Part shown: in pieces, positions 1-64,000 of the stretch
How positions within the stretch are numbered: position 1 is the first letter of the stretch
Layout of the letters: each line of letters begins with the position of its first letter
Assembly (NCBI GenBank): GCA_021732385.1
Contig: JAKFVA010000001.1
Span: 1-64,000 of the forward strand
Source of the DNA: Burkholderiales bacterium
GTDB taxonomy: Bacteria > Pseudomonadota > Gammaproteobacteria > Burkholderiales > Burkholderiaceae_C
Length of the DNA stretch: 64,000 nucleotides
Direction of reading: 5' to 3'
The notes under the pieces: model-generated
The model's database searches: none
Told to the model about the DNA's origin: nothing
Seen by the model: only the letters and a program-made list of their open reading frames with translations
Translations under genes and position numbers: made by a program

Positions 1-74
1 CGTTGATGGCCATGGCGGCTTTTGCCGTTCTTGCGGATGTGCTGACCTTGACAGCTTGGACAGGTGGTGTTCAT
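1..74 (-). mobile_element. IS1-like transposase InsA, N-terminal part, cut by window edge
   Basis: On the minus strand an ATG at 74 opens a frame that runs off the left edge. It begins MNTTCPSCQGQHIRKNGKSR and continues HGHQ. The CPSC zinc-knuckle start followed by RNGKS/GHQ-like residues matches the N-terminus of InsA, the DNA-binding first ORF of IS1-family elements. Only 24 residues are visible, so integrity cannot be judged. The terminal inverted repeat was not identified, but repeat-element sequence begins by about 154, so the IS end should lie between 75 and that point. Confidence 0.6.
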
Positions 75-153
75 GCCGGCATCATGGCAGATAAAGGATT
101 CGAAATCAATACCTATTTAGCAATCCCTCAAAACCCATTGAAACGCCCTGCTG

Positions 154-197
154 GCGTGCGGGTGAAGCTATACTTTTTTACTATCTATTTCATAGTG
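154..197. repeat. Solo right end of the dispersed inverted-repeat element (copy F)
   Basis: The stretch starting GCGTGCGGGTGAAGCTATAC and continuing through a T run, ACTAT and ATTTCATAG matches the right terminus of the elements at 9465-9507, 24990-25036 and 42510-42558. The inner flank AAACCCATTG at 131-140 also resembles the inner flank of copy A. The left half is missing and IS1-like sequence lies on that side, so this copy was truncated or interrupted. Confidence 0.6.
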
Positions 198-379
198 ATT
201 AGCAGCTTTAGCAGCCACTCGCGACCAGTTACACCATGCTGTTCGAACGCATCCAAGGCTATGCCGAGCCATGAAATCCCGAAGCAGTTCGAGGAAGCTT
301 TAAAAGCTTAAGGCGGTGTCTACGGAACCGGCAGCAGCCCACAAGTTTCTTTAGTGATACGACCGACAAAAGCTACCTT

Positions 380-538
380 TGGGTGCGTCTTGCAAAAGAC
401 GCTGCTGGCCCGGGAGGCGGAGAGACCGCCCAGCTCAAAGCCGAAGTCTCGCGCCTGAAGGCCGATTTGAAGACGGCCAACAAGGAGCGTGACATCCTAA
501 AAAAGGCCGCAACGTACTTTGCCAAACTGTCCGGGTGA
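380..538 (+). pseudogene. IS3-family OrfA transposase remnant (C-terminal coiled coil)
   Basis: The frame ending with TGA at 536-538 reads AQLKAEVSRLKADLKTANKE and then RDILKKAATYFAKLSG. This is the leucine-zipper C-terminus of IS3-family OrfA (IS911/IS150-like helper ORF). The N-terminal HTH half is not recognisable upstream, and no OrfB (DDE integrase) follows: the expected OrfB frame stops after about a dozen codons. This is a decayed insertion-sequence scar. The start given is approximate. Confidence 0.6.
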
Positions 539-597
539 AGTCCATCCGTTTAATGGATACTCGCTGCTAGCACTGAAATGCCCAACCCATAATCGAG

Positions 598-1779
598 ATG
601 TCAAAGTCCGTTACCGCAAAAATTCAACCGACATTGCTGGTTTGGGCAAGGGAGACTGCTGGCTATTCGATTGACGCAGCCGCAAAAAAAATTCACGTCA
701 GTGCAGAAAAACTAGTGGCTTGTGAGTCTGGTGAACAGAGCCTGACATTCAAGCAACTTCAAGAGGCCGCCAACGTCTACAAGCGACCTTTGGCGTTGTT
801 CTTTCTGCCCGATGCCCCCGCGCTCGAAGCCAGAGTGCAAGACTTCCGACTCGATAGCGATGTGGCCGACCAGCCATTGTCCCCAGCGGTCAACATTGAA
901 ATCCGCCGCGCCAGGCAACATCGCGATGAAGCAATGGAGCTGGCCAGGGAACTTGAAAGCGACATCCCGTCGTTCTTAGTCACCGCGACCATGCAAGAAC
1001 GGCCTGATGCTGTGGCTCAGAGGCTGACCGAGCTGTTGAAGTTAGACGATCAAAAAGTCGCAAGCTGGAAAAATCAGGACGAAGCACTCAAAGGGCGTAA
1101 GGCCGCTGCCGAGGCAGTTGGCGTGTTGATTTTTGAGGCGAGCCGCATACCCACTGAGCAAATGCGGGGGGTAGCGCTGCCATTTGATCAACTCCCGGTT
1201 GTCATCCTGAACGGGGCCGACTCCGCCGCCGGTCGGAGTTTCACGCTGATGCACGAGTTGACGCACTTGCTTTTGCGCCAAGGCGGCGTTTGCGATTTGG
1301 CACCGACCGAAGACAGTTCCCCGAATGCACGCATCGAACAATTCTGCAACGCTGTGGCAGCAGCGGTACTGATGCCAACAAGCAAGGTACTGGCTCTGGT
1401 GCCTAATTCGGCGCCGGAAGCATGGACGATGGATCAGTTGGGCGCTCTCGCCAAACCATTTCGCGTGAGCCGCGAAGCATTGTTGGTCCGTCTTGTGAAT
1501 TTGGGACGCGCCACCCACCAACACTACCTCACTATGCGTCCACTATTCCGCGAGGAATATCTGGCATTCCGACAGTCCCAAAAGTCAGAATCCGATGGAG
1601 GGCCAAGTCCGGCAGTCATGGCTGTCCGCAATCTGGGAAAACCGTTTATCCATCTCGTCCTAGACGCGTATGCGAACGAGAGAATCGGACTGTCTACGGT
1701 TTCTGATTATCTTGGCGTGAAACTAAAGCATTTACCAAAAATTCGCGGCATGGTGCTGGGGAATGGCGTCGCGGCATGA
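598..1779 (+). CDS. XRE-type HTH / ImmA-IrrE metallopeptidase fusion protein
   Basis: This 393-residue protein has an N-terminal Cro/C1-like HTH at about residues 15-65 (AGYSIDAAAKKIHV, then ESGEQSLTF and RPLALFFLP). A C-terminal ImmA/IrrE zinc-peptidase domain carries HELTH at residues 219-223. In this family the two His residues bind zinc and the Glu is catalytic; characterised relatives cleave repressors. The stop overlaps the next start (ATGA at 1776-1779), so it is translationally coupled to a DUF4411 PIN-like protein. XRE-ImmA plus DUF4411 is a recurrent putative toxin-antitoxin pair, this gene being the expected antitoxin/regulator. A CATAAT at 588-593 lies only four bases before the ATG, so the transcript could be nearly leaderless. 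Confidence 0.85.
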   Translation: MSKSVTAKIQPTLLVWARETAGYSIDAAAKKIHVSAEKLVACESGEQSLTFKQLQEAANVYKRPLALFFLPDAPALEARVQDFRLDSDVADQPLSPAVNIEIRRARQHRDEAMELARELESDIPSFLVTATMQERPDAVAQRLTELLKLDDQKVASWKNQDEALKGRKAAAEAVGVLIFEASRIPTEQMRGVALPFDQLPVVILNGADSAAGRSFTLMHELTHLLLRQGGVCDLAPTEDSSPNARIEQFCNAVAAAVLMPTSKVLALVPNSAPEAWTMDQLGALAKPFRVSREALLVRLVNLGRATHQHYLTMRPLFREEYLAFRQSQKSESDGGPSPAVMAVRNLGKPFIHLVLDAYANERIGLSTVSDYLGVKLKHLPKIRGMVLGNGVAA

Positions 1780-2234
1780 CAAATTACTGCATCGATACGA
1801 GCACAATCATCGATGCAGGAGAGCGCTATTACCCTATCGACGTTTTTCCCGCATTTTGGGACAGGCTGGATGCATTGATTCAAGCGGGCAGACTCAGAGC
1901 CCCGCAGACGCTAATCGACGAACTAGAAGCCAAGGACGATGCGTGGCGGGAGTGGGTTTACTCACGCCGAGATGCAATGATCTGGCCAATTGATGACGCG
2001 ATTCAAACGGCGATGGCCCAAGTCATGCCAATCTATGCAGCAATGGTCACCAATTTAAACAGCATCAAAGGCGACCCATTTTTCATCGCGGCATCAATAG
2101 CCAAAAATGCCACGCTGATCACAAGTGAAAAGCCCATAAAAGGCAACATCAAAATCCCAAGGATTTGCGAACAACTGGGCGTCGCTTGGAGTCCATTGTT
2201 AACTGTTGTACGAACAGAAGGCTGGCGTTTCTAG
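1776..2234 (+). CDS. DUF4411 family PIN-like protein, putative toxin
   Basis: This 152-residue protein starts MTNYCIDTSTIIDAGERYYP. The early Asp in CIDTS, the acidic LIDELEAKDD stretch, DPFFIAASIAK near the middle and LITSEKP are the dispersed acidic and hydroxyl positions of a PIN-domain fold (metal-dependent RNase) in the DUF4411 family. It overlaps the XRE-ImmA gene by four bases. Family partners and length fit a two-gene toxin-antitoxin unit with this as toxin. RNase activity is inferred from fold only. Confidence 0.75.
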   Translation: MTNYCIDTSTIIDAGERYYPIDVFPAFWDRLDALIQAGRLRAPQTLIDELEAKDDAWREWVYSRRDAMIWPIDDAIQTAMAQVMPIYAAMVTNLNSIKGDPFFIAASIAKNATLITSEKPIKGNIKIPRICEQLGVAWSPLLTVVRTEGWRF

Positions 2235-2321
2235 CCCATGAGGATTTCAAGCAGTGTGTCCGCGGGGTCCTTACACACAAAAATTCGGACAGATTCTCTA
2301 GTAATCGTGTTCTCTCGTACT

Positions 2322-2492
2322 TCAGTACTTCGCTTTACCAACCCTCCACACTAACAGCAGCGTAACCATTACAGATGCTGTAAAAAAAGCTGCGCCAATG
2401 AAGCCTCCTGACTTAATCCAATCAATCATTCCAAGTGCTGCAAAAATAGCATCAACTGGCAACATAATTTTCCAAATTTCCTTTACTTTCAT
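2322..2492 (-). CDS. Small membrane protein (56 aa), unknown
   Basis: An ATG at 2492 is preceded by a good ribosome-binding site (CAGGAGATACGC). The 56-residue product begins MKVKEIWKIMLPVDAIFAAL and has two hydrophobic stretches (residues about 9-25 and 31-50) ending in a basic tail (WRVGKAKY), consistent with a two-helix inner-membrane protein. The local base composition is more AT-rich than the core genes, suggesting transfer. No family is recognised. It is convergent with the DUF4411 gene. Confidence 0.55.
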   Translation of the reverse strand: MKVKEIWKIMLPVDAIFAALGMIDWIKSGGFIGAAFFTASVMVTLLLVWRVGKAKY

Positions 2493-2530
2493 GCGTATCT
2501 CCTGAAAGAATCAAAACTATTAATTTTTAG

Positions 2531-2617
2531 TTCGGCGAAGATCAAGTCCCTGACGAGCAAGGCAACGTAAACCCGGTGGCGGTGCGCTTACCCCGGTTCG
2601 GCGCCCAGTTGATGTAG
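2531..2617 (+). other. Possible decayed coding fragment
   Basis: Within the gap 2493-2659 one frame, opening after a stop at 2528-2530 and ending TAG at 2615-2617, reads FGEDQVPDEQGNVNPVAVRL and then PRFGAQLM. The residue mix looks like the C-terminus of a real protein rather than random translation, but there is no start codon and I do not recognise it. It may be the tail of a gene destroyed by rearrangement in this patch. Confidence 0.2.
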
Positions 2618-2659
2618 GGTTGAAGCCGTCGCAGCCGGTAGCTGTCAGCGTGCCGCCCC

Positions 2660-2866
2660 TTACGAATTGTTTTTCCTGCCAAGTAGAGTATCCAAATCCG
2701 GCGAAAGAATAGCAATCCCAACTATGTGGAATATTCTCTCAAGCACAGATAAGCTTTCGTAAGAAGCCACAACATAAAAACACCAAGCGAGCCAAGCTAT
2801 GGTGAACGCAATAAAAAAGATACGCCATCGAAGATTTAAAGCGCTGCGCTTTCTCAACAGCCACAT
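2660..2866 (-). CDS. Small membrane protein (68 aa), unknown
   Basis: The ATG at 2866 has GGGAG about seven bases upstream. The 68-residue product begins MWLLRKRSALNLRWRIFFIA and has a strong hydrophobic helix (FFIAFTIAWLAWCFYVVAS) and a second moderate one (IFHIVGIAIL), with basic residues before the first helix, suggesting an inner-membrane protein with N-terminus inside. It starts only a few bases after the truncated sensor-like frame. No family is recognised. Confidence 0.45.
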   Translation of the reverse strand: MWLLRKRSALNLRWRIFFIAFTIAWLAWCFYVVASYESLSVLERIFHIVGIAILSPDLDTLLGRKNNS

Positions 2867-2869
2867 ACC

Positions 2870-3094
2870 CTACTCCCGGCGGCAGGTGGCCGTGGCCACC
2901 GCAGCCCAGGCCAGCAAGCCGGGCAGCCAACTGTGCTGGTAGAGCAAGGCAAACAAAAGCGGGATGCTGGTGCTGATAGCGGCCAGCGACAACCCGGCAT
3001 TGCTCATGGTCAGCCGGATCAGGCGGCTTTCAACCCATTCGGCCTCCAAAGCATCCGACAGCGGCATGGAGTCGGTGGTTTGCTTGGGCGGCAT
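2870..3094 (-). pseudogene. Truncated N-terminus of a membrane sensor-like protein
   Basis: The frame from ATG at 3094 encodes 74 residues: a cytoplasmic start (MPPKQTTDSMPLSDALEAEW), ESRLIRLTMSNAGLSL, then a hydrophobic helix IPLLFALLYQHSWLPGLLAW, ending abruptly in CRRE. The pattern of a short amphipathic start plus one or two membrane helices resembles the N-termini of multi-helix sensor kinases or diguanylate cyclases, but no signalling domain follows. Most likely it is a 3'-truncated gene whose remainder was lost in rearrangement. The resemblance is from memory, so the family is uncertain. Confidence 0.4.
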
Positions 3095-3177
3095 GGGGCA
3101 ATTGTCACCCCAAGTGGGGCAGTGGGCCAAGCAATTCAAGTTGCCCACGGTCGCTGCCGCACTGCAACAATCAGTCC

Positions 3178-3206
3178 TTGCATCGCATAACGCTACGCGA
3201 TACAAT
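3178..3206 (+). promoter_or_regulatory. higBA promoter with operator palindrome in the spacer
   Basis: A -35-like TTGCAT (3178-3183) and a -10-like TACAAT (3201-3206) are separated by exactly 17 bp. The spacer holds an imperfect inverted repeat CGCATA-ACGC-TACGCG (3184-3199). HigA-type antitoxins repress their own promoter by binding such palindromes. The expected transcription start is about 3212-3214, at the higB ATG itself, so the mRNA would be leaderless for the toxin. Confidence 0.55.
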
Positions 3207-3211
3207 CAAAC

Positions 3212-3493
3212 ATGATTAAGTCATTCAGCCACAAGGGTTTGCAGCTCTTTTTTGAAAAGGGGAGCAAGGCTGGCATTCAGACTGCCCACGCGCCCCGGTT
3301 AGCGGCCATGCTGGCGCGCTTGAATGTGGCCACAAACCCCCGCGGCATGAACCTACCCGGCTGGAGATTGCACCCGCTTAAAGGGCGTGATTTAAAAGGC
3401 CACTTTTCAGTTTGGGTAAGTGGCAACTGGCGAATGACGTTTAGGTTTGAAGGCACTGATGCTGTGCTGGTTGACTATCAGGATTACCACTAA
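3212..3493 (+). CDS. higB: HigB-like toxin, RelE/ParE superfamily
   Basis: This 93-residue basic protein begins MIKSFSHKGLQLFFEKGSKA. It has the HigB signature: an LARLNVAT-like segment, GWRLHPLKG, then SVWVSGNWRMTFRFEG and VDYQDYH at the C-terminus. The family are ribosome-dependent mRNA endonucleases. It is followed after 15 bp by higA, the toxin-first order typical of hig loci. No Shine-Dalgarno sequence is visible because the predicted transcript starts at or next to the ATG. By contrast higA has a clear GGAG, so the antitoxin should be translated better than the toxin. Confidence 0.9.
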   Translation: MIKSFSHKGLQLFFEKGSKAGIQTAHAPRLAAMLARLNVATNPRGMNLPGWRLHPLKGRDLKGHFSVWVSGNWRMTFRFEGTDAVLVDYQDYH

Positions 3494-3508
3494 ATTGGAG
3501 TATTCAAA

Positions 3509-3820
3509 ATGGCACGAATGTTTAACCCCCCACACCCCGGCTTAACGCTGCGCGATGATGTGTTGCCCGCCCTGGGGCTGCAAGTCACGCAAGCCGCAGA
3601 GCAGCTGGGCGTGTCGCGTGTGGCCTTTTCGCGTGTGCTCAATGGCCGCGCTGCCATTTCGCCTGAAATGGCCTTGCGTATTGAAGCCTGGCTGGGCGTT
3701 GACCGTGGCGGCGAAGCGCGCCTATGGCTGGCAGAGCAAAGCGCTTATGACGTGTGGCAGGCACAACAGCGATTTAAGGCTGCGCCTATGCGTGTGCAGC
3801 CTGCGCCGGTGGCCTCTTAG
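3509..3820 (+). CDS. higA: HigA-like antitoxin, XRE HTH protein
   Basis: This 103-residue protein has the HigA addiction-module pattern: N-terminal HPGLTLRDDVLPALGLQV, the HTH TQAAEQLGVSRVAFSRVLNG (about residues 27-46), then ISPEMALRIEAWLG and a C-terminal WLAEQSAYDVWQAQ. It neutralises HigB and represses the operon. Its ATG has GGAG ten bases upstream (TTGGAGTATTCAAA). The gene lies between higB and the tRNA-Ser gene, with no terminator-like hairpin seen after it. Confidence 0.92.
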   Translation: MARMFNPPHPGLTLRDDVLPALGLQVTQAAEQLGVSRVAFSRVLNGRAAISPEMALRIEAWLGVDRGGEARLWLAEQSAYDVWQAQQRFKAAPMRVQPAPVAS

Positions 3821-3889
3821 CTAGTCATTAGCGTTATTCGTGCTCGATTTATGCCAACTACCTGACTGACCCAGACTTGTACGTGTAAG

Positions 3890-3977
<88 letters not shown>

Positions 3978-4051
3978 TGGTTGCTGGCGCGAAGGCGGAT
4001 TCTAGCAGCGGTGCGCCCTGTTACTGGGCCTTGGCGCAGGATGTAATCAAC

Positions 4052-4852
4052 TCACAGCAAGTAACGCGCAATCAGGGCCAGCGCAACCGAAGCCGTGAGC
4101 GCGGCAAAACCCATTTGTATTTGCGGCCCAGCCAATTGGGCGGCAATCAGGCGACCCGCCAGCATGCCCCCGAGCGTTCCCAAGGTAAAGGGCAGCGCAA
4201 GCACCCAGTTCATGGAACTGGCCAGCGGGTTAAGCGCCACACCCGTCAACGCCACCAGCGTAATCACTGCCAGTGAGGTAGCGACGACTGACTGCATCGT
4301 TAAATCGGTGTAGCGCTGCAAGGCTGGAACCAGGGCAAAGCCGCCCCCCACGCCCAACAAGCCCGACATCAAACCCGCCACGGCACCTGACAAAGCCAGG
4401 GCGCGGGCACAACGCGTGGTCCAGATAAAGCGGCCGTTGGCGGCATCGCGAATACATGGCAGCAGCCGCGCATCGCGCACTGGCGGGCCCACTGGCCCAC
4501 CCAACGCCTGGCGCAGCGTCCGGTAGGCAACTAAGAGCATCAAAACAGCAAAGAAAATACCCAGCCAGCGGTTACCCAACTGCATTGCCAGCCAGACCCC
4601 AAGTGGCGTGAAGAGCATACCGGCCGCCGCCATGAACAGGGCCGCCCGGTAACGCACGGTACCCGCTTTCAATCCCAGCAAGGCACCCAGTGCGGCGGCT
4701 GTGCCCACGGCCAACAAGCCCACTGGTCCTGCCTCCACCACGCCCAAGCCCAGACCAAAAACCAACAGGGGTACCGCCAGAATGCCGCCACCGGCACCGG
4801 TGAGCGCCATGATGAGGCCAACGATCAAGCCCAGTGCAGCAGCGGTAAACAT
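4052..4852 (-). CDS. TauE/SafE family sulfite/anion exporter
   Basis: This 266-residue integral membrane protein has about eight hydrophobic helices. It begins MFTAAALGLIVGLIMALTGA, and the Gly-rich GAGGGILAVPLLV near the N-terminus and its repeat GLLGVGGGFALVPAL in the second half are the duplicated TauE/SafE signature. Members export sulfite, sulfoacetate or related organosulfonates, but the substrate here cannot be read from sequence. It is last in the minus-strand run fkpB-ispH-serS-tauE (39 bp after serS) and precedes tRNA-Ser. Confidence 0.85.
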   Translation of the reverse strand: MFTAAALGLIVGLIMALTGAGGGILAVPLLVFGLGLGVVEAGPVGLLAVGTAAALGALLGLKAGTVRYRAALFMAAAGMLFTPLGVWLAMQLGNRWLGIFFAVLMLLVAYRTLRQALGGPVGPPVRDARLLPCIRDAANGRFIWTTRCARALALSGAVAGLMSGLLGVGGGFALVPALQRYTDLTMQSVVATSLAVITLVALTGVALNPLASSMNWVLALPFTLGTLGGMLAGRLIAAQLAGPQIQMGFAALTASVALALIARYLL

Positions 4853-4891
4853 TAGCGTGGCCTTGCTTTGAACCGCCAGGCCTGGCGCACA

Positions 4892-6229
<1,338 letters not shown>

Positions 6230-7291
6230 TTATTTGTTCTGGTGAAAGCCCGCGTGCAGGTCAACCGGGATTTCGGCTACCGGCTCAGGCGCTTGGCCAA
6301 GGGGTGTCATGTTGGCTTGCGCGGGCTGAAGCTTCAAGCCCATGGGCAGCGGAAACTTGATGGTCTCCACAATGCCGTCCATCTTGCGCACGGCCACCAC
6401 ACCCATTGCCTTGATGCGCTGCATCACCTCTTGCACCAACACCTCAGGCGCAGAGGCACCAGCCGTCAGGCCGACGCTTTGCACGCCGTCAAACCAGTGC
6501 GGCTGCAACTCGGCGGCGCTGTCGACCATGTAGCTGCTGGTGCCGCGCTTTTGCGCCACTTCGCGCAGACGGTTGCTGTTGGAGCTGGTGGGGCTGCCCA
6601 CCACAATCAGCAAATCCACCTGGCTGCTGAGGATTTTTACCGCGTCCTGGCGATTTTGCGTGGCATAGCAAATGTCTTGCTGCTTGGGCTCGCGGATACC
6701 GGGAAAGCGCGCCTTGATGGCGGTTGAAATTTCAAGCGCATCGTCCATGCTGAGCGTGGTCTGCGTCACCACGGCCAGTTTTTCGGTTTGGCGCGGTGCC
6801 ACACGCGCCACGTCGTCCACCTCTTCTACCAGATGGATGATGCCCACATCCAGCTGGCCCATGGTGCCCTCGACCTCGGGGTGGCCCTTGTGGCCAATCA
6901 TGATGAACTCAAAGCCCTCTTTGGCCAGTTTGGCAATCTCCACATGCACCTTGGTCACCAGCGGGCAGGTAGCGTCAAAAATCTGGAAGCCCCGCGCAAT
7001 AGCCTCGTGCTCGATGGCTTTGCTCACGCCATGGGCGCTGAAAACCAGCGTGGCACCAGGGGGCACATCGCTCAGTTCTTCAATGAAGATGGCACCTTTT
7101 TGCTTGAGCTCCTCAACCACAAAGGTGTTGTGCACGATCTCGTGGCGCACATAAATTGGCGCGCCAAATTTCAGCAACGCGCGCTCGACAATTTCAATCG
7201 CACGGTCAACTCCGGCACAAAAGCCGCGCGGCTCGGCCAGCACAATTTCGTGTAGCACGCTGTGGGGTATCACCTGGCTTTGCATGGTCAT
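6230..7291 (-). CDS. ispH: 4-hydroxy-3-methylbut-2-enyl diphosphate reductase
   Basis: IspH (LytB) catalyses the last step of the MEP isoprenoid pathway, reducing HMBPP to IPP and DMAPP with a [4Fe-4S] cluster. The 353-residue protein keeps the three cluster cysteines at about C25 (PRGFCAGVDRA), C109 (FDATCPLVTKVH) and C208 (DICYATQNRQ), plus AHGVS and the SSNSNRLREVA segment. The ATG overlaps the fkpB stop by four bases (ATGA), indicating co-translation. The fkpB-ispH pairing is conserved in many proteobacteria. Confidence 0.97.
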   Translation of the reverse strand: MTMQSQVIPHSVLHEIVLAEPRGFCAGVDRAIEIVERALLKFGAPIYVRHEIVHNTFVVEELKQKGAIFIEELSDVPPGATLVFSAHGVSKAIEHEAIARGFQIFDATCPLVTKVHVEIAKLAKEGFEFIMIGHKGHPEVEGTMGQLDVGIIHLVEEVDDVARVAPRQTEKLAVVTQTTLSMDDALEISTAIKARFPGIREPKQQDICYATQNRQDAVKILSSQVDLLIVVGSPTSSNSNRLREVAQKRGTSSYMVDSAAELQPHWFDGVQSVGLTAGASAPEVLVQEVMQRIKAMGVVAVRKMDGIVETIKFPLPMGLKLQPAQANMTPLGQAPEPVAEIPVDLHAGFHQNK

Positions 7292-7788
7292 AGCACGCCA
7301 ATCACATGCGCTTCAAAGCGCACCGGCTGGCCTGCCAGCGGGTGGTTGAAGTCAAACAAAATCGATTCTTTGCCCGCATCGCCCTGGGTCTGCACCACCG
7401 CCCCGGCATACGATTGCGGCCCGCCGGGCACGGGAAAGTGCACCACATCGCCCACCTGGTAGCTGTCTTGCGGGTCGCCAAACTGGGCCAGCAGGCTACG
7501 CGCCACCCACTGCACCATGTCGTTATTGCGCGCACCAAAGGCTGAGCCAGCGGGCAAATCCACCGCCAGTTGCGCGCCTTCGGCCAAGCCCAGCAGGTGT
7601 TGCTCCAGCGCGGCAGACAATGCGCCACTGCCCAGCGTGAGGGTGGCGGGCTGGCCGCTAAAAGTGTTGATGATGTCGCCCGCCGGGCCGCTCAGGCGGT
7701 AGTGCAGCGTCAAAAAAGAGTGCGCTTGTACACGTGGCGCGGCGGGGGCAAAACCGGCGCTTGAATCGGGCGAGGGGGCAAGCATCAT
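7288..7788 (-). CDS. fkpB: FKBP-type peptidyl-prolyl isomerase, FkpB/SlpA type
   Basis: This 166-residue cytoplasmic FKBP is of the SlpA group. [10 protein letters not shown] opens the FKBP domain, followed by [20 protein letters not shown] and an inserted flap (IF-domain-like), ending in [20 protein letters not shown], a characteristic SlyD/SlpA motif. There is no His-rich metal-binding tail, unlike SlyD. It is the first gene of the run ending at tauE and is divergent from radC, leaving only about 67 bp for both promoters. Confidence 0.9.
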
Positions 7789-7855
7789 GGAGGGGCACTA
7801 TAAACTGACTGCTATTGTAAATAACCCGCTTACAACCCAACCCACCCCCAGCCTG

Positions 7856-8533
7856 ATGGCCTTTAAAGACCTCCCCCCAGACGCCCGCCCGCGCGAGAAG
7901 CTGCTGGCCCGCGGCCCGCAAGCGCTGGCCGACGCCGAGCTGCTGGCGTTGCTTTTGCGCACCGGCCTGGCTGGCAAGGGCGTGCTGCAACTGGCGCAGG
8001 AGCTGCTTGATACTTTTGGCGGCATCGCCGGTTTGCTGAACACCAGCGCCGACGATTTAAAACGCGTCAAGGGCCTGGGCGGCCCGGCCAAGCGTGCCGA
8101 ACTGCTGGCGGTGCTCGAGCTAGCGCGCCGCGCGTTGGCGCAGCAATTGCAGGCGCGCACCGTGTTTGCCAGCCCGCAGGCCCTGAAAGATTATTTGCAA
8201 TTGCACCTGGCGCCACGCGGTCACGAGGTGTTTGCCGTGCTGTTTTTGGACCCGCAAAACCGCCTGATTGCGCTGGAGGAGCTGTTTCGCGGCACGCTGA
8301 CGCAGACCAGCGTATATCCGCGCGAGGTGGTGCTGCGCGCCCTGCACCACCAGGCCGCTGCCGTGGTGCTGGCGCACAACCACCCCAGCGGCAGCGTGCA
8401 GCCCAGCCGCGCCGACGAAGCGCTGACGCAAACCCTCAAGGCCACGCTGGCGCTGGTGGATGTGCGCGTGCTCGACCATGTGATTGTGGCCCCCGGTGCG
8501 GCGCTTTCGATGGCCGAGCGCGGCCTGGTATGA
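7856..8533 (+). CDS. radC: RadC family JAB/MPN-domain protein
   Basis: RadC proteins have an N-terminal helix-hairpin-helix region ([18 protein letters not shown]) and a C-terminal JAB/MPN metalloprotease-like domain. [14 protein letters not shown] supplies the HxH plus Asp zinc motif. The historical DNA-repair role is doubtful. The start chosen gives [17 protein letters not shown] and 225 residues, the usual family length. An upstream in-frame ATG at 7787 would add 23 residues and overlap the fkpB start codon, so it is less likely. Neither start has a strong ribosome-binding site. Confidence 0.93.
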
Positions 8534-8579
8534 CGGCACTGCTTGCGCTACAGAACCCCGCATCACACAAGCCTGCGCC

Positions 8580-9248
8580 ATGAAAGCCCGCTCCCTGCAA
8601 GACCTCAAGGCCATGGCCAAGCGCCTGCAGGCCCAGCAAGCCGAGGCGGCTGCCAAGGCCCAAGCCGCTCTGGCGGCGCAGCGCAAGCGCCAAGCCGAGC
8701 AGCAGTTGTTCAGCCGCAGCGTGGGCCGGGTTGCACCGCTTAAAGTTACCCCGCCCGTATCGCTGGCACCGCCACCGCCCGCGCCGATTGCGCACCAGCA
8801 CCTGGCCGACGAACAAGCCGCGCTGCACGAGGCGCTCTCTGACGCCTTTGATGCCAGCACGCTGCTCGATACCGACGACGGTTTGAGTTTTCGCCGCCCC
8901 GGTATTGGCCGCGACGTGACGCACAAGCTGCGCAAGGGCGACTGGGCGATCCAGCGCCAGTTGGACTTGCACAGCCTGCGCACCGACGAAGCGCGTGAGC
9001 TGCTGGCCGAATTCATTCGCAACGCGCAACGCGACGGCGTGCGCTGCGTGCGCGTGGTGCACGGCAAAGGTCTGGGCTCGCCGGGCAAAACCCCGGTGCT
9101 CAAGGCCAAGGTGCACAGCTGGTTGATCCAGAAAAAGCAGGTGCTGGCGTTTGTGCAGGCCAAACCGGCCGAGGGCGGAGCCGGCGCTTTGCTGGTGCTG
9201 CTGCAGCCGCGCCTGCGCGTGCAACGGGGCTCAGCCGGGGTGGTGTAA
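8580..9248 (+). CDS. Smr domain protein (MutS2 C-terminal-like)
   Basis: This 222-residue protein has an Ala/Gln/Lys-rich coiled-coil N-terminus (MKARSLQDLKAMAKRLQAQQ), a Pro-rich linker near residue 60-70 and a C-terminal Smr domain with LDLHSLRTDEARELL and VVHGKGLGSPG. Small Smr proteins are nicking endonucleases or RNA-processing enzymes; which applies here is unknown. The start at 8580 is chosen because the longer frame would begin inside radC without homology. It is followed by a terminator-like hairpin in the repeat element at 9413-9431. Confidence 0.9.
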   Translation: MKARSLQDLKAMAKRLQAQQAEAAAKAQAALAAQRKRQAEQQLFSRSVGRVAPLKVTPPVSLAPPPPAPIAHQHLADEQAALHEALSDAFDASTLLDTDDGLSFRRPGIGRDVTHKLRKGDWAIQRQLDLHSLRTDEARELLAEFIRNAQRDGVRCVRVVHGKGLGSPGKTPVLKAKVHSWLIQKKQVLAFVQAKPAEGGAGALLVLLQPRLRVQRGSAGVV

Positions 9249-9258
9249 TCTGTTTTTT

Positions 9259-9507
9259 TGCTACTAAATAGATAGTATAAAACTATAGCGGCACCCGCAC
9301 GCTAGTAAAGCGCGTGAGCTTGTTTTAGTGCCTGAAAAACGCCTTGTTTTTATGGTTTTTAACTCAACAGCCGTCTTTTCGCGCGGCAAACTGCACAGAG
9401 GCGCTTGTTTTTAGCCTTTTAAGGCTTTTTTCAAGCCCCAAATAAAGGTAAAACCCAATGTTGACGAGCGGGTGGCGCTATGGTTTTTTACTATGCTTTT
9501 AGTAGCA
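9259..9507. repeat. 249-bp inverted-repeat element (copy A)
   Basis: Two 43-bp ends at 9259-9301 and 9465-9507 are inverted repeats of each other (about 36 of 43 positions agree). They start TGCTACTAAA and carry ATAGCGGCACCCGCACG or ATAGCGCCACCCGCTCG. The interior is AT-rich, non-coding and holds terminator-like hairpins. This accounts for the 338-bp gap between the Smr gene and the convergent Fic gene. Same length as copy C. Confidence 0.85.
9413..9431 (+). terminator. Rho-independent terminator inside repeat copy A
   Basis: AGCCTT-TT-AAGGCT (9413-9426) is a perfect 6-bp stem followed by five further T residues. It is oriented to end the radC-Smr transcript. On the opposite strand the stem is followed by fewer T residues. 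Confidence 0.6.
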
Positions 9508-9586
9508 TGACAAGCACTATAACGGCTGGCGTTTACCGGGATCGGGCCAATGGCTTGTCTGGTACCCACCAGGCCGTTATAAAGTT

Positions 9587-10723
9587 TCATTCGCCATACG
9601 GACTGGGTTCATGCACCTCGCTGGCCAGCAAGGCCATTAAGTGGGGATGGACGAATAGCTTCTCGCGGCCAAACTCCACCTCGCGCAAGATTTTCAAGGC
9701 GCACATTTCCTTGAGGTAGCGCGATGCCGCCTGGCGCTGCACTTGCAGAGCCCCTGCCACATCGCTAATGCGGCAATACGGGCGCTGAAAAACCACTTGC
9801 ACCAGCTCGTAGCTGTACAAGCGCGGGCTTTTGCTGCGCAGGTAGTCTGTGGCCAGCCCCATTTGCTGCTCCAGCGCCTTGATTTTCTGGTATGTCCAAC
9901 GCGATGTCTCGCGCACGCCCTCCAGCATATAAAGCAGCCAGTGCTCCCAGGCTTGCTCCCGCGTGACCGCCAACAGCGCGGCGTAATAAGCCGAACGGTT
10001 GGCCAGGATGTAGCGCGACAAAAACAGCACCGGATGCGCGAGCAGGCCTTGCTCCACTAAAAACAGCAAGTTCAAGATGCGCCCGGTGCGGCCATTGCCG
10101 TCGGTGAAGGGATGGATGGCCTCAAACTGGTAATGCAAAGCCGCCATGCGCACTAGCGGGTCCAGGTTGCCCGCGTGCTGGGCATCACCCGGTTGCGCGT
10201 GGCAAAAGCGCTCCCAATTGGCCAGCTTTTCGCGCAAGTTGGCCTCGCCTTCGGGCGGGGTGTAGATGGTTTGCTGGGTGCGGTCATTCACCAAAGCAGT
10301 GCCCGATACCTTGCGCACCGTCATTTCCACCCCCTTGGTGTGCGTGCAAACGGCTTCTGCCAGTGTGGTGGTCAATGGTCGGGTTTTGAGCATGTTCAAC
10401 CCTTCGAACAAGGCCAGCCGGTAGCGTAGGGTTTCTTTGGTAGCGCTGTCGGCCTTGTCTTCGTGCTGGCCGTCAAACTGAAACAGGCGGTCGGTGGTGG
10501 TGACGATGTTTTCTACCTCCGAGCTGGCCTTGGCCTCCAGCAGCACCAGGGAACTTAACAGTACATCGGGATTGGGCAGCCGAGCCACGGCCTCATTCAA
10601 GGCTGCCAGCGCCGCACGTGCCTCGACGCAAGCCTTCAAAACCGGCAGGGTCTCCAGAATCACACTGTGGGGCGGGAGCGGCGGCAAGTCGTAAGGGCTT
10701 TGGGGGTCGAAAGAGGCATTCAT
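9587..10723 (-). CDS. Class II Fic protein with C-terminal winged helix
   Basis: This 378-residue Fic protein has the canonical motif HPFTDGNGRTGR at residues 204-215; the His is the catalytic base for transferring AMP (or another nucleotide moiety) to a target hydroxyl. An N-terminal inhibitory motif SSEVEN (residues 67-72) fits [S/T]xxxE[G/N] and makes it class II, self-inhibited by its own Glu71. A C-terminal region (RPYCRISDVAGALQV, RQAASRYLKEM) is a winged helix-turn-helix. The start at 10723 (MNASFDPQSPYDLPPLPP) is chosen over an upstream TTG. It has no clear Shine-Dalgarno. A set of palindromes lies upstream (10773-10878), suggesting autoregulation. The target is unknown. Confidence 0.9.
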   Translation of the reverse strand: MNASFDPQSPYDLPPLPPHSVILETLPVLKACVEARAALAALNEAVARLPNPDVLLSSLVLLEAKASSEVENIVTTTDRLFQFDGQHEDKADSATKETLRYRLALFEGLNMLKTRPLTTTLAEAVCTHTKGVEMTVRKVSGTALVNDRTQQTIYTPPEGEANLREKLANWERFCHAQPGDAQHAGNLDPLVRMAALHYQFEAIHPFTDGNGRTGRILNLLFLVEQGLLAHPVLFLSRYILANRSAYYAALLAVTREQAWEHWLLYMLEGVRETSRWTYQKIKALEQQMGLATDYLRSKSPRLYSYELVQVVFQRPYCRISDVAGALQVQRQAASRYLKEMCALKILREVEFGREKLFVHPHLMALLASEVHEPSPYGE

Positions 10724-10772
10724 GTGGTCACGTGTTTTAAATATCCAGAAAATAGAACGCTTTGCCACTGTA

Positions 10773-10878
10773 TGTTCTTGTAGAGAACACGTCAACCGAA
10801 TACGTTTCAAAAATCAAAAAATAAGAACATGTTTGACTGACATGGACGCACGAAGAACATATTCTCAAAACATGTTCT
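10773..10878 (-). promoter_or_regulatory. Operator-like palindrome array upstream of fic
   Basis: Three near-copies of the 12-bp palindrome AGAACATGTTCT occur: AGAACATGTTTG (10824-10835), AGAACATATTCT (10854-10865) and AAAACATGTTCT (10867-10878). An inside-out version, TGTTCT-TGTAG-AGAACA, lies at 10773-10789 and is perfect. They fill the AT-rich 223-bp gap between the Fic start and the permease stop. They look like binding sites for a dimeric HTH protein, possibly the Fic winged helix itself (inference). Confidence 0.55.
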
Positions 10879-10946
10879 GTTTTTTCTATTTATCGAACAT
10901 TAATCTGTTGTAGCACCACATGTGCCGCCCCTCCTGGCAGAAATGG

Positions 10947-13478
10947 CTACTGCGCCGCCCGTCGCAGCGTCTCCACCACTGGCCTGCGCAAGATGTCACG
11001 CAAGCCCCACCAGCCCGCAGCCAGTGCGAGTACACCCCCTGCCAGTGCACCACCCGGTACCACCCAGGGTGTGGGGGCCCAGGCAAACTGAAACACGTAT
11101 TTGGCCAGCGCCCAGCCCACGGCACTGGCCACCACACTGGCAAGCACACCGGCCAGCACGCCCACGCCAATCAACTCGGCCCGCTGCACCTGGCGCAGCA
11201 AGCTGGCGCGCGCGCCCACGGCACGCATGATGGCAAATTCGCGCGCGCGCTCCTCGCGCGTGGCGGTGACGGCGGCAAACAGCACTACCATGCCGGCGGC
11301 CAGCGTGAAGGCAAACAAGAACTCCACTGCGGCAATCACCTGGTCCAGCACGCGCTGCACCTGCATGATGGTGGCGCTGGTGTCGACACTGGTGATGTTG
11401 GGAAATTGGCGCACCAGTTGGTTGTCAAAGCCCTGCCCCGCCGCGCCCTTGGGTGCCTGAAAGGCGCTGATGAAACTGATGGGTACGTCAGCGGGCATTT
11501 GCGCCAGCGGGTACATGAAGAAAAAATTCACTCGAAGCGACGCCCAATCGACCTTTCGAATGGAGCTAACACGCGCCTCGCTGAGCACGCCAGCCACGTC
11601 AAAACGTACCTGGTCGCCCAGCTTGAGGCCCAGCGTGGCGGCAATGCCTTCTTCCATGCTGATGGCGCCCGCCTCCTGCGGCTGCCAGCGGCCAGCCACC
11701 ACCTCGTTGTAGTCGGGCGGCTGCGCGCTGTGCGAGAGGTTGAACTCGCGGTCCAGCAGGCGCTTGGCGCGCTCGTCTTCATAGTCATCAGGGCTGACGG
11801 CTTTGCCGTTGACGGCCACCAGGCGGCCTCGAATCATGGGGTACCAGTCAAACTGCGCTACACCCGCGCTGCGCAGGTTTTGCTTGAACGGCTCACTTTG
11901 CTCGGGTTGCACATTGATCACAAAGCGATTGGGCGCGTTGGGTGGGGAAGCCTGCCGCCAACTGGCAATCAGGTCGGTGCGCAGTAATACCAGCAAAATC
12001 AGCGCCAACAAACCCACCGCCAGCGCGCTTACCTGCACCACGGCATAGGCTGGCCGGGCACTGATTTGGCGCGTGGCCAGCACCAGCCAGCTGGGGGCGT
12101 GCGCATCGTTCACGCCAAGGCGCAGCAGCTTGACGGCAAAGGCACTTAAAGCGGCAAACAGCGCAACCGCCACGGCAAAACCGCCCACTGCAATCAGGCC
12201 AAGCTTCAAGTCGCTGCTGGCGGCCAGCAGCAGCGTGGCAAAGCCAGCCACGCCAAGCGCCAGCACCAACAGCGAGGCGGGTTTGAGGCCGCCCAGGTCG
12301 CGCCGTATTACACGCAGGGGCGGCACTTGTGCCAGTTGCAGCACAGGCGGCAGGCCAAAAGCCACCAGCAGCGTCAGCCCCATGCCCAGACCAAAGGCCA
12401 CCGGCCAGATGCTGGGCGCGGGCAGCGCCGCCGCCACCAAGCCAGCCAGCAAATACACAAAACCGTAATGTACGGCGAAGCCGATGCACAAACCCAGCAC
12501 GCTGCCCAGCAGACCCACCAGCACAAACTCAAACGCATAGGCCAGCGCAATGGTGCGCTGGCGCTGGCCCAGCACGCGCAGCATGGCGCAGTCGTCAAGG
12601 TGGCTGGCGGCAAAGCCGCGTGCGGCCAGCGCCACTGCCACGGCACTGAGCAGCGCCGCCAGCAGGGCCACGAGGTTAAGAAATTTCTCGGCGCGATCCA
12701 GGGTTTGGCGCATCTCGGGGCGGCCGCTTTCCAGCGACTCCAGCCGTATGCCGCGCAAGGTGCCCGCCTTGATTTCGTTTTGCGCCCACACGATGAATTG
12801 CGCCACGGGCGCGTCTTCCCCGGCCACAGCCAGGCGGTAATTGAGGCGGCTGGCGGGCTGGATCAGGCCGGTGGCGGGCACGTCGGCACGGTTGACCATG
12901 ACGCGCGGCGCGAAGTTGAGAAAACCACCACCGCGATCTGGCTCCAGTGCAATGATGCGGGCTAAGCGGAACACACTGTCGCCCAGCAACACGTTGTCGC
13001 CGATTTTCAGGCCCAGCACTTCGAGTAGCGGCGCATCGACCCAGGCTTCGCCGGGGGCAGGAATGTCCCGCGTAGTTTGCTCGGGCACGCCGGGCTGGGT
13101 GACCACCTTCAGGCTGCCGCGCAAGGGGTAGCCGGCCTCAACCGCCTTGAAGGCCACCAGCTTGCTGGCACCGCCTTGTGCGTCGCTGGCGCGGCTCATG
13201 GTGGGGAAACCCACGGTGCGCGTAATTTGCAGGCCCAGGGCGCGGGCGCGGTCTATGAATACCTGCGGTGTGGCGTTGTCACTGGAGATGATGGCATCGC
13301 CGCCAAGCAATTGGCGTGCATCACGCGCCAGGCCGCCCTTGAGGCGATCGGCAAAAAAACCCACGGCGGTAAGCGCGGCCACCGCCAGCGTGACGCTGAG
13401 CACCAGCAGGCGCAAGTCACCCGAGCGCAAGTCACGCCAGAGTGAGCGCCAGCCCAGTTGCACAAAAGAGGGCGTCAT
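10947..13478 (-). CDS. FtsX-family ABC transporter permease (YbbP-like)
   Basis: This 843-residue membrane protein starts MTPSFVQLGWRSLWRDLRSG. It has the YbbP/MacB-FtsX layout: one N-terminal helix, a large periplasmic domain (about 45-260), a helix cluster (about 270-420), further central helices, a second periplasmic region, and a C-terminal FtsX domain with TATREERAREFAIMRAVGA. Such permeases usually pair with a YbbA-like ATPase, but none is adjacent here, so the partner is elsewhere or the gene acts alone. Its start overlaps the fdhD stop by four bases, suggesting cotranscription with fdhD although the functions look unrelated. Confidence 0.85.
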   Translation of the reverse strand: MTPSFVQLGWRSLWRDLRSGDLRLLVLSVTLAVAALTAVGFFADRLKGGLARDARQLLGGDAIISSDNATPQVFIDRARALGLQITRTVGFPTMSRASDAQGGASKLVAFKAVEAGYPLRGSLKVVTQPGVPEQTTRDIPAPGEAWVDAPLLEVLGLKIGDNVLLGDSVFRLARIIALEPDRGGGFLNFAPRVMVNRADVPATGLIQPASRLNYRLAVAGEDAPVAQFIVWAQNEIKAGTLRGIRLESLESGRPEMRQTLDRAEKFLNLVALLAALLSAVAVALAARGFAASHLDDCAMLRVLGQRQRTIALAYAFEFVLVGLLGSVLGLCIGFAVHYGFVYLLAGLVAAALPAPSIWPVAFGLGMGLTLLVAFGLPPVLQLAQVPPLRVIRRDLGGLKPASLLVLALGVAGFATLLLAASSDLKLGLIAVGGFAVAVALFAALSAFAVKLLRLGVNDAHAPSWLVLATRQISARPAYAVVQVSALAVGLLALILLVLLRTDLIASWRQASPPNAPNRFVINVQPEQSEPFKQNLRSAGVAQFDWYPMIRGRLVAVNGKAVSPDDYEDERAKRLLDREFNLSHSAQPPDYNEVVAGRWQPQEAGAISMEEGIAATLGLKLGDQVRFDVAGVLSEARVSSIRKVDWASLRVNFFFMYPLAQMPADVPISFISAFQAPKGAAGQGFDNQLVRQFPNITSVDTSATIMQVQRVLDQVIAAVEFLFAFTLAAGMVVLFAAVTATREERAREFAIMRAVGARASLLRQVQRAELIGVGVLAGVLASVVASAVGWALAKYVFQFAWAPTPWVVPGGALAGGVLALAAGWWGLRDILRRPVVETLRRAAQ

Positions 13479-14317
13479 GGTGGCTGCGGGTTACCCGCCA
13501 GTGCGGGCTGCATCTGCAAACGCTCAGGCGCGCTGTAGCAAAGAAAACGTTTGTTAGTGGCGCGACCAATGGTGCACAGGCCCAGTTGCTGCGCCAGCTG
13601 GTGGCCCATTTGGGTGATGCCGCTTCGGGAGACCACCACCGCCACGCCCATTTGCGCGGATTTAATTACCATCTCGCTGGTCAACCGGCCGGTGGTGTAG
13701 AACACTTTGCCCTCGGCTTGCACCTGGGAGCTGCCCTGCAGCCACATCCAGCCTGCAATCGTGTCAATGGCGTTGTGGCGACCCACGTCTTCCACAAACA
13801 ACAAGAGCTCATCTTGCGCAAACAAAGCGCAGCCGTGCACCGAGCCGGCCGATTTGTAGGTGCTCTCCTTGAGCCGGATGGCGCTGACAATGGCATACAA
13901 CTGCGCCTGCGTGAGGGTTGTGCCGGGCAGGTGGATGCTTTCAATGCTGGCCATCAGATCACCAAACATGCTGCCTTGGCCACAACCAGTGGTGACCACG
14001 CGTTTGGCGGTTTTTTCCTCGTATTGGGCAATGCCGTGGCGGGTTTTGACGGCGGCCACGCCCACATCCCAATCCACCGTAATGGACTCGATTTCCTGCA
14101 CGCTGTCCACTAGCCGTTGATTGCGTAAATAACCCAGCACCAGCCACTCGGGCCAGGCACCCAGCGTCATCAGTGTGACCAGCTCTTTTTTGTCCACATA
14201 AATAGTCAGCGCGCGCTCGGCTGGAATGGAAGCACTGGTGTGTTCGCCAAACTCGTTGATCGCACTGACTTGCGCCGTCAAAGACGCGCGCGCTTCAGTC
14301 AACAAGGGCAGTTGCAT
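13475..14317 (-). CDS. fdhD: Formate dehydrogenase sulfurtransferase FdhD
   Basis: FdhD passes sulfur from the cysteine desulfurase to the molybdenum cofactor of formate dehydrogenases and is required for their activity. This 280-residue protein has the family core: ERALTIYVDKKELVTLMTLG near residue 35, TTGCGQGSMFGDL around Cys112, VEDVGRHNAIDTIAGW, YTTGRLTSEMVIK and SRSGIT. The E. coli protein has CxxC at the active loop, but here only the first Cys is present (CGQG). It lies just downstream of the FDH3 operon but behind a terminator, so it probably has its own promoter in 14318-14363. It would serve both enzymes in this window. Confidence 0.95.
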   Translation of the reverse strand: MQLPLLTEARASLTAQVSAINEFGEHTSASIPAERALTIYVDKKELVTLMTLGAWPEWLVLGYLRNQRLVDSVQEIESITVDWDVGVAAVKTRHGIAQYEEKTAKRVVTTGCGQGSMFGDLMASIESIHLPGTTLTQAQLYAIVSAIRLKESTYKSAGSVHGCALFAQDELLLFVEDVGRHNAIDTIAGWMWLQGSSQVQAEGKVFYTTGRLTSEMVIKSAQMGVAVVVSRSGITQMGHQLAQQLGLCTIGRATNKRFLCYSAPERLQMQPALAGNPQPP

Positions 14318-14363
14318 GGTGCATTAACTGGAGAAAATTGTGGGCAGACATATCTCAACTGTA

Positions 14364-14400
14364 CAAAAAACAAAAGCCGGAGCATTTGCTCCGGCTTTTG
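14364..14400 (-). terminator. Rho-independent terminator of the FDH3 operon
   Basis: A perfect 13-bp stem, CAAAAGCCGGAGC (14371-14383) with GCTCCGGCTTTTG (14388-14400) and a 4-base loop, is followed on the minus strand by a run of T residues (TTTTTTG, from 14370 downwards). It ends transcripts coming from the FDH3 genes at 14450 and above. Confidence 0.88.
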
Positions 14401-14449
14401 TTGTGAACTGCAGCCAAGCGGAGCTTGGCAACCCACCCCGACCAGGCTA

Positions 14450-14902
14450 TTAAGACTTTTTGGCTGGTGCTGCTGGCGCTGCAGGTGCAGTAGCTGGTGC
14501 GCCAGGTGCTGACAAGGTAGCGCCTGGCTGCTTGCCACTTGGCGGGCTGGCTGCAATTGAGGCAGGCGAATGGGCACCCGCTGCTTCAATGGGCTTGGCA
14601 GCAACCGCTGTGGCAGCAGGTGCAGGCGGCGCTGGCACATAGACAAACGCACCAGGGTCAGCACAGGCCGGCACATCGGTAGCGGGCTTGGTTTCTTTAC
14701 CTGCTGCCTTGGCTGTCTTGTAATAGTGCGCCGCAGTTTTTTCAACTGACTTGCACAACTGAAAATTAGCGACCTTGCCGCTGTGCGCGGTTTTGGCAGC
14801 GGCTTCAGCGGCTTTGGCTTTGGCGTCGTCGCTCATGGCGGGCAACTTGGCAAACGCTGCGGTGGACACCACCATGGCAAGAATGGAAATAATGGTTTTC
14901 AT
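14450..14902 (-). CDS. Exported Ala/Pro-rich protein of the FDH3 operon
   Basis: The start at 14902 gives a 150-residue protein with a Sec signal peptide (MKTIISILAMVVSTAAFAK, likely cut after AFA) and AGAGGAAC as ribosome-binding site. The mature N-terminal half (about 22-90) is Lys/Ala-rich with two Cys (FQLCKSVEK and PACADPG) that could form a disulfide. The C-terminal half is a low-complexity Ala/Pro tail. It lies 17 bp after the cytochrome b gene and before the terminator, so it is the last gene of the operon. No family is recognised; a periplasmic accessory role is inferred from position only. Confidence 0.7.
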   Translation of the reverse strand: MKTIISILAMVVSTAAFAKLPAMSDDAKAKAAEAAAKTAHSGKVANFQLCKSVEKTAAHYYKTAKAAGKETKPATDVPACADPGAFVYVPAPPAPAATAVAAKPIEAAGAHSPASIAASPPSGKQPGATLSAPGAPATAPAAPAAPAKKS

Positions 14903-14919
14903 GGCTTGTTCCTCTGAGT

Positions 14920-16101
14920 TCAGGCTTGCGCGGGCTGGCCCGCAGACATTGGTGTGCGCTGCACTGGAACCTTGCCAGCCTTGATATCGTCGTACCACAG
15001 TTCGTGGTGTTCTTTGGCCCAGGTTTCATCCACGTAGCCAGTTTTCATGCCTTGGTAGGCACCTTGCATACCAATGGTGCCGAGGTAAATGTGACCCATG
15101 AACATGGCCATCATCAAGACGGTGGCGATGCCGTGGACCATATTGGCAATCTGCATGGTTTCGCGTACGTACAGCAGGCCGGGAATGAGCTTGTCGAGTA
15201 CCAGACCCGAACCAACCACAATCACACCCAAAAAGAACACGCCGCCCCAGAACACCACTTTTTCTCCCGCATTGAAGCGGCCAGAAGGGACTTCTTTGCC
15301 CGAGAACATACCGCCACCCTTGAGCAGCCAACCCAAGTCGTCTTTGCTGGGCCAGTTGTCTTTGAGGAAAGTGCAAAACACAATCACCAGCGACACTGCA
15401 AACAGCGGGCCAACAAAGTTGTGCAGGTTTTTGAGTGCGTAGGTGAGCCAGCCAAACAGCGTGCCGCCCATGACTGGCAATAGAAAAAACTTGCCAAAGG
15501 CCATGATGATGCCGGAGATGGCCAACACGCAAAACGCAATGGCGTTGGACCAGTGTGCCGCGCGCTCAAAGTAGGTGAAGCGCTCGATTTTCTTGCCGGT
15601 TTCACTGCCATGCAATTTCATCTCGCCCTTGGCGTAATAAAACAAGCCGATAGCCAAGGCAGCAATCAGCATCAGCGCGCCGCCATAAGGAATGATCCAG
15701 TTGTTGCGCACCTGCCGCCAGGCCTCGCCCGCGTTGGTCAAGCGGGAGCCAGGGTACTGCACAAATTTCTGAATCAGGTTGCCCGCTTCAGGCGCTTGGT
15801 CGGCCGGGTAAGTCGTAAAGCCATCGGCACCAGCACCCACCTGTCGCCATACGGGCGCGTTATTTCCAGGCTGCACCTGGCTGCGCTGGGCGTTGGTCTG
15901 ATTAGCGTAATTAGGATCTTTTTCAGCGTCAGGGCGAATCTCAAAGATATTTGCACCCTTGATGCCACCCGCACCCTGAGCTGGGGCGGTAGGCGCTGCC
16001 GGAGCTGCGGGTGCAGGATCGACCTGCAGCTTATTTTGCGCCTGGGCGCTAGCAACAAGTGCCAGTGCCAGGCCAAGCGAGGAAAGCCATGTCCGGAACA
16101 T
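14920..16101 (-). CDS. fdhC: Formate dehydrogenase cytochrome b (gamma) subunit
   Basis: This 393-residue membrane subunit carries electrons from the Fe-S subunit to quinone through two b-hemes. It has an N-terminal signal-like segment (MFRTWLSSLGLALALVASAQ), an unusual periplasmic extension (about 25-140) with Ala/Pro and WRQVGAG segments, a first helix near 145, and the FdnI-like four-helix core with candidate heme ligands in RAAHWSNAIAF, NLHNFVGPLF and MVHGIATVLMMAMFMGHIYL. The ATG at 16101 is preferred over an upstream TTG because AAGG precedes it and the signal peptide starts there. It is downstream of fdhB and the small lipoprotein gene. Confidence 0.92.
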   Translation of the reverse strand: MFRTWLSSLGLALALVASAQAQNKLQVDPAPAAPAAPTAPAQGAGGIKGANIFEIRPDAEKDPNYANQTNAQRSQVQPGNNAPVWRQVGAGADGFTTYPADQAPEAGNLIQKFVQYPGSRLTNAGEAWRQVRNNWIIPYGGALMLIAALAIGLFYYAKGEMKLHGSETGKKIERFTYFERAAHWSNAIAFCVLAISGIIMAFGKFFLLPVMGGTLFGWLTYALKNLHNFVGPLFAVSLVIVFCTFLKDNWPSKDDLGWLLKGGGMFSGKEVPSGRFNAGEKVVFWGGVFFLGVIVVGSGLVLDKLIPGLLYVRETMQIANMVHGIATVLMMAMFMGHIYLGTIGMQGAYQGMKTGYVDETWAKEHHELWYDDIKAGKVPVQRTPMSAGQPAQA

Positions 16102-16127
16102 AAAGTAATACCTTGTTGGCTGCTTGG

Positions 16128-16361
16128 TCAATTGGACTTGGTGTATTCGTTTTGGCCGCTCTGGGCACGCACTTTCAAGTGCTGCTCCCAGGCGTTTTTG
16201 TCGCCCGCTTTCCAGCCGGGGGCAGCAAACTTGCTGGCTCCCACGCCCTGAAAGGCGGCGTCACCGGATTTGCCCGCGGTCAGCTCTTGCGGCTTGTCGC
16301 CGCAAGCGGCCACAAGCAAAACAAGCGGCACGGCCAAGACAGCTTTTTTAAGCAGGCGCAT
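16128..16361 (-). CDS. Small lipoprotein of the FDH3 operon
   Basis: The start at 16361 overlaps the fdhB stop by one base (TGATG). The 77-residue product has a clear lipoprotein signal, MRLLKKAVLAVPLVLLVAAC, with lipobox VAAC and lipidated Cys20. The mature part is short and polar (GDKPQELTAGKSGDAAFQGV, later APGWKAGDKNAWEQHL). Position between fdhB and fdhC suggests a role in assembly or anchoring of the exported enzyme. No function is known to me; homologues appear to be small and specific to this operon type (inference). Confidence 0.75.
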   Translation of the reverse strand: MRLLKKAVLAVPLVLLVAACGDKPQELTAGKSGDAAFQGVGASKFAAPGWKAGDKNAWEQHLKVRAQSGQNEYTKSN

Positions 16362-16993
16362 CACGATTTGGCTCCTGCAGCCGCTGGCGCAGCCTGTGCA
16401 GCCGATTTGGCTGAGCCGTAAGCGGTGCCCCAGCCCCAAACTTCAGCGCCCTTGCCACGTGTCAGCACGCGGTTGCGGAAAATGTCAGCCACTACATCGC
16501 CATCACCGGCCAGCAACGCTTTGGTCGAGCACATCTCGGCGCAAGCAGGCAGTTTGCCTTCGGCCAGACGGTTGCGGCCATATTTCTCAAACTCAGCCTG
16601 GCTGCCATTGGCTTCGGGGCCACCGGCACAAAAGGTGCATTTATCCATTTTGCCGCGCACACCGAAAGTGCCAGCACTGGGGAATTGAGGCGCGCCAAAT
16701 GGGCAAGCATAGGAGCAGTAGCCGCAGCCAATGCAAACATCCTTGTCGTGCAAAACCACACCCTCGTCGGTGCGGTAAAAGCAGTTGACGGGGCAAACGG
16801 CCATGCAGGGAGCATCACTGCAATGCATGCACGCCACAGAGACCGATTTTTCGCCCGGTACACCGTCGTTCAGCGTGACGACCCGGCGGCGGTTGACGCC
16901 CCAGGGAACCTCATGCTCGTTCTTGCAGGCCGTTACGCAGCCATTGCATTCAATGCAGCGCTCTGCATCACAAACAAATTTCATCCGTGCCAT
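16361..16993 (-). CDS. fdh3B: Formate dehydrogenase iron-sulfur (beta) subunit, FDH3 type
   Basis: This 210-residue polyferredoxin subunit passes electrons from the Mo subunit to cytochrome b. Four [4Fe-4S] sites can be read: C13/16/19/23 (ERCIECNGCVTACKN), C55/58/63/67 (CMHCSDAPCMAVCPV), C87/90/93/97 (VCIGCGYCSYACPFG) and the split set C119/122 with CAEMC near residue 150. The C-terminal membrane anchor of FdnH is absent, as in FDH3-type short beta subunits. It is 11 bp downstream of fdhA. Start is MARMKF; an internal Met4 is also possible. Confidence 0.93.
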   Translation of the reverse strand: MARMKFVCDAERCIECNGCVTACKNEHEVPWGVNRRRVVTLNDGVPGEKSVSVACMHCSDAPCMAVCPVNCFYRTDEGVVLHDKDVCIGCGYCSYACPFGAPQFPSAGTFGVRGKMDKCTFCAGGPEANGSQAEFEKYGRNRLAEGKLPACAEMCSTKALLAGDGDVVADIFRNRVLTRGKGAEVWGWGTAYGSAKSAAQAAPAAAGAKS

Positions 16994-17004
16994 GAGTGTT
17001 CTCC

Positions 17005-19992
17005 TTAGGCTTTCTCGACGTTGCAGATCGTCGTTTTGGTCTCTTGCATCATCGTCACGCTGTCGTAGCCGTACGTGGTCGAGGTATTGATAGCTTCGCC
17101 GCGCACCACTGGCGCTGCACCGTTGGGGTAATAAGGCAACATGTCAACGCCTTGCCAGCGACCCGAGAAGTGGAAAGGCATAAACACGGTATCAGCACCA
17201 ACCCGCTCGGTCACCTGTGCCTGCACATTCAGTCGGGCCCCGGTCGGGGTGCTGACCCAGACGCGCTCGCCGTTTCGGATGCCACGGTCAGCCGCGGTTT
17301 TGGGGTTGATCTCGACGAACATCTCTTGCTGCAGCTCAGCCAGCCAAGGATTGGAGCGAGTCTCTTCGCCGCCGCCCTCGTACTCAACCAGACGGCCCGA
17401 GGTCATGATGAGCGGGAATTTCTCATGCGCCTTGTCGGTCAGGTTCTTCTGCTGCACAGTTTTGTACAGCGTTGGCATGCGCCAGAAGGCCTTTTTGTCT
17501 TCGTGCGTTGGGTACTTGGCCATCAGGTCGGGGCGTGTGCCGTATAGCGGTTCACGGTGAACCGGTACGGCATCAGGGAAGTTCCACACTACAGCGCGAG
17601 CCTTGGCGTTGCCAAAGACGTGGCAGCCATGGTTTTTCATGGTCACACGAATGATGCCGCCCGATGAATCGGTCTTCCAGTTTTTGCCTTCAGCTGCCAC
17701 TTTTTCAGCGTCTGTCAGTTCGGTCCACCAGCCCAGCTTTTTCAGCAGGATGTGGTCAAACTCGGGGTAGCCCGTCGTGATATCGGCACCGACTGAATGC
17801 GATCCATCCTCAGCCAGCAGGTTTTTACCGTCTTTTTCCACACCAAAGTTGGCGCGGAAATTACCACCGCCGTCCATCACGTGTTTGGAGGTGTCATACA
17901 AATTGGGCGAGCCTGGATGCTTGAGCTCAGGCGTGCCGTAGCAAGGCCATGGCAGACCGAAGTAGTCCCCGGTGAAGTCGTAGCCGGTTTCCTTGTCTTT
18001 GCCGCCTTTGGCTTTGAGCGTTTTCACGTCAAACAAATGCATGTTGCGCATGTGCGCTTTCAGGCGCTCGGGGCTTTGGCCGGTGTAGCCAATGGTCCAT
18101 ACCGACTTGTTGATTTCGCGCAGGATATCTTCAGGCACAGGTTCGTCCATGCCTTTGATTTTTTGCATTTTGAAATTTTTCGACAGCTCTTTGGCAAAAC
18201 CCAGCTTCTCGGCCATCTGGTGCATGATCATGTGATCGGAGCGGCTCTCCCAAAGCGGATCAATCACTTTCTCGCGCCACTGAAGAGAACGGTTGGATGC
18301 CGTGGCTGAGCCGCTGGTTTCAAACTGTGTGGCTGCTGGCAGCAAGTAGACCGCGCGGTTGGCACTGACCTCGCGCTTGGCATCTGACAATACTTTTTTG
18401 CCTTGGTCGTTCAAGGGCATGGCGGCCATGGCTGCGGTTGCTGATGGATATGGATCCACCACCACCAGCAGATCAAGCGCATGCATGGCTGCCTGCATTT
18501 CAACACCGCGAGTCTGCGAGTTGGGGGCGTGACCCCAGAAGAACATGGCGCGCAGATTGGCGTCCTGATCGATCAGCTCGTTTTTCTCCAGCACGCCGTC
18601 CACCCAGCGCGATACCGTGATGCCAGACTTGCCCATCATGCCGGGCGCATACTGCTTTTTCATCCACTCAAAGTCCACACCCCAGACCTTGGCGAAATGC
18701 TTGAACGAGCCTTCTGCCAAACCGTAATAGCCGGGCAGCGAATCGGGATTAGGGCCGACGTCAGTTGCACCTTGCACGTTGTCGTGGCCACGGAAGATAT
18801 TAGTGCCACCACCCGACACGCCCACGTTGCCTAGCGCCAACTGCAAGATGCACGAGGCGCGAACAATGGCGTTGCCAGTGGTGTGCTGGGTTTGGCCCAT
18901 GCACCAAACTATGGTTGATGGCCGGTTCTTGGCCATCATTTCAGCAGCTTTATAAACCTGTGCTTCTGGCACGCCGCAGACTTCTTCCACCTTGTCCGGC
19001 GTCCACTTGGCCATCACTTCTTCTTTGACCTTGTCCATGCCGTAGACGCGGTCATTGATGTATTTCTTGTCTTCCCAACCATTCTTGAAGATGTGATGCA
19101 ACATGCCAAACAGGAAGGCAATGTCAGAACCCGAACGAATGCGGATGTAGTCGTCGGCTTTGGCCGCCGTACGGGTGAAGCGCGGGTCGACCACAATCAT
19201 CTTGCAGCCGGTTTCCTTGGCGTGCAGCATGTGCAGCAGGCTGACCGGGTGGGCTTCGGCAGCATTGGAGCCAATGTACATGGCGCATTTGCTGTTTTGC
19301 ATGTCGTTGTAGGAGTTGGTCATGGCGCCATACCCCCAGGTATTGGCTACACCAGCCACCGTGGTGGAGTGGCAAATACGGGCCTGGTGGTCGCAGTTGT
19401 TGCTGCCCCACAGGCTCATCCACTTGCGCAGCAAATAGGCTTGTTCGTTGTTGTGCTTGGACGAGCCCACCACGTAAACCGAATCCGGACCGCTTTCTTT
19501 TTTAAGCGCCAGCATCTTGTCGGTGATTTCTTTCAGCGCCACGTCCCAGCTGATACGCTCATATTTGCCGTTAACCAGCTTCATGGGGTAGCGCAGGCGG
19601 AACTCACCGTGGCCGTGCTCACGCAAGGCCGCACCCTTGGCGCAATGGGCACCCAGGTTGATGGGGGAGTCGAACACGGCTTCCTGGCGCACCCAAACGC
19701 CGTTTTCCACAATGGCGTCAACCGCGCAGCCCACTGAACAGTGGGTGCAAATCGTGCGTTTGACTTCAATCTTGCCGTCGCCGATGGCTACCTTGCCTTC
19801 AGCAGCTTTGGCTTTTTTCACCAGCACCAACTGCGTGGCGGCTATGCCGACGCCCAGGCCCAGGCCAGAGCGGCGCAAAAAGGCGCGGCGGTCTACCGTG
19901 GGCAAGGCATTAGACAAACCCCGGCGCAGGCTGTGCACAAACGGGGACAGAGTGGCGGCCGAGGCAGCGCCGGATTTTTTGGTAAGCAACAT
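17005..19992 (-). CDS. fdhA: Formate dehydrogenase molybdopterin (alpha) subunit, Tat-exported
   Basis: This 995-residue catalytic subunit oxidises formate to CO2. A Tat signal lies at about residues 33-55 (DRRAFLRRSGLGLGVG). The proximal [4Fe-4S] ligands are C82, C85, C89 and C117. The active-site motif is RICHSTTVAGVANTWGYGAM with metal-ligand Cys207 and His208, so it is the Cys form, not the selenocysteine form. The C-terminal molydopterin dinucleotide-binding domain contains PLIMTSGRLVEYEGGGEETR and NGERVWVSTPTGARLNVQAQ. It is co-exported with FdhB and docks on FdhC. Preceded by a 72-residue Tat protein typical of FDH3 loci. Confidence 0.96.
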   Translation of the reverse strand: MLLTKKSGAASAATLSPFVHSLRRGLSNALPTVDRRAFLRRSGLGLGVGIAATQLVLVKKAKAAEGKVAIGDGKIEVKRTICTHCSVGCAVDAIVENGVWVRQEAVFDSPINLGAHCAKGAALREHGHGEFRLRYPMKLVNGKYERISWDVALKEITDKMLALKKESGPDSVYVVGSSKHNNEQAYLLRKWMSLWGSNNCDHQARICHSTTVAGVANTWGYGAMTNSYNDMQNSKCAMYIGSNAAEAHPVSLLHMLHAKETGCKMIVVDPRFTRTAAKADDYIRIRSGSDIAFLFGMLHHIFKNGWEDKKYINDRVYGMDKVKEEVMAKWTPDKVEEVCGVPEAQVYKAAEMMAKNRPSTIVWCMGQTQHTTGNAIVRASCILQLALGNVGVSGGGTNIFRGHDNVQGATDVGPNPDSLPGYYGLAEGSFKHFAKVWGVDFEWMKKQYAPGMMGKSGITVSRWVDGVLEKNELIDQDANLRAMFFWGHAPNSQTRGVEMQAAMHALDLLVVVDPYPSATAAMAAMPLNDQGKKVLSDAKREVSANRAVYLLPAATQFETSGSATASNRSLQWREKVIDPLWESRSDHMIMHQMAEKLGFAKELSKNFKMQKIKGMDEPVPEDILREINKSVWTIGYTGQSPERLKAHMRNMHLFDVKTLKAKGGKDKETGYDFTGDYFGLPWPCYGTPELKHPGSPNLYDTSKHVMDGGGNFRANFGVEKDGKNLLAEDGSHSVGADITTGYPEFDHILLKKLGWWTELTDAEKVAAEGKNWKTDSSGGIIRVTMKNHGCHVFGNAKARAVVWNFPDAVPVHREPLYGTRPDLMAKYPTHEDKKAFWRMPTLYKTVQQKNLTDKAHEKFPLIMTSGRLVEYEGGGEETRSNPWLAELQQEMFVEINPKTAADRGIRNGERVWVSTPTGARLNVQAQVTERVGADTVFMPFHFSGRWQGVDMLPYYPNGAAPVVRGEAINTSTTYGYDSVTMMQETKTTICNVEKA

Positions 19993-20015
19993 GGAGACTC
20001 TCCTGAAGTTGAGAG

Positions 20016-20234
20016 TTAAACGAGGGTGGTTTTGTAGTACAGCTTGACGTGTTCCGTCAGGCTGTAGCCGCCGCCTTTGGCGGGCGCCTTGGCAGAGGCC
20101 GTCGCAGTCGGCTCGGTCTGCCGAATTGCAGGTACAACGGTAGCGACTGCGGCTACGGCACCCACAACACTGGCACCCGCAAACAGCTTGCGGCGTGAAA
20201 GTGACTGGGTGGGCTGGCTATTTAGCTGGCTCAT
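20016..20234 (-). CDS. Small Tat-signal protein of the formate dehydrogenase locus
   Basis: The start at 20234 (GGAGA ribosome-binding site) gives 72 residues: MSQLNSQPTQSLSRRKLFAG and then ASVVGAVAAVATVVPA, a twin-arginine signal (SRRKLF), followed by a short mature part ending GGGYSLTEHVKLYYKTTLV. This matches the known family described as formate dehydrogenase region TAT target, nearly always immediately upstream of the FDH alpha gene. Its role is not established; export or assembly of FDH is presumed. It is the first gene of the fdhA transcript as far as spacing shows. Confidence 0.85.
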   Translation of the reverse strand: MSQLNSQPTQSLSRRKLFAGASVVGAVAAVATVVPAIRQTEPTATASAKAPAKGGGYSLTEHVKLYYKTTLV

Positions 20235-20677
20235 GGTGTGTCTCCAAATACGTTCCAAGATAGGAACTGAACTGCATACCCAGTGGAATGTAACAACGCG
20301 CACCAACTTGGGCAAGTAAGGGCAAACGCTAGCGTCGTACTTTGAGCTGCGAGATAGCCACCTGAGGCATCACCGGTCAGCGCCGTTGTAAGTATTGATT
20401 TTTTGAGCGCTCTGCTTTAGACAACCCAGTTTGCTCTCAGGCACAAAGTAAATCAATTTGAATCAAGTACTTACCAAGCTGTGGGTTCTTTGCCAAGTTC
20501 ACATCTTGATTGACGCTGTGCCGACTCAATTTGGATTTGTAAGCTTGGCAGAACACCCAATACAACAAAAGCATGCAAAAAATAATTCCAACTCAAGGGC
20601 CGCACAAGCAACTTCGCAGATACAAATCCGAGCAATTTAGTGGGTTGCTTTTTACCCGGCAGATGCTGCGCTTTAGC
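20235..20677. other. 443-bp non-coding gap, probable FDH3 promoter region
   Basis: No convincing gene is seen here. Short frames at 20458-20640 and 20573-20875 lack homology and overlap the TorD gene or its end. An inverted repeat GTTCC-AAGATA-GGAAC (20252-20267) lies 18-33 bp upstream of the Tat-gene start and could be an operator or mRNA hairpin. Several TTGAT words occur near 20393-20515, but none forms a proper FNR box. The fdhA-side promoter should lie in this gap. Confidence 0.4.
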
Positions 20678-21361
20678 TCAGGTAAGCAAATCAAAGCCCT
20701 GGGTTTCAACGCTGATGAAAGCCCGGGTGAACTCGGCCAGAGCGCGATAAAAACGTGCTTTGGGATAGTCGGTAATGGCATCACACATTTGCATGGCCCA
20801 GGGTTGGACATGATCGCCAAAAAAGGCTTTTTGCTGGCTCAGGTTGGAAACCGTCACATCATCACCAGCAATTAAAAACCGCATGACTTCGCACAGGTAG
20901 GCAAAGTGGTCTTCGGTTTCAAACACGCTCTCGCCGCGCTCTAGGCCAAGTTTGGCCAAGTCATCGCGCAAGCGCACCAGCGGTTTTTCGTTGAGAAAAC
21001 CGCTGAGGTAATGGGAGCCAAACAAATACACCTCGGGCTTGCTCATGCCGCCAAACAAGGCGTTGTATTCGTCTTTCAGGGCTTGTTCACTCATCTCGCG
21101 CGCCAGGCCAATCAACGCGGCCCAGGGCTCTTCCAGAAAAGCCCCCGCAGCTGGTGCCTGCGTCACCGCCACGCGAATCGCCGCCAGGAGCTCAGTGCTG
21201 GGCGCAGCGTAATACAACTGGCTGAGCACGCCGTAGATTTCGGCGCGCGCGGTTTCTTCGTCAAGCGCATTGGAGGCAGCTGGGCTGAGCTGAATCACTT
21301 GCGCCATGGGGCCCAGCGCGTCGTTGTCAGTAGTGTCGGTGGCGGCGTTTTGCATGGTCAA
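20678..21361 (-). CDS. TorD/DmsD-family Tat chaperone for formate dehydrogenase
   Basis: This 227-residue all-helical protein is of the TorD/DmsD superfamily, cytoplasmic chaperones that hold molybdoenzyme precursors until the cofactor is inserted. Visible features are EETARAEIYGVLSQLYYAAP, the mid-region EYNALFGGMSKPEVYLFGSHY, and TEDHFAYLCEVMRFLI, which corresponds to the conserved E-x-D-H patch. It lies 11 bp after the polyferredoxin gene and upstream of the exported FDH genes, so FdhA is the likely client (inference). Confidence 0.88.
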   Translation of the reverse strand: MTMQNAATDTTDNDALGPMAQVIQLSPAASNALDEETARAEIYGVLSQLYYAAPSTELLAAIRVAVTQAPAAGAFLEEPWAALIGLAREMSEQALKDEYNALFGGMSKPEVYLFGSHYLSGFLNEKPLVRLRDDLAKLGLERGESVFETEDHFAYLCEVMRFLIAGDDVTVSNLSQQKAFFGDHVQPWAMQMCDAITDYPKARFYRALAEFTRAFISVETQGFDLLT

Positions 21362-21372
21362 TTGCTAGGGGC

Positions 21373-23496
21373 TTAAAGGTCGGTAATCTTGGCTTCGTTT
21401 TGTGCGGAGTACAGGTCAATCACCCGGCAGTCGGCGCACATTTTCAGGCGCTCCAGCGCCTCACCCTGGAACATGCTGTGGCCCGCCAGTTTGGTCAGCA
21501 TGCCCTCAATGGCTTTGAGCGTGCCAAACGGCTTGGCGCAGCGCACGCAGGCATAAGGCTGCATCTCATTGATAACGCGGTATTCCTTGCGCTGCGGCGT
21601 GAGAAGCAGCCGCGGCACCAGGGTAATGGCGTCTTCCGGGCAGGTGGTGGCGCACAGGCCGCACTGCACGCAGTTTTTTTCCATGAAGCGCAACTGCGGC
21701 AAGGCAGCATTGTCTTGCAGCGCGCTCGCCGGGCAGGCATTGATGCATGACAGGCACAGCGTGCATTTGTCTTTGTCAATCGCCAGGCTGCCAAAGGGCG
21801 CGCCGTTCACGGGCAGGGCAATCTGCTCGGGCAGCTTAGCTGGTGCGTGCTCTATCAGGTGGTCCAACGCCAGCTCCAGCGTACTGCGCTTTTCTTGCGC
21901 TACGGCAAAGCGGGCGGCCGCCTTGGGCAATACATTGCGCTGGGCCACTGCGCTTTGCAAGGCAGTATCCAGTTGGGCGACTGCCGTGGCCTGCACCAGT
22001 TGCAGGTGCGTGCCGCTGTAGCCCAGGCCATTGAGCAGCGTTTGAGCGACCTGCATTTGCGCTTGCAAGCCGCTGGTGTACTGCGGCGCTTCTTCTTGCG
22101 TGGTAAGCACCAGCACTTGCGACGCGCCCAATGCAATGGCACTCAACCACAGGTCAATGCCCGTGCTGGCGGTGTGCCACAACGCCACCGGAATCACATT
22201 GGCCGGCACGCCACGGGCCTTCTTTAGTTGAGCCGAGCGACCCAGCTGTTCAACCAGGGCCAGCCCCGCTTCCTGGCTGTGCAACAGCAGTACCGCGTCT
22301 TTGCCTCCTGCCCTGGCATAAGTGGACAACAGGGTTTTGAGCTTGACGCCCTGCTCGCTGGCGCGCGGGTAGGCAAAGGTCAGCGCCCCCGTGGGGCAGA
22401 CGGTGGTGCAGGCACCGCAGCCGACGCATAAATTGGGATTGACCTTGATCTGCTGGCGCGATTTCTCGCTGCTGATGGCCTGCGCCGAACAAATGTCGAT
22501 GCAGGCACTGCAGCCCACGGCGGTATTGCGGCTGTGAGCGCAGAGCTTTTGCTTGTATTGGAAAAACTTGGGTTTGTCGAACTCGCCCACCAGATTGCGC
22601 AGCTTGAGCACAGTGGCCATGTCAACTGCCTGCCCCGCGCCCGTGGAACCAGCCGCAACGTGAAAGTAGCCCTGCGGCGGTGCGTGTTGCACAAAGCCGG
22701 TGGCGGCTGGCACCGCTGCACGCAAATCCAGCACCATGTCAAAGGTTTCGCTGAAATCCTCGGCATCGCGGGTGAAGTCAATCGCACCAGCCACCTGGCA
22801 AACCTTGACGCAAGCGCGGTGCGACTGGCACTTGGCCATATCAATCTGGTAGTCGAGCCCAATTGCGCCCTCGGGACACACCTGCACGCAGGCATTGCAG
22901 CGGGTGCACAAGTCCAGATCAATCGGATTGCCTTGCGACCACTTGAGCTCAAACGCGCCCAGCCAGCCCTGCAGGCTTTGCAAGCTGCCCGAGAGCACCG
23001 GGTAGCGGCGCTCCTGCGCGCCCCCTGCGCTGCCTGGCCCTTGTGCAAACAGCGTCACGTTCAGCACATCACTCACCAGGCCAGCCACTTGTTCTGCTGC
23101 ATCCAGCGGGCCAATCACCAGCAAGCGGCCACTGCTTTTGTAGGTGACCGTGGTCACCGGCTCGGCATCAGGCAAATGCGCGGCTGCCAGCAACGCGGCC
23201 AACTTGGGCATGGCCTGCGCGGCGTCACGGCTCCAGCCGCCAGTCTCACGGATGTTGACGAATTTGATCACCGAGGTAGCGCCCTCGGTCTGCTCGCCCA
23301 GCTCGGCAAACAGACGCTTTTCCTGCGTGCAGGCCACCACCACGTCGTCGCCGGTTTTGATGGCTTGCTGAAAAGCCCCTGCCTCGCGGCGGCACAGGGT
23401 GCTGTGCAGCGTCAGCGTTTCATTGAGTGCCGTGCCCAACAACGTGGGGTTGAGCGGCATGGTCTGGTTGCAGTCGCAAATCAGGGTGGTGGACAT
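21373..23496 (-). CDS. Multi-cluster 4Fe-4S ferredoxin protein of the FDH3 locus
   Basis: This 707-residue cytoplasmic protein has an N-terminal CDCN segment and at least six ferredoxin-type Cys sets: CTRCNACVQVCPEGAIG with CQSHRACVKVC, then CSACIDICSAQAI with CVGCGACTTVCPTGAL, then CTLCLSCINACPASAL with CVQCGLCATTCPEDAI. It lacks a flavin or Mo domain, so it is probably an electron-transfer or assembly factor. It sits in the conserved set DUF3305-DUF3306-4Fe4S-TorD next to FDH3. The upstream DUF3306 frame overlaps its start by 77 bp, an unusually long overlap. Confidence 0.85.
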   Translation of the reverse strand: MSTTLICDCNQTMPLNPTLLGTALNETLTLHSTLCRREAGAFQQAIKTGDDVVVACTQEKRLFAELGEQTEGATSVIKFVNIRETGGWSRDAAQAMPKLAALLAAAHLPDAEPVTTVTYKSSGRLLVIGPLDAAEQVAGLVSDVLNVTLFAQGPGSAGGAQERRYPVLSGSLQSLQGWLGAFELKWSQGNPIDLDLCTRCNACVQVCPEGAIGLDYQIDMAKCQSHRACVKVCQVAGAIDFTRDAEDFSETFDMVLDLRAAVPAATGFVQHAPPQGYFHVAAGSTGAGQAVDMATVLKLRNLVGEFDKPKFFQYKQKLCAHSRNTAVGCSACIDICSAQAISSEKSRQQIKVNPNLCVGCGACTTVCPTGALTFAYPRASEQGVKLKTLLSTYARAGGKDAVLLLHSQEAGLALVEQLGRSAQLKKARGVPANVIPVALWHTASTGIDLWLSAIALGASQVLVLTTQEEAPQYTSGLQAQMQVAQTLLNGLGYSGTHLQLVQATAVAQLDTALQSAVAQRNVLPKAAARFAVAQEKRSTLELALDHLIEHAPAKLPEQIALPVNGAPFGSLAIDKDKCTLCLSCINACPASALQDNAALPQLRFMEKNCVQCGLCATTCPEDAITLVPRLLLTPQRKEYRVINEMQPYACVRCAKPFGTLKAIEGMLTKLAGHSMFQGEALERLKMCADCRVIDLYSAQNEAKITDL

Positions 23497-24169
23497 CGTT
23501 TTCTTTGGGTGGCTGGTCTGCGCTCAGTACCACCGCCTGTGTGGCGGGTGGTTGCTGGGCAGAGGTGGCTGCGGGATCGCTATCGCTGTCTGGCGTTGAC
23601 TCTGCCACGCTTTGGGCAGGCTGCGCATCGGGGGTTTCAGCAAGCGCAGCGGGCGGCGGGGTGGCAGGCGGCGGGGTTACGGCGTGGCCCTTAAGCGCCT
23701 TGTCTTCGTCAGTGTCTTCATTAAACAGGTTCATAAACTTGGCGCTGGCCATTTGCCGCAGCATCGATTCGGGGATGGGCTCTGATATGGAATAGTCTTC
23801 AATATAGGTGTCCAGCCCGTCCATGATGTTGTAGTGCGGATCAGTGAAAAGCTTTCGCATGGCGGCGTTTTTCACCTCGGGCGTGACACCACGCGCCATG
23901 AAGGGCTTGAAATCGCCATCCAGCGAGAGTTGCTGTACGTCTTGCAAGGTGGGCAGTTTGATTTCAGCTGGCGGTTCTGCAAGCGCTTGTGCTGGCGCTG
24001 ACGCCACAGCAGCCGGCTGGGCCTCGTGGGTGGGCGACTGCCTGGCCGTGGCAACCGCAGCGACAGCGCCCGGCAGCGGCGCACTGGGTGTTTCTTGCTC
24101 TAACGGCTTGCCCAGCTGCACATCGCTCTTGCGACGCGCCCAGCGACCTAAAAAACCGTCGGCACTCAT
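23420..24169 (-). CDS. DUF3306 protein of the FDH3 locus
   Basis: The start at 24169 gives MSADGFLGRWARRKSDVQLG, the typical DUF3306 opening, and 249 residues. The conserved core (about residues 85-175) contains LPTLQDVQQLSLDGDFKPFM, ARGVTPEVKNAAMRKLF and DPHYNIMDGLDTYIEDY. The C-terminal third is acidic and Pro/Ala-rich. The family is of unknown function and travels with DUF3305 and formate dehydrogenase genes. The last 77 bp run into the next gene in another frame; the tail sequence there (HHPDLRLQPDHAAQ) looks like a readthrough of that frame, so the native stop may have been lost. Confidence 0.8.
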   Translation of the reverse strand: MSADGFLGRWARRKSDVQLGKPLEQETPSAPLPGAVAAVATARQSPTHEAQPAAVASAPAQALAEPPAEIKLPTLQDVQQLSLDGDFKPFMARGVTPEVKNAAMRKLFTDPHYNIMDGLDTYIEDYSISEPIPESMLRQMASAKFMNLFNEDTDEDKALKGHAVTPPPATPPPAALAETPDAQPAQSVAESTPDSDSDPAATSAQQPPATQAVVLSADQPPKENDVHHPDLRLQPDHAAQPHVVGHGTQ

Positions 24170-24191
24170 GGGGCTGTTCTCAAAACGATGC

Positions 24192-24752
24192 TCATTGCGG
24201 CGGCCCGCCGCCATATTTCTTGCCGGTGCTGACCGACGCGGGGTTGCCAAAGCGGTCTTGCAGCGGCTGGAAACTCACGGGGCGCTGGCGGCGCTTGGGC
24301 TCGGGCACGTAATTCGCCTGCACAAAAGCCTGCAAGTGGGCCACCACGTCGGGCGGCGCGGGCACTTGCTCCACGGTTTCCTGCGCGTCCAGCAACCGGC
24401 CTGCGTGGTAGTAGCTGAGCGTGACCACCAGCGGCAGCGCCACCGGTTCTTCGCCCATGCCTTCCACCTGGTCCATGCGCCACATCACCCAAAAACACGG
24501 CGCTTCTGACGTCGCATTCAGGTAATGGCCCTCGGCGTCATCGGCCTGCATTTGCACGCTGTAGCCAGGGTACAGCCAGCGCTGCTGGTCTGCGCTGTGC
24601 AGCAACTGGCGGGGCGTGCGGCCAAACGATGGCTGGTCTTGCAACACGCTGTCCAGCACCCAGCGCCAGTCTTGCCAGCGCGCGGCAGGGCCGGTAACGC
24701 GCTCGCGGCGCATCACAACGGCAACTTGCAAGGTGGAGGTGGGAGTAGACAT
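24192..24752 (-). CDS. DUF3305 protein of the FDH3 locus
   Basis: The start at 24752 gives a 186-residue protein beginning MSTPTSTLQVAVVMRRERVT, followed by WQDWRWVLDSVLQD, the DUF3305 signature, and RMDQVEGMGEEPVALPLVVT in the middle. Function is unknown; the family co-occurs with DUF3306 and FDH. An in-frame ATG at 24779 would add nine residues. Further extension would enter the repeat element at 24798-25036. It is the first gene of the minus-strand accessory set, so its promoter must lie in or near that element or come from the fds genes upstream. Confidence 0.8.
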   Translation of the reverse strand: MSTPTSTLQVAVVMRRERVTGPAARWQDWRWVLDSVLQDQPSFGRTPRQLLHSADQQRWLYPGYSVQMQADDAEGHYLNATSEAPCFWVMWRMDQVEGMGEEPVALPLVVTLSYYHAGRLLDAQETVEQVPAPPDVVAHLQAFVQANYVPEPKRRQRPVSFQPLQDRFGNPASVSTGKKYGGGPPQ

Positions 24753-24797
24753 GGCTTGACGGTGAATCAGGGATGCCATTATGCAGTTGAGGCAGTG

Positions 24798-25036
24798 GGC
24801 ACGCCATCGATACTCCTTACTTGATAGCGCTACCCGCACGTCCTGATTGGCTTTGAGGCCTATTTGGCCTTGAAAATAGGCGTTTTCAAGGCTTTGCAAG
24901 CCGTATTTTTGACGGTGCAGGCACCACCTTCGGCATTTTTTGCATATTTTGTGCCTTTTTCAAGGGCAAAAAGCAGCTTGAAACCAATAAGGACGTGCGG
25001 GTAGCGCTATCAAAATTTACTACCAATTTAATAGCA
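24798..25036. repeat. Inverted-repeat element (copy B), left end degraded
   Basis: The right end (about 24990-25036) is intact: read outward-in it is TGCTATTAAATTGGTAGTAA, then TTTTGATAGCGCTACCCGC. The left end preserves only TTGATAGCGCTACCCGCACG (24821-24840) plus TCC; the outer 20 bp are diverged. The inverted match continues inward (TCCTGATTGG against TCCTTATTGG). The element touches the fdsA stop codon at 25037 and separates fdsA from DUF3305. Confidence 0.8.
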
Positions 25037-27931
25037 TCAACCGGCGCCGTAACCCGCCTTGCCCGCCGCCACGCCGCCCGCGGTCACCGCCACGGCGCAG
25101 TATTTGAATTCGGGGATTTTTCCCACCGGATCCAGCGCGGCATTGGTCAGCAGATTGGCCGCCGCCTCGTAATAGGCAAACGGAATAAAAACCGCGCCTT
25201 GCGGCGTGCCGTCGTCGCGCCGCGCCGTTAGGGCCACATGGCCACGGCGCGAAGCCACCGTAATCACATCGCCTGCCTGCACCCCCAGCGCCAGCAAATC
25301 AGCGCCGCACAGGCTGGCCGTGGCGGCCGGTTCAATCGCATCGAGCACGGCGGCGCGCCGCGTCATGCTGCCCGTGTGCCAATGCTCAAGCTGGCGGCCG
25401 GTAATCAGCACAAACGGAAAGGCCGCATCGGGCCGCTCATTGGCGGGAATGATGTCGGCGGGCACCAGATTGACGCGTCCACTGGGCGTGGCAAAGCTGT
25501 CGATAAACACGGTGGGCTGGCCCGGGTCGTCGGCACTCAGGCACGGGTAGGTGACGCTGGATTCGCGCTCCAACCGCTCCCAGGTGATGCCCTTGATGGC
25601 CGTGTGCATGGCGCGGCGCATTTCGTCGTAAATGGCCGCCACCCCAGCATGCTCGCCGGGGTAATTCCAATCCAAACCGACACGCCTTGCAATTTCTTGA
25701 ATGATCCACAAATCCGGCTTGGCGTTGCCCGGCGGGTCAATTGCCTGCTTGCCCAGTTGCACCATGCGGTCGGTGTTGCTGACGGTGCCGGTTTTTTCGG
25801 GCCAGGCGGTGGCGGGCAACACCACATCAGCCAGCCAGGCGGTCTCGGTCATGAAGATGTCTTGCACCACCAGGTGCTCCAGCGACGCCAGTGCGTGGCG
25901 GGCATGGTTCAGGTCAGGGTCGCTCATGGCGGGGTTCTCGCCCATCACATACATGCCGCGAATCTTGTGCGGGTCGCTGTCAGGGGCCAGGGCTTTGTGC
26001 ATGATTTCCACCACGGTGTAGCCGGGCTGGGCATCCAGCTTGGTGCCCCAGAAATCCTCAAACCAGGCGTGCGCAGCCGGGTCAGTAACGCGCTGGTAAT
26101 TGGGGAACATCATGGGAATCAGCCCGGCGTCGCTGGCGCCCTGCACATTGTTTTGGCCGCGCAGCGGGTGCAGGCCAGAGCCGGGTTTGCCAATCTGCCC
26201 GGTAACCGTGCACAGGGCAATCAGGCAGCGCGCGTTGTCGGTGCCGTGCACATGCTGGCTGATGCCCATGCCCCATAAAATCATCGCGCTCTTGGTGGTG
26301 GCAAATTCGCGTGCCACCTCGCGCAGGGTGGCAGCGGGGATGCCGCAGATGGGGGCCATGGCCTCGGGGCTGTAGCCCTGCACATTGGCCTTGAGCGCCT
26401 CAAAGTTGCTGGCCCGCTCGCGCACAAAGGCTTCGTTCACCAGGCCTTCTTCAATCACGGTGTAAATCAGTGCGTTGAGCATGGCCACGTCGGTGTCGGG
26501 CTTGAACTGCAAGGTGCGCCAGGCGTGTTTGCCGATGTCGGTAATTCGCGGATCAGCAAGGACGATTTTTGCGCCTTTTTTGACCGCGTTTTTCATCCAG
26601 GTGGCGGCCACCGGGTGATTCGCTGTGGGGTTGGAGCCAATCACAAAAATCAGCCCGGCGTGCTCCACATCATTGACCTGGTTGCTCACCGCGCCCGAGC
26701 CCACGCCCTCCAGCAGCGCCGCCACGCTAGACGCATGGCACAGGCGCGTGCAATGGTCTACGTTGTTGCTGCCAAACCCCGTGCGCACCAGCTTTTGGAA
26801 CAAGTAGGCCTCTTCGTTGCTGCCTTTGGCCGAGCCAAAACCGGCCAGCGATTTGGGGCCGTGCGTATCGCGCAGCGCCTTGAGCGTGCCGCCCGTCAAC
26901 GCCAGTGCCTCCTCCCAGGTGGCTTCGCGGAACACAGCACTCCAGTCCGCCGTGTTGCGGTTCAGGTGGTTCAGTGCCTCGGGGTCTTTGGCAGCGCCCG
27001 CTTTGCGAATCAGCGGCTGGGTCAGGCGCTGCGGGCTGTGCGCATAGTCAAAACCAAAGCGGCCTTTGACGCACAGACGCGAATGGTTGGCGGGGCCGTC
27101 GCGGCCGTCAACGCTGACAATCTGGTTGTCTTTGACGTTGTAAGTCAGCAGGCAACCCACACCGCAAAATGGGCAGACTGAATCGACTTTTTTGTCAACG
27201 ACCTGCGAGCCAATTTGCGTTTTGGGCATGAGCGCGCCGGTGGGGCAGGCCTGCACGCATTCACCGCAAGCCACGCAGGTGGACTCGCCCATGGCGTCAT
27301 GCAAGTCAAACACAATGGCGCTGTGCGAGCCGCGCATGGCGTAGCCAATTACGTCGTTGACTTGCTCTTCGCGGCAGGCGCGCACGCAGCGGTTGCACTG
27401 AATGCAGGCATCCAGATTCACCGCCATCGCCGGGTGGCTCATATCGGCTGGCGGTTGCTCGCGCCGCAGGGCCTTGAGTTCAGGGCGCACCTGCACCTGC
27501 ATGCGGCTGGCCCAATCGCTCAACTCACCGTGCTGACCGCCATGCGGGCTCACGCCGGTTTCAAGCGAATGCGCAGCGTCAGCGTCGTTCCACTTGTAGC
27601 CCGTATCGGGCATGTCCGAGAGCAGCATTTCCAGCACCATTTGCTGGCTCTTGACGGCGCGCGGGCTGCAGGCTTGCACCTGCATACCCGCCGTGGCACT
27701 GCGGCAGCAGCTGGGTGCCAGCGTCCGCTCGCCCTGGATTTCCACCACGCAAGCGCGGCAGTTGCCATCGGCACGCAGGCCTTCGCTGTAGCACAGGTGG
27801 GGGATGTCAACGCCGTGGCGCTTGGCGACATTCAAAATGCTCTCGCCCTCAAAGGCGGTGACGGTTTTACCGTCAAGGCTGAACTCGACGGTTTGCGGCA
27901 GGAGTTCGACTGTGCGGGTGGGGGCATTCAT
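25037..27931 (-). CDS. fdsA: NAD-dependent formate dehydrogenase alpha subunit
   Basis: This 964-residue cytoplasmic Mo/W formate dehydrogenase lacks a Tat signal. The start at 27931 gives MNAPTRTVELLPQTVEFSLD. Domains: N-terminal NuoG-like 2Fe-2S (C47, C58, C61, C75/76), a His/Cys cluster segment, two 4Fe-4S sites (CIQCNRCVRACREE and CVACGECVQACPTG), the proximal cluster CPFCGVGC, and the Mo active site CTRLCHASSVAALLEGVGS with catalytic Cys. A C-terminal dinucleotide-binding domain contains ITGRQLEHWHTGSMTRRAAV. Electrons pass to the fused diaphorase subunit upstream, whose stop overlaps this start (ATGA). Confidence 0.95.
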   Translation of the reverse strand: MNAPTRTVELLPQTVEFSLDGKTVTAFEGESILNVAKRHGVDIPHLCYSEGLRADGNCRACVVEIQGERTLAPSCCRSATAGMQVQACSPRAVKSQQMVLEMLLSDMPDTGYKWNDADAAHSLETGVSPHGGQHGELSDWASRMQVQVRPELKALRREQPPADMSHPAMAVNLDACIQCNRCVRACREEQVNDVIGYAMRGSHSAIVFDLHDAMGESTCVACGECVQACPTGALMPKTQIGSQVVDKKVDSVCPFCGVGCLLTYNVKDNQIVSVDGRDGPANHSRLCVKGRFGFDYAHSPQRLTQPLIRKAGAAKDPEALNHLNRNTADWSAVFREATWEEALALTGGTLKALRDTHGPKSLAGFGSAKGSNEEAYLFQKLVRTGFGSNNVDHCTRLCHASSVAALLEGVGSGAVSNQVNDVEHAGLIFVIGSNPTANHPVAATWMKNAVKKGAKIVLADPRITDIGKHAWRTLQFKPDTDVAMLNALIYTVIEEGLVNEAFVRERASNFEALKANVQGYSPEAMAPICGIPAATLREVAREFATTKSAMILWGMGISQHVHGTDNARCLIALCTVTGQIGKPGSGLHPLRGQNNVQGASDAGLIPMMFPNYQRVTDPAAHAWFEDFWGTKLDAQPGYTVVEIMHKALAPDSDPHKIRGMYVMGENPAMSDPDLNHARHALASLEHLVVQDIFMTETAWLADVVLPATAWPEKTGTVSNTDRMVQLGKQAIDPPGNAKPDLWIIQEIARRVGLDWNYPGEHAGVAAIYDEMRRAMHTAIKGITWERLERESSVTYPCLSADDPGQPTVFIDSFATPSGRVNLVPADIIPANERPDAAFPFVLITGRQLEHWHTGSMTRRAAVLDAIEPAATASLCGADLLALGVQAGDVITVASRRGHVALTARRDDGTPQGAVFIPFAYYEAAANLLTNAALDPVGKIPEFKYCAVAVTAGGVAAGKAGYGAG

Positions 27932-29679
27932 GCGGTGGCTCCAATCTCTTGCGGAAAATACTGCTGTACGCAGCGCACCGGATTGGGCGCAGCCTGACCC
28001 AAACCACAAATCGACGCATCAGTCATGACCTGGTTGAGGTCTTCCAGCGTGGCGTTGTCCCACACGGGTGCCTGCATCAGGGCCGCGGCCTTGGCGGTGC
28101 CCACACGGCAGGGCGTGCACTGGCCGCAGCTCTCGTGCTCAAAAAAGCGCATCACATTCAGTGCGGCATCACGCGCTTTGTCTTGATGGCCCAGCACAAT
28201 CACCGCGGCCGAGCCAATAAAACCGCCGTGCGGCTGCAAGGTGTCAAAGTCCAGCGGTGTGTCAGCCAGGCGGGCCGGGAAAATACCACCCGACGCGCCG
28301 CCAGGCAAGTAGGCGTAGAGCTGGTGGCCCGCTTGCATGCCGCCGCAAAATTCATCAATCAGCTCGCGCAGCGTGATACCCGCTGGTGCCAGCTTGACAC
28401 CCGGATTTTTCACCCGGCCACTGACGCTGAAACTGCGCAAGCCCGTGCGGCCATTGCGGCCCTGCCCGGTAAACCACTGCGGGCCTTTCTCGACAATTTC
28501 GCGCACCCAGTACAGCGTTTCAAAGTTGTGCTCCAGCGTGGGCCGGCCAAACAGACCCACCTGGGCAATATAGGGCGGGCGCATGCGCGGCTCACCACGT
28601 TTGCCTTCAATGCTTTCAATCATGGCGGATTCTTCGCCGCAGATATAAGCACCTGCACCACGGCGCAATTCGATATGCGGCAAGGGGCAAGGCGGGTTGG
28701 CTTGCAGTGCGGCAATTTCGCGCGCCAAAAGCTGGCGGCAGTCGTGGTATTCGTCGCGCAGGTAAATGTAGATGGCGCTGGTGCCCACCACCTGGGCGGC
28801 CACCAGCATGCCCTCCAGAAAGCGGTGCGGGTCACGCTCTAGATAGGTGCGGTCTTTGAAAGTGCCGGGCTCGCCCTCGTCAATGTTTACGGCCATCAGT
28901 TTGGGAGCGGGCTGCTCGCGAACTATGCGCCACTTGCGCCCGGCCGGAAAACCCGCGCCACCCAGGCCGCGCAGGCCAGCGTCTTCCATGATTTTCACAA
29001 TGGCTTCGGGGTCTTGCTCGCCATTCACCACGGCAGCAACCAGGGCATAGCCGCCGCCAGCGCGGTAGGCGCTGTACGTTATGTAATTCATGGCCTCAGT
29101 GGTTTGCGCTGGTGAGGGTTTGGCTGACGATTGCTTGACTGCTGCCACCAGTGTGTCCAGTGTTGCGTGGCCCACCGCCTGCTGGTTCACCTCGGCGGCG
29201 GGCGCTTGTTCGCAGCGGCCAATGCAGGGTACAGGCACGACCTCGACATCGGCGCCGCCCAACAGCGCAGGCAAACGCGCCAGCAAATCGCGGGCACCCG
29301 CCAGCTGGCAGCTCGGGCTGTCGCACACACGCACCCGCACTGCGGCTACGGGTGCATCCGCGGGCTGCACCTCAAAGTGGTGGTAGAAGGTGGCCACCTC
29401 GTAGACCTCGGCCATGGGCAGGTTCATCAGCTTGGCCAAGGCCACCAAATGCGGCTCGCGCAGGCAACGCGCGTCGTCATTGAGCAAATGCAGGTATTCA
29501 ATCAGCAAGTCACGCCGGTACCCGCTGGCAGGGCGTGGCCCCAGCAAGGCTTGCACATGCGCCAGCGCAGCGGCTTCAGGCTGACGGCCCTTGAGCTGGC
29601 TGCGCCGTTTGATACTTTGGCGCAAGCTCTCGGGGGTGCCAAGGGCAATGCTGACGGAGGGGGCTAGGGTCATATTCAT
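27928..29679 (-). CDS. fdsB: NAD-dependent formate dehydrogenase beta subunit, FdsG-FdsB fusion
   Basis: This 583-residue protein joins a NuoE/FdsG-like thioredoxin-fold domain to a NuoF/FdsB-like diaphorase. Residues about 1-185 contain the 2Fe-2S ligands C119, C124, C152 and C156 (VCDSPSCQLAG, PCIGRCEQAP). After a linker near 185-197 the NuoF part has GLRGLGGAGFPAGRKW (FMN/NADH loop), RGAGAYICGEESAMIESIEG and a C-terminal CGQCTPCRVG for a 4Fe-4S cluster. In Cupriavidus-type Fds these are separate proteins, while the fused form is known from Methylobacterium FDH1. It hands electrons from FdsA to NAD+. Confidence 0.93.
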   Translation of the reverse strand: MNMTLAPSVSIALGTPESLRQSIKRRSQLKGRQPEAAALAHVQALLGPRPASGYRRDLLIEYLHLLNDDARCLREPHLVALAKLMNLPMAEVYEVATFYHHFEVQPADAPVAAVRVRVCDSPSCQLAGARDLLARLPALLGGADVEVVPVPCIGRCEQAPAAEVNQQAVGHATLDTLVAAVKQSSAKPSPAQTTEAMNYITYSAYRAGGGYALVAAVVNGEQDPEAIVKIMEDAGLRGLGGAGFPAGRKWRIVREQPAPKLMAVNIDEGEPGTFKDRTYLERDPHRFLEGMLVAAQVVGTSAIYIYLRDEYHDCRQLLAREIAALQANPPCPLPHIELRRGAGAYICGEESAMIESIEGKRGEPRMRPPYIAQVGLFGRPTLEHNFETLYWVREIVEKGPQWFTGQGRNGRTGLRSFSVSGRVKNPGVKLAPAGITLRELIDEFCGGMQAGHQLYAYLPGGASGGIFPARLADTPLDFDTLQPHGGFIGSAAVIVLGHQDKARDAALNVMRFFEHESCGQCTPCRVGTAKAAALMQAPVWDNATLEDLNQVMTDASICGLGQAAPNPVRCVQQYFPQEIGATA

Positions 29680-29734
29680 TGCATGATGATGACGACGCCG
29701 CGCTGCGCCGTCAAATTGAATCGGCGTATGCGCT

Positions 29735-29751
29735 CATTCAACTATTGAATG
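29735..29751 (-). promoter_or_regulatory. Perfect palindrome, probable LysR site for fds
   Basis: CATTCAA-CTA-TTGAATG is a 17-bp perfect inverted repeat 56 bp upstream of the fdsB start and just after the LysR gene. It contains the T-N11-A spacing of LysR-type sites. It is the only strong dyad in the 95-bp gap, so it is a good candidate for control of the fds genes. Confidence 0.55.
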
Positions 29752-29774
29752 CGCCTGGCCGCGTGGCCACTCTG

Positions 29775-30773
29775 TTAGCGCGTCAAAGTACCACTGTGCC
29801 GCGCCAGTTCAGCGCGCCATGGCGCCTGGCCAACCAGCGCCAGTGCGGCCTGCAAAACGCGCGACGGCTCGGCTTGTGCCAGGGTAATAAAACCCATGGG
29901 GGTACTGACGGTGGGCTCGACCAGCGGCAAGGCCTGCAAGCCCCCATGCTCCAGGGCCTGGCCCTGAGCCACCGCCACCAAGGAACCAGGCAGCACGCTA
30001 CTCATTTGTCCTGCGGCCACCGCCAGCACCAGGCTCAAAATGGAATTGGTTTCCATCACCGGCACAACCGGCGAGCCGGCCTTGGCAAATGCGGCATCCA
30101 CAATGCTGCGGTGGTGCATTTCGGGCGTTAGCAGACACAGCGGCACCTGCGCGGCAGCCTGCCAGGTGGTGGCGGGCCCGAATGCAAGCGCCTTGCCGGG
30201 CAGCTTGCCACTTGCCAGCTCCGTGTGCGACTTGCGTTTTTCGGCGCGCGGCTTGCGCCGCAACAAAAAATAGTGCTCGCTGTATTGCACCTGCGCCGCA
30301 AACGGGCTGCCGCGCTTTTTTACGCGCTCGACAAAGCCCAACCCGATGTCAAGCGAAAAATTGGCCAGGCCGGCCTCAATTTCCGGCGAGCTCATGGAAC
30401 GCAGCACCGGCTTGATGCCCGGCTGCGCTGCCTGCAAAAGCGCGGCAAAGCGCGCGGCCATGGGCACGGCGGTAGGTACCACGCCCAGGCGCAGCACGCC
30501 TTGCGGCCGCGCCAAGGTGCTATGCAAATCCTGCGCCAGCAGCGCATGCTCATGCAGCATGCGCTGCGCGCTGGCCAGTACGCGTTCGCCCTCGGGCGTC
30601 AGGCCCGCGTAGGTGCGGCTGCGCTGCACGATGGTGATGCCAAATTCTTTTTCCAGCGCGCGCAGCGCGTTGGACAGCGCGGGCTGCGTGATGTGGCAAG
30701 CCTGCGCGGCGCGGGCAAAGTGCCGGTGCTCACTCAAGGCCACCAGGTAGCGCAGCGAGGCCAGCAGGTTCAT
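29775..30773 (-). CDS. LysR-type transcriptional regulator next to fds genes
   Basis: This 332-residue regulator has an N-terminal HTH at about residues 3-60 (LRYLVALSEHRHFARAAQAC, ITQPALSNALRALEKEFG) and a C-terminal effector domain starting at LRLGVVPTAVPMAARFAALL. The start MNLLASLRYL at 30773 is the standard family start; the longer frame upstream is an artefact overlapping apbC. It is in the same direction as fdsB, 95 bp upstream. By position it is the candidate regulator of soluble formate dehydrogenase (as FdsR in Cupriavidus); the effector is unknown. Confidence 0.88.
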   Translation of the reverse strand: MNLLASLRYLVALSEHRHFARAAQACHITQPALSNALRALEKEFGITIVQRSRTYAGLTPEGERVLASAQRMLHEHALLAQDLHSTLARPQGVLRLGVVPTAVPMAARFAALLQAAQPGIKPVLRSMSSPEIEAGLANFSLDIGLGFVERVKKRGSPFAAQVQYSEHYFLLRRKPRAEKRKSHTELASGKLPGKALAFGPATTWQAAAQVPLCLLTPEMHHRSIVDAAFAKAGSPVVPVMETNSILSLVLAVAAGQMSSVLPGSLVAVAQGQALEHGGLQALPLVEPTVSTPMGFITLAQAEPSRVLQAALALVGQAPWRAELARHSGTLTR

Positions 30774-30789
30774 CGCAGCCGGTTTGCCT

Positions 30790-31878
30790 CTAGGTATTTT
30801 TGGAAATACTGATGGTCGGGAATTTGCTGGAAAAGTCTTTCGACTTGGCCGCAATCTTGATCGCCACCTGGCGCGCCACCGCCTTGTAGATAGCGGCCAC
30901 CTCGCCATCAGGGTCTGCCACCACAGTGGGTTTGCCGCTGTCTGCGTGCAGGCGGATTTGCATGTTGAGCGGCAACGCGCCCAAATAATCCATCTTGTAT
31001 TCAGCTGCCATTTTTTTACCGCCATCGGCACCAAACACATGCTCGATATGGCCGCACTTGCTGCACACATGCACCGCCATGTTTTCCACAATGCCCAAAA
31101 TCGGCACGCCCACCTTCTCAAACATCTTGATGCCTTTTTTGGCGTCCAGCAGCGCAATGTCTTGCGGTGTGGTGACAATCACTGCGCCTGTCATGGGAAC
31201 ACGCTGAGAGAGGGTGAGCTGGATGTCGCCTGTGCCGGGCGGCATGTCCACAATCAAGTAGTCGAGGTCACGCCAGTTGGTCTGGCGCAAGAGCTGCTCC
31301 AGCGCCTGTGTGGCCATGGGGCCGCGCCAGATCATGGCTTCGTCTTGCGCCACCAAAAAGCCGATCGACATGACTTGCACGCCATAATTTTCCAGCGGGT
31401 CCATGGTCTTGCCGTCGCTGCTTTCGGGCCGACCCTCCACGCCCATCATCATGGGCTGGCTGGGGCCGTAAATGTCGGCGTCGAGCAAGCCCACCGATGC
31501 GCCTTCGGCGGCCAGGGCCAGGGCCAGATTCACGGCGGTCGTGCTCTTGCCTACGCCGCCCTTGCCCGAGGCCACCGCCACAATATTCTTGACATTGGGC
31601 AGCAGTTGCACGCCGCGCTGTGCGGCATGCGCCGCCACCTTCAAATGGAAATTGGCAGATACATTGCCCACCCCGGCAACGCCTTTGGCTGCGGCCACCA
31701 GCGCCTTGCGCAGCTGCGGGTACTGGCTTTTGGCGGGGTAGCCTAACTCCACATCAAAGGACACATCGGCGCCTTCGATACTGATGTTTTTGATGCTTTT
31801 GCTACTGACAAAGTCCTTGCCAGTCTGGGGGTCGGGGACGGATTGCAGGGCTTGCAGCAGTTGTTCTTTGGTGACCAT
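30790..31878 (-). CDS. apbC: Iron-sulfur cluster carrier ATPase ApbC/Mrp
   Basis: This 362-residue P-loop protein delivers Fe-S clusters to apoproteins, relevant here given the many Fe-S proteins nearby. It has an N-terminal MIP18/DUF59 domain (about 1-85), a deviant Walker [11 protein letters not shown] (residues 104-113), the switch regions [14 protein letters not shown] and [16 protein letters not shown], and the cluster-binding CxxC in [11 protein letters not shown]. It is divergent from metG across 83 bp, an arrangement also seen in enterobacteria. Confidence 0.95.
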
Positions 31879-31961
31879 GGCGAAACGAGTGGGTGATTTG
31901 TGTGCAGCTTGGCAGTATAGGCAAGCTCCTAAAATGCCGGTTTACCCAAGATGCAAGCCCC

Positions 31962-34091
31962 ATGACCCGCCCGCGCAAACTCTTCGTCACCACCGCCCTG
32001 CCATATGCCAATGGCAAATTTCATATCGGCCACATCATGGAATACATCCAGGCTGACATCTGGGTGCGCTTTCAAAGGATGCAGGGCCACGAGGTGAACT
32101 TTGTTTGCGCCGATGACGCGCATGGCGCGCCCATCATGATTGCCGCCGAAAAGGCGGGCTTGACTCCGCAGCAGTTCGTGGCCGGCATTGCCGCAGGCAG
32201 GCCGCAATACCTCAACGGCTTTCACATTGCGTTTGACAACTGGCACTCCACCGACGCACCCGAAAACCATGCGCTGGCGCAGCAGATTTACCGCGACCTC
32301 AAAGCCAATGGCCTGATCGCCAGCAAAACCATAGCGCAGTTTTTCGATCCCGAAAAAGGCATGTTCCTGCCCGACCGCTACGTGCTGGGCCAATGCCCCA
32401 AGTGCCACACGCCCGACCAGTACGGCGATAACTGCGAGGCCTGCGGCGCGGTCTATGCGCCCACCGATTTGATAGCCCCGCGCTCGGCGTTGTCGGGCGC
32501 GACGCCGGTGCTGAAAAACGCCGAGCACTTTTTCTTTCGATTGTCTGACCCGCGCTGCGTGGCGTTTTTGGAAAGCTGGACGCAAGACGGCCGCCTGCAA
32601 CCCGAGGTGGCCAACAAGGTCAAGGAGTGGTTTTCCGTGCGCACCAACCCAGACGGCAGCACCAGCGAAGGCCTGGGCGACTGGGACATTTCCCGCGACG
32701 CGCCCTACTTTGGCATTGAAATTCCCGACGCGCCCGGCAAGTATTTTTATGTCTGGCTCGACGCGCCAGTGGGCTACCTGGCCGCGCTGAAGAACCTGCT
32801 GGACAAGCGCAGTGCCCAAGCCCAAGGCGAGTCCATTTCATTTGCAGACTACATGGCCCAGCCCGCTCTGGAGCAATACCATTTCATCGGCAAAGACATC
32901 GTCACTTTTCACACGCTGTTCTGGCCTGCCATGCTGCATTTCAGTGGCCGCAAGGTGCCTGACAAAATCTTCGTTCATGGCTTTTTGACCGTGAAAGAAG
33001 AAAAAATGAGCAAGAGCCGCGGCACCGGCCTGGACCCGCTCAAATACCTGGCGCTCGGCATGAACCCCGAGTGGTTGCGCTACTACCTGGCCACCAAGCT
33101 CAGCGGCAAAAACGAAGATATTGACTTCAACCCCAGCGACTTTATGGCGCGGGTCAACAGTGATCTGGTGGGCAAGTACATCAATATTGCAAGCAGGGCA
33201 GCCGGTTTTTTAAGCAAGCGTTTTGCCGGCCAGCTTACCCATGTCAAACCCGAGGGCGGCGCGGCATTAATGCACGTACTGCACGCTGCGGCCTTGCCAC
33301 TGGCGCAGTGCTACGAAGACCGCGAGTACGGCAAAGCTATGCGCGAGATCATGGTGCTGGCCGACCGCGTGAACGCCTACGTAGACGCCAACAAGCCGTG
33401 GGAACTGGCCAAAAATCCGCTGCACGAACAGCAACTGCACCAGGTTTGCTCGCTGCTGATCAACGCCTTTGCCGTGCTGACGCGCTATCTCGCCCCCGTG
33501 CTGCCGCAACTGGCGCAAGCGGTGCAAGGCTTTACCGGGCAGCGCATGACGCACTGGCAGGACCGCCAGGACGTCCAGTCAATCGCGCCTTACGAACACC
33601 TGATGCAGCGCGTTGATGAAGCCCAGCTTCTGGCCTTGTTTGAACCTGCCGCAGAGGCCGCAAAAGCCGCGCAAACGCCCGATGCCATTGAAAATTCAGC
33701 CAGTCAATTGCCGGGTGGCGAAGCCATCGCCCCCACCATCAGCATTGATGACTTCGCCAAAATCGACCTGCGTATTGCCAAAATCGTCAACTGCGAAGCG
33801 GTTGAAGGCTCCACCAAACTGCTGCGCCTGACGCTGGATGTGGGCGAGTCCGATGCGCACGGACGGCTGCTCACGCGCAACGTGTTCAGCGGTATCGCCA
33901 GCGCCTACACGCCCGAAGACTTGATTGGCCAGCTCACCGTGATGGTGGCCAATCTGGCGCCGCGCAAGATGAAGTTTGGCCTGTCCGAGGGCATGGTGCT
34001 GGCCGCCAGCCATGCCGATGACAAGGCACAACCCGGCATCTACATCCTGAAACCCTGGCCTGGGGCGCAGCCGGGTATGCGTATTCATTGA
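31962..34091 (+). CDS. metG: Methionyl-tRNA synthetase
   Basis: This 709-residue class I synthetase has the HIGH motif at residues 21-24 ([19 protein letters not shown]), a zinc-binding knuckle ([18 protein letters not shown]), KMSKS at 348-352 ([14 protein letters not shown]), an anticodon-binding helical domain, and the C-terminal tRNA-binding dimerisation domain ([20 protein letters not shown] onward). The start [18 protein letters not shown] matches the family; upstream in-frame codons are not conserved-looking. It is convergent with the GGDEF protein gene with only 30 bp between. Confidence 0.97.
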
Positions 34092-34121
34092 GCCAGCGGC
34101 ACCTGGCTAGCCACCAGCCCG

Positions 34122-35834
34122 CTAGACCAGCGCCAGATCCGACATGGGCTCGTCTTCCAGAAAACGCAGCACACAGTCGGGCCGCAGCGCCATCTCATCA
34201 AGCGTAGCGTCCATGCGCGCCAGCAGCGCCAGGGCATTGCGCTCAGGCAGAGGTGCCAGCGCGGCCACCACATGCAGATTCAGCACCACGCCGGCGGGCA
34301 GCAGGCGTGTGGGTGCCTGGCCCATGTCAATCAGTCGCCGGGCACAGGCCAGCGTATGCGGGTGGCTGGCGCGGCCCTCCAGCAACACCACAAAATCGCC
34401 ATCGCTGTGGCGCCCCACACCATCCCCCTCAGCAACGCTTTGGGTCATGCAGGCAGCGGCGTGAACCAGCGCCGACTGCGCTGCCTCCAGTCCATGCTGC
34501 TCGCGAATTTCCGCCAGGTTACAGACGCGCACGCGCATCACCGCACCGCGCCCCGCGTTGCGCCGCTGGCGCACCACCAGCACTTCCAGCCGCTCCATCA
34601 GCACACGCTGGCTGGACACGCCGGTCAATGGGTCTACCCGCGTCATGCTCGACAAGCGCATCTGGTTGTCGCGCCGCTCGCGGCTGCGTGCATACAAGCC
34701 AATCAGCAGCAGCGGAATCTCCAGCGTCGAACCGATTTGCACACCGTACTGTGTGAATACGTTGATAGGCATCAAACCAAAGTTGCGCAGCACGCCAAAA
34801 CAGGCCCCGGCAATCAGGCAAACGAAGCCAGCTAGCAGCCAGATACCCACACTGGGCTGGCGGCGTGCATACCAGACCAAAACGGCCAGATCAACGACAA
34901 AAGCAATCGGATAAACCAAATTGTTGATCAGGAAAAACGGGTTGCGCCCAATAAACAGGTAGCCCAAAGCGATCAGCCCGCAAGCCAGTCCCACCAGCAG
35001 CAGCCAGACGCAGGGCCAAAATGGATTGCGGTGGTCGCGCATCAGCACAAACAAAAACGCGCTGGTGGTAACGCCACTGGCCACTGGCACCACCACGCTG
35101 GCCTGGTTGTTCCACCAGACACTGCCAGGCCACAAATACTCGCCGCCCAGCCCGGTCAGTGCCATTTGCGTCAGTGCCAGTACCAGCACGTGGCCTGCGT
35201 AGACAAAATGCAAGGGGTCGCGCCAGGAAAAACCGTTGTACACGCTCAGCACCAGCACCAGCGCGATAAAGCCCGAGTAGCTGCCCAAAATCAGATGCCA
35301 GAGCTTGCTGCTCTCGTCAAACGCGGGGCGCGGGGCAATGCTCCAGCGCACCCCAATCGGGTGGCTGTGGCGCACCTCCAGGTACAGCACCGGCGGTGCG
35401 CCCGGCACTTGCGTGAACGCCAGCGCCGGGTACAGGTAGCGCATGGGCCACTGCGCCACCGGCAGCAAATCACCCGACTGCTGCGCGATCCAGCCGCCTG
35501 CGTCATCGGGGTGGTAGAGATTGACGCGGTCCATCCCAGGGTGCGGCACGGCAATGACTTGCGCCAGGTCGCGCTCGGCGGGCTGCAACTGAATGCGAAA
35601 CCAGGCGGTCTTGACGCCGCCAATTGGCAGTGTGCGCTCGGAGCGGTGCACCTGGCCCTCGCCGCGTTCAAAACGCGCGCGTATGGCCTCAAAGCCCAGT
35701 TGACCGGTGTCGTCCAGCAAAACGCTGGCAGGGTTGCGGTCATCTGACACCAAAATGCCCTGCGCCAGGCTGGCCGGGCCACAACACAGTAAAACCCAAA
35801 AAAGGCAATACCGTAAAAGCGCAACGGTTTTCAT
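34122..35834 (-). CDS. 7TMR-DISM sensor with degenerate GGDEF domain
   Basis: This 570-residue membrane protein has a signal peptide (cut after ASLAQ), a periplasmic 7TMR-DISM extracellular type 2 domain (about 25-180), seven membrane helices (about 185-395) and a C-terminal GGDEF fold beginning MTRVDPLTGVSSQRVLMERL. The active-site loop, normally GG[D/E]EF, is SDGDF (about 477-481), so it is unlikely to make cyclic di-GMP. It may bind nucleotide or act as a scaffold. The ligand is unknown; DISM domains often sense carbohydrates. Divergent from the SulP gene. Confidence 0.85.
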   Translation of the reverse strand: MKTVALLRYCLFWVLLCCGPASLAQGILVSDDRNPASVLLDDTGQLGFEAIRARFERGEGQVHRSERTLPIGGVKTAWFRIQLQPAERDLAQVIAVPHPGMDRVNLYHPDDAGGWIAQQSGDLLPVAQWPMRYLYPALAFTQVPGAPPVLYLEVRHSHPIGVRWSIAPRPAFDESSKLWHLILGSYSGFIALVLVLSVYNGFSWRDPLHFVYAGHVLVLALTQMALTGLGGEYLWPGSVWWNNQASVVVPVASGVTTSAFLFVLMRDHRNPFWPCVWLLLVGLACGLIALGYLFIGRNPFFLINNLVYPIAFVVDLAVLVWYARRQPSVGIWLLAGFVCLIAGACFGVLRNFGLMPINVFTQYGVQIGSTLEIPLLLIGLYARSRERRDNQMRLSSMTRVDPLTGVSSQRVLMERLEVLVVRQRRNAGRGAVMRVRVCNLAEIREQHGLEAAQSALVHAAACMTQSVAEGDGVGRHSDGDFVVLLEGRASHPHTLACARRLIDMGQAPTRLLPAGVVLNLHVVAALAPLPERNALALLARMDATLDEMALRPDCVLRFLEDEPMSDLALV

Positions 35835-35907
35835 AGTGCCGCTACTTTACGCGCAGGGCGCGCGCCTGGCACGCCTGGCCGGCCAAATCAGCCACAATCA
35901 CTTCACC

Positions 35908-37608
35908 ATGTCCGTGCTGCCCCAGCTCGCCAGATTCCGTCCGCGCTTGTTCGAGTTGCATGGCTACAACCAAGCCCGCCTCGGGCAAGACGTGGCGGCG
36001 GGCGTCACGGTGGGCATTGTGGCGCTGCCACTGGCCATGGCATTTGCCATTGCCTCGGGCCTTTCTCCGCAAGCTGGGTTATGGACTGCCATCATTGGCG
36101 GCTTTGTCATCTCCGCCCTGGGCGGCTCGAGCTTGCAAATTGGCGGGCCGGCCGGTGCTTTCATCGTCATCGTGTACGGCATCGTAGAGCGCTACGGCGT
36201 GGCCAATTTGCTGATTTCCAGCTTGTGCGCGGGCTTGCTGCTGTTTTTAATGGGTTTGTTTAAGCTGGGCAACCTGGTGCGCTATGTGCCCATCAGCATC
36301 GTGATCGGCTTTACCAATGGCATTGCGGTGCTGGTGGCGCTGTCTCAGGTCAAGGAATTGCTGGGCCTGCAGGTAGGCCGGGTGCCAGCGGATTTTTTCT
36401 CGCAATTACAGGCCATCAGCACGCACATCACTGGTGTGAACTGGTACGCCGTGGCGCTGGGTCTGGTCTGCACACTGGGCCTGTGGCTGTGGCCGCGCCT
36501 GTTTGCGGGCAGTTCGCGCTTTCGCCGTGCCCTGCTGCTTTCGCGTCTGCCAGGCATGGACCGGGCCTTGAACAGCACGGCGCGCCTGCCCGGTGCCATG
36601 GTGGCGCTGGTTTCGCTCACGCTGCTGTCGGTATTTTTGCAACTGCCGGTGGACACCATTGGCTCGCGCTTTGGCAGCATCCCCAGTGGGCTGCCCACGT
36701 TTGAACTGCCCAGCTTCAGTTGGGCCACGGTCAAGCAATTGCTCACCCCCATACTCACGCTGGCATTGCTGGGTGCCATTGAATCGCTGCTGTGCGCGCG
36801 CGTGGCCGACTCTGCGGCCTCCCACATGGGTGGCGCTGCCGCGCAGATTCCCAAGCACGAGCCCAACCAGGAACTGATGGCACAGGGCCTGGCCAACATG
36901 CTGCTGCCGTTTTTTGGCGGCATGCCCGCTACCGGCACCGTAGCGCGCACCATGACCAATCTGAAAAGCGGCGCCACCTCGCCAATTGCCGGCATGGTGC
37001 ATGCGCTGGTGGTACTGGCTGTTGTATTGCTGGCCGCGCCGCTAGCGCTTCATGTGCCACTGGCAGTGCTGGCGGGCATATTGCTGTTTGTTGCCTGGAA
37101 CATGGGCGAGTGGCGTGAATTTGCGCGCTTGCGCCATTTCAGCAATCACTACCGCACCCTTTTGCTTGGCACCTTTTTTCTTACTGTGGTGCTTGACATC
37201 ACGGTGGCGCTGGAAGTGGGCCTGGCACTGTCTTGCGTTTTGTTTGTGCGGCGCATGGGCACGCTGTTTCGGGTGGAAGAAACCACGCCAGCTTGCACCA
37301 CCGAAACTGCCACACCGCCAACGGCTGAACGACACCTGCATTTCAAGCTCCACGGCGCCTTGTTTTTTGGCGCTGTTGGCAAGCTCGACGGCCTGGTGCA
37401 GCGCGCCGAGCAATCACCCGTGCCGCTGCACATGACGCTTGACGCCTCGCAGCTCATTGCGCTGGACACCAGCGGCCTGGATGCGCTCGACCATTTGCTG
37501 CGCGCCGTGTGCCAAAAAGGTGGCCGCCTGACCCTGACCGGACTGGCCGAGCAGCCGCGCTCGCTGATGGTGCGCGCGGGCTTTGCCGAGAAGCTTGAAA
37601 TGCGCTAG
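35908..37608 (+). CDS. SulP family anion transporter with STAS domain
   Basis: This 566-residue SLC26/SulP transporter has about 12-14 membrane helices and the family sequence AAGVTVGIVALPLAMAFAIA near residue 32, GPAGAFIVIVYG and a conserved ALLGAIESLLCARVADSAAS segment. A C-terminal STAS domain (about 455-560) contains ALDTSGLDALDHLL, the canonical anti-sigma-antagonist-like loop. Substrate (sulfate, bicarbonate or dicarboxylate) cannot be decided. The start MSVLPQLARFRPRLFELHGY is chosen because the longer frame overlaps the divergent gene. Confidence 0.9.
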   Translation: MSVLPQLARFRPRLFELHGYNQARLGQDVAAGVTVGIVALPLAMAFAIASGLSPQAGLWTAIIGGFVISALGGSSLQIGGPAGAFIVIVYGIVERYGVANLLISSLCAGLLLFLMGLFKLGNLVRYVPISIVIGFTNGIAVLVALSQVKELLGLQVGRVPADFFSQLQAISTHITGVNWYAVALGLVCTLGLWLWPRLFAGSSRFRRALLLSRLPGMDRALNSTARLPGAMVALVSLTLLSVFLQLPVDTIGSRFGSIPSGLPTFELPSFSWATVKQLLTPILTLALLGAIESLLCARVADSAASHMGGAAAQIPKHEPNQELMAQGLANMLLPFFGGMPATGTVARTMTNLKSGATSPIAGMVHALVVLAVVLLAAPLALHVPLAVLAGILLFVAWNMGEWREFARLRHFSNHYRTLLLGTFFLTVVLDITVALEVGLALSCVLFVRRMGTLFRVEETTPACTTETATPPTAERHLHFKLHGALFFGAVGKLDGLVQRAEQSPVPLHMTLDASQLIALDTSGLDALDHLLRAVCQKGGRLTLTGLAEQPRSLMVRAGFAEKLEMR

Positions 37609-37676
37609 TCCATTGCCCGGCGCGCTGCGCCCAGCCGGGTCGTTAAAATCAGTCTCTGGCCTAACTCGGTAACTCC

Positions 37677-37955
37677 ATGATCTCACTCGCCCGTTTCTTT
37701 CGCCGCCCCGACTACCGTTCGGAAGTGACGCAGTTCATTGACCAGATGAAAGCCGATGCACCCACGCTCGAATCACGCCAGCGCGCCGGGCGGGCCTTGT
37801 TATGGGACAAGCCAGCGCAATTGGCCGAGCAGCGCGAAGGCAACGCGCTGGGCCAGCTGGCACAGCCCGCGTATGTGTACCAAAACGAGCCCAGCAAAGC
37901 GCGCCTGCAAAGCGGCGCTGCCAGCCAACCGGCGGGCTACATCGTCCCGCAATGA
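37677..37955 (+). CDS. DUF3460 family small protein
   Basis: This 92-residue protein of the betaproteobacterial DUF3460 family has YRSEVTQFIDQMKADAPTLE and QRAGRALLWDKP, ending in an AYVYQNEP segment. It is longer than the roughly 60-residue family norm because of a Gln/Ala-rich C-terminal tail. Function is unknown. Its stop overlaps the scpA start by four bases (ATGA), so it is translationally coupled to ScpA, and the pair is commonly adjacent in this group (inference). A GC-rich hairpin (CCCGGC...GCCGGG) lies at about 37617-37640 upstream. Confidence 0.8.
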   Translation: MISLARFFRRPDYRSEVTQFIDQMKADAPTLESRQRAGRALLWDKPAQLAEQREGNALGQLAQPAYVYQNEPSKARLQSGAASQPAGYIVPQ

Positions 37956-38884
37956 GCGTCAGCGCCGACCTGATCAGTCTGCCGCAGCGGGAGGCAGCGC
38001 CGTCCCGCCTGCCACATTCGGCGGCTGAAATCACGCCCGAAACCACCGGTCTGCCCGCTGTGGTCGACCAGGTGGCACTGGCCAAACTCTACGGCGAGCC
38101 GCTGTTTGCCCTGCCCACCGACCTGTACATTCCGCCCGACGCACTCGAGGTATTTCTGGAGGCGTTTGAAGGCCCGCTGGACTTGCTTTTGTACCTGATT
38201 CGCAAGCAAAACTTCAATATCCTTGACATCCCGATGCTCAGCGTCACGCGCCAGTATTTGGCGTACGTGGACGAAATCCGCCACCGCAACCTGGAACTGG
38301 CCGCCGACTACCTGTTAATGGCGGCCATGCTGATTGAAATCAAGTCGCGCATGCTGCTGCCACCCAAAAAGCAGCCTGGTGCGCAAGAGGCCGAAGACCC
38401 GCGCGCCGAACTGGTACGCCGCCTGCTGGAGTACGAGCGCATCAAGCTGGCCGCACACCGCCTGAACGAGCTGCCGCAAATGGGTCGCGATTTTTTGAAA
38501 GCACAGGTATTTGTGGAGCAGTCCCTGGCCACGCGCTTTGCGCCTGTTTGTGTGGCCGATTTGACCCAGGCCTGGCGCGACATGCTCAAACGCGCCAGCC
38601 TGGTGCAGCACCATAAAATCAGCCGCGAATCGCTGAGTGTGCGCGCCTACATGAGCGCCGTGCTGCGGCGTCTGCAAGGCCGCCAGTTTGTTGACTTTGA
38701 AGGCCTGTTTGAACCCAACCAAGGCTTGCAGGTACTGGTGGTGACTTTTTTGGCCCTGCTTGAATTGGCCAAGGAAACCCTGATTGAAGTAACCCAGGCC
38801 GAAGCCTATGCGCCCATTTATGTGCGGCTGGCCTACAGCCCAGCCCAAGCCATGGCGGCCAACGCCACGCCGGCTGCCGACTGA
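37952..38884 (+). CDS. scpA: Segregation and condensation protein A
   Basis: ScpA is the kleisin subunit that links SMC heads in chromosome condensation. This 310-residue protein has a 60-residue variable N-terminus, then the family core EAFEGPLDLLLYLIRKQNFN (about 70-90), ILDIPMLSVTRQYLAYVDEI and DYLLMAAMLIEIKSRMLLP, and a C-terminal winged helix (VTFLALLELAKETLIEVTQA). scpB is not in the window. It lies between the coupled DUF3460 gene and bioB (21 bp gap). Confidence 0.94.
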   Translation: MSVSADLISLPQREAAPSRLPHSAAEITPETTGLPAVVDQVALAKLYGEPLFALPTDLYIPPDALEVFLEAFEGPLDLLLYLIRKQNFNILDIPMLSVTRQYLAYVDEIRHRNLELAADYLLMAAMLIEIKSRMLLPPKKQPGAQEAEDPRAELVRRLLEYERIKLAAHRLNELPQMGRDFLKAQVFVEQSLATRFAPVCVADLTQAWRDMLKRASLVQHHKISRESLSVRAYMSAVLRRLQGRQFVDFEGLFEPNQGLQVLVVTFLALLELAKETLIEVTQAEAYAPIYVRLAYSPAQAMAANATPAAD

Positions 38885-38905
38885 TTTTTTTACAAGTGAA
38901 CCCCT

Positions 38906-39940
38906 ATGTCCGCCACGCTTGAACACCCCGTTACCCTGCACCGCGCCAGCTTGCGCCCACCAGCCAGCGCCGCCACGTCTGCGCCAGATGCCGCCTGGAC
39001 AGTTGCCGCCATTGAAGCGCTGTTTGACCTGCCCTTTCCCGAGCTGATGCACCGCGCACAAACGGTGCACCGCCAGCAGTTTGACCCGACCCAGGTGGAA
39101 TTTGCCACCCTGCTGTCGGTGAAAACCGGCGGCTGCCCGGAAGACTGCAGCTACTGCCCGCAAGCCGCGCAGTACGACACTGGCGTGGAAGCCAGCAAAC
39201 TCATGGAGCCACATGAAGTGCTGCTGGCCGCGCAGCGCGCGCAGGCCGCCGGGGCCACGCGTTTTTGCATGGGCGCGGCCTGGCGCGCGCCCAAAGACCG
39301 CGACATTGAAAAAGTGGCCGAGCTGGTGCGCACCGTCAAGGCCCTGGGCCTAGAGACCTGCGCCACGCTGGGCATGCTGGAAGACGGCCACGCGCAAACC
39401 CTGGCGAATGCCGGGCTCGATTACTACAACCACAACCTCGACACCGCGCCCGACTTTTATGCCGACATCATCAGCACGCGGGTCTACCAGGACCGGCTCG
39501 ACACCTTGCAGCGCGTGCGCGGCGCGGGCGTCAAGGTCTGCTGCGGCGGCATTGTGGGCATGGGCGAGTCGCGGCTGCAACGCGCCGGCCTGATAGCGCA
39601 ACTAGCCAACCTCGCGCCCTACCCCGAGTCCGTGCCCATCAATCACCTGGTGGCCGTGGCCGGCACGCCGCTGGCCGACCAGCCGCCGCTGGACCCGCTG
39701 GAGTTTGTGCGCACCATCGCCGTGGCGCGCATCACCATGCCGACCGCGCGCGTGCGCCTGTCAGCGGGCCGCCAGCAAATGGGCGATGCAGTGCAGGCCC
39801 TGTGTTTTCTGGCTGGCGCCAATTCAATTTTCTATGGCGACAAACTGCTCACCACCGGCAACCCCGACACGCAGGCCGATGTGGATTTGATCACCCGCCT
39901 GGGCATGACGCGCGGCGCGCCGCAGCAGGTGACCTCATGA
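38906..39940 (+). CDS. bioB: Biotin synthase
   Basis: This 344-residue radical-SAM enzyme inserts sulfur into dethiobiotin. The SAM-cluster cysteines are C77, C81 and C84 in [16 protein letters not shown]; downstream are [39 protein letters not shown] and the Arg of [11 protein letters not shown] near the [2Fe-2S] cluster. The C-terminus [12 protein letters not shown] matches the family. Its stop overlaps the panB start (ATGA), forming a scpA-bioB-panB-panC string that links biotin and pantothenate synthesis. Biotin is used by AccB further along. Confidence 0.96.
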
Positions 39941-40866
39941 GCAACGCCAGCGCAATCGACAGCACAAGCCCGGCACCCTACGGCGGAGCATCTGGCCCGG
40001 CACCCTACGGTGCCTCGAGCACCGCGCCCTACAGCGCCGCAGGCAGCGCAGCGCGCAAGCCCATGAGCCTGCCGCGCCTGCGCGAGCTGCGCGAGCGCGG
40101 CGAGAAAATCACCATGCTCACGGCCTATGACGCCACCTTTGCCGCTGTGGCCGATGCCGCAGGTGTGGAATGCATTTTGGTGGGCGACTCGCTGGGCATG
40201 GTCTGCCAGGGCCTGAGCAGCACGGTGGGCGTAACCCTGCAAACCATGTGTCACCACACCGACAGCGTGGCGCGCGGCCTGCGCCGCGCGCACGGCAGCG
40301 CCTGGCTGATTGCCGATTTGCCCTACGGCACTTACGCCGAGAGCGCCGAACAGGCCTTGCGCAGCGCCACGGCCTTGATGCAGGCTGGTGCCCACATGGT
40401 CAAGCTCGAAGGCGGCGGCTGGACCGCGCCCACGGTGGAATTTCTGGTGATGCGCGGCGTGCCGGTCTGCGCCCACCTGGGCCTGACGCCGCAAACCGTA
40501 CATGCCCTGGGCGGCTACCGTGTGCAAGGCAAAACCGACGAAGCTGCCGCCACGCTCAAGCGCCATGCGCATGAATTGCAGGACGCCGGTGCCACCATGC
40601 TGGTGCTGGAGATGGTGCCCGCCAAACTGGCCACTGAACTCACGCTGGAGCTGGCGCATTGCCACACCATTGGCATTGGCGCGGGCAGCGGCACGGCTGG
40701 CCAGGTGCTGGTACTACACGACATGCTGGGCATGAACCTGGGCAAGATGCCCAAGTTTGTGCACAACTTCATGGCCGAGGCCGGGAGCATTCAAGGTGCG
40801 TTTGAAGCCTATGTGAAAGCCGTCAAACAAGGGCGCTTCCCGGTGGATGCGCAGCATGCCTGGTGA
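39937..40866 (+). CDS. panB: 3-methyl-2-oxobutanoate hydroxymethyltransferase
   Basis: PanB makes ketopantoate from 2-oxoisovalerate and methylene-tetrahydrofolate, the first step of pantothenate synthesis. This 309-residue protein has [31 protein letters not shown] and [16 protein letters not shown], all catalytic or substrate-binding family blocks. Unusual: about 40 extra N-terminal residues made of repeated PAPYG-like units ([23 protein letters not shown]) precede the conserved [15 protein letters not shown]. Met44 could be an alternative start, but the ATG overlapping the bioB stop is favoured by coupling. Confidence 0.95.
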
Positions 40867-40873
40867 GCGGCGC

Positions 40874-41725
40874 ATGAAAATTGTCCATACTGTTACCGAA
40901 CTGCGCGCCGCGCTGGCGGGCTGCCAAAAACCCGCCTTTGTACCCACCATGGGCAACTTGCACGACGGCCACCTGGCCCTGGTGCGCCAGGCCAAACCGC
41001 TGGGCGATGTAGCGGTGGCCAGCATCTTTGTCAACCGCCTTCAGTTCTTGCCGCACGAAGATTTTGACAGCTACCCGCGCACGCTGGATGCCGACTGCGC
41101 CCAACTGCAGGCCGCAGGTTGCGACGTGGTGTTTGCACCCTCAGAGCAAGACCTCTACCCCGAACCGCAAAGCTACAAGCTGCAGCCGCCACCAGCGCTG
41201 GCCGATTTGCTGGAAGGGCATTTTCGCCCCGGCTTTTTTGTCGGTGTGAGCACGGCGGTCATGAAGCTCTTCAACTGCGTTTTTGCCGGTGCCCCGCAAG
41301 GTGGCGTGGCCGTGTTTGGCAAAAAAGACTACCAGCAACTCATGGTGCTGCGCGGCATGGTGCGCCAGTTTGCGTTGCCCATAGACATCGTGGCGGCCGA
41401 CATCAGCCGTGCGGGCGACGGCCTGGCGCTCAGCTCACGCAACGCCTACCTGAGCACTGGCGAGCGCCTGGAGGCGGTGCAACTCTCGCGCGAGCTGCGC
41501 AGCATGTCGGCCTTGTTGCAGGCGGGCGAGCACAACATTGCCGCCATTGAAGCGCGCGCTGTGCAAACCCTCACTGCACGCGGCTGGCAGCCCGACTACC
41601 TGACGGTGCGCCGCCGCGCCGACCTGTTGCCCCCTATGCCCGCTGACCTGCATCCCGGCCACCTGGTGTTATTGGGCGCAGCGCGGCTGGGCAAAACCCG
41701 GCTGATTGACAACCTGGAGTGGTAA
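40874..41725 (+). CDS. panC: Pantothenate synthetase
   Basis: PanC joins pantoate and beta-alanine using ATP. This 283-residue protein contains [20 protein letters not shown] (the HxGH nucleotide motif, with NLHDGH), SIFVNRLQF, and [17 protein letters not shown], which carries the pyrophosphate-binding Lys. The NRLQF is the family's NPxQF with Pro changed to Arg. [13 protein letters not shown] is the KMSKS-equivalent loop. Start at 40874 lies eight bases after panB. A short GC hairpin follows the stop. Confidence 0.94.
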
Positions 41726-41802
41726 GCCGCGCCCTTGCGCGGGCCGCTTAAGATGCAGTATTGCCTGCCTCAAAACTGCTGCCACCCATCTCGGAGTCCA
41801 CC

Positions 41803-42279
41803 ATGAAAAAACTGCTGCCCTTGCTGGTACCCGCCCTTTTGAGTGCACTGGCTGTGCTGCCCAGCTTTGCCCCGGCGCAAACTACCGCCGTCCAGGGCCT
41901 CACGGCCATTAAAAGCCCCTATAGCGCCAAAGAAACCATGGACCGCTTTGAGGCCGTGGTTAAAGAAAAAAACCAAGTCGTCTTTGCCCGGGTTGACCAC
42001 ACCGCTGGCGGCGCAAAAGTGAACCTGGCGATTCGCCCCACCGAGTTGCTGGTGTTCGGCAATCCGCTGGGCGGCACGCCGCTGATGCAGTGCGCCCAAA
42101 CCGCTGGCATTGATTTGCCAATGAAAGCCCTGGCCTGGCAAGACGAGGGCGGCCAAGTCTGGCTGGGCTACAACGACGCCACCTACCTCGGCCAGCGCCA
42201 CGGCGTGCCGCAGTGCCCGGCACTGGTGAATATTGGCAAGGCGCTGGCTGGGTTTGCGGCGCTTGCTACGGCAAAATAA
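41803..42279 (+). CDS. Periplasmic DUF302 protein
   Basis: This 158-residue exported protein has a Sec signal MKKLLPLLVPALLSALAVLP (cut near PAQ). The DUF302 core has SPYSAKETMDRFEAVVKEKN, FARVDHTAGGA, LLVFGNPLGGTPLMQ, AGIDLPMKALAWQDEGGQVW and GYNDATYLGQRHG. Family function is uncertain; members occur as periplasmic or cytoplasmic single domains. It stands alone after panC (77 bp) and is convergent with gpsA across repeat copy C. Confidence 0.88.
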   Translation: MKKLLPLLVPALLSALAVLPSFAPAQTTAVQGLTAIKSPYSAKETMDRFEAVVKEKNQVVFARVDHTAGGAKVNLAIRPTELLVFGNPLGGTPLMQCAQTAGIDLPMKALAWQDEGGQVWLGYNDATYLGQRHGVPQCPALVNIGKALAGFAALATAK

Positions 42280-42309
42280 GCCGGGCGTTTAGCTCGGAGC
42301 CGGGTATTT

Positions 42310-42558
42310 TGCTATTAAATTAGTAGTATTTATTAATAGCACTATCCGCACGTCAGTATTGGTTTCAGACTTGTTTTTATGTCGTAAATAAGTCTTAAAA
42401 GCTTGAAGATAGGCGATTTTTCTGCTGCTTTAAAGCCACCCACTGCTGTTTAGCTTGAAAATTTGATCAAAGCGGCTTTTTTTCAAGCATAAAAACGCCT
42501 TTTAACCAGTATCGACGAGCGGGTAGCGCTATGGTTTTTTACTACATATTTTATAGCA
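42310..42558. repeat. 249-bp inverted-repeat element (copy C)
   Basis: Left end TGCTATTAAATTAGTAGTAT... with ATAGCACTATCCGCACGTC (19 bp) and right end, read inward, TGCTATAAAATATGTAGTAA then CCATAGCGCTACCCGCTCG. The inverted match continues into TATTGGTTT/TACTGGTTA. The interior is non-coding and AT-rich. It fills the 310-bp gap between convergent DUF302 and gpsA genes. Length is identical to copy A. Confidence 0.85.
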
Positions 42559-42589
42559 ACTCGGCGGTTCATGGCCCATCTGCCGCCCA

Positions 42590-43615
42590 TCAATTAACAG
42601 CGTTCTCCGGCCTGGCATCCCGCTGCATCAAGGCCTGCATGGCTTGCTGGGGCGAAATCTGGCCATCAAGCAACGCCACCACACCGTTGGCAATCGGCAT
42701 GTCCACCCCAAGCCGGGCGGCCCGCTGCGCTACCGTGCGGGCGCAGTACACGCCCTCAGCCACGTGGCCCAGTTGCGCCAGCGCCTGCGCCAGGCCGTGG
42801 CCCTGTGCCAGCAGCAGGCCAACGCGGCGATTGCGGCTTAAATCGCCGGTGGCCGTCAGCACCAGATCGCCCAAGCCCGACAAACCCATAAAGGTCTCAG
42901 GTTTGGCCCCCAGCGCCGCGCCCAACCGCGCCATTTCAGCCAGGCCGCGGGTAATCAGCGCGGCGCGGGCGTTCAGCCCAAGGCCCAGGCCGTCGCACAG
43001 GCCCGTGGCAATGGCCAGCACGTTTTTAACTGCGCCACCCACCTCGACGCCAGCGACATCGTCGTTGCCGTAAATGCGCAAATGGCCGCCATGAAAGGCT
43101 TGCACCAGCAGTTCGCGCACCGCCGCATGCGCGCTGGCAGCCACCAACGCGGTGGGCTGGCCGCGCGCCACTTCCTGAGCAAAACTGGGGCCGCTGAGCA
43201 CGCCAGCTGTTAAATCAGGCGCAACCAGGGTTTGTATTTCATGGGCCAACAAGCCAAATGGCTGCGCAACCGGGGCTTCAAAGCCCTTGCACAGCCACAC
43301 CACCGGGCAATGTGCGCCGCGCAGGCGCGTCAGCCATTCACGCAACCCGGCAATTGGCGTGGCCAGCACGATGAGGTCGCTGGCAGTGGCAAACGCCGGG
43401 GCAGATTGCGCCGCGTCTGCCTGCGCATCGGCGCAGTGCAGTTGCAGGTTAGCCGGCAGCGCAACACCAGGCAGGTAGCGGGTGTTTTCGCCCGCCTGCT
43501 GCATGGCCTGCACGTGCGCATGCTGACGCGCCCACAGGGCCACTTCGTGGCGGGGTGCAGCCGCTACCGCCAGGGCAGTGCCCCAGGCACCGGCACCAAC
43601 AAAGGCAATCTTCAT
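42590..43615 (-). CDS. gpsA: Glycerol-3-phosphate dehydrogenase [NAD(P)+]
   Basis: GpsA makes sn-glycerol-3-phosphate for phospholipid synthesis. This 341-residue protein opens [20 protein letters not shown], the dinucleotide fold GxGxxG, and has the catalytic-Lys region [20 protein letters not shown], the [18 protein letters not shown] segment and [14 protein letters not shown]. It is last in the minus-strand operon rhodanese-grxC-secB-gpsA, 89 bp after secB. Confidence 0.96.
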
Positions 43616-43704
43616 GGTGGGCTGGTGGGCGGGGTAATGGCGGCTAAAGGAGCGGGCCGGGGGTTGCGGTTGCTGCGCGGTGGCGTGTTTGCGCCAGGTG
43701 CAGC

Positions 43705-44217
43705 TTAGGCTTGGGCGATGGCAGCTTCCTGCTGGGCTTGCGCATCGGTGATCTGCTTTTCATACATCGCCTGGAAATTGATTTCCACCAGGTGCACCGG
43801 CGGAAAGCTGGCGCGGGTCACGATGTCGGCCACGTTGGCACGCAGATAGGGGTAGATGATTTGCGGGCAGGCAATACCCAAAATTGGGCCCAACTGCTCG
43901 GGGCTCAAGTGGCGGATTTCAAAAATACCCGCCTGCTTGGCTTCCACCAGAAATACGGTTTTGTCGTTAACGGCGGTGGTGACTGTGGCAGTGACGCTGA
44001 CTTCATACACACCATCGGCCACTCGCTCGCTGGCCACGGCCAGCTGAATGTCGACACTGGGTTGCTGTTGCTCCAGCAGGATGGCGGGCGAATTGGGCTG
44101 CTCCAGCGAGGCTTCCTTGAGATACAGGCGCTGAATCTGGAACACTGGCTGCGGGCTGCTGGTGTCCATAGCGCCATTGGCGACGGGGGTGGATGGGGAG
44201 GTGGATTCATCAGCCAT
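43705..44217 (-). CDS. secB: Protein-export chaperone SecB
   Basis: SecB is a homotetrameric cytoplasmic chaperone that keeps preproteins unfolded and delivers them to SecA. The 170-residue sequence has [66 protein letters not shown] and [16 protein letters not shown] 25-residue acidic, Ser/Thr-rich N-terminus and a Gln/Ala C-terminus are variable. It lies 110 bp downstream of grxC, the usual arrangement. Confidence 0.97.
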
Positions 44218-44327
44218 GGGGGTCTTTCAAATCAAAAAGGGCATCAACAAAGCAAAGCCCGTCACAACAGGCGTGCGCGGGCTGGTCTGGGATTGCGCGA
44301 GATTATGGCAGGCAGCCAAGCCCAGGC

Positions 44328-44591
44328 TCAGGCCGCCAGTTGCAGCAGCGGCATCAGGCCACCACGCTGGTCCAGCGCCACCAGGTCGTCGCAGCCGCCC
44401 ACGTGCGTATCGCCAATGAAGATTTGCGGCACGGTGCGGCGGCCGGTAATTTCCAGCATTTGGGCACGCAGCGCCGGGTTGAGGTCAACCCGGAGATCTT
44501 CCATTTCCAACACGCCGCGGCTGTGCAGCAGTTGCTTGGCGCGAACACAAAAAGGGCAGCTGGCAGTGCTGTAAATCTTGACGGCGGGCAT
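44328..44591 (-). CDS. grxC: Glutaredoxin 3
   Basis: This 87-residue glutaredoxin has active site CPFC (YSTASCPFCVRAKQLL, about residues 11-14) and the GSH-binding RTVPQIFIGDTHVGGCDDL. The start at 44591 (MPAVKIYSTAS) matches the family; the longer frame upstream overlaps the rhodanese gene. It lies 16 bp after the rhodanese gene and before secB. Confidence 0.95.
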   Translation of the reverse strand: MPAVKIYSTASCPFCVRAKQLLHSRGVLEMEDLRVDLNPALRAQMLEITGRRTVPQIFIGDTHVGGCDDLVALDQRGGLMPLLQLAA

Positions 44592-44607
44592 GGCGGAAGG
44601 GTCTTTC

Positions 44608-45084
44608 TCAGGTAGCTTTGTCGGCCGTGGTTTTGGCGGACGTGGCTGGTGTAACTGGCAATTGGGCATTACCAGCGGCGCTGCTTTCAATGGGCAGATT
44701 GGCCTCGCGCCAGGCTTTAAGACCACTGGCCAACGCCTGCGGCTGCGCATAGCCCAGGGTCTTGGCTACAGCCACGGCGCGCAGCGAACGCGCGCCGGTG
44801 GGGCAGACAAAAATAACCGGCACGGCCTTGTTTTTCACCAGCCCTGGCAGCTTGTCCTCAAGCTGGTTGAGCGGGCAATTTTTAGCGCCGATGGCATGGG
44901 CCTGGGCAAATTCTTCAGGCTCGCTGACATCAATCAAAACGCCCTTTTCGCGGTTGATCAGGGTTACAGCGGCTGCACTGGTCAAGCCCTTGGCCGTGGC
45001 CCCTTTGAGCAATGGCCAAATCAGCAGGCCACCCGAAGTCAAGGCAATGCTGAGCAGCAGCCAGTTGTCGATAAAGAATTTCAA
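44608..45084 (-). CDS. Membrane-anchored rhodanese-like protein (YibN-like)
   Basis: This 158-residue protein has one N-terminal helix ([20 protein letters not shown]) and a single rhodanese domain with [20 protein letters not shown] and active-site Cys in [14 protein letters not shown], followed by [11 protein letters not shown]. The tail is Thr/Ala-rich. Such YibN-type proteins lie before grxC-secB in many proteobacteria. It is probably a sulfurtransferase at the inner membrane; the partner is unknown. Divergent from gpmA. Confidence 0.9.
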
Positions 45085-45199
45085 TTTGCGCTTTCAGGTC
45101 TATCTTGGCGGCAGGCTCTACCCGGCCATGCCAGATCGAGAACAACTACGCATTTTAGAATCATTGGTTTACCGATGCACTCTCTGCGAGAACAACACC

Positions 45200-45895
45200 A
45201 TGTACAAGATCGTGCTTTTACGCCACGGCGAATCCACCTGGAACCTGGAAAACCGCTTTACCGGCTGGGTCGATGTGGACTTGACGCCCACTGGCATTGA
45301 GCAGGCTAAAGCCGCCGGGCGCCTGCTCAAATCCCAGGGCTTCGACTTTGACGTGACCTACACCAGCGTGCTCAAGCGCGCCATCCGCACTCTGTGGCAC
45401 ACGCTCGACGAAATGGACCGCACTTGGCTGCCCATGGTGCATGCCTGGCGCCTCAACGAGCGCCACTATGGTGCCCTGCAAGGCCTGAACAAGGCCGAAA
45501 CCGCGCAAAAGTTTGGTGAGGCGCAAGTCATGGCCTGGCGCCGCAGCTACGACGTGCCGCCACCAGCCCTGTCAGAAGGCGATCCGCGCAGCGAGCGCGG
45601 TGACATTCGCTATGCCCGGTTGCAGCCGCAGCAAATTCCGCTGACCGAGTGCCTCAAAGACACCGTGGAGCGCGTGCTTCCGCTGTGGAACGAGGCGCTG
45701 GCACCTGCCATCAGGAGCGGCAAGCGCATCATTGTGGCGGCGCACGGCAACTCGATTCGGGCGCTGGTCAAGTACCTGGACGAGGTGTCTGACGCCGATA
45801 TTGTGGGTATCAACATCCCCAATGGTTCACCGCTGGTTTACGAGCTGGACGCACAGCTGAAACCCATGCGCCATTACTATTTGCAAGACCAGTAG
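45200..45895 (+). CDS. gpmA: 2,3-bisphosphoglycerate-dependent phosphoglycerate mutase
   Basis: This 231-residue glycolytic enzyme interconverts 3- and 2-phosphoglycerate. It starts [20 protein letters not shown], with the phospho-His in RHGES, then [29 protein letters not shown] and [16 protein letters not shown], which carries the second catalytic His. Length is slightly under the usual 250. The longer upstream frame overlaps the divergent rhodanese gene, so the ATG at 45200 is used. Confidence 0.96.
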
Positions 45896-46007
45896 ACCAA
45901 TGCCCTAGGGGTATCCCCTTGCCGATACCGTACTGTTTTAGAAGTGCATTGCTGGCGCGTTTCCTGCTGCAACCAGCAGGTGTATATTGCGGTGCAAAGG
46001 GATATTT

Positions 46008-47444
46008 ATGAGCAGCAAACTGAAGATTGCGGGTTGGGTTTCCATTGGCGTGGTGGCTGGTGCCTTGACTACGGTGTCATTGCAAACCGTGGCGCGTGGC
46101 GCACTGGCACCACTGCCGCTGGAAGAATTGCAACAACTCGCTGCCGTTTTTGGTATGGTCAAAAGCGACTACGTGGAGGCGGTTGACGAGAAAAAGCTCA
46201 TCACCGATGCCATCTCGGGCATGGTGGCCAGCTTGGATCCGCACTCGCAGTATTTCGACAAGAAATCTTTCAAGGAATTTCGCGAGGGCACCAGCGGCCG
46301 CTTTGTTGGCGTGGGCATTGAAATTTCCCAGGAAGACGGCTTGGTCAAGGTGGTCTCTCCCATCGAGGGCTCGCCCGCCTTTCGTGCCGGCCTCAAGCCC
46401 AACGACCTGATTACCAAGATTGACGATGGCCTGGTCAAGGGCCTGACGCTTAGCGAGGCTGTCAAGCGCATGCGCGGCGAGCCCGGCACCCGGGTGGTGC
46501 TGATGATTTTCCGCAAGGACGAAAACCGCAGCTTTCCGGTCACCATCACACGCGAAGAAATCAAAACCCAGTCGGTCAAGGGCAAGGTCATTGAGCCTGG
46601 TTACGGCTGGGTGCGGGTGAGCCAGTTCCAGGACCGTACGGTGGACGACTTTGCGCGCAAGATTGAAGAGCTCTATAAAGCCGAGCCCAACATGAAGGGG
46701 CTTGTGCTTGACCTGCGGAATGACCCCGGTGGGTTGCTGGATGCAGCAGTGGCCATATCGGCCGCGTTTTTGCCCGAGAACGTGGTGGTGGTTTCTACCA
46801 ACGGCCAACTGGCCGAGAGCAAGTTCACTTACAAAGCCTCGCCTGAGTTCTACCAGCGGCGCAGCAACACCGACCCACTGCGCCGTCTGCCTGCTGCCAT
46901 CAAGACTGTGCCGTTGGTGGTGCTGGTCAATGAAGGCTCGGCCTCAGCCAGCGAAATCGTGGCTGGTGCCCTGCAAGACCACAAACGCGCCATCCTAATG
47001 GGCAGCCAGACCTTTGGCAAAGGTTCGGTGCAGACCGTGCGCCCCCTGGGCCCCGACAGTGGCCTCAAGCTCACCACCGCGCGCTACTACACCCCCAGCG
47101 GCAAAAGCATTCAGGCCAAGGGTATCCTGCCCGATGTGCCGCTGGATGAAACCGCCGAAGGCAACCTGTTCTCAATCCTGCGCACCCGCGAGGCCGACCT
47201 GGAGAAACACCTGGGCAGCGGCCAGGAAGCCGAGAAGAAAGACGCTGTCCGCGAGAAAGCCCGTGACGAGGCGCGAAGCAAGCTTGAAGAAGAATCCAAA
47301 AAGCCCCAGGCCGAGCGCAAGGTGCCCGAGTTTGGCGCGGATACCGACTTCCAGTTGGCGCAGGCTATCAAACAGCTCAAAGGCCAGCCGGTGCTGATCA
47401 GCAAAACCCAGACCGAGCGCAAAGACGAGAAGAAAGAGAATTGA
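46008..47444 (+). CDS. ctpA: S41 carboxy-terminal processing protease (CtpA)
   Basis: This 478-residue periplasmic protease has an N-terminal signal anchor (MSSKLKIAGWVSIGVVAGAL), a PDZ domain (about 90-170, FVGVGIEISQEDGLVKVVSP) and the S41 catalytic core with Ser in NEGSASASE (308-316) and Lys338 in TFGKGSVQT. The C-terminus is a Lys/Glu-rich coil. It trims envelope protein C-termini or controls peptidoglycan hydrolases. AAGGG precedes the ATG. A hairpin CCTGCTG-CAAC-CAGCAGG lies at 45963-45980, inside the probable 5' leader. Confidence 0.94.
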   Translation: MSSKLKIAGWVSIGVVAGALTTVSLQTVARGALAPLPLEELQQLAAVFGMVKSDYVEAVDEKKLITDAISGMVASLDPHSQYFDKKSFKEFREGTSGRFVGVGIEISQEDGLVKVVSPIEGSPAFRAGLKPNDLITKIDDGLVKGLTLSEAVKRMRGEPGTRVVLMIFRKDENRSFPVTITREEIKTQSVKGKVIEPGYGWVRVSQFQDRTVDDFARKIEELYKAEPNMKGLVLDLRNDPGGLLDAAVAISAAFLPENVVVVSTNGQLAESKFTYKASPEFYQRRSNTDPLRRLPAAIKTVPLVVLVNEGSASASEIVAGALQDHKRAILMGSQTFGKGSVQTVRPLGPDSGLKLTTARYYTPSGKSIQAKGILPDVPLDETAEGNLFSILRTREADLEKHLGSGQEAEKKDAVREKARDEARSKLEEESKKPQAERKVPEFGADTDFQLAQAIKQLKGQPVLISKTQTERKDEKKEN

Positions 47445-48232
47445 ACCAAGCTGTCGGGGCGCCGCAGCCAGCGGCGGCTGATCTCACCGACGGCCAGTTG
47501 CTGCGCTACTCGCGCCACATCCTGCTCAACGAATTTGGCCCGGCGGCGCAGCAACGCTTTTTGGCCGCCCATGTGCTTGTTATAGGCGCAGGTGGCCTGG
47601 GTTCGCCGGTGGTGCTGTATCTGGGTGCAGCCGGGGTGGGCCGCCTGACGCTGGTTGATGACGACACAGTTGACCTGACCAACCTGCAACGCCAGATTGC
47701 ACACAGCCAGGCACGCGTTGGCCAGGCCAAAGTGCAATCCGCGGCAGTTGCGGTGGCCGCGCTCAACCCCGAGGTGCAAGTCACCGCCATCGCCCAACGT
47801 GCCGACGCTGCCCTGCTGCACGCGCTGGTAGCGCAAGCTGATGTGGTGGTGGACTGCTGCGACAACTTCGCCACGCGACATGCCGTCAACGCCGCATGTG
47901 TATTGTTGAAAAAACCCCTGGTCAGCGGCGCGGCGATTCGCTTTGACGGGCAACTGACAGTCTACGACCCGCGCGATGCCCACTCCCCGTGTTATGCCTG
48001 CGTGTTTGCGCCCGACGCGCCGGTAGAGGAAACCCGCTGCAGCGTCATGGGTGTGCTGGCGCCGCTGGTGGGCATTATTGGCAGCATGCAGGCGGCCGAG
48101 GCGCTCAAGCTGCTGGCCCATGGCCACTCGGCGCTGACTGGTCGGCAACTCATGCTGGATGCCCGGCAAATGGAGTGGACCGACTTGCGCGTGCCGCGCA
48201 ACCCGGCTTGCCAGGTTTGCAGCGGCGGCTGA
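47441..48232 (+). CDS. moeB: HesA/MoeB/ThiF family adenylyltransferase
   Basis: This 263-residue E1-like enzyme adenylates the C-terminal Gly of a ubiquitin-like sulfur carrier (MoaD or ThiS). It has RYSRHILLNEFG, the nucleotide loop GAGGLGSPVVLYLGAAGVG, DDDTVDLTNLQRQIAHSQAR and two CxxC zinc pairs (CYAC, CQVC). There is no rhodanese C-terminus, so it is MoeB-like rather than MoeZ-like. The start is a TTG whose TTGA overlaps the ctpA stop, an uncommon coupled non-ATG start. MoeB or ThiF cannot be told apart by sequence alone. A molybdopterin role would suit the formate dehydrogenases. Confidence 0.85.
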   Translation: MNQAVGAPQPAAADLTDGQLLRYSRHILLNEFGPAAQQRFLAAHVLVIGAGGLGSPVVLYLGAAGVGRLTLVDDDTVDLTNLQRQIAHSQARVGQAKVQSAAVAVAALNPEVQVTAIAQRADAALLHALVAQADVVVDCCDNFATRHAVNAACVLLKKPLVSGAAIRFDGQLTVYDPRDAHSPCYACVFAPDAPVEETRCSVMGVLAPLVGIIGSMQAAEALKLLAHGHSALTGRQLMLDARQMEWTDLRVPRNPACQVCSGG

Positions 48233-48318
48233 CATCAAGGCGTTTTTGTTGTCTTTCTTGCCTTGCAAGCCTTTGCAAGGTCATTAACCATTTCAGCCAC
48301 CCACTCTACAATCAAGCC

Positions 48319-49779
48319 ATGATTTCACGCGAACCCACCATTGAACGCCTGGCCATAGCCCAGCAGTTGCTGCTCACCCCTTTTGGCCTCGACGAGTCGC
48401 ACCTAACGCGCGCCCTGGCCGAGATCAAATCGCACCAAGTCGATGACGCCGACCTGTACTTTCAGTACACCCGCTCAGAGGGCTGGAGTCTGGAAGAAGG
48501 GATTGTAAAAAGTGGCAGCTTCAGCATTGACCAAGGGGTGGGCGTGCGCGCCGTGAGCGGCGAGAAGACCGCATTCGCGTATTCAGACGATATTTCCTGG
48601 GCCAGCCTGCTGGATGCGGCACACAACGTGCGCTCCATTTCTGCCGCCGGGCAAAACAAGCGCGCCAAAGTAGTCAACCGTCAAATCGCCAAAAGCCGTG
48701 TGCTGTACGGCCAGAGCGACCCGATTGCCAGCCTGGACTCCACGCAAAAAGTGGCTTTGCTGGGCGAGGTCGAGCAGCGCGCCCGTGCCAAGGACCCACG
48801 CGTGGTGCAAGTCATGGCGGGCCTTGCCAGCGAATACGACGTGGTGCTGGTAGCCCGCGCCGACGGTACGCTGGCAGCAGACGTACGACCGCTGGTGCGC
48901 CTGTCAGTCACCGTTATTGCCGAGCAAAATGGCCGCCGCGAAATGGGTTCAAGCGGCGGTGGTGGTCGTTTTGCGCTGGCCTATTTTGACGCCGCGCGGG
49001 TGCAGGAATACGTTGATGAGGCTGTCAATGCCGCGCTAACCAACCTGGAAGCACGCCCCGCACCAGCGGGCGAAATGACCGTGGTACTTGGCCCTGGCTG
49101 GCCCGGCATCTTGCTGCACGAGGCCATTGGCCACGGGCTGGAAGGCGACTTCAACCGCAAGGGCTCCAGCGCGTTTGCCGGGCGCATTGGCCAGCGTGTA
49201 GCAGCCAAAGGCGTCACGGTGCTGGACGACGGCACTATCGCTGACCGGCGCGGCTCGCTCAATGTGGATGACGAAGGTAACGCCAGCCAACGCAATGTGC
49301 TGATTGAAGACGGCATCTTGTGCGGCTACATCCAAGATTCAATGAACGCGCGCCTTATGGGCGTCAAACCCACCGGCAATGGCCGCCGCGAGAGTTACGC
49401 CCATATCCCGATGCCGCGCATGACCAATACCTACATGTTGGGCGGGGACAAAGACCCCAAGGAAATTATTGCAAGCATTAAAAAAGGCCTGTACGCCAGC
49501 AACTTTGGTGGTGGCCAGGTGGACATTACCTCGGGCAAATTTGTGTTCTCGGCCAGTGAAGCCTTCTGGGTGGAAAACGGCAAGATTCTTTACCCGGTCA
49601 AGGGTGCCACGCTGGTGGGTAATGGTCCTGATTCACTCACCCGCGTCAGCATGATTGGCAACGACATGGCACTCGACAGCGGTGTCGGCACCTGCGGCAA
49701 GGAAGGTCAGAGTGTGCCTGTTGGCGTAGGCCAGCCCACGCTGCGTATTGACGGTCTGACTGTGGGCGGCACAGCTTAG
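48319..49779 (+). CDS. tldD: Metalloprotease TldD
   Basis: TldD forms a heterodimeric zinc protease with TldE/PmbA that degrades unfolded peptides and processes microcin/CcdA substrates. This 486-residue protein has the zinc motif HEAIGHGLEGD (HExxxH) near residue 265, preceded by VVLGPGWPGILL, and the C-terminal GNGPDSLTRVSMIGNDMALD, GVGTCGKEGQSVPVGVGQP. No tldE is in view. The gene is followed by an unknown 181-residue protein; the ATG is at 48319. Confidence 0.95.
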   Translation: MISREPTIERLAIAQQLLLTPFGLDESHLTRALAEIKSHQVDDADLYFQYTRSEGWSLEEGIVKSGSFSIDQGVGVRAVSGEKTAFAYSDDISWASLLDAAHNVRSISAAGQNKRAKVVNRQIAKSRVLYGQSDPIASLDSTQKVALLGEVEQRARAKDPRVVQVMAGLASEYDVVLVARADGTLAADVRPLVRLSVTVIAEQNGRREMGSSGGGGRFALAYFDAARVQEYVDEAVNAALTNLEARPAPAGEMTVVLGPGWPGILLHEAIGHGLEGDFNRKGSSAFAGRIGQRVAAKGVTVLDDGTIADRRGSLNVDDEGNASQRNVLIEDGILCGYIQDSMNARLMGVKPTGNGRRESYAHIPMPRMTNTYMLGGDKDPKEIIASIKKGLYASNFGGGQVDITSGKFVFSASEAFWVENGKILYPVKGATLVGNGPDSLTRVSMIGNDMALDSGVGTCGKEGQSVPVGVGQPTLRIDGLTVGGTA

Positions 49780-49813
49780 CCACCAAAACACGGCCCCAGC
49801 GAGCGTAACTGCC

Positions 49814-50359
49814 ATGCCAGCGCGCCCATCGCAAATTTCCAGCATGCAGGAATTTTCGCAGCTCAGCGAGTTTTTGCGTACTGCGGTGGCCGACGAAGAA
49901 GCGCAGCAAATGGGCGACAGCATGAGCGCGTTGGCTGACCACGCTCAGGCCATGACCAGACAAATTCGGGTGGGTATCGCGCGCCAGGACTGGGCGGCTT
50001 TGCTAATGGATTTCTTGACTGAATTGCGCCAACACAAGGCTTTTGTAGTGGCGCTCAGCCCCGGCTGGCGCGGACTGTACGAGTACCCCAATTACCTCAA
50101 TGCACTGAACAATTTCCGCGTACTGATTGGCCAATGGCTGCTGCACATTGCCGAGCCCGAATCGGATGAGCCCACTGCGCCACCCGGCTTGACCGATTTT
50201 GAGCCGATGGTCTGGCGCACCATTGGCGAGGGCATGCTGTTGATTGACATGTACCAGGAACTGGCTCAACGCACTGAGCCCGGCTCGGTTCTTGGCGAGC
50301 TCGACGACACGCGGCTGGCGCGCGCAAAAACCTGGTGGGAGCGCTTGCGTGGGAGCTAA
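49814..50359 (+). CDS. Conserved-looking hypothetical protein (181 aa)
   Basis: This soluble, largely helical 181-residue protein has no recognised domain. Notable segments are FSQLSEFLRTAVADEEAQQM, an amphipathic middle (RVGIARQDWAALLMDFLTEL), GWRGLYEYPNYLNALNNFRV, and the C-terminal RTIGEGMLLIDMYQELAQRT. Codon use resembles the neighbouring core genes. It starts 34 bp after tldD and precedes the aroG leader, so it is probably cotranscribed with tldD. A second ATG eleven codons in is possible. I do not assign a function. Confidence 0.7.
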   Translation: MPARPSQISSMQEFSQLSEFLRTAVADEEAQQMGDSMSALADHAQAMTRQIRVGIARQDWAALLMDFLTELRQHKAFVVALSPGWRGLYEYPNYLNALNNFRVLIGQWLLHIAEPESDEPTAPPGLTDFEPMVWRTIGEGMLLIDMYQELAQRTEPGSVLGELDDTRLARAKTWWERLRGS

Positions 50360-50423
50360 GCGCTATCGCGGTGATAGCTGCATATGCCGCAGGCCAAAAC
50401 AGCCCTGTGCTACAGTCCATGCA

Positions 50424-50492
50424 ATGAACAGTTTGGCTTTTCACTTTTATTTTTATTTCTCAGTCCCCGGCGGACGAGAGGCCTTCGCTTAA
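50424..50492 (+). CDS. Phe/Tyr-rich leader peptide of aroG attenuator
   Basis: This 22-codon frame begins MNSLAFHFYFYFSVPGG and ends REAFA, then TAA at 50490. Residues 6-12 are F-H-F-Y-F-Y-F, encoded by TTT CAC TTT TAT TTT TAT TTC. A run of Phe and Tyr codons immediately before a terminator hairpin and a DAHP synthase gene is the classical design of a ribosome-mediated attenuator that senses charged tRNA-Phe and tRNA-Tyr. It is too short for standard gene calling. Confidence 0.8.
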   Translation: MNSLAFHFYFYFSVPGGREAFA

Positions 50493-50543
50493 GCCAAGCC
50501 CCCCTCGAAGCAACCGCCGGCCCACAAGCCCGGCGGTTTTTTT
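50467..50543 (+). terminator. aroG attenuator: terminator and competing antiterminator
   Basis: Terminator stem CCGCCGG (50514-50520) pairs with CCGGCGG (50530-50536) and is followed by seven T residues (50537-50543). The same 7-mer CCGGCGG also occurs at 50467-50473, within the Pro-Gly-Gly codons of the leader peptide, so it can pair with 50514-50520 instead and prevent termination. A ribosome stalled on the Phe/Tyr codons leaves 50467-50473 free; one that finishes the peptide covers it. Confidence 0.78.
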
Positions 50544-50593
50544 ATGTCTTTTTCAAGCTGCTTTTGCTGTATTCCTGATCTGGAGCCACTTCG

Positions 50594-51724
50594 ATGAACA
50601 CCGACCAACGCACTTCCACCCCCCCTTGGTATCCAGCCTCGTCCCAGCCTGCCGATCGCACCAGCCAGACCGACGACGAACGCATCAAGGACATTACTGT
50701 GTTGCCGCCTCCCGAGCATTTGATCCGCTTTTTTCCGATTCGCGGTACACCCGTCGAGTCGCTAATTGCCAGTACGCGAAAAAGCATCACGCAAATTTTG
50801 CATGGCAAGGACGACCGGCTACTGGTCATCATTGGCCCTTGTTCAATCCACGACCCGGTGGCTGCGCTGGAGTATGCGCGAAAGCTTAAAGTGCAGCGCG
50901 ACAAATACGCCGACACGCTGGAGATTGTGATGCGCGTGTATTTTGAAAAACCGCGCACCACCGTCGGCTGGAAAGGCCTGATTAACGACCCGTATCTGGA
51001 CGAGAGCTTTCGCATTGACGAGGGCTTACGCATGGCCCGCCAGCTTTTGATTGACATCAACCGCTTGGGCTTGCCAGCGGGTAGCGAATTTCTCGACGTG
51101 ATTTCGCCGCAGTACATTGGCGACCTTATCAGTTGGGGCGCGATTGGCGCGCGCACGACCGAAAGCCAGGTGCACCGCGAACTGGCCTCGGGCCTGTCAG
51201 CGCCGATAGGCTTCAAGAACGGCACCGACGGCAACATCCGCATCGCCACCGACGCCATTCAGGCAGCGGCTCGTGGCCACCACTTCTTGTCAGTGCACAA
51301 AAACGGCCAAGTGGCCATTGTGCAAACCGCTGGCAACCCCGACTGCCATGTGATTTTGCGTGGCGGTAAAGCGCCCAATTACGACGCTGCCAGCGTGGCC
51401 ACCGCCTGCAAAGATTTGGACGCAGCCAAGATGCCCCCAACCTTGATGGTCGATTTGAGCCACGCCAACAGCAGCAAGCAGCACCAAAAGCAAATTGAAG
51501 TGGCTAGCGACATTGCCACGCAAATCAGCGGCGGCTCGCGCAGCATCTTTGGCGTGATGGTGGAGAGCCACCTGCAGGCTGGTGCGCAAAAATTCACACC
51601 CGGCAAAGACAACCAGCATGCACTCACTTATGGCCAAAGCATCACCGATGCCTGCCTGGGTTGGGACGATTCGCTGCCGGTGCTCGATGTGCTGTCGCAA
51701 GCGGTGAAAACGCGGCGCGGCTAA
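50594..51724 (+). CDS. aroG: 3-deoxy-7-phosphoheptulonate synthase, class I
   Basis: DAHP synthase condenses PEP and erythrose-4-phosphate at the entry of the shikimate pathway. This 376-residue type I-alpha enzyme has STRKSITQILHGKDDRLLVI, IGPCSIHDP (metal/substrate Cys), VYFEKPRTTVGWKGLINDP, GFKNGTDGNIRIATDA, ILRGGKAPNY and LMVDLSHANSSKQHQKQ. Feedback type (Phe or Tyr) is not decided by eye, but the leader peptide is rich in both. It is the gene controlled by the upstream attenuator. Confidence 0.95.
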   Translation: MNTDQRTSTPPWYPASSQPADRTSQTDDERIKDITVLPPPEHLIRFFPIRGTPVESLIASTRKSITQILHGKDDRLLVIIGPCSIHDPVAALEYARKLKVQRDKYADTLEIVMRVYFEKPRTTVGWKGLINDPYLDESFRIDEGLRMARQLLIDINRLGLPAGSEFLDVISPQYIGDLISWGAIGARTTESQVHRELASGLSAPIGFKNGTDGNIRIATDAIQAAARGHHFLSVHKNGQVAIVQTAGNPDCHVILRGGKAPNYDAASVATACKDLDAAKMPPTLMVDLSHANSSKQHQKQIEVASDIATQISGGSRSIFGVMVESHLQAGAQKFTPGKDNQHALTYGQSITDACLGWDDSLPVLDVLSQAVKTRRG

Positions 51725-51801
51725 GCCGTTTGAACACGGCAAGGCTGGCGCGCGCTGCCGTATAGTGTTGCCACCACTTCACGCGCCCACAGAACCCTCT
51801 C

Positions 51802-54800
51802 ATGCAAGGCCAGCTTTTTTCGCAAGATTTTTTACTGCGTGGAATAAGTGAAACGCCACCTTGGCAGGCATTGCATGATGCGCCCGGCAGGTATGCGGAT
51901 TTTTGCAGCGTCCTACAAGCCGTATTCAAAAATTGCGAGGCGCAAACCACCCTGAACGAGGCGCAAACCGAGCAAGAAATCATCGCGCGGGCTTTACGCT
52001 TGTTGGGCTGGGGCCAAGACACGCTGCCGCAAGTCAACATGAGCGTCAAAGGCCGTGAAGACGTGCCCGACCACCTGCTGTTTGCCAGCCCTGCCAAAAA
52101 AGCCGACGCACTGGCTGAGAGCCAAGACCCCAACCGCTACCGCCACGGCATTGCCGTGCTGGAGGCCAAGCGCTGGCTGCGCCCACTGGACCGCGGCGAC
52201 ACCAGTGCCGTGCGCGACGCGCGCGATCCGGACGCGCCGTCTTCCCAAATGCTGCGCTACTTGAGCCGTGCCGACGTGGTGTCCGACCGCGCCATCAAGT
52301 GGGGCGTGCTAACCAACGGCGCGGTCTGGCGGCTGTATTGGCAAGACGCCCGCTCGCGTGCTGAAGAGTTCTTTGAAATCGACTTGACCGCCGCGCTGCA
52401 GTTGCCCGGCTTTCAACCCGAGTTCGACGAAATCGAACCAGCGCATGCCCTCAAACTGTTTTACCTGCTGTTTCAGCGCGAGGCATTTTTGCCGCAAAGC
52501 TGGGACGCCACGGGCCGCAGCCTGCATGCTTATGCGCTGAATGAAGCACGGCGTTATGAAGAAAAAGTGGCGCAAGACCTGGGCCAGCGCGTGTTTACCG
52601 AGGTCTTTCCCCTGCTGGCCCAAGCCTTGGCCAAAGGCGACCCGCAGGCGCAAACCCAGCTAGCCGGTTTCGGCCAGTTCAGCCGCCCGCAATACACCGA
52701 AGCGTACTTGGACGAAGTGCGCGAGGCAACGCTGGTGCTGCTGTACCGCCTGTTGTTTTTGTTCTATGCGGAAGACCGCAACTTGCTGCCGGTGCGCGAT
52801 GCGCGCTACACGCCCTATAGCATGCGCGGCTTGCGGCTGGAGGTGCAAGAAAAGATCGATGCGGGGGCAAAGTTTTCCAGCACCTTGTCGAAGTTTTGGT
52901 TAACGCTTAAAAGCGTCTTTGAGTTGATTGATGTGGGTGACGACAGCATCGGCATGCCCGCCTACAACGGCGGCTTATTCGATCAAAAGCGCTCGCTGCT
53001 GCTGGAGCGAACCAAAGTCCCCGACGCCATCATCGCCCCATTAATCGACGCGCTCTCACGCCGCACCGAAGAGCTGCTACGCGGCTGGATCAATTACCGC
53101 GACCTCTCGGTGGCCCACCTGGGCGGCATTTACGAGCGCCTGCTCGACTACACCTTGGTGCACGAGGTGGTGGCAGCCGACACCTACAAAGACATTGCCG
53201 AGGTCAACCGCATCACCGCGCTGCCCGCCAGCTTTGCGCGCAAAGTCTCGGGCAGTTATTACACGCATGACGACCTGGTGCGCCTGATTCTGCGCGAATC
53301 CATTGGCCTGCTGGCGCAAGAGCGAAGCCAGGTGTTTGGCGCGCATATTGCCAAGCTGAAAAAGAAAACCGCGCTCAACCCCGCAGACTGGGCCGCACTA
53401 GACACGCAAGACCCGGCCAGCGCCTTGCTGCAACTCAAAATTTGCGACCCCGCCATGGGTAGCGGCCATTTTTTGGTGGCCCTGGTGGACGACCTGGCTG
53501 ACCGTGTGCTCGAAGCCGTTAGCAGCAGCACCCACCTGGTCAATGCCCAGCCTTGGGCCGCGCATTTGGTGGAATCGGGCCGCCCCTGGGAAAGTCCGGT
53601 TTCGGCGCGTATTGCCCATATTCGCCGCAGCATCCAGGCCAATGCCCGGCAGCACGGCTGGGCCGTGACCGACGCGCAACTGGACGACCGCCACATGGTG
53701 CGCCGCATGGTGCTGAAAAAATGCGTGTTTGGCGTGGACAAAAACCCGATGGCGGTGGAGCTAGCCAAAACCGCGCTGTGGCTGCATACCTTCACCGTGG
53801 GCGCGCCCCTAAGCTTTCTGGACCACCACCTGAAAACCGGCGACAGCCTGCATGGCGAGCAGTTGCCCACCGTGCAGCGCGGCTTGCAGGCGCTGGGTGC
53901 GCTGCTGCTGCAAGGTGAGTTTGACCGCCTGGCCGTGGTGGGCAAAAACATTGCCCAGGTGGCCGACTTGACTGACGTGGACATTGCCGAAGCGCACCTG
54001 TCCAAACAGCTCGCGCACGAGGCCGACGCGCTGATAGCGCCGCTGCATGCCGTGCTGGACTTTTGGCGCGCCCTGCGCTGGCTCATCCCCGGCTGGCCCG
54101 CCAGCAGCATGGGTCAACTGGCCAAACTCCTCAAAGCAGACGGCACCACATCCAACCCGTTGCTTGCCGGTTTGGTCAAACTGCTGGAGCCCGGCCAAAA
54201 CCTGGTGCACGTGCTGGGCGCTGGCGTGCTGGAAGGGGACGACGCAGACTGCACGGCTGCCAATGCGTTAATCGCCCGCGCCCGTGCCCTGAGCAAAAGC
54301 GAAACGTTTTTTCACTGGTGGACCAGCTTTCCCACCGTGTTTGGCGCAGGCAGCGCCGGCGGTTTTGACGCCGTCATTGGCAACCCGCCGTGGGACCGCA
54401 TCAAGCTGCAAGAGGTCGAGTGGTTTGCCGAGCGCAGCCCGGCCATTGCCGCCCAGCCGCGCGCGGCCGACCGCAAAAAAATGATTGCCGCGCTGCAGGG
54501 CATCAAGATGAAACAAACCGCCACCCACCTGCCACCGCGGGTGGACTTGTGGGCGCACTACCAACGGGCGGTGGAACGTGCCGATGCCAATGCCCGCGTG
54601 GTGGGCAATGGCAAGCTCGGCAGTGGCGACTACCCGCTGCTGGGCGGTGGCGACGTGAACTTGTACAGCCTGTTTGTGGAGCGGGCGCAGGCGCTGGTTC
54701 ACCCCGGCGGCCTGGTGGCGCTGCTCACGCCAAGCGGCATTGCGGCAGACAAAGGCGCGGCACCGTTTTTCAGCAGCCTCAGCGGCAGCGGGCGGCTGGG

Positions 54801-56160
54801 CGCATTGTTTGACTTTGAAAACCGCAAAGTTTTTTTCCCCGACGTGCATGCCAGCTTCAAGTTTTGCACCCTGGTGTTTGGCGGGCTGCAGCGCCAGTTT
54901 GCGCAAACCCGCTGCGCCTTTTACCTGCACCAGTTGGCCGAGCTGGACGACCCCGCCCGCACCCTGGTGCTGACGGCACAAGACTTTCAGCGCGTCAATC
55001 CCAACACTGGCGCAGCCCCCATCTTCAAAAGCCGCCGCGATGCCGACATTACCCTAGCCCTGTACGCCCGCCACCCGGTGCTGGTGCGGCATAGCAGCAG
55101 CAGCGCCAGTCTGGGCACGCAGGCCGATGCCAAGGTATGGCCGGTGAAGTACACCACCATGTTCCACATGACCAACGACTCGCACTTGTTTTTGAAGGCC
55201 GAGGAGTTGAAAGCGGCGGATTTTAAGCCCGCCGCGCTGAACCGCTGGGTTAATGGCCAGGGCGAGGAGGCGGTGCCGCTGTATGAAGGCAAGATGGTGC
55301 AGATGTTTGACCACCGCGCGGCGGATGTGGTGGTGAATGCGGGCAATTTGAAGCGTGCTGCCCAGCAAGAAGCGCTGGATGCCAGTGAAAAGGCAGTCGT
55401 TGCGCGCTATCCCGCGCCGCAATACTGGGTTAGGCACAGTGAGGTTGCTAAAGCCTGGCCAGGCGACTGGTGCATTGCCTACAAATCTGTAACCGCGCCA
55501 AGCAACATGCGCACCATGATTGGTGCCATCGTGCCGCAATGTGGCGTGGGCAACAGCATGGCCATGCTGTTGCCGGAATCTGGTCACGAGGCCAGTTATG
55601 CCACTTGGGCACCATTGCTTATGGCGAATCTAGGTTCTATGGCTTTTGACTTTGCTTTGCGTCAAAAAGTACAGGGGCAAAACCTCAATTGGTTCATCAT
55701 TGAGCAGGCGGTCGTCATCGCCCCCGCCCAATTCCAGCAAACCCTGCCGCCGCGCTTCACCGCTGCCATGCGCCAGGCCGGCCTGATGAACGGCCACCAC
55801 GCCCACCCCACGGTGGCCGACTTTGTGATCCCCCAGGTGCTGGCGCTCAGCTACACCGCTCACGACCTGGCCCCGTTTGCCCGCGACCTGGGCTATGTGG
55901 ACGCCAAAGGCCAGGTGCTGCCGCCGTTGGTGTGGGATGAGGCCGAGCGCCGCGCCCGCCTGGCGGCGCTGGATGCGCTGTTTTTCTGGCTCTACGGCAT
56001 TGGCGCGGCCGACGCCGTTTATATGTTGGACAGCTTTCCCATCGTGCGCGAGCACGACACCGCCGCTTTTGGCCGCTTCCGCACCCAAGAAGACGTGCTG
56101 GCGCTGCTGGATTTGCTGCCCGCAGCGCCTAAAGCCGCTAAAAATGATAGTAAAAATTGA
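51802..56160 (+). CDS. Type IIG-like restriction enzyme / N6-adenine methyltransferase
   Basis: This 1452-residue single-chain protein looks like a combined endonuclease, methyltransferase and specificity protein. The N-terminal nuclease region has PD at residues 89-90 and EAK at 121-123 (VPDHLLF, AVLEAKRW), a PD-(D/E)xK site. The methyltransferase has motif I DPAMGSGHFLVA (about 549-560), VFGVDKNPMAVELAKTALWL, and motif IV NPPW (about 861-864). The 300-residue gap between motifs I and IV holds a large insertion. The C-terminal 450 residues should hold target recognition. It stands alone between aroG and mpl with no helper genes. The final codons (KNDSKN-stop) are repeat-element sequence. Eco57I-like is the closest family. 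A BREX PglX relative is possible, but no other BREX genes are present. Confidence 0.8.
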   Translation: MQGQLFSQDFLLRGISETPPWQALHDAPGRYADFCSVLQAVFKNCEAQTTLNEAQTEQEIIARALRLLGWGQDTLPQVNMSVKGREDVPDHLLFASPAKKADALAESQDPNRYRHGIAVLEAKRWLRPLDRGDTSAVRDARDPDAPSSQMLRYLSRADVVSDRAIKWGVLTNGAVWRLYWQDARSRAEEFFEIDLTAALQLPGFQPEFDEIEPAHALKLFYLLFQREAFLPQSWDATGRSLHAYALNEARRYEEKVAQDLGQRVFTEVFPLLAQALAKGDPQAQTQLAGFGQFSRPQYTEAYLDEVREATLVLLYRLLFLFYAEDRNLLPVRDARYTPYSMRGLRLEVQEKIDAGAKFSSTLSKFWLTLKSVFELIDVGDDSIGMPAYNGGLFDQKRSLLLERTKVPDAIIAPLIDALSRRTEELLRGWINYRDLSVAHLGGIYERLLDYTLVHEVVAADTYKDIAEVNRITALPASFARKVSGSYYTHDDLVRLILRESIGLLAQERSQVFGAHIAKLKKKTALNPADWAALDTQDPASALLQLKICDPAMGSGHFLVALVDDLADRVLEAVSSSTHLVNAQPWAAHLVESGRPWESPVSARIAHIRRSIQANARQHGWAVTDAQLDDRHMVRRMVLKKCVFGVDKNPMAVELAKTALWLHTFTVGAPLSFLDHHLKTGDSLHGEQLPTVQRGLQALGALLLQGEFDRLAVVGKNIAQVADLTDVDIAEAHLSKQLAHEADALIAPLHAVLDFWRALRWLIPGWPASSMGQLAKLLKADGTTSNPLLAGLVKLLEPGQNLVHVLGAGVLEGDDADCTAANALIARARALSKSETFFHWWTSFPTVFGAGSAGGFDAVIGNPPWDRIKLQEVEWFAERSPAIAAQPRAADRKKMIAALQGIKMKQTATHLPPRVDLWAHYQRAVERADANARVVGNGKLGSGDYPLLGGGDVNLYSLFVERAQALVHPGGLVALLTPSGIAADKGAAPFFSSLSGSGRLGALFDFENRKVFFPDVHASFKFCTLVFGGLQRQFAQTRCAFYLHQLAELDDPARTLVLTAQDFQRVNPNTGAAPIFKSRRDADITLALYARHPVLVRHSSSSASLGTQADAKVWPVKYTTMFHMTNDSHLFLKAEELKAADFKPAALNRWVNGQGEEAVPLYEGKMVQMFDHRAADVVVNAGNLKRAAQQEALDASEKAVVARYPAPQYWVRHSEVAKAWPGDWCIAYKSVTAPSNMRTMIGAIVPQCGVGNSMAMLLPESGHEASYATWAPLLMANLGSMAFDFALRQKVQGQNLNWFIIEQAVVIAPAQFQQTLPPRFTAAMRQAGLMNGHHAHPTVADFVIPQVLALSYTAHDLAPFARDLGYVDAKGQVLPPLVWDEAERRARLAALDALFFWLYGIGAADAVYMLDSFPIVREHDTAAFGRFRTQEDVLALLDLLPAAPKAAKNDSKN

Positions 56161-56200
56161 TAGCGCTACCCGCATACTGCATAAAGCTTTGCGGCTTATT
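56134..56200. repeat. Solo left end of inverted-repeat element (copy D)
   Basis: From 56134 the sequence GCTAAAAATGATAGTAAAAA followed by TTGATAGCGCTACCCGCA matches the left terminus of copies A and C. The last codons and TGA stop of the restriction gene lie inside it. No matching right terminus is found before mpl, so the element is truncated; its right end is given approximately. A GCAAAA-GGCG-TTTTTGC hairpin (56241-56257) lies further downstream. Confidence 0.75.
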
Positions 56201-56260
56201 TAGGTATCAAAAACAGGCCAAAAAACCTGATTTTTCGCCCGCAAAAGGCGTTTTTGCCCT

Positions 56261-56310
56261 AAAACGGCCTGAAAACGCCTAAGAACGGCTGAAACCGCCT
56301 CAAACCGCCT
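56261..56310. repeat. Five imperfect 10-bp tandem units at the mpl 3' end
   Basis: The stretch reads AAAACGGCCT, GAAAACGCCT, AAGAACGGCT, GAAACCGCCT, CAAACCGCCT: five 10-bp units with consensus RAAACSGCCT. The last unit overlaps the mpl stop (56300-56302). It sits where the right half of copy D would be. Confidence 0.6.
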
Positions 56311-57685
56311 TTTGCAGCGCATCCAGCAGCTTGGCGTGCACGCCGCCAAAACCGCCATTGCTCATGCACAGCAAGTGGTCGCCGGGCTGCGCCACGGCCA
56401 CCACTTGCGCCACCAATTCGTCCACAGAATCAGCCACTTGCGCGCGCGCGCCCAGGGGAGCCAGTGCGGCGCGGGCGTCCCAGCCCAGGCCGCCGCTGTG
56501 GCAAAACGACAGGTCGGCGCTCGCCAGGCTCCAGGGCAGTTGGGCTTTCATGCTGCCCAGCTTCATGGTGTTGCTGCGTGGCTCAAAGATAGCGAGGATG
56601 CGCTCACTTCGCTTTAACTGGCGGCGCAGGCCATCCAGCGTGGTGCGCATCGCCGTGGGGTGGTGGGCAAAATCGTCGTACACGGTAATGGAGCCGCCGG
56701 GCAACCGGGCGACACCGCGCACTTCCATGCGGCGCTTGACGTTCTCAAACGCAGCCAGCGCCTGCGCCGCCTGCGCTGGCGCCACACCCACATGCGCGGC
56801 AGCGGCTATGGCTGCCAGTGCGTTGAGCTGGTTGTGCACGCCGCTTAAACCCCATTGCACCCTGGCCACGCGTTGGCCGCTCTGTAACACGGCAAAGTCG
56901 TGCGGCTCGCCCTCCGCTGTGAAATCGCTCACGGCCGCACCAAAACTGGCGACTTCGCTCCAGCAACCAGCGTGCAGCACGCGGGCCAGGCTTTCTTCAA
57001 GTCCGTTGACCACCACCCGGCCACTCGGCGGCACGGTGCGCACCAGATGGTGGAACTGCCGCTCAATGGCGGGCAAGTCATCAAAAATATCGGCGTGGTC
57101 AAACTCCAGGTTGTTCAGGATGGCGGTGCGCGGGCGGTAGTGGACAAATTTGCTGCGCTTGTCGAAGAAGGCGGTGTCGTATTCATCGGCTTCTATAACG
57201 AAAGGGCCGCCTCCTACACGTGCCGACACCCCAAAATTCAGGGGCACGCCGCCCACCAAAAATCCCGGCTGCTGGCCTGCGCACTCCAGCACCCAGGCCA
57301 GCATGGCGGTGGTGGTGGTTTTGCCGTGGGTACCGGCCACGGCCAGCACATGGCGGCCTTGCAACACGTTTTCGGCCAGCCACTGCGGGCCGCTGGTGTA
57401 CGGCTGACCGCTGTCCAAAATAGCTTCCATCAGGGGGAATTTCGGCATGCCATCTGCGCCGCGGGCACGCGAAACCACATTGCCAATCACCCACACATCG
57501 GGGGCGAGCGCCAGTTGGTCGGCATCAAAACCCTCTATCAATTCAATATCCAGGGCGCGCAATTGATCGCTCATTGGGGGATAAACGCCTGCGTCGCACC
57601 CCGTCACCTTGTGCCCGGCTTCGCGCGCCAATGCCGCCAACCCGCCCATGAAAGTACCGCAAATGCCTAGTATGTGTATGTGCAT
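56300..57685 (-). CDS. mpl: UDP-MurNAc:L-Ala-gamma-D-Glu-meso-DAP ligase
   Basis: Mpl re-attaches recovered murein tripeptide to UDP-MurNAc in peptidoglycan recycling. This 461-residue Mur ligase starts MHIHILGICGTFMGGLAALA and has the ATP loop AGTHGKTTTTAMLAWVLECA, EADEYDTAFFDKRSKFVHYR (the Mpl-specific form), NNLEFDHADIFDDL and YDDFAHHPTA. The C-terminal ligand domain ends in NGGFGGVHAKLLDALQKAV. It is convergent with the restriction gene and divergent from the nucleotidyltransferase gene. Confidence 0.96.
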   Translation of the reverse strand: MHIHILGICGTFMGGLAALAREAGHKVTGCDAGVYPPMSDQLRALDIELIEGFDADQLALAPDVWVIGNVVSRARGADGMPKFPLMEAILDSGQPYTSGPQWLAENVLQGRHVLAVAGTHGKTTTTAMLAWVLECAGQQPGFLVGGVPLNFGVSARVGGGPFVIEADEYDTAFFDKRSKFVHYRPRTAILNNLEFDHADIFDDLPAIERQFHHLVRTVPPSGRVVVNGLEESLARVLHAGCWSEVASFGAAVSDFTAEGEPHDFAVLQSGQRVARVQWGLSGVHNQLNALAAIAAAAHVGVAPAQAAQALAAFENVKRRMEVRGVARLPGGSITVYDDFAHHPTAMRTTLDGLRRQLKRSERILAIFEPRSNTMKLGSMKAQLPWSLASADLSFCHSGGLGWDARAALAPLGARAQVADSVDELVAQVVAVAQPGDHLLCMSNGGFGGVHAKLLDALQKAV

Positions 57686-57736
57686 GCGGCGATTTTAGGT
57701 AAATGCAAACGCCAGCCGTGCAGGCACAATCCAGCA

Positions 57737-58327
57737 ATGAACGACGTGAAAGCCGAGATTGCCGCGCATGCCGCCCGGTTCATAGTGGAAGAAGGCTTGC
57801 CCTACGGCGCAGCCAAGCAGCGCGCCGCTAAGCAACTGGCCCTCAGCCGTCCCGAGTGGCCGGACAACGAGGCAGTGGAAGCCGCGGTGCGCGAGTACAT
57901 TGAATTGTTTTGTGCTGACACCCAACCCACCGAGTTGCGCGTGTTGCGCCAACTGGCAGTGCACTGGATGCAGCGCCTGCTGGCGTTTCGTCCGCACCTG
58001 GCCGGCGCTGTATGGCATGGCAGTGCCACCCGCTTGAGCGATATTGACCTACAGCTGTTTTGCGACGACAGCAAAGCCACCGAGATCGCGCTGATTGACC
58101 ATGGTGTGCGCTACCAACCGCGTAGTGTTCGGGGGTTTCACGGCAAGCTGGTGGATTGCTTGAGCCTAAATCAGGCTTGCGCGCAACTGCAATGCCAAGT
58201 TGGCATCCACTTGCAGGTGTACGACCATGACGACTTTCGGGGCGCTTTGAAGCCCGATAGTCAAGGTCGTACGCCGCGTGGCACCATAACAGCTGTACAA
58301 GCCTTACTAGAAAAAACCGCCCAATGA
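57737..58327 (+). CDS. Nucleotidyltransferase-fold protein
   Basis: This 196-residue protein has a helical N-terminus (MNDVKAEIAAHAARFIVEEG, KQRAAKQLALSRP) and a small nucleotidyltransferase fold with AVWHGSATRLSDIDLQLFCD, a G-S...D-x-D motif that would bind the metal. It resembles UDP-N-acetylmuramate--alanine ligase-associated nucleotidyltransferases seen near mpl/tlpA in Burkholderiales (from memory). Substrate is unknown. Its stop overlaps the tlpA start (ATGA), so the pair is coupled. Confidence 0.75.
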   Translation: MNDVKAEIAAHAARFIVEEGLPYGAAKQRAAKQLALSRPEWPDNEAVEAAVREYIELFCADTQPTELRVLRQLAVHWMQRLLAFRPHLAGAVWHGSATRLSDIDLQLFCDDSKATEIALIDHGVRYQPRSVRGFHGKLVDCLSLNQACAQLQCQVGIHLQVYDHDDFRGALKPDSQGRTPRGTITAVQALLEKTAQ

Positions 58328-58905
58328 CGCCTGACCACTCCACTCCCGCTCCAGAAGCAGCTGTTGAACCGACCTCCACGAGCCGCCGTTGGCTTACCCT
58401 GGGCATTGCTGGTGCAGCTGGTACAGCTGGGTTGCTGACTGCGTGGTGGCAAATGCAGGCGCTGGCGCAGGCACCCGACAAGATCGCTGCAGACAATGGT
58501 ATTTTCAAGCTTAAATTTGACGCTCCCAATGGCCCGGCGTTAGACATGGCACGCTTTCAGGGTAAACCGCTGCTGGTTAATTTTTGGGCTACTTGGTGTC
58601 CACCCTGCATTGAAGAATTGCCGTTAATTGATGCTTTTTATCAAGAAAATGCCGCCAAAGGTTGGCAAGTGGTTGGCTTAGCGGCTGATCAAACAAACGC
58701 CGTGAAACAATTTCTGAGTAAAAAACCACTGAGTTTCCCGATTGGGATCATTGGTCTGAAAGGCATTGAACTGAGTAAAAATCTGGGCAATCTCACGGGC
58801 GGTTTGCCATTTTCAGTGGTCTATGACGCTGACGGCAAAGTGGCGCAGCGTAAAATAGGCAAGCTCAATGAGGCGGATTTGAAGAGATGGAGTCAATTAA
58901 AATAG
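58324..58905 (+). CDS. TlpA-like thiol:disulfide reductase
   Basis: This 193-residue membrane-anchored thioredoxin-fold protein has one N-terminal helix (about 24-42, WLTLGIAGAAGTAGLLTAWW) and a periplasmic TlpA/ResA domain with active site WCPPC (Cys92, Cys95; VNFWATWCPPCIEELPLID) and cis-Pro in TGGLPFSVVYD. Probable roles are cytochrome c maturation or general disulfide reduction. It is coupled by a four-base overlap to the nucleotidyltransferase gene. The 3' end and following 140 bp are more AT-rich than the surroundings. Confidence 0.92.
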   Translation: MTPDHSTPAPEAAVEPTSTSRRWLTLGIAGAAGTAGLLTAWWQMQALAQAPDKIAADNGIFKLKFDAPNGPALDMARFQGKPLLVNFWATWCPPCIEELPLIDAFYQENAAKGWQVVGLAADQTNAVKQFLSKKPLSFPIGIIGLKGIELSKNLGNLTGGLPFSVVYDADGKVAQRKIGKLNEADLKRWSQLK

Positions 58906-59049
58906 CTGTTTCGCCAAAACACTCTCATCGATTAAAAGAAATTTCGCTGAAATTAAGCGAACTTAAGCTGAATTTAAAGTAAATTCACGTTTCTTTTGAT
59001 TTCAACCCTGTTGCATCTAACAGGCGCATCTTTCTGCTGGAGCATCCCC

Positions 59050-59508
59050 ATGGATTTACGCAAACTCAAAACCCTGATTGATCTGGTGTCTGAGTCCAAT
59101 GTGTCTGAGCTGGAAATTACCGAGGCCGAGGGTAAAGTCCGCATCGTCAAAGGTGGCGGGCCGCAGCTTCAGTATGCGCATGCGCCCAGTCCCATGGCTG
59201 CCACTGCGCCAACAGCCACTGCAGCAGCCAGCGCTGTAACCAGTGAACCCGCAGCAGCCGCTGAAGGCCCGCCGCGTCACTATGTCAAGTCGCCCATGGT
59301 CGGCACGTTTTACCGCTCGCCCAGCCCGGGTACTGCAAGCTTTGTGGAACTTGGTGCACAGGTCAAACAAGGTGACACCATTGCCATTATTGAGGCCATG
59401 AAGATTTTGAACGAGATCGAAGCCGACAAAACCGGCACCATCACGCAAATCCTGGGCGAAAACGGTCAGGCAGTGGAATACGGCCAGCCGCTGTTCGTGA
59501 TTGAGTAA
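59050..59508 (+). CDS. accB: Acetyl-CoA carboxylase biotin carboxyl carrier protein
   Basis: This 152-residue BCCP carries biotin on Lys118 in the EAMKI motif ([19 protein letters not shown]). It has an N-terminal [20 protein letters not shown], an Ala/Pro linker (about 58-80), and the conserved [15 protein letters not shown]. Eight bases separate it from accC. The 144-bp leader upstream is AT-rich with repeated AATTTAA/TTAAGC words, likely the accBC promoter region. Feeds fatty acid synthesis. Confidence 0.96.
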
Positions 59509-59515
59509 GCCACCG

Positions 59516-60865
59516 ATGTTCAAAAAGATTCTTGTCGCCAACCGCGGTGAAATTGCCTTGCGGATTCAGCGCGCCTGCCGCGAACTTGGCATACGCGCCG
59601 TGATGGTTTACTCAGAAGCTGACCGCGAGGCCAAGTATGTCAAGCTCGCTGAAGAAGCGGTATGCATTGGCCCCGCGCCATCTGCCTTGAGCTACCTGAA
59701 TATGCCCGCCATCATTTCGGCTGCAGAAGTAACCGACGCCGAGGCGATCCACCCCGGTTACGGTTTTTTAAGCGAGAACGCTGACTTTGCCGAACGGGTG
59801 GAGAAAAGCGGCTTTCAGTTCATCGGCCCTACCCCCGAATCCATTCGCATCATGGGTGACAAGGTGTCGGCCAAGCAGGCCATGATCAAAGCCGGTGTGC
59901 CCTGCGTGCCTGGCTCGGAAGGTGCGCTGCCCGACGATCCGATTGCCATGAAGCGCATTGCCCGCGCGGTGGGCTACCCCGTCATCATCAAAGCTGCGGG
60001 CGGCGGTGGCGGGCGCGGCATGCGGGTGGTACATACCGAGGCAGCGCTGGTGAATGCAGTGCAATTGACCAAGGCCGAGGCTGGTGCGGCATTCAACAAC
60101 CCGGCTGTGTACCTGGAAAAGTTTTTACAAAATCCGCGGCATATTGAAATCCAGGTACTGGCCGACAAACACCGAAACGCGGTCTACCTGGGTGAGCGCG
60201 ACTGCTCCATGCAGCGGCGCCACCAAAAGGTGATTGAAGAAGCCCCGGCGCCCGGCATCTTGCGCAAGAACATTGAGCGAGTAGGCGAGCGATGTGTGGC
60301 GGCGTGCAAAAAAATTGGCTACCGCGGTGCTGGCACGTTTGAATTTTTGTACGAAAACGGCGAGTTTTACTTTATTGAAATGAACACCCGCGTGCAGGTT
60401 GAGCACCCCGTAACTGAAATGGTCACCGGAATCGACATTGTCAAAACCCAGATCATGGTGGCTGCTGGCGAAAAACTGCCTTTCACTCAGCGCCAAATTG
60501 AGTTGCGCGGCCATGCCATTGAGTGCCGAATCAATGCCGAAGACCCCTACAACTTTATGCCCTCGCCGGGACGTATCACCACTTGGCATGCGCCGGGTGG
60601 ACCAGGCGTGCGAGTCGACTCGCATGTGTACAACAATTATTTTGTGCCACCCAATTACGACTCAATGATCGGCAAAATTATTGCCCATGGTGATACCCGT
60701 GAGCAGGCCTTGGCGCGCATGCGCACTGCGCTGGCCGAGATGGTGGTTGAGGGCATCAAATGCAACATTCCGTTGCACCGCGAGTTGGTGGTGGACGCTA
60801 AATTCATGGCTGGTGGCACCAACATCCATTACCTGGAAGAGTGGCTGGGCCACCACAAGCGCTGA
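59516..60865 (+). CDS. accC: Acetyl-CoA carboxylase biotin carboxylase subunit
   Basis: This 449-residue ATP-grasp enzyme carboxylates biotin on AccB. It opens [20 protein letters not shown], has [15 protein letters not shown], the glycine-rich lid [34 protein letters not shown], and [20 protein letters not shown] with the catalytic Glu/Asn/Arg. Length is the family norm. It is in an operon with accB and is followed after 19 bp by prmA. Confidence 0.97.
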
Positions 60866-60884
60866 TTGGGTGGCTGTTTTTTTG

Positions 60885-61778
60885 ATGCATGAACTCCATT
60901 TACTGTGCCCTGAAGACCGTGTAGAAGCCGTCAGTGACGCACTCGAAGCGCTCGACGCCCTGAGCGTCTCGGTGGAAGACGCTGACGCGCTGACCGATGC
61001 CGAGCAGGCGTTGTTCGGCGAGCCCGGTATGCCGCCCCCCCGACCAGGCTGGCAACGCTCCAAGCTGGTGGCGCTGTTTGCCGCTGCTACCCAAGCCCAA
61101 GAAGCGGCTGCTTTATTGCAGGTCCAGGACTTTTTCTCCAACTGTGAAGTGATCCATATCACTGAAGTGCCAGAGCAAGACTGGGTGCGCCTGACGCAAT
61201 CGCAGTTTGCTCCTGTACCCATCACGCCCAGCTTTTGGATCGTGCCAACCTGGCATGAACCGCCGCCCGAGGCCATCACCTGCATCCGGCTTGACCCTGG
61301 CATGGCCTTTGGCACTGGTACCCATCCCACCACCCGCATGTGCCTGTGCTGGCTGGCTGCACACCCGCCACTACAGCAGAGCGTTCTCGATTACGGTTGT
61401 GGCTCGGGCATTCTCGCGGTAGGTGCAGCCAAATTGGGCGCAACGCTAATTGACGCTGTCGATATTGACCCCGCAGCTGTGCTGGCTACGCAAGACAATG
61501 CACTGGCTAATGGCGTAGAAGTGCAAGCTGGCCTGCCAGACTTGGCGGGCCCCGCCATTGGCCGCTATCACACAGTACTGGCCAATATCCTGGCCAGTCC
61601 GCTAACAGTGCTGGCCCCGCTGCTTTGCGGGCATATCGCTGCGGGTGGTCGTTTGGTGCTGGCTGGTATTTTGGAGCGCCAAACCGCGCAACTGCAGCAG
61701 GCCTATGCGCCCTGGCTGGAACTGACGGTGAGCGATAACCAAGACGGGTGGGTGCTGATGACCGGCACCAAGGCTTAA
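60885..61778 (+). CDS. prmA: Ribosomal protein L11 methyltransferase
   Basis: PrmA trimethylates ribosomal protein L11 using SAM. This 297-residue protein has the N-terminal substrate domain (HELHLLCPEDRVEAVSDALE), the signature LDPGMAFGTGTHPTTRMCL, SAM motif VLDYGCGSGILAVGAAKLGA, and ANILASPLTVLAPLL (NPxL-like). The start at 60885 is chosen because the longer frame lies inside accC. accB-accC-prmA is a common order in betaproteobacteria. Confidence 0.95.
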   Translation: MHELHLLCPEDRVEAVSDALEALDALSVSVEDADALTDAEQALFGEPGMPPPRPGWQRSKLVALFAAATQAQEAAALLQVQDFFSNCEVIHITEVPEQDWVRLTQSQFAPVPITPSFWIVPTWHEPPPEAITCIRLDPGMAFGTGTHPTTRMCLCWLAAHPPLQQSVLDYGCGSGILAVGAAKLGATLIDAVDIDPAAVLATQDNALANGVEVQAGLPDLAGPAIGRYHTVLANILASPLTVLAPLLCGHIAAGGRLVLAGILERQTAQLQQAYAPWLELTVSDNQDGWVLMTGTKA

Positions 61779-61807
61779 TACGCTTAAGCGGCTGTCAAAA
61801 TAAGCGA

Positions 61808-62698
61808 ATGAGTTCATCCACCCGCTGTCCGGCATGCCGTACCCAGTTTCTGGTGACACCTGAGTTGCTAGCGCTGTCGCAAGGCTGGGTTCGCTGCGGT
61901 ACATGTGCCGAAATTTTTGACGCTTCAGCGCATTTGCAGGACGCAGCCGATGGTGCTGCAGCCCGCTCGGAAGCAACGGCATTGTCAAGCGCGGATTTGA
62001 ACCGTCTTGGTGAAATTTCTGAACCTTCTAACTCTGTCATTACCAACATTGACCCTGAATCGCTTGCGCACCCGCCAGCTGCACGTGATTACCGCCAAGA
62101 CGCTATTTTTGGCGTTCAGCCGACCGTTTCATTTCCTCCTCGCGAGCCTGATACGCAAGCAGAAGATTCGCCTCAGCTTGAGCTGCAAGAAATGGGCTTT
62201 GTGCGCCAGGCCCAACGCCAGGCTGTTTGGCGCAAACCTAGTGTGGTGGCATTGCTACTGCTGTCGTGCCTGTTGTTAGGCGGCGTACTCGGATTGCAAG
62301 TCACCGTGCAAGAGCGTGACCGTATCGCCGCACTGGATTTACGCGCCCGCCCCTATCTGGAAAAGCTATGCATCCCACTGGGTTGTCGCCTAGCCCCGCT
62401 ACGGCAAATTGAATCCATCGTGATAGACAATTCGTCTTTCAACAAAGCGCCCGGCGACTATTACCGCTTCAACCTGACCATTAAAAACACCAGTTCGCTC
62501 GTGTTGGCCATGCCGTCTGTAGAGTTGGTGCTGACAGACTCGCAAGACCAGCCGCAAGTACGCCGCGTACTAATGCCCGCCGAGCTCGGTGCGCCCGAAC
62601 AACTGGCGGCCAGCAGCGAGTGGTCAGCGACTTTGCCCGTGGCGCTAAGGGGTGATGTCCGCGTGGCCGGTTACCGGGCGCTGGTGTTTTATCCCTAG
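61808..62698 (+). CDS. Zinc-ribbon membrane protein, DUF3426
   Basis: This 296-residue protein has an N-terminal MJ0042-type zinc ribbon (MSSSTRCPACRTQFLVTPEL, then RCGTCAEIFDA), a disordered acidic middle, one membrane helix (VVALLLLSCLLLGGVLGLQV, about 160-180) and a C-terminal DUF3426 domain (FNLTIKNTSSLVLAMPSVEL, LAASSEWSATLPVALRG). The topology places the ribbon in the cytoplasm. Function is unknown; it follows prmA in many related genomes (from memory). Confidence 0.85.
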   Translation: MSSSTRCPACRTQFLVTPELLALSQGWVRCGTCAEIFDASAHLQDAADGAAARSEATALSSADLNRLGEISEPSNSVITNIDPESLAHPPAARDYRQDAIFGVQPTVSFPPREPDTQAEDSPQLELQEMGFVRQAQRQAVWRKPSVVALLLLSCLLLGGVLGLQVTVQERDRIAALDLRARPYLEKLCIPLGCRLAPLRQIESIVIDNSSFNKAPGDYYRFNLTIKNTSSLVLAMPSVELVLTDSQDQPQVRRVLMPAELGAPEQLAASSEWSATLPVALRGDVRVAGYRALVFYP

Positions 62699-62733
62699 CT
62701 TTTGATTTTTTAATACCTCTCTGGACATTATTT

Positions 62734-63636
62734 ATGGCAGCTTTGATTTGCGGCTCTTTGGCCTTTGACACCATCATGAACTTTGAGGGTCACTTCTCCG
62801 ACCAGATACTGCCCAACCAATTGCACAACCTCAACGTATCGTTTCTGGTGCCTGGCCTGCAACGCGACTTTGGTGGCTGCGCTGGGAATATTGCCTACAG
62901 CCTGAAAGCGCTGGGGGGTACGCCGCTGCCATTAGCCACACTGGGCAGCGACGGCGTAAGCTACCTGCAGCGGCTCAAAGACTTGGGTATCAGCACCGAG
63001 TTCGTGTGCACAGCGGAAAGCAGCTACACCGCACAGGCCATGATCATGACCGACAACGCCAACAACCAGATCACCGCCTTTCACCCTGGCGCGATGATGC
63101 AGGCGCACCTGACACACATTACCCCGCATGCCGACATTCGCATTGGCATCATCAGCCCCGACGGACGTGACGCCATGCTGCAACATGCGGCGCAGTTCAA
63201 GGCAGCTGACATTCCTTTTGTATTTGACCCTGGCCAAGGCTTGCCCATGTTCGACGGCGTAAATTTGCGGCACTTTATTGAGCAAGCTACCTGGGTCGCT
63301 GTAAACGACTACGAAGGCAAGATGCTCAGCGACCGCACCGGCCTTACGCCCGCCGCCATTTCACAGCGCGTGCAGGGCTTGGTGATTACCTTGGGCGCGG
63401 AGGGCTGCGAGGTGTGGGTGGATGGCCAAAAAACCCATGTGCCGCCGGTTGCCCCCACCGCCGTGGTAGACCCAACCGGTTGCGGTGACGCCTTTCGCGG
63501 TGCGTTGTTGTTCGGGCTGGAGCGTGGCTGGCCGTTGTCCCAATGTGCTGCTTTAGGCAACCAAGTCGGCTCGCTCAAAATTGCGCAGCGCGGGCCGCAG
63601 AATTACCACTTGGGTGGCTTGCAGATGCCGCAGTAG
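62734..63636 (+). CDS. PfkB family carbohydrate/nucleoside kinase
   Basis: This 300-residue ribokinase/PfkB-superfamily enzyme has the N-terminal GGxxxN-like FGGCAGNIAYSLKALGG (PfkB signature 1) and the C-terminal DPTGCGDAFRGALLFGLERG (residue 246 onward) with catalytic Asp252. NFEGHFSDQILPNQLHNLNV is typical of the adenosine-kinase-like subgroup found in Burkholderiales. Substrate is not determined by sequence; adenosine or ribokinase activity is plausible. Convergent with the Nudix gene. Confidence 0.88.
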   Translation: MAALICGSLAFDTIMNFEGHFSDQILPNQLHNLNVSFLVPGLQRDFGGCAGNIAYSLKALGGTPLPLATLGSDGVSYLQRLKDLGISTEFVCTAESSYTAQAMIMTDNANNQITAFHPGAMMQAHLTHITPHADIRIGIISPDGRDAMLQHAAQFKAADIPFVFDPGQGLPMFDGVNLRHFIEQATWVAVNDYEGKMLSDRTGLTPAAISQRVQGLVITLGAEGCEVWVDGQKTHVPPVAPTAVVDPTGCGDAFRGALLFGLERGWPLSQCAALGNQVGSLKIAQRGPQNYHLGGLQMPQ

Positions 63637-63762
63637 GACAAAGGCCCTGAAAAGCCAAAATGGCTCTGAAACAGGCAAAAACCGCTTTTTTGACGGCTAT
63701 GCAATGATTTTCAGATTTTAGGTCATTTATCAGGCATCAAATTAAGTCACATTCCAGTGCTG

Positions 63763-63806
63763 GTGTGCGGGTAACGCTACTTATTTTTTACTCAAAATAA
63801 ATAGCA
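63763..63806. repeat. Solo right end of inverted-repeat element (copy E)
   Basis: GTGTGCGGGTAACGCTACTT followed by a T run, ACTC and AAATAAATAGCA matches the right terminus of the family (read inward: TGCTATTTATTTTGAGTAAA). A full 249-bp copy would reach into the PfkB gene, so the left half is missing. The rest of the 181-bp gap (63637-63762) is AT-rich with no gene. Confidence 0.7.
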
Positions 63807-63817
63807 AATACAGCGCA

Positions 63818-64000
63818 TCAAGCTGATGTGAGCGCAATCTCAACCGCGCCCAGTTCTACGCCCTGCTCTTGCGCCAACCATTGCAGCACCGGCACACTGC
63901 CGGGCAACACGGGGCGCACGCTGAGCGGCAGCCGCTGCCAGGAAAATTGCTGGCCTTCGTGCATCTGCAAAGCGCCGATCCAGGCGAACACCTTGCAAAA
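63818..64000 (-). CDS. Nudix (MutT-like) hydrolase, C-terminal part, cut by window edge
   Basis: Sixty codons and a TGA on the minus strand read IGALQMHEGQQFSWQRLPLS, then VRPVLPGSVPVLQWLAQEQG near the end. GREGQ/HEGQ-FxWQRLP and VLPGxxPVLxWL are the C-terminal pattern of MutT-type 8-oxo-dGTP hydrolases (sometimes fused to a thiamine-phosphate-synthase domain) in Burkholderiales. The Nudix box itself lies outside the window, so the assignment rests on the tail. Confidence 0.6.
   Translation of the reverse strand, partial: FCKVFAWIGALQMHEGQQFSWQRLPLSVRPVLPGSVPVLQWLAQEQGVELGAVEIALTSA

Follow-up and report, generated by a model that had tools for sequence, protein, structure and literature searches.

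A predicted ribosome-mediated transcription attenuator with aromatic amino acid codons upstream of the DAHP synthase gene aroG in Burkholderiales

The leader region of aroG in a genome of the order Burkholderiales is very probably a ribosome-mediated transcription attenuator of this gene, which most likely turns aroG off when phenylalanine and tyrosine are plentiful. This reading is based on the anatomy of the region, its conservation together with aroG, conservation at the RNA level, joint variation of the pairing arms and a promoter-like motif. The gene aroG encodes type I DAHP synthase; DAHP synthase catalyses the first step of aromatic amino acid synthesis and supplies all three aromatic amino acids. 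In the analysed stretch of 64,000 nucleotides, hereafter the window, a short open reading frame rich in codons of the pathway products, an intrinsic terminator before the gene and a mutually exclusive antiterminator using the left arm of the terminator were found. The preliminary description of the region as an aroG attenuator is largely supported, with qualifications concerning the nature of the block, the kinetics of the switch, the role of Trp and an earlier case in Corynebacterium.

All coordinates given in that description were found to be exact when read directly from the sequence (Table 1), including the run F-H-F-Y-F-Y-F at residues 6–12 of the leader peptide and the two copies of CCGGCGG, one in the Pro-Gly-Gly codons of the leader (arm A) and another in the right arm of the terminator (arm C). 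The left arm of the terminator, CCGCCGG (arm B), is able to pair with either copy, as had been claimed. Aromatic codons at a density of at least six in seven are unique to this leader among open reading frames of 12–45 codons (628 ATG starts on both strands of the window), and no such frame appeared in 60 dinucleotide shuffles of the window. The window contains a single instance of the exact layout of a word, its reverse complement, the same word again and a T-run, and 60 shuffles yielded no instance. The reading frame of the leader is open upstream as far as TTG at 50244. The terminator hairpin was formed by RNA folding of the window, and in the minimum-energy fold of this single sequence the 5' leader is paired with bases near the stop codon, a candidate for a protector (1:2) hairpin like that of trp. 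A generic promoter and terminator scan of the leader region reported neither element; the terminator was probably missed because its loop has nine bases and the scan is limited to eight. The genome contains a single type I DAHP synthase gene, this aroG, and no type II DAHP synthase gene was found in the assembly, which is 96.85% complete.

Table 1. Features of the aroG leader region in the window
Feature	Position	Strand	Basis and remarks
Predicted extended -10 element (TG-C-TACAGT; TGCTACAGT)	50408..50416	+	Sequence; ends seven bases before the ATG
Predicted transcription start, A of the leader AUG	about 50423-50424	+	Deduced from the position of the -10 element
Leader peptide ORF (MNSLAFHFYFYFSVPGGREAFA)	50424..50492	+	22 codons; ATG at 50424, stop codon TAA at 50490-50492
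Sensor codons F-H-F-Y-F-Y-F, residues 6-12	50439..50459	+	Sequence; six of seven consecutive codons are Phe or Tyr
Arm A, CCGGCGG, 5' outer arm of the antiterminator, within Pro-Gly-Gly codons	50467..50473	+	
Predicted antiterminator hairpin, outer 7 bp and inner helices, leader stop codon inside	50467..50520	+	
Arm B, CCGCCGG, common to antiterminator and terminator	50514..50520	+	
Intrinsic terminator hairpin, arm C CCGGCGG at 50530-50536	50512..50538	+	Sequence, RNA folding, alignment
U-tract, seven T, predicted premature 3' end	50537..50543	+	Sequence
GGAG, probable ribosome-binding site of aroG	50582..50585	+	Sequence
aroG, type I DAHP synthase, controlled gene	50594..51724	+	NCBIfam TIGR00034, 531 bits (cut-off 173 bits); Pfam PF00793

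From this anatomy we infer the transcription start, translation of the leader, stalling, termination in the cell and the relevant amino acids as follows. RNA polymerase would start at or beside the leader AUG, a ribosome would translate the leader peptide behind it, and the pairing of arm B would decide the outcome. Under scarcity of charged Phe or Tyr tRNA (and, in many relatives, Trp tRNA), the ribosome would halt within the sensor codons, leaving arm A and the sequence behind it free; the emerging arm B would then be captured in the antiterminator, and the polymerase would pass and transcribe aroG. When the tRNAs are charged, the ribosome would cross arm A as far as the stop codon inside the antiterminator hairpin, which would thus be held open by the terminating ribosome; arm B would then pair with arm C, and transcription would stop in the U-tract.

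Loci of aroG were sampled from 29 other genomes of the family, taken as best matches, and from 80 contigs of named genomes, of which one (L043) was dropped for having no upstream sequence. An aromatic-rich leader together with three arms was found in 30 of 30 loci of the family set including the window (L001–L030) and in 59 of the 79 testable named loci, so that most orthologous leaders, whose comparison the preliminary description had proposed, keep both the run and the arms. The 20 named loci without such a leader include those of Polynucleobacter (L057, L059, L061), copies of Cupriavidus necator and C. pampae (L056, L060) and distant lineages; three loci (L073, L086, L109) that passed the first filter for open reading frames and had no arms were counted among loci with no leader. 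The Cupriavidus DAHP synthases L056 and L060, 79% and 75% identical to that of the window, have no leader, and the enzyme of Cupriavidus lacunae (L085), 62% identical, has one; regulation may differ between copies.

A covariance model was built from 79 leaders (alignment A1, from which 10 of 89 leaders were left out as too similar), with only the terminator set as paired. The genome of the window contains one full-length match of 81.7 bits, the next match, at 28.9 bits, covering only the terminator end. Matches were found in 195 of 200 sampled genomes of the family, one in each (those of L001–L030 were opened), in 78 of 300 genomes of the order, about ten of these 78 belonging to the family of the window, and, at E 0.01, in 40 of 370 genomes of the class, where seven reached at least 59 bits, three of them from the family of the window. 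Many genomes of the family carry a second or third aroG-like gene and yet have a single match at E 1e-5, so the leader seems tied to one copy.

Outside L001–L030, 51 matches were opened, namely, 36 of the 78 from the order and 15 from the class, including an extra match, L175. The gene aroG lies directly downstream in all 40 opened matches of at least 37.6 bits (36 from the order, 4 from the class), while among the 11 opened matches of at most 36.3 bits this is so only for L134. Nine of these weak matches (L127, L128, L129, L133, L139, L141, L143, L145, L146) have no aroG match and are probable chance terminators; L175 likewise has no aroG match and was set aside. This second match of the model in a genome outside the order (1962-2073, minus strand) consists of a SILVLVLITQPTGAGRASV peptide and a terminator, and looks like a branched-chain amino acid attenuator. 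The genome of L134 (1501-1593) belongs to a different family within the class; there, a CFFYFSFFSPALGG leader with the run CFFYFSFF and a terminator are located 49 nt upstream of a DAHP synthase gene, the product of which is 37% identical to that of the window. This leader may be an independent attenuator acting at this step.

Further comparisons were made on 124 leaders, a set that omits near duplicates (L019, L028, L071), leaders with irregular terminators (L181, L194) and the family members L119, L120, L148, L151, L155, L156, L159 and L168. The aromatic run is kept in this set, with a mean of 6.7 aromatic codons; Phe is present in the run of all 124 leaders, Tyr in 121 and Trp in 82. The designation of the element as a Phe/Tyr attenuator therefore understates the family. 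Trp is found in the run of 55 of 61 close-relative leaders, most of which, by eye, have Trp at a place where the window has Tyr, and on the tree Trp was gained about nine times and lost about nine times. The genome of the window may have lost the Trp input, and the leader family may respond to all three aromatic amino acids; such a three-way sensor would make sense, since DAHP synthase feeds all three.

Behind the aromatic run, it is the RNA rather than the peptide that is conserved, since arm A is read in three frames: frames 0, 1 and 2 are represented in 70, 51 and 3 of the 124 leaders, with nine frame changes on the AroG protein tree. The commonest pair of arms A and B is CCGGCGG/CCGCCGG (39 leaders), followed by CTGGCGG/CCGCCAG (27). 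Paired cells between arms A and B number 809 of 868, compared with 783 ± 3.6 when arms were permuted between leaders (highest 796 in 1000 runs). In alignment A1, 90.6% of the cells of this helix are paired and 20 cells are changed on both sides, compared with a shuffle mean of 5.7, none of 500 shuffles reaching 20; the covariation score is 0.117, and all controls with a slid arm scored lower (best 0.045). Two other counts are higher in slid controls: pairs with double changes number 5 for the +3 slide vs 3 for the true register, and pair types number 11 and 12 for the +2 and +3 slides vs 8. The counts for the true register in A1 are lowered by an arm misplaced by one column in six rows.

The leaders L017 and L018 carry CCGACGG or CCGACGA as arm A and CCGTCGG as arm B, with arm C unchanged; this replacement of G-C by A-U in the A:B helix leaves a G-U pair in the B:C helix, and so helps pairing of A with B only. 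The outer positions 1 and 2 of the A:B helix are paired in only 97 and 98 of the 124 leaders, and changes in arm A on the tree at these positions number 20 and 24. Changes in arms A and B on the same branch of the tree number only five, all positions taken together. The arms vary together, although the changes fall mostly on different branches. The pattern used in the search for arm A (GGCGG-like) is expected in about 62 of 124 shuffled segments, and the core of arm A is thus partly set by the search, as it often matches by chance; the exact motif GGCGG is present in arm A of 114 leaders, compared with 15 expected. In the terminator helix, 97.6% of the cells of the stem are paired across 79 sequences; double changes are confined to a single pair, a number no higher than in shuffles.

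The antiterminator appears to be longer than the 7-mer arms and to form a hairpin containing the stop codon of the leader. Folding of the stretch from arm A to arm B gave a mean z of -0.99 relative to a shuffled interior, with 80% of the 124 leaders below zero, these leaders being related and the tests consequently not independent; the inner antiterminator of the window itself has a z of only -0.31, near zero. In a 4-bp apical helix, one pair, the first, is changed on both sides from G-C to A-U in 5 of 17 leaders (20 had been chosen, and the three whose arm lies in a different frame were omitted). Among the ten leaders used of a second group of 11, an inner 3-bp helix is largely preserved. When the two are folded separately, the antiterminator region reaches a lower energy than the terminator in 102 of the 124 leaders. 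Behind arm A, the sequence GAGAGG is located at 50476-50481, and its first three bases are identical in at least 90% of the 79 leaders of A1 despite the differing frames. Part of this sequence, which resembles a Shine-Dalgarno sequence, may pair near arm B, but it seems to be kept more strictly than pairing requires.

Folding of the full transcript with a ribosome at each of five positions favoured the terminator in at least 115 of the 124 leaders at every position, with mean probabilities of the antiterminator of 0.00–0.08. The same calculation gave 0.00–0.13 for trpL of Escherichia coli and, for E. coli pheL, 0.78 with the ribosome at the first Phe codons. This speaks against a purely thermodynamic switch, as equilibrium folding of the full transcript does not separate a stalled from a finished ribosome. 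With the terminator favoured on the finished transcript whether or not a ribosome is stalled, the switch would have to be kinetic, as computed for trpL, and the order of emergence of the arms would have to decide the outcome.

In folding of RNA that ends before arm C, the mean probability that upstream RNA holds arm B is 0.94–0.96 when the ribosome is at the first or middle aromatic codon, 0.76–0.86 at the last aromatic codon and 0.64 at the stop codon, the latter falling to 0.17 if pairing across the ribosome is forbidden. This probability exceeds 0.5 in 123 of 124 leaders for the first or middle codon, compared with 3 of 124 for the stop codon under the no-crossing rule. For the window alone, the values are 1.00 and 1.00 at the first and middle codons, 0.52–0.61 at the last Phe codon and 0.83 at the stop codon, or 0.38 under the no-crossing rule; the modelled contrast between ribosome positions is weak at late positions in the window itself. 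With the edge of the ribosome footprint assumed at +12, a ribosome whose A site holds an aromatic codon leaves all of arm A uncovered for 749 of 828 such codons. The effect of ribosome position in the earlier proposal, that stalling favours the antiterminator and completion of the peptide blocks it, is seen in folding before arm C is made when the no-crossing rule applies, and is not seen in folding of the full transcript. Masking by the completed peptide would operate through the ribosome at the stop codon; the block concerns the hairpin as a whole.

Close relatives, labelled here 'Comamonadaceae-type' (a label of this report only), comprise L001–L068 and L149, and upstream sequences were surveyed for 123 of the 124 leaders, L097 being dropped for too little upstream sequence. 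In 59 of 61 close relatives, the end of a motif TGNTANNNT lies 6–9 nt upstream of the leader ATG, compared with 1 of 3168 other ATG codons in the same loci; the pattern was chosen after inspection of the upstream sequences. The extended -10 element in close relatives is mostly GTGCTACATT. No -35 element stands out upstream of the -10 element of the window. A -10 element so near the AUG would place the transcription start on or beside the AUG, and the leader mRNA is therefore probably leaderless in close relatives. No Shine-Dalgarno match longer than 3 nt was found before the leader frame in the 61 close relatives, and the aroG starts have a match of 4–6 nt in 56 of 60 relatives (best of nearby starts). 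Among the 62 remaining leaders, the close -10 motif is present in 10, and many leaders of Burkholderia and Oxalobacteraceae have, by eye, TATAAA- or TATAGT-like boxes some 25–45 nt upstream; the leaderless form would accordingly be a trait of some branches.

The hairpin could instead be merely the terminator of the upstream frame of 181 aa (49814-50359), the aromatic frame being incidental. It is located about 155 nt past this frame, and intergenic terminators are ordinary. However, a homologue of the 181-aa protein was found within a few kilobases in 14 of 61 close-relative loci and in none of 63 others, the leader and arms accompany aroG also at loci with a different upstream gene, a promoter-like motif lies between the 181-aa frame and the leader, and arm A would have no role in a plain terminator, which makes this explanation extremely improbable. 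The leader could also encode a small protein whose own function explains the conservation. In favour of this, the aromatic run at the N-terminus is kept, and peTrpL of Sinorhizobium meliloti has been described as a leader peptide acting in trans (PMC7298713), but the arm behind the run changed frame nine times on the tree with the RNA arm unchanged, and peptide lengths and C-termini vary. A small functional protein is consequently a very improbable explanation.

A riboswitch or protein-bound RNA switch, with the frame untranslated, would account for the arm core and the GAG following arm A being conserved in sequence like a binding site, and for the poor Shine-Dalgarno matches before the frame. 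Upstream of arm A, however, it is the aromatic codons that are kept, with Phe, Tyr and Trp exchanged for one another, and no Rfam 15 family reaches the gathering threshold at the leader; the only match in the window is a tRNA at another place. With the limit relaxed to E 5, the leader matched just four sRNA families, far below threshold. A switch of this kind is very improbable, and a ribosome-mediated attenuator remains the preferred reading.

Attenuation of DAHP synthase, which the preliminary description had regarded as much less familiar than control of pheA or trpE, is already described for Corynebacterium glutamicum. According to PMC11802643 and PMC4046766, the aroR leader, with a Phe-Tyr-Phe peptide, precedes the aroF (DAHP synthase) operon, and stalling under Phe limitation raises transcription, with no sensitivity to Tyr. 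The two systems share a leader peptide with aromatic codons before a DAHP synthase gene; by these descriptions, they differ in phylum and in the run, which is about seven codons here vs Phe-Tyr-Phe there, with no Trp named. According to PMC8632094, the uORFC-13-1 motif of Acholeplasma, a predicted uORF with Phe codons and a terminator, precedes the DAHP synthase gene aroF; by its description it is set apart from the aroG leader, having 24 members from one genus and environmental sequences. Attenuation was also proposed for aroF of E. coli (PMC8632094), for aroF of Shewanella (PMC2659441) and for the DAHP synthase-tyrA operon of Vibrio (PMC1173090). For the Burkholderiales family itself, no description was found in Rfam 15 or among the titles, abstract openings and text passages covered by the literature search; one could exist in subscription literature, for example in the survey of attenuators in proteobacteria by Vitreschak and colleagues. 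The name aroG is absent from the main text of a survey of premature terminators (PMC2965389).

The leader pheL of E. coli is similar in having a Phe-rich peptide and a terminator, and in folding before its right arm is made it holds arm B upstream with a probability of 0.88 when the ribosome is on most Phe codons. Unlike the aroG leader, pheL controls chorismate mutase/prephenate dehydratase, its antiterminator is favoured even on the full transcript when the ribosome is at the first Phe codons, and inspection by eye places its antiterminator strand downstream of the stop codon. The trpL transcript (rnTrpL) of S. meliloti begins at the ATG of the leader frame and is leaderless, as reported in PMC7298713; the aroG leader would be similar, the 5' end being known there and predicted here, and differs in that trpL is a Trp leader of trpE(G).

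It is possible, although rather doubtful, that all these leaders represent one attenuator, spread very widely through Burkholderiales and Xanthomonas-like bacteria, which sets the entry step of the whole pathway by reading the charging of all three aromatic tRNAs at once and is translated from a leaderless transcript in the Comamonadaceae-type. If so, the terminated leader of roughly 120 nt would be a small leaderless mRNA that could also act in trans like rnTrpL. The aroG leader provides a testable rule for the control of carbon flow into aromatic amino acids in a large bacterial group. In E. coli, aromatic control follows the route of TyrR/TrpR repression, from which the route via the aroG leader would differ. 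Natural variants, namely, frame shifts, compensatory changes in the arms and gains or losses of Trp, would suffice to test each codon and base pair, and the leader family could enter Rfam as one model.

The 181-aa frame upstream was recognised by neither NCBIfam nor Pfam and was left without a name. The next gene after aroG (51802-56160) encodes a protein of 1452 aa that contains an Eco57I methylase domain and resembles BREX PglX below the threshold, and is likely to represent a restriction or defence enzyme beside the housekeeping aroG.
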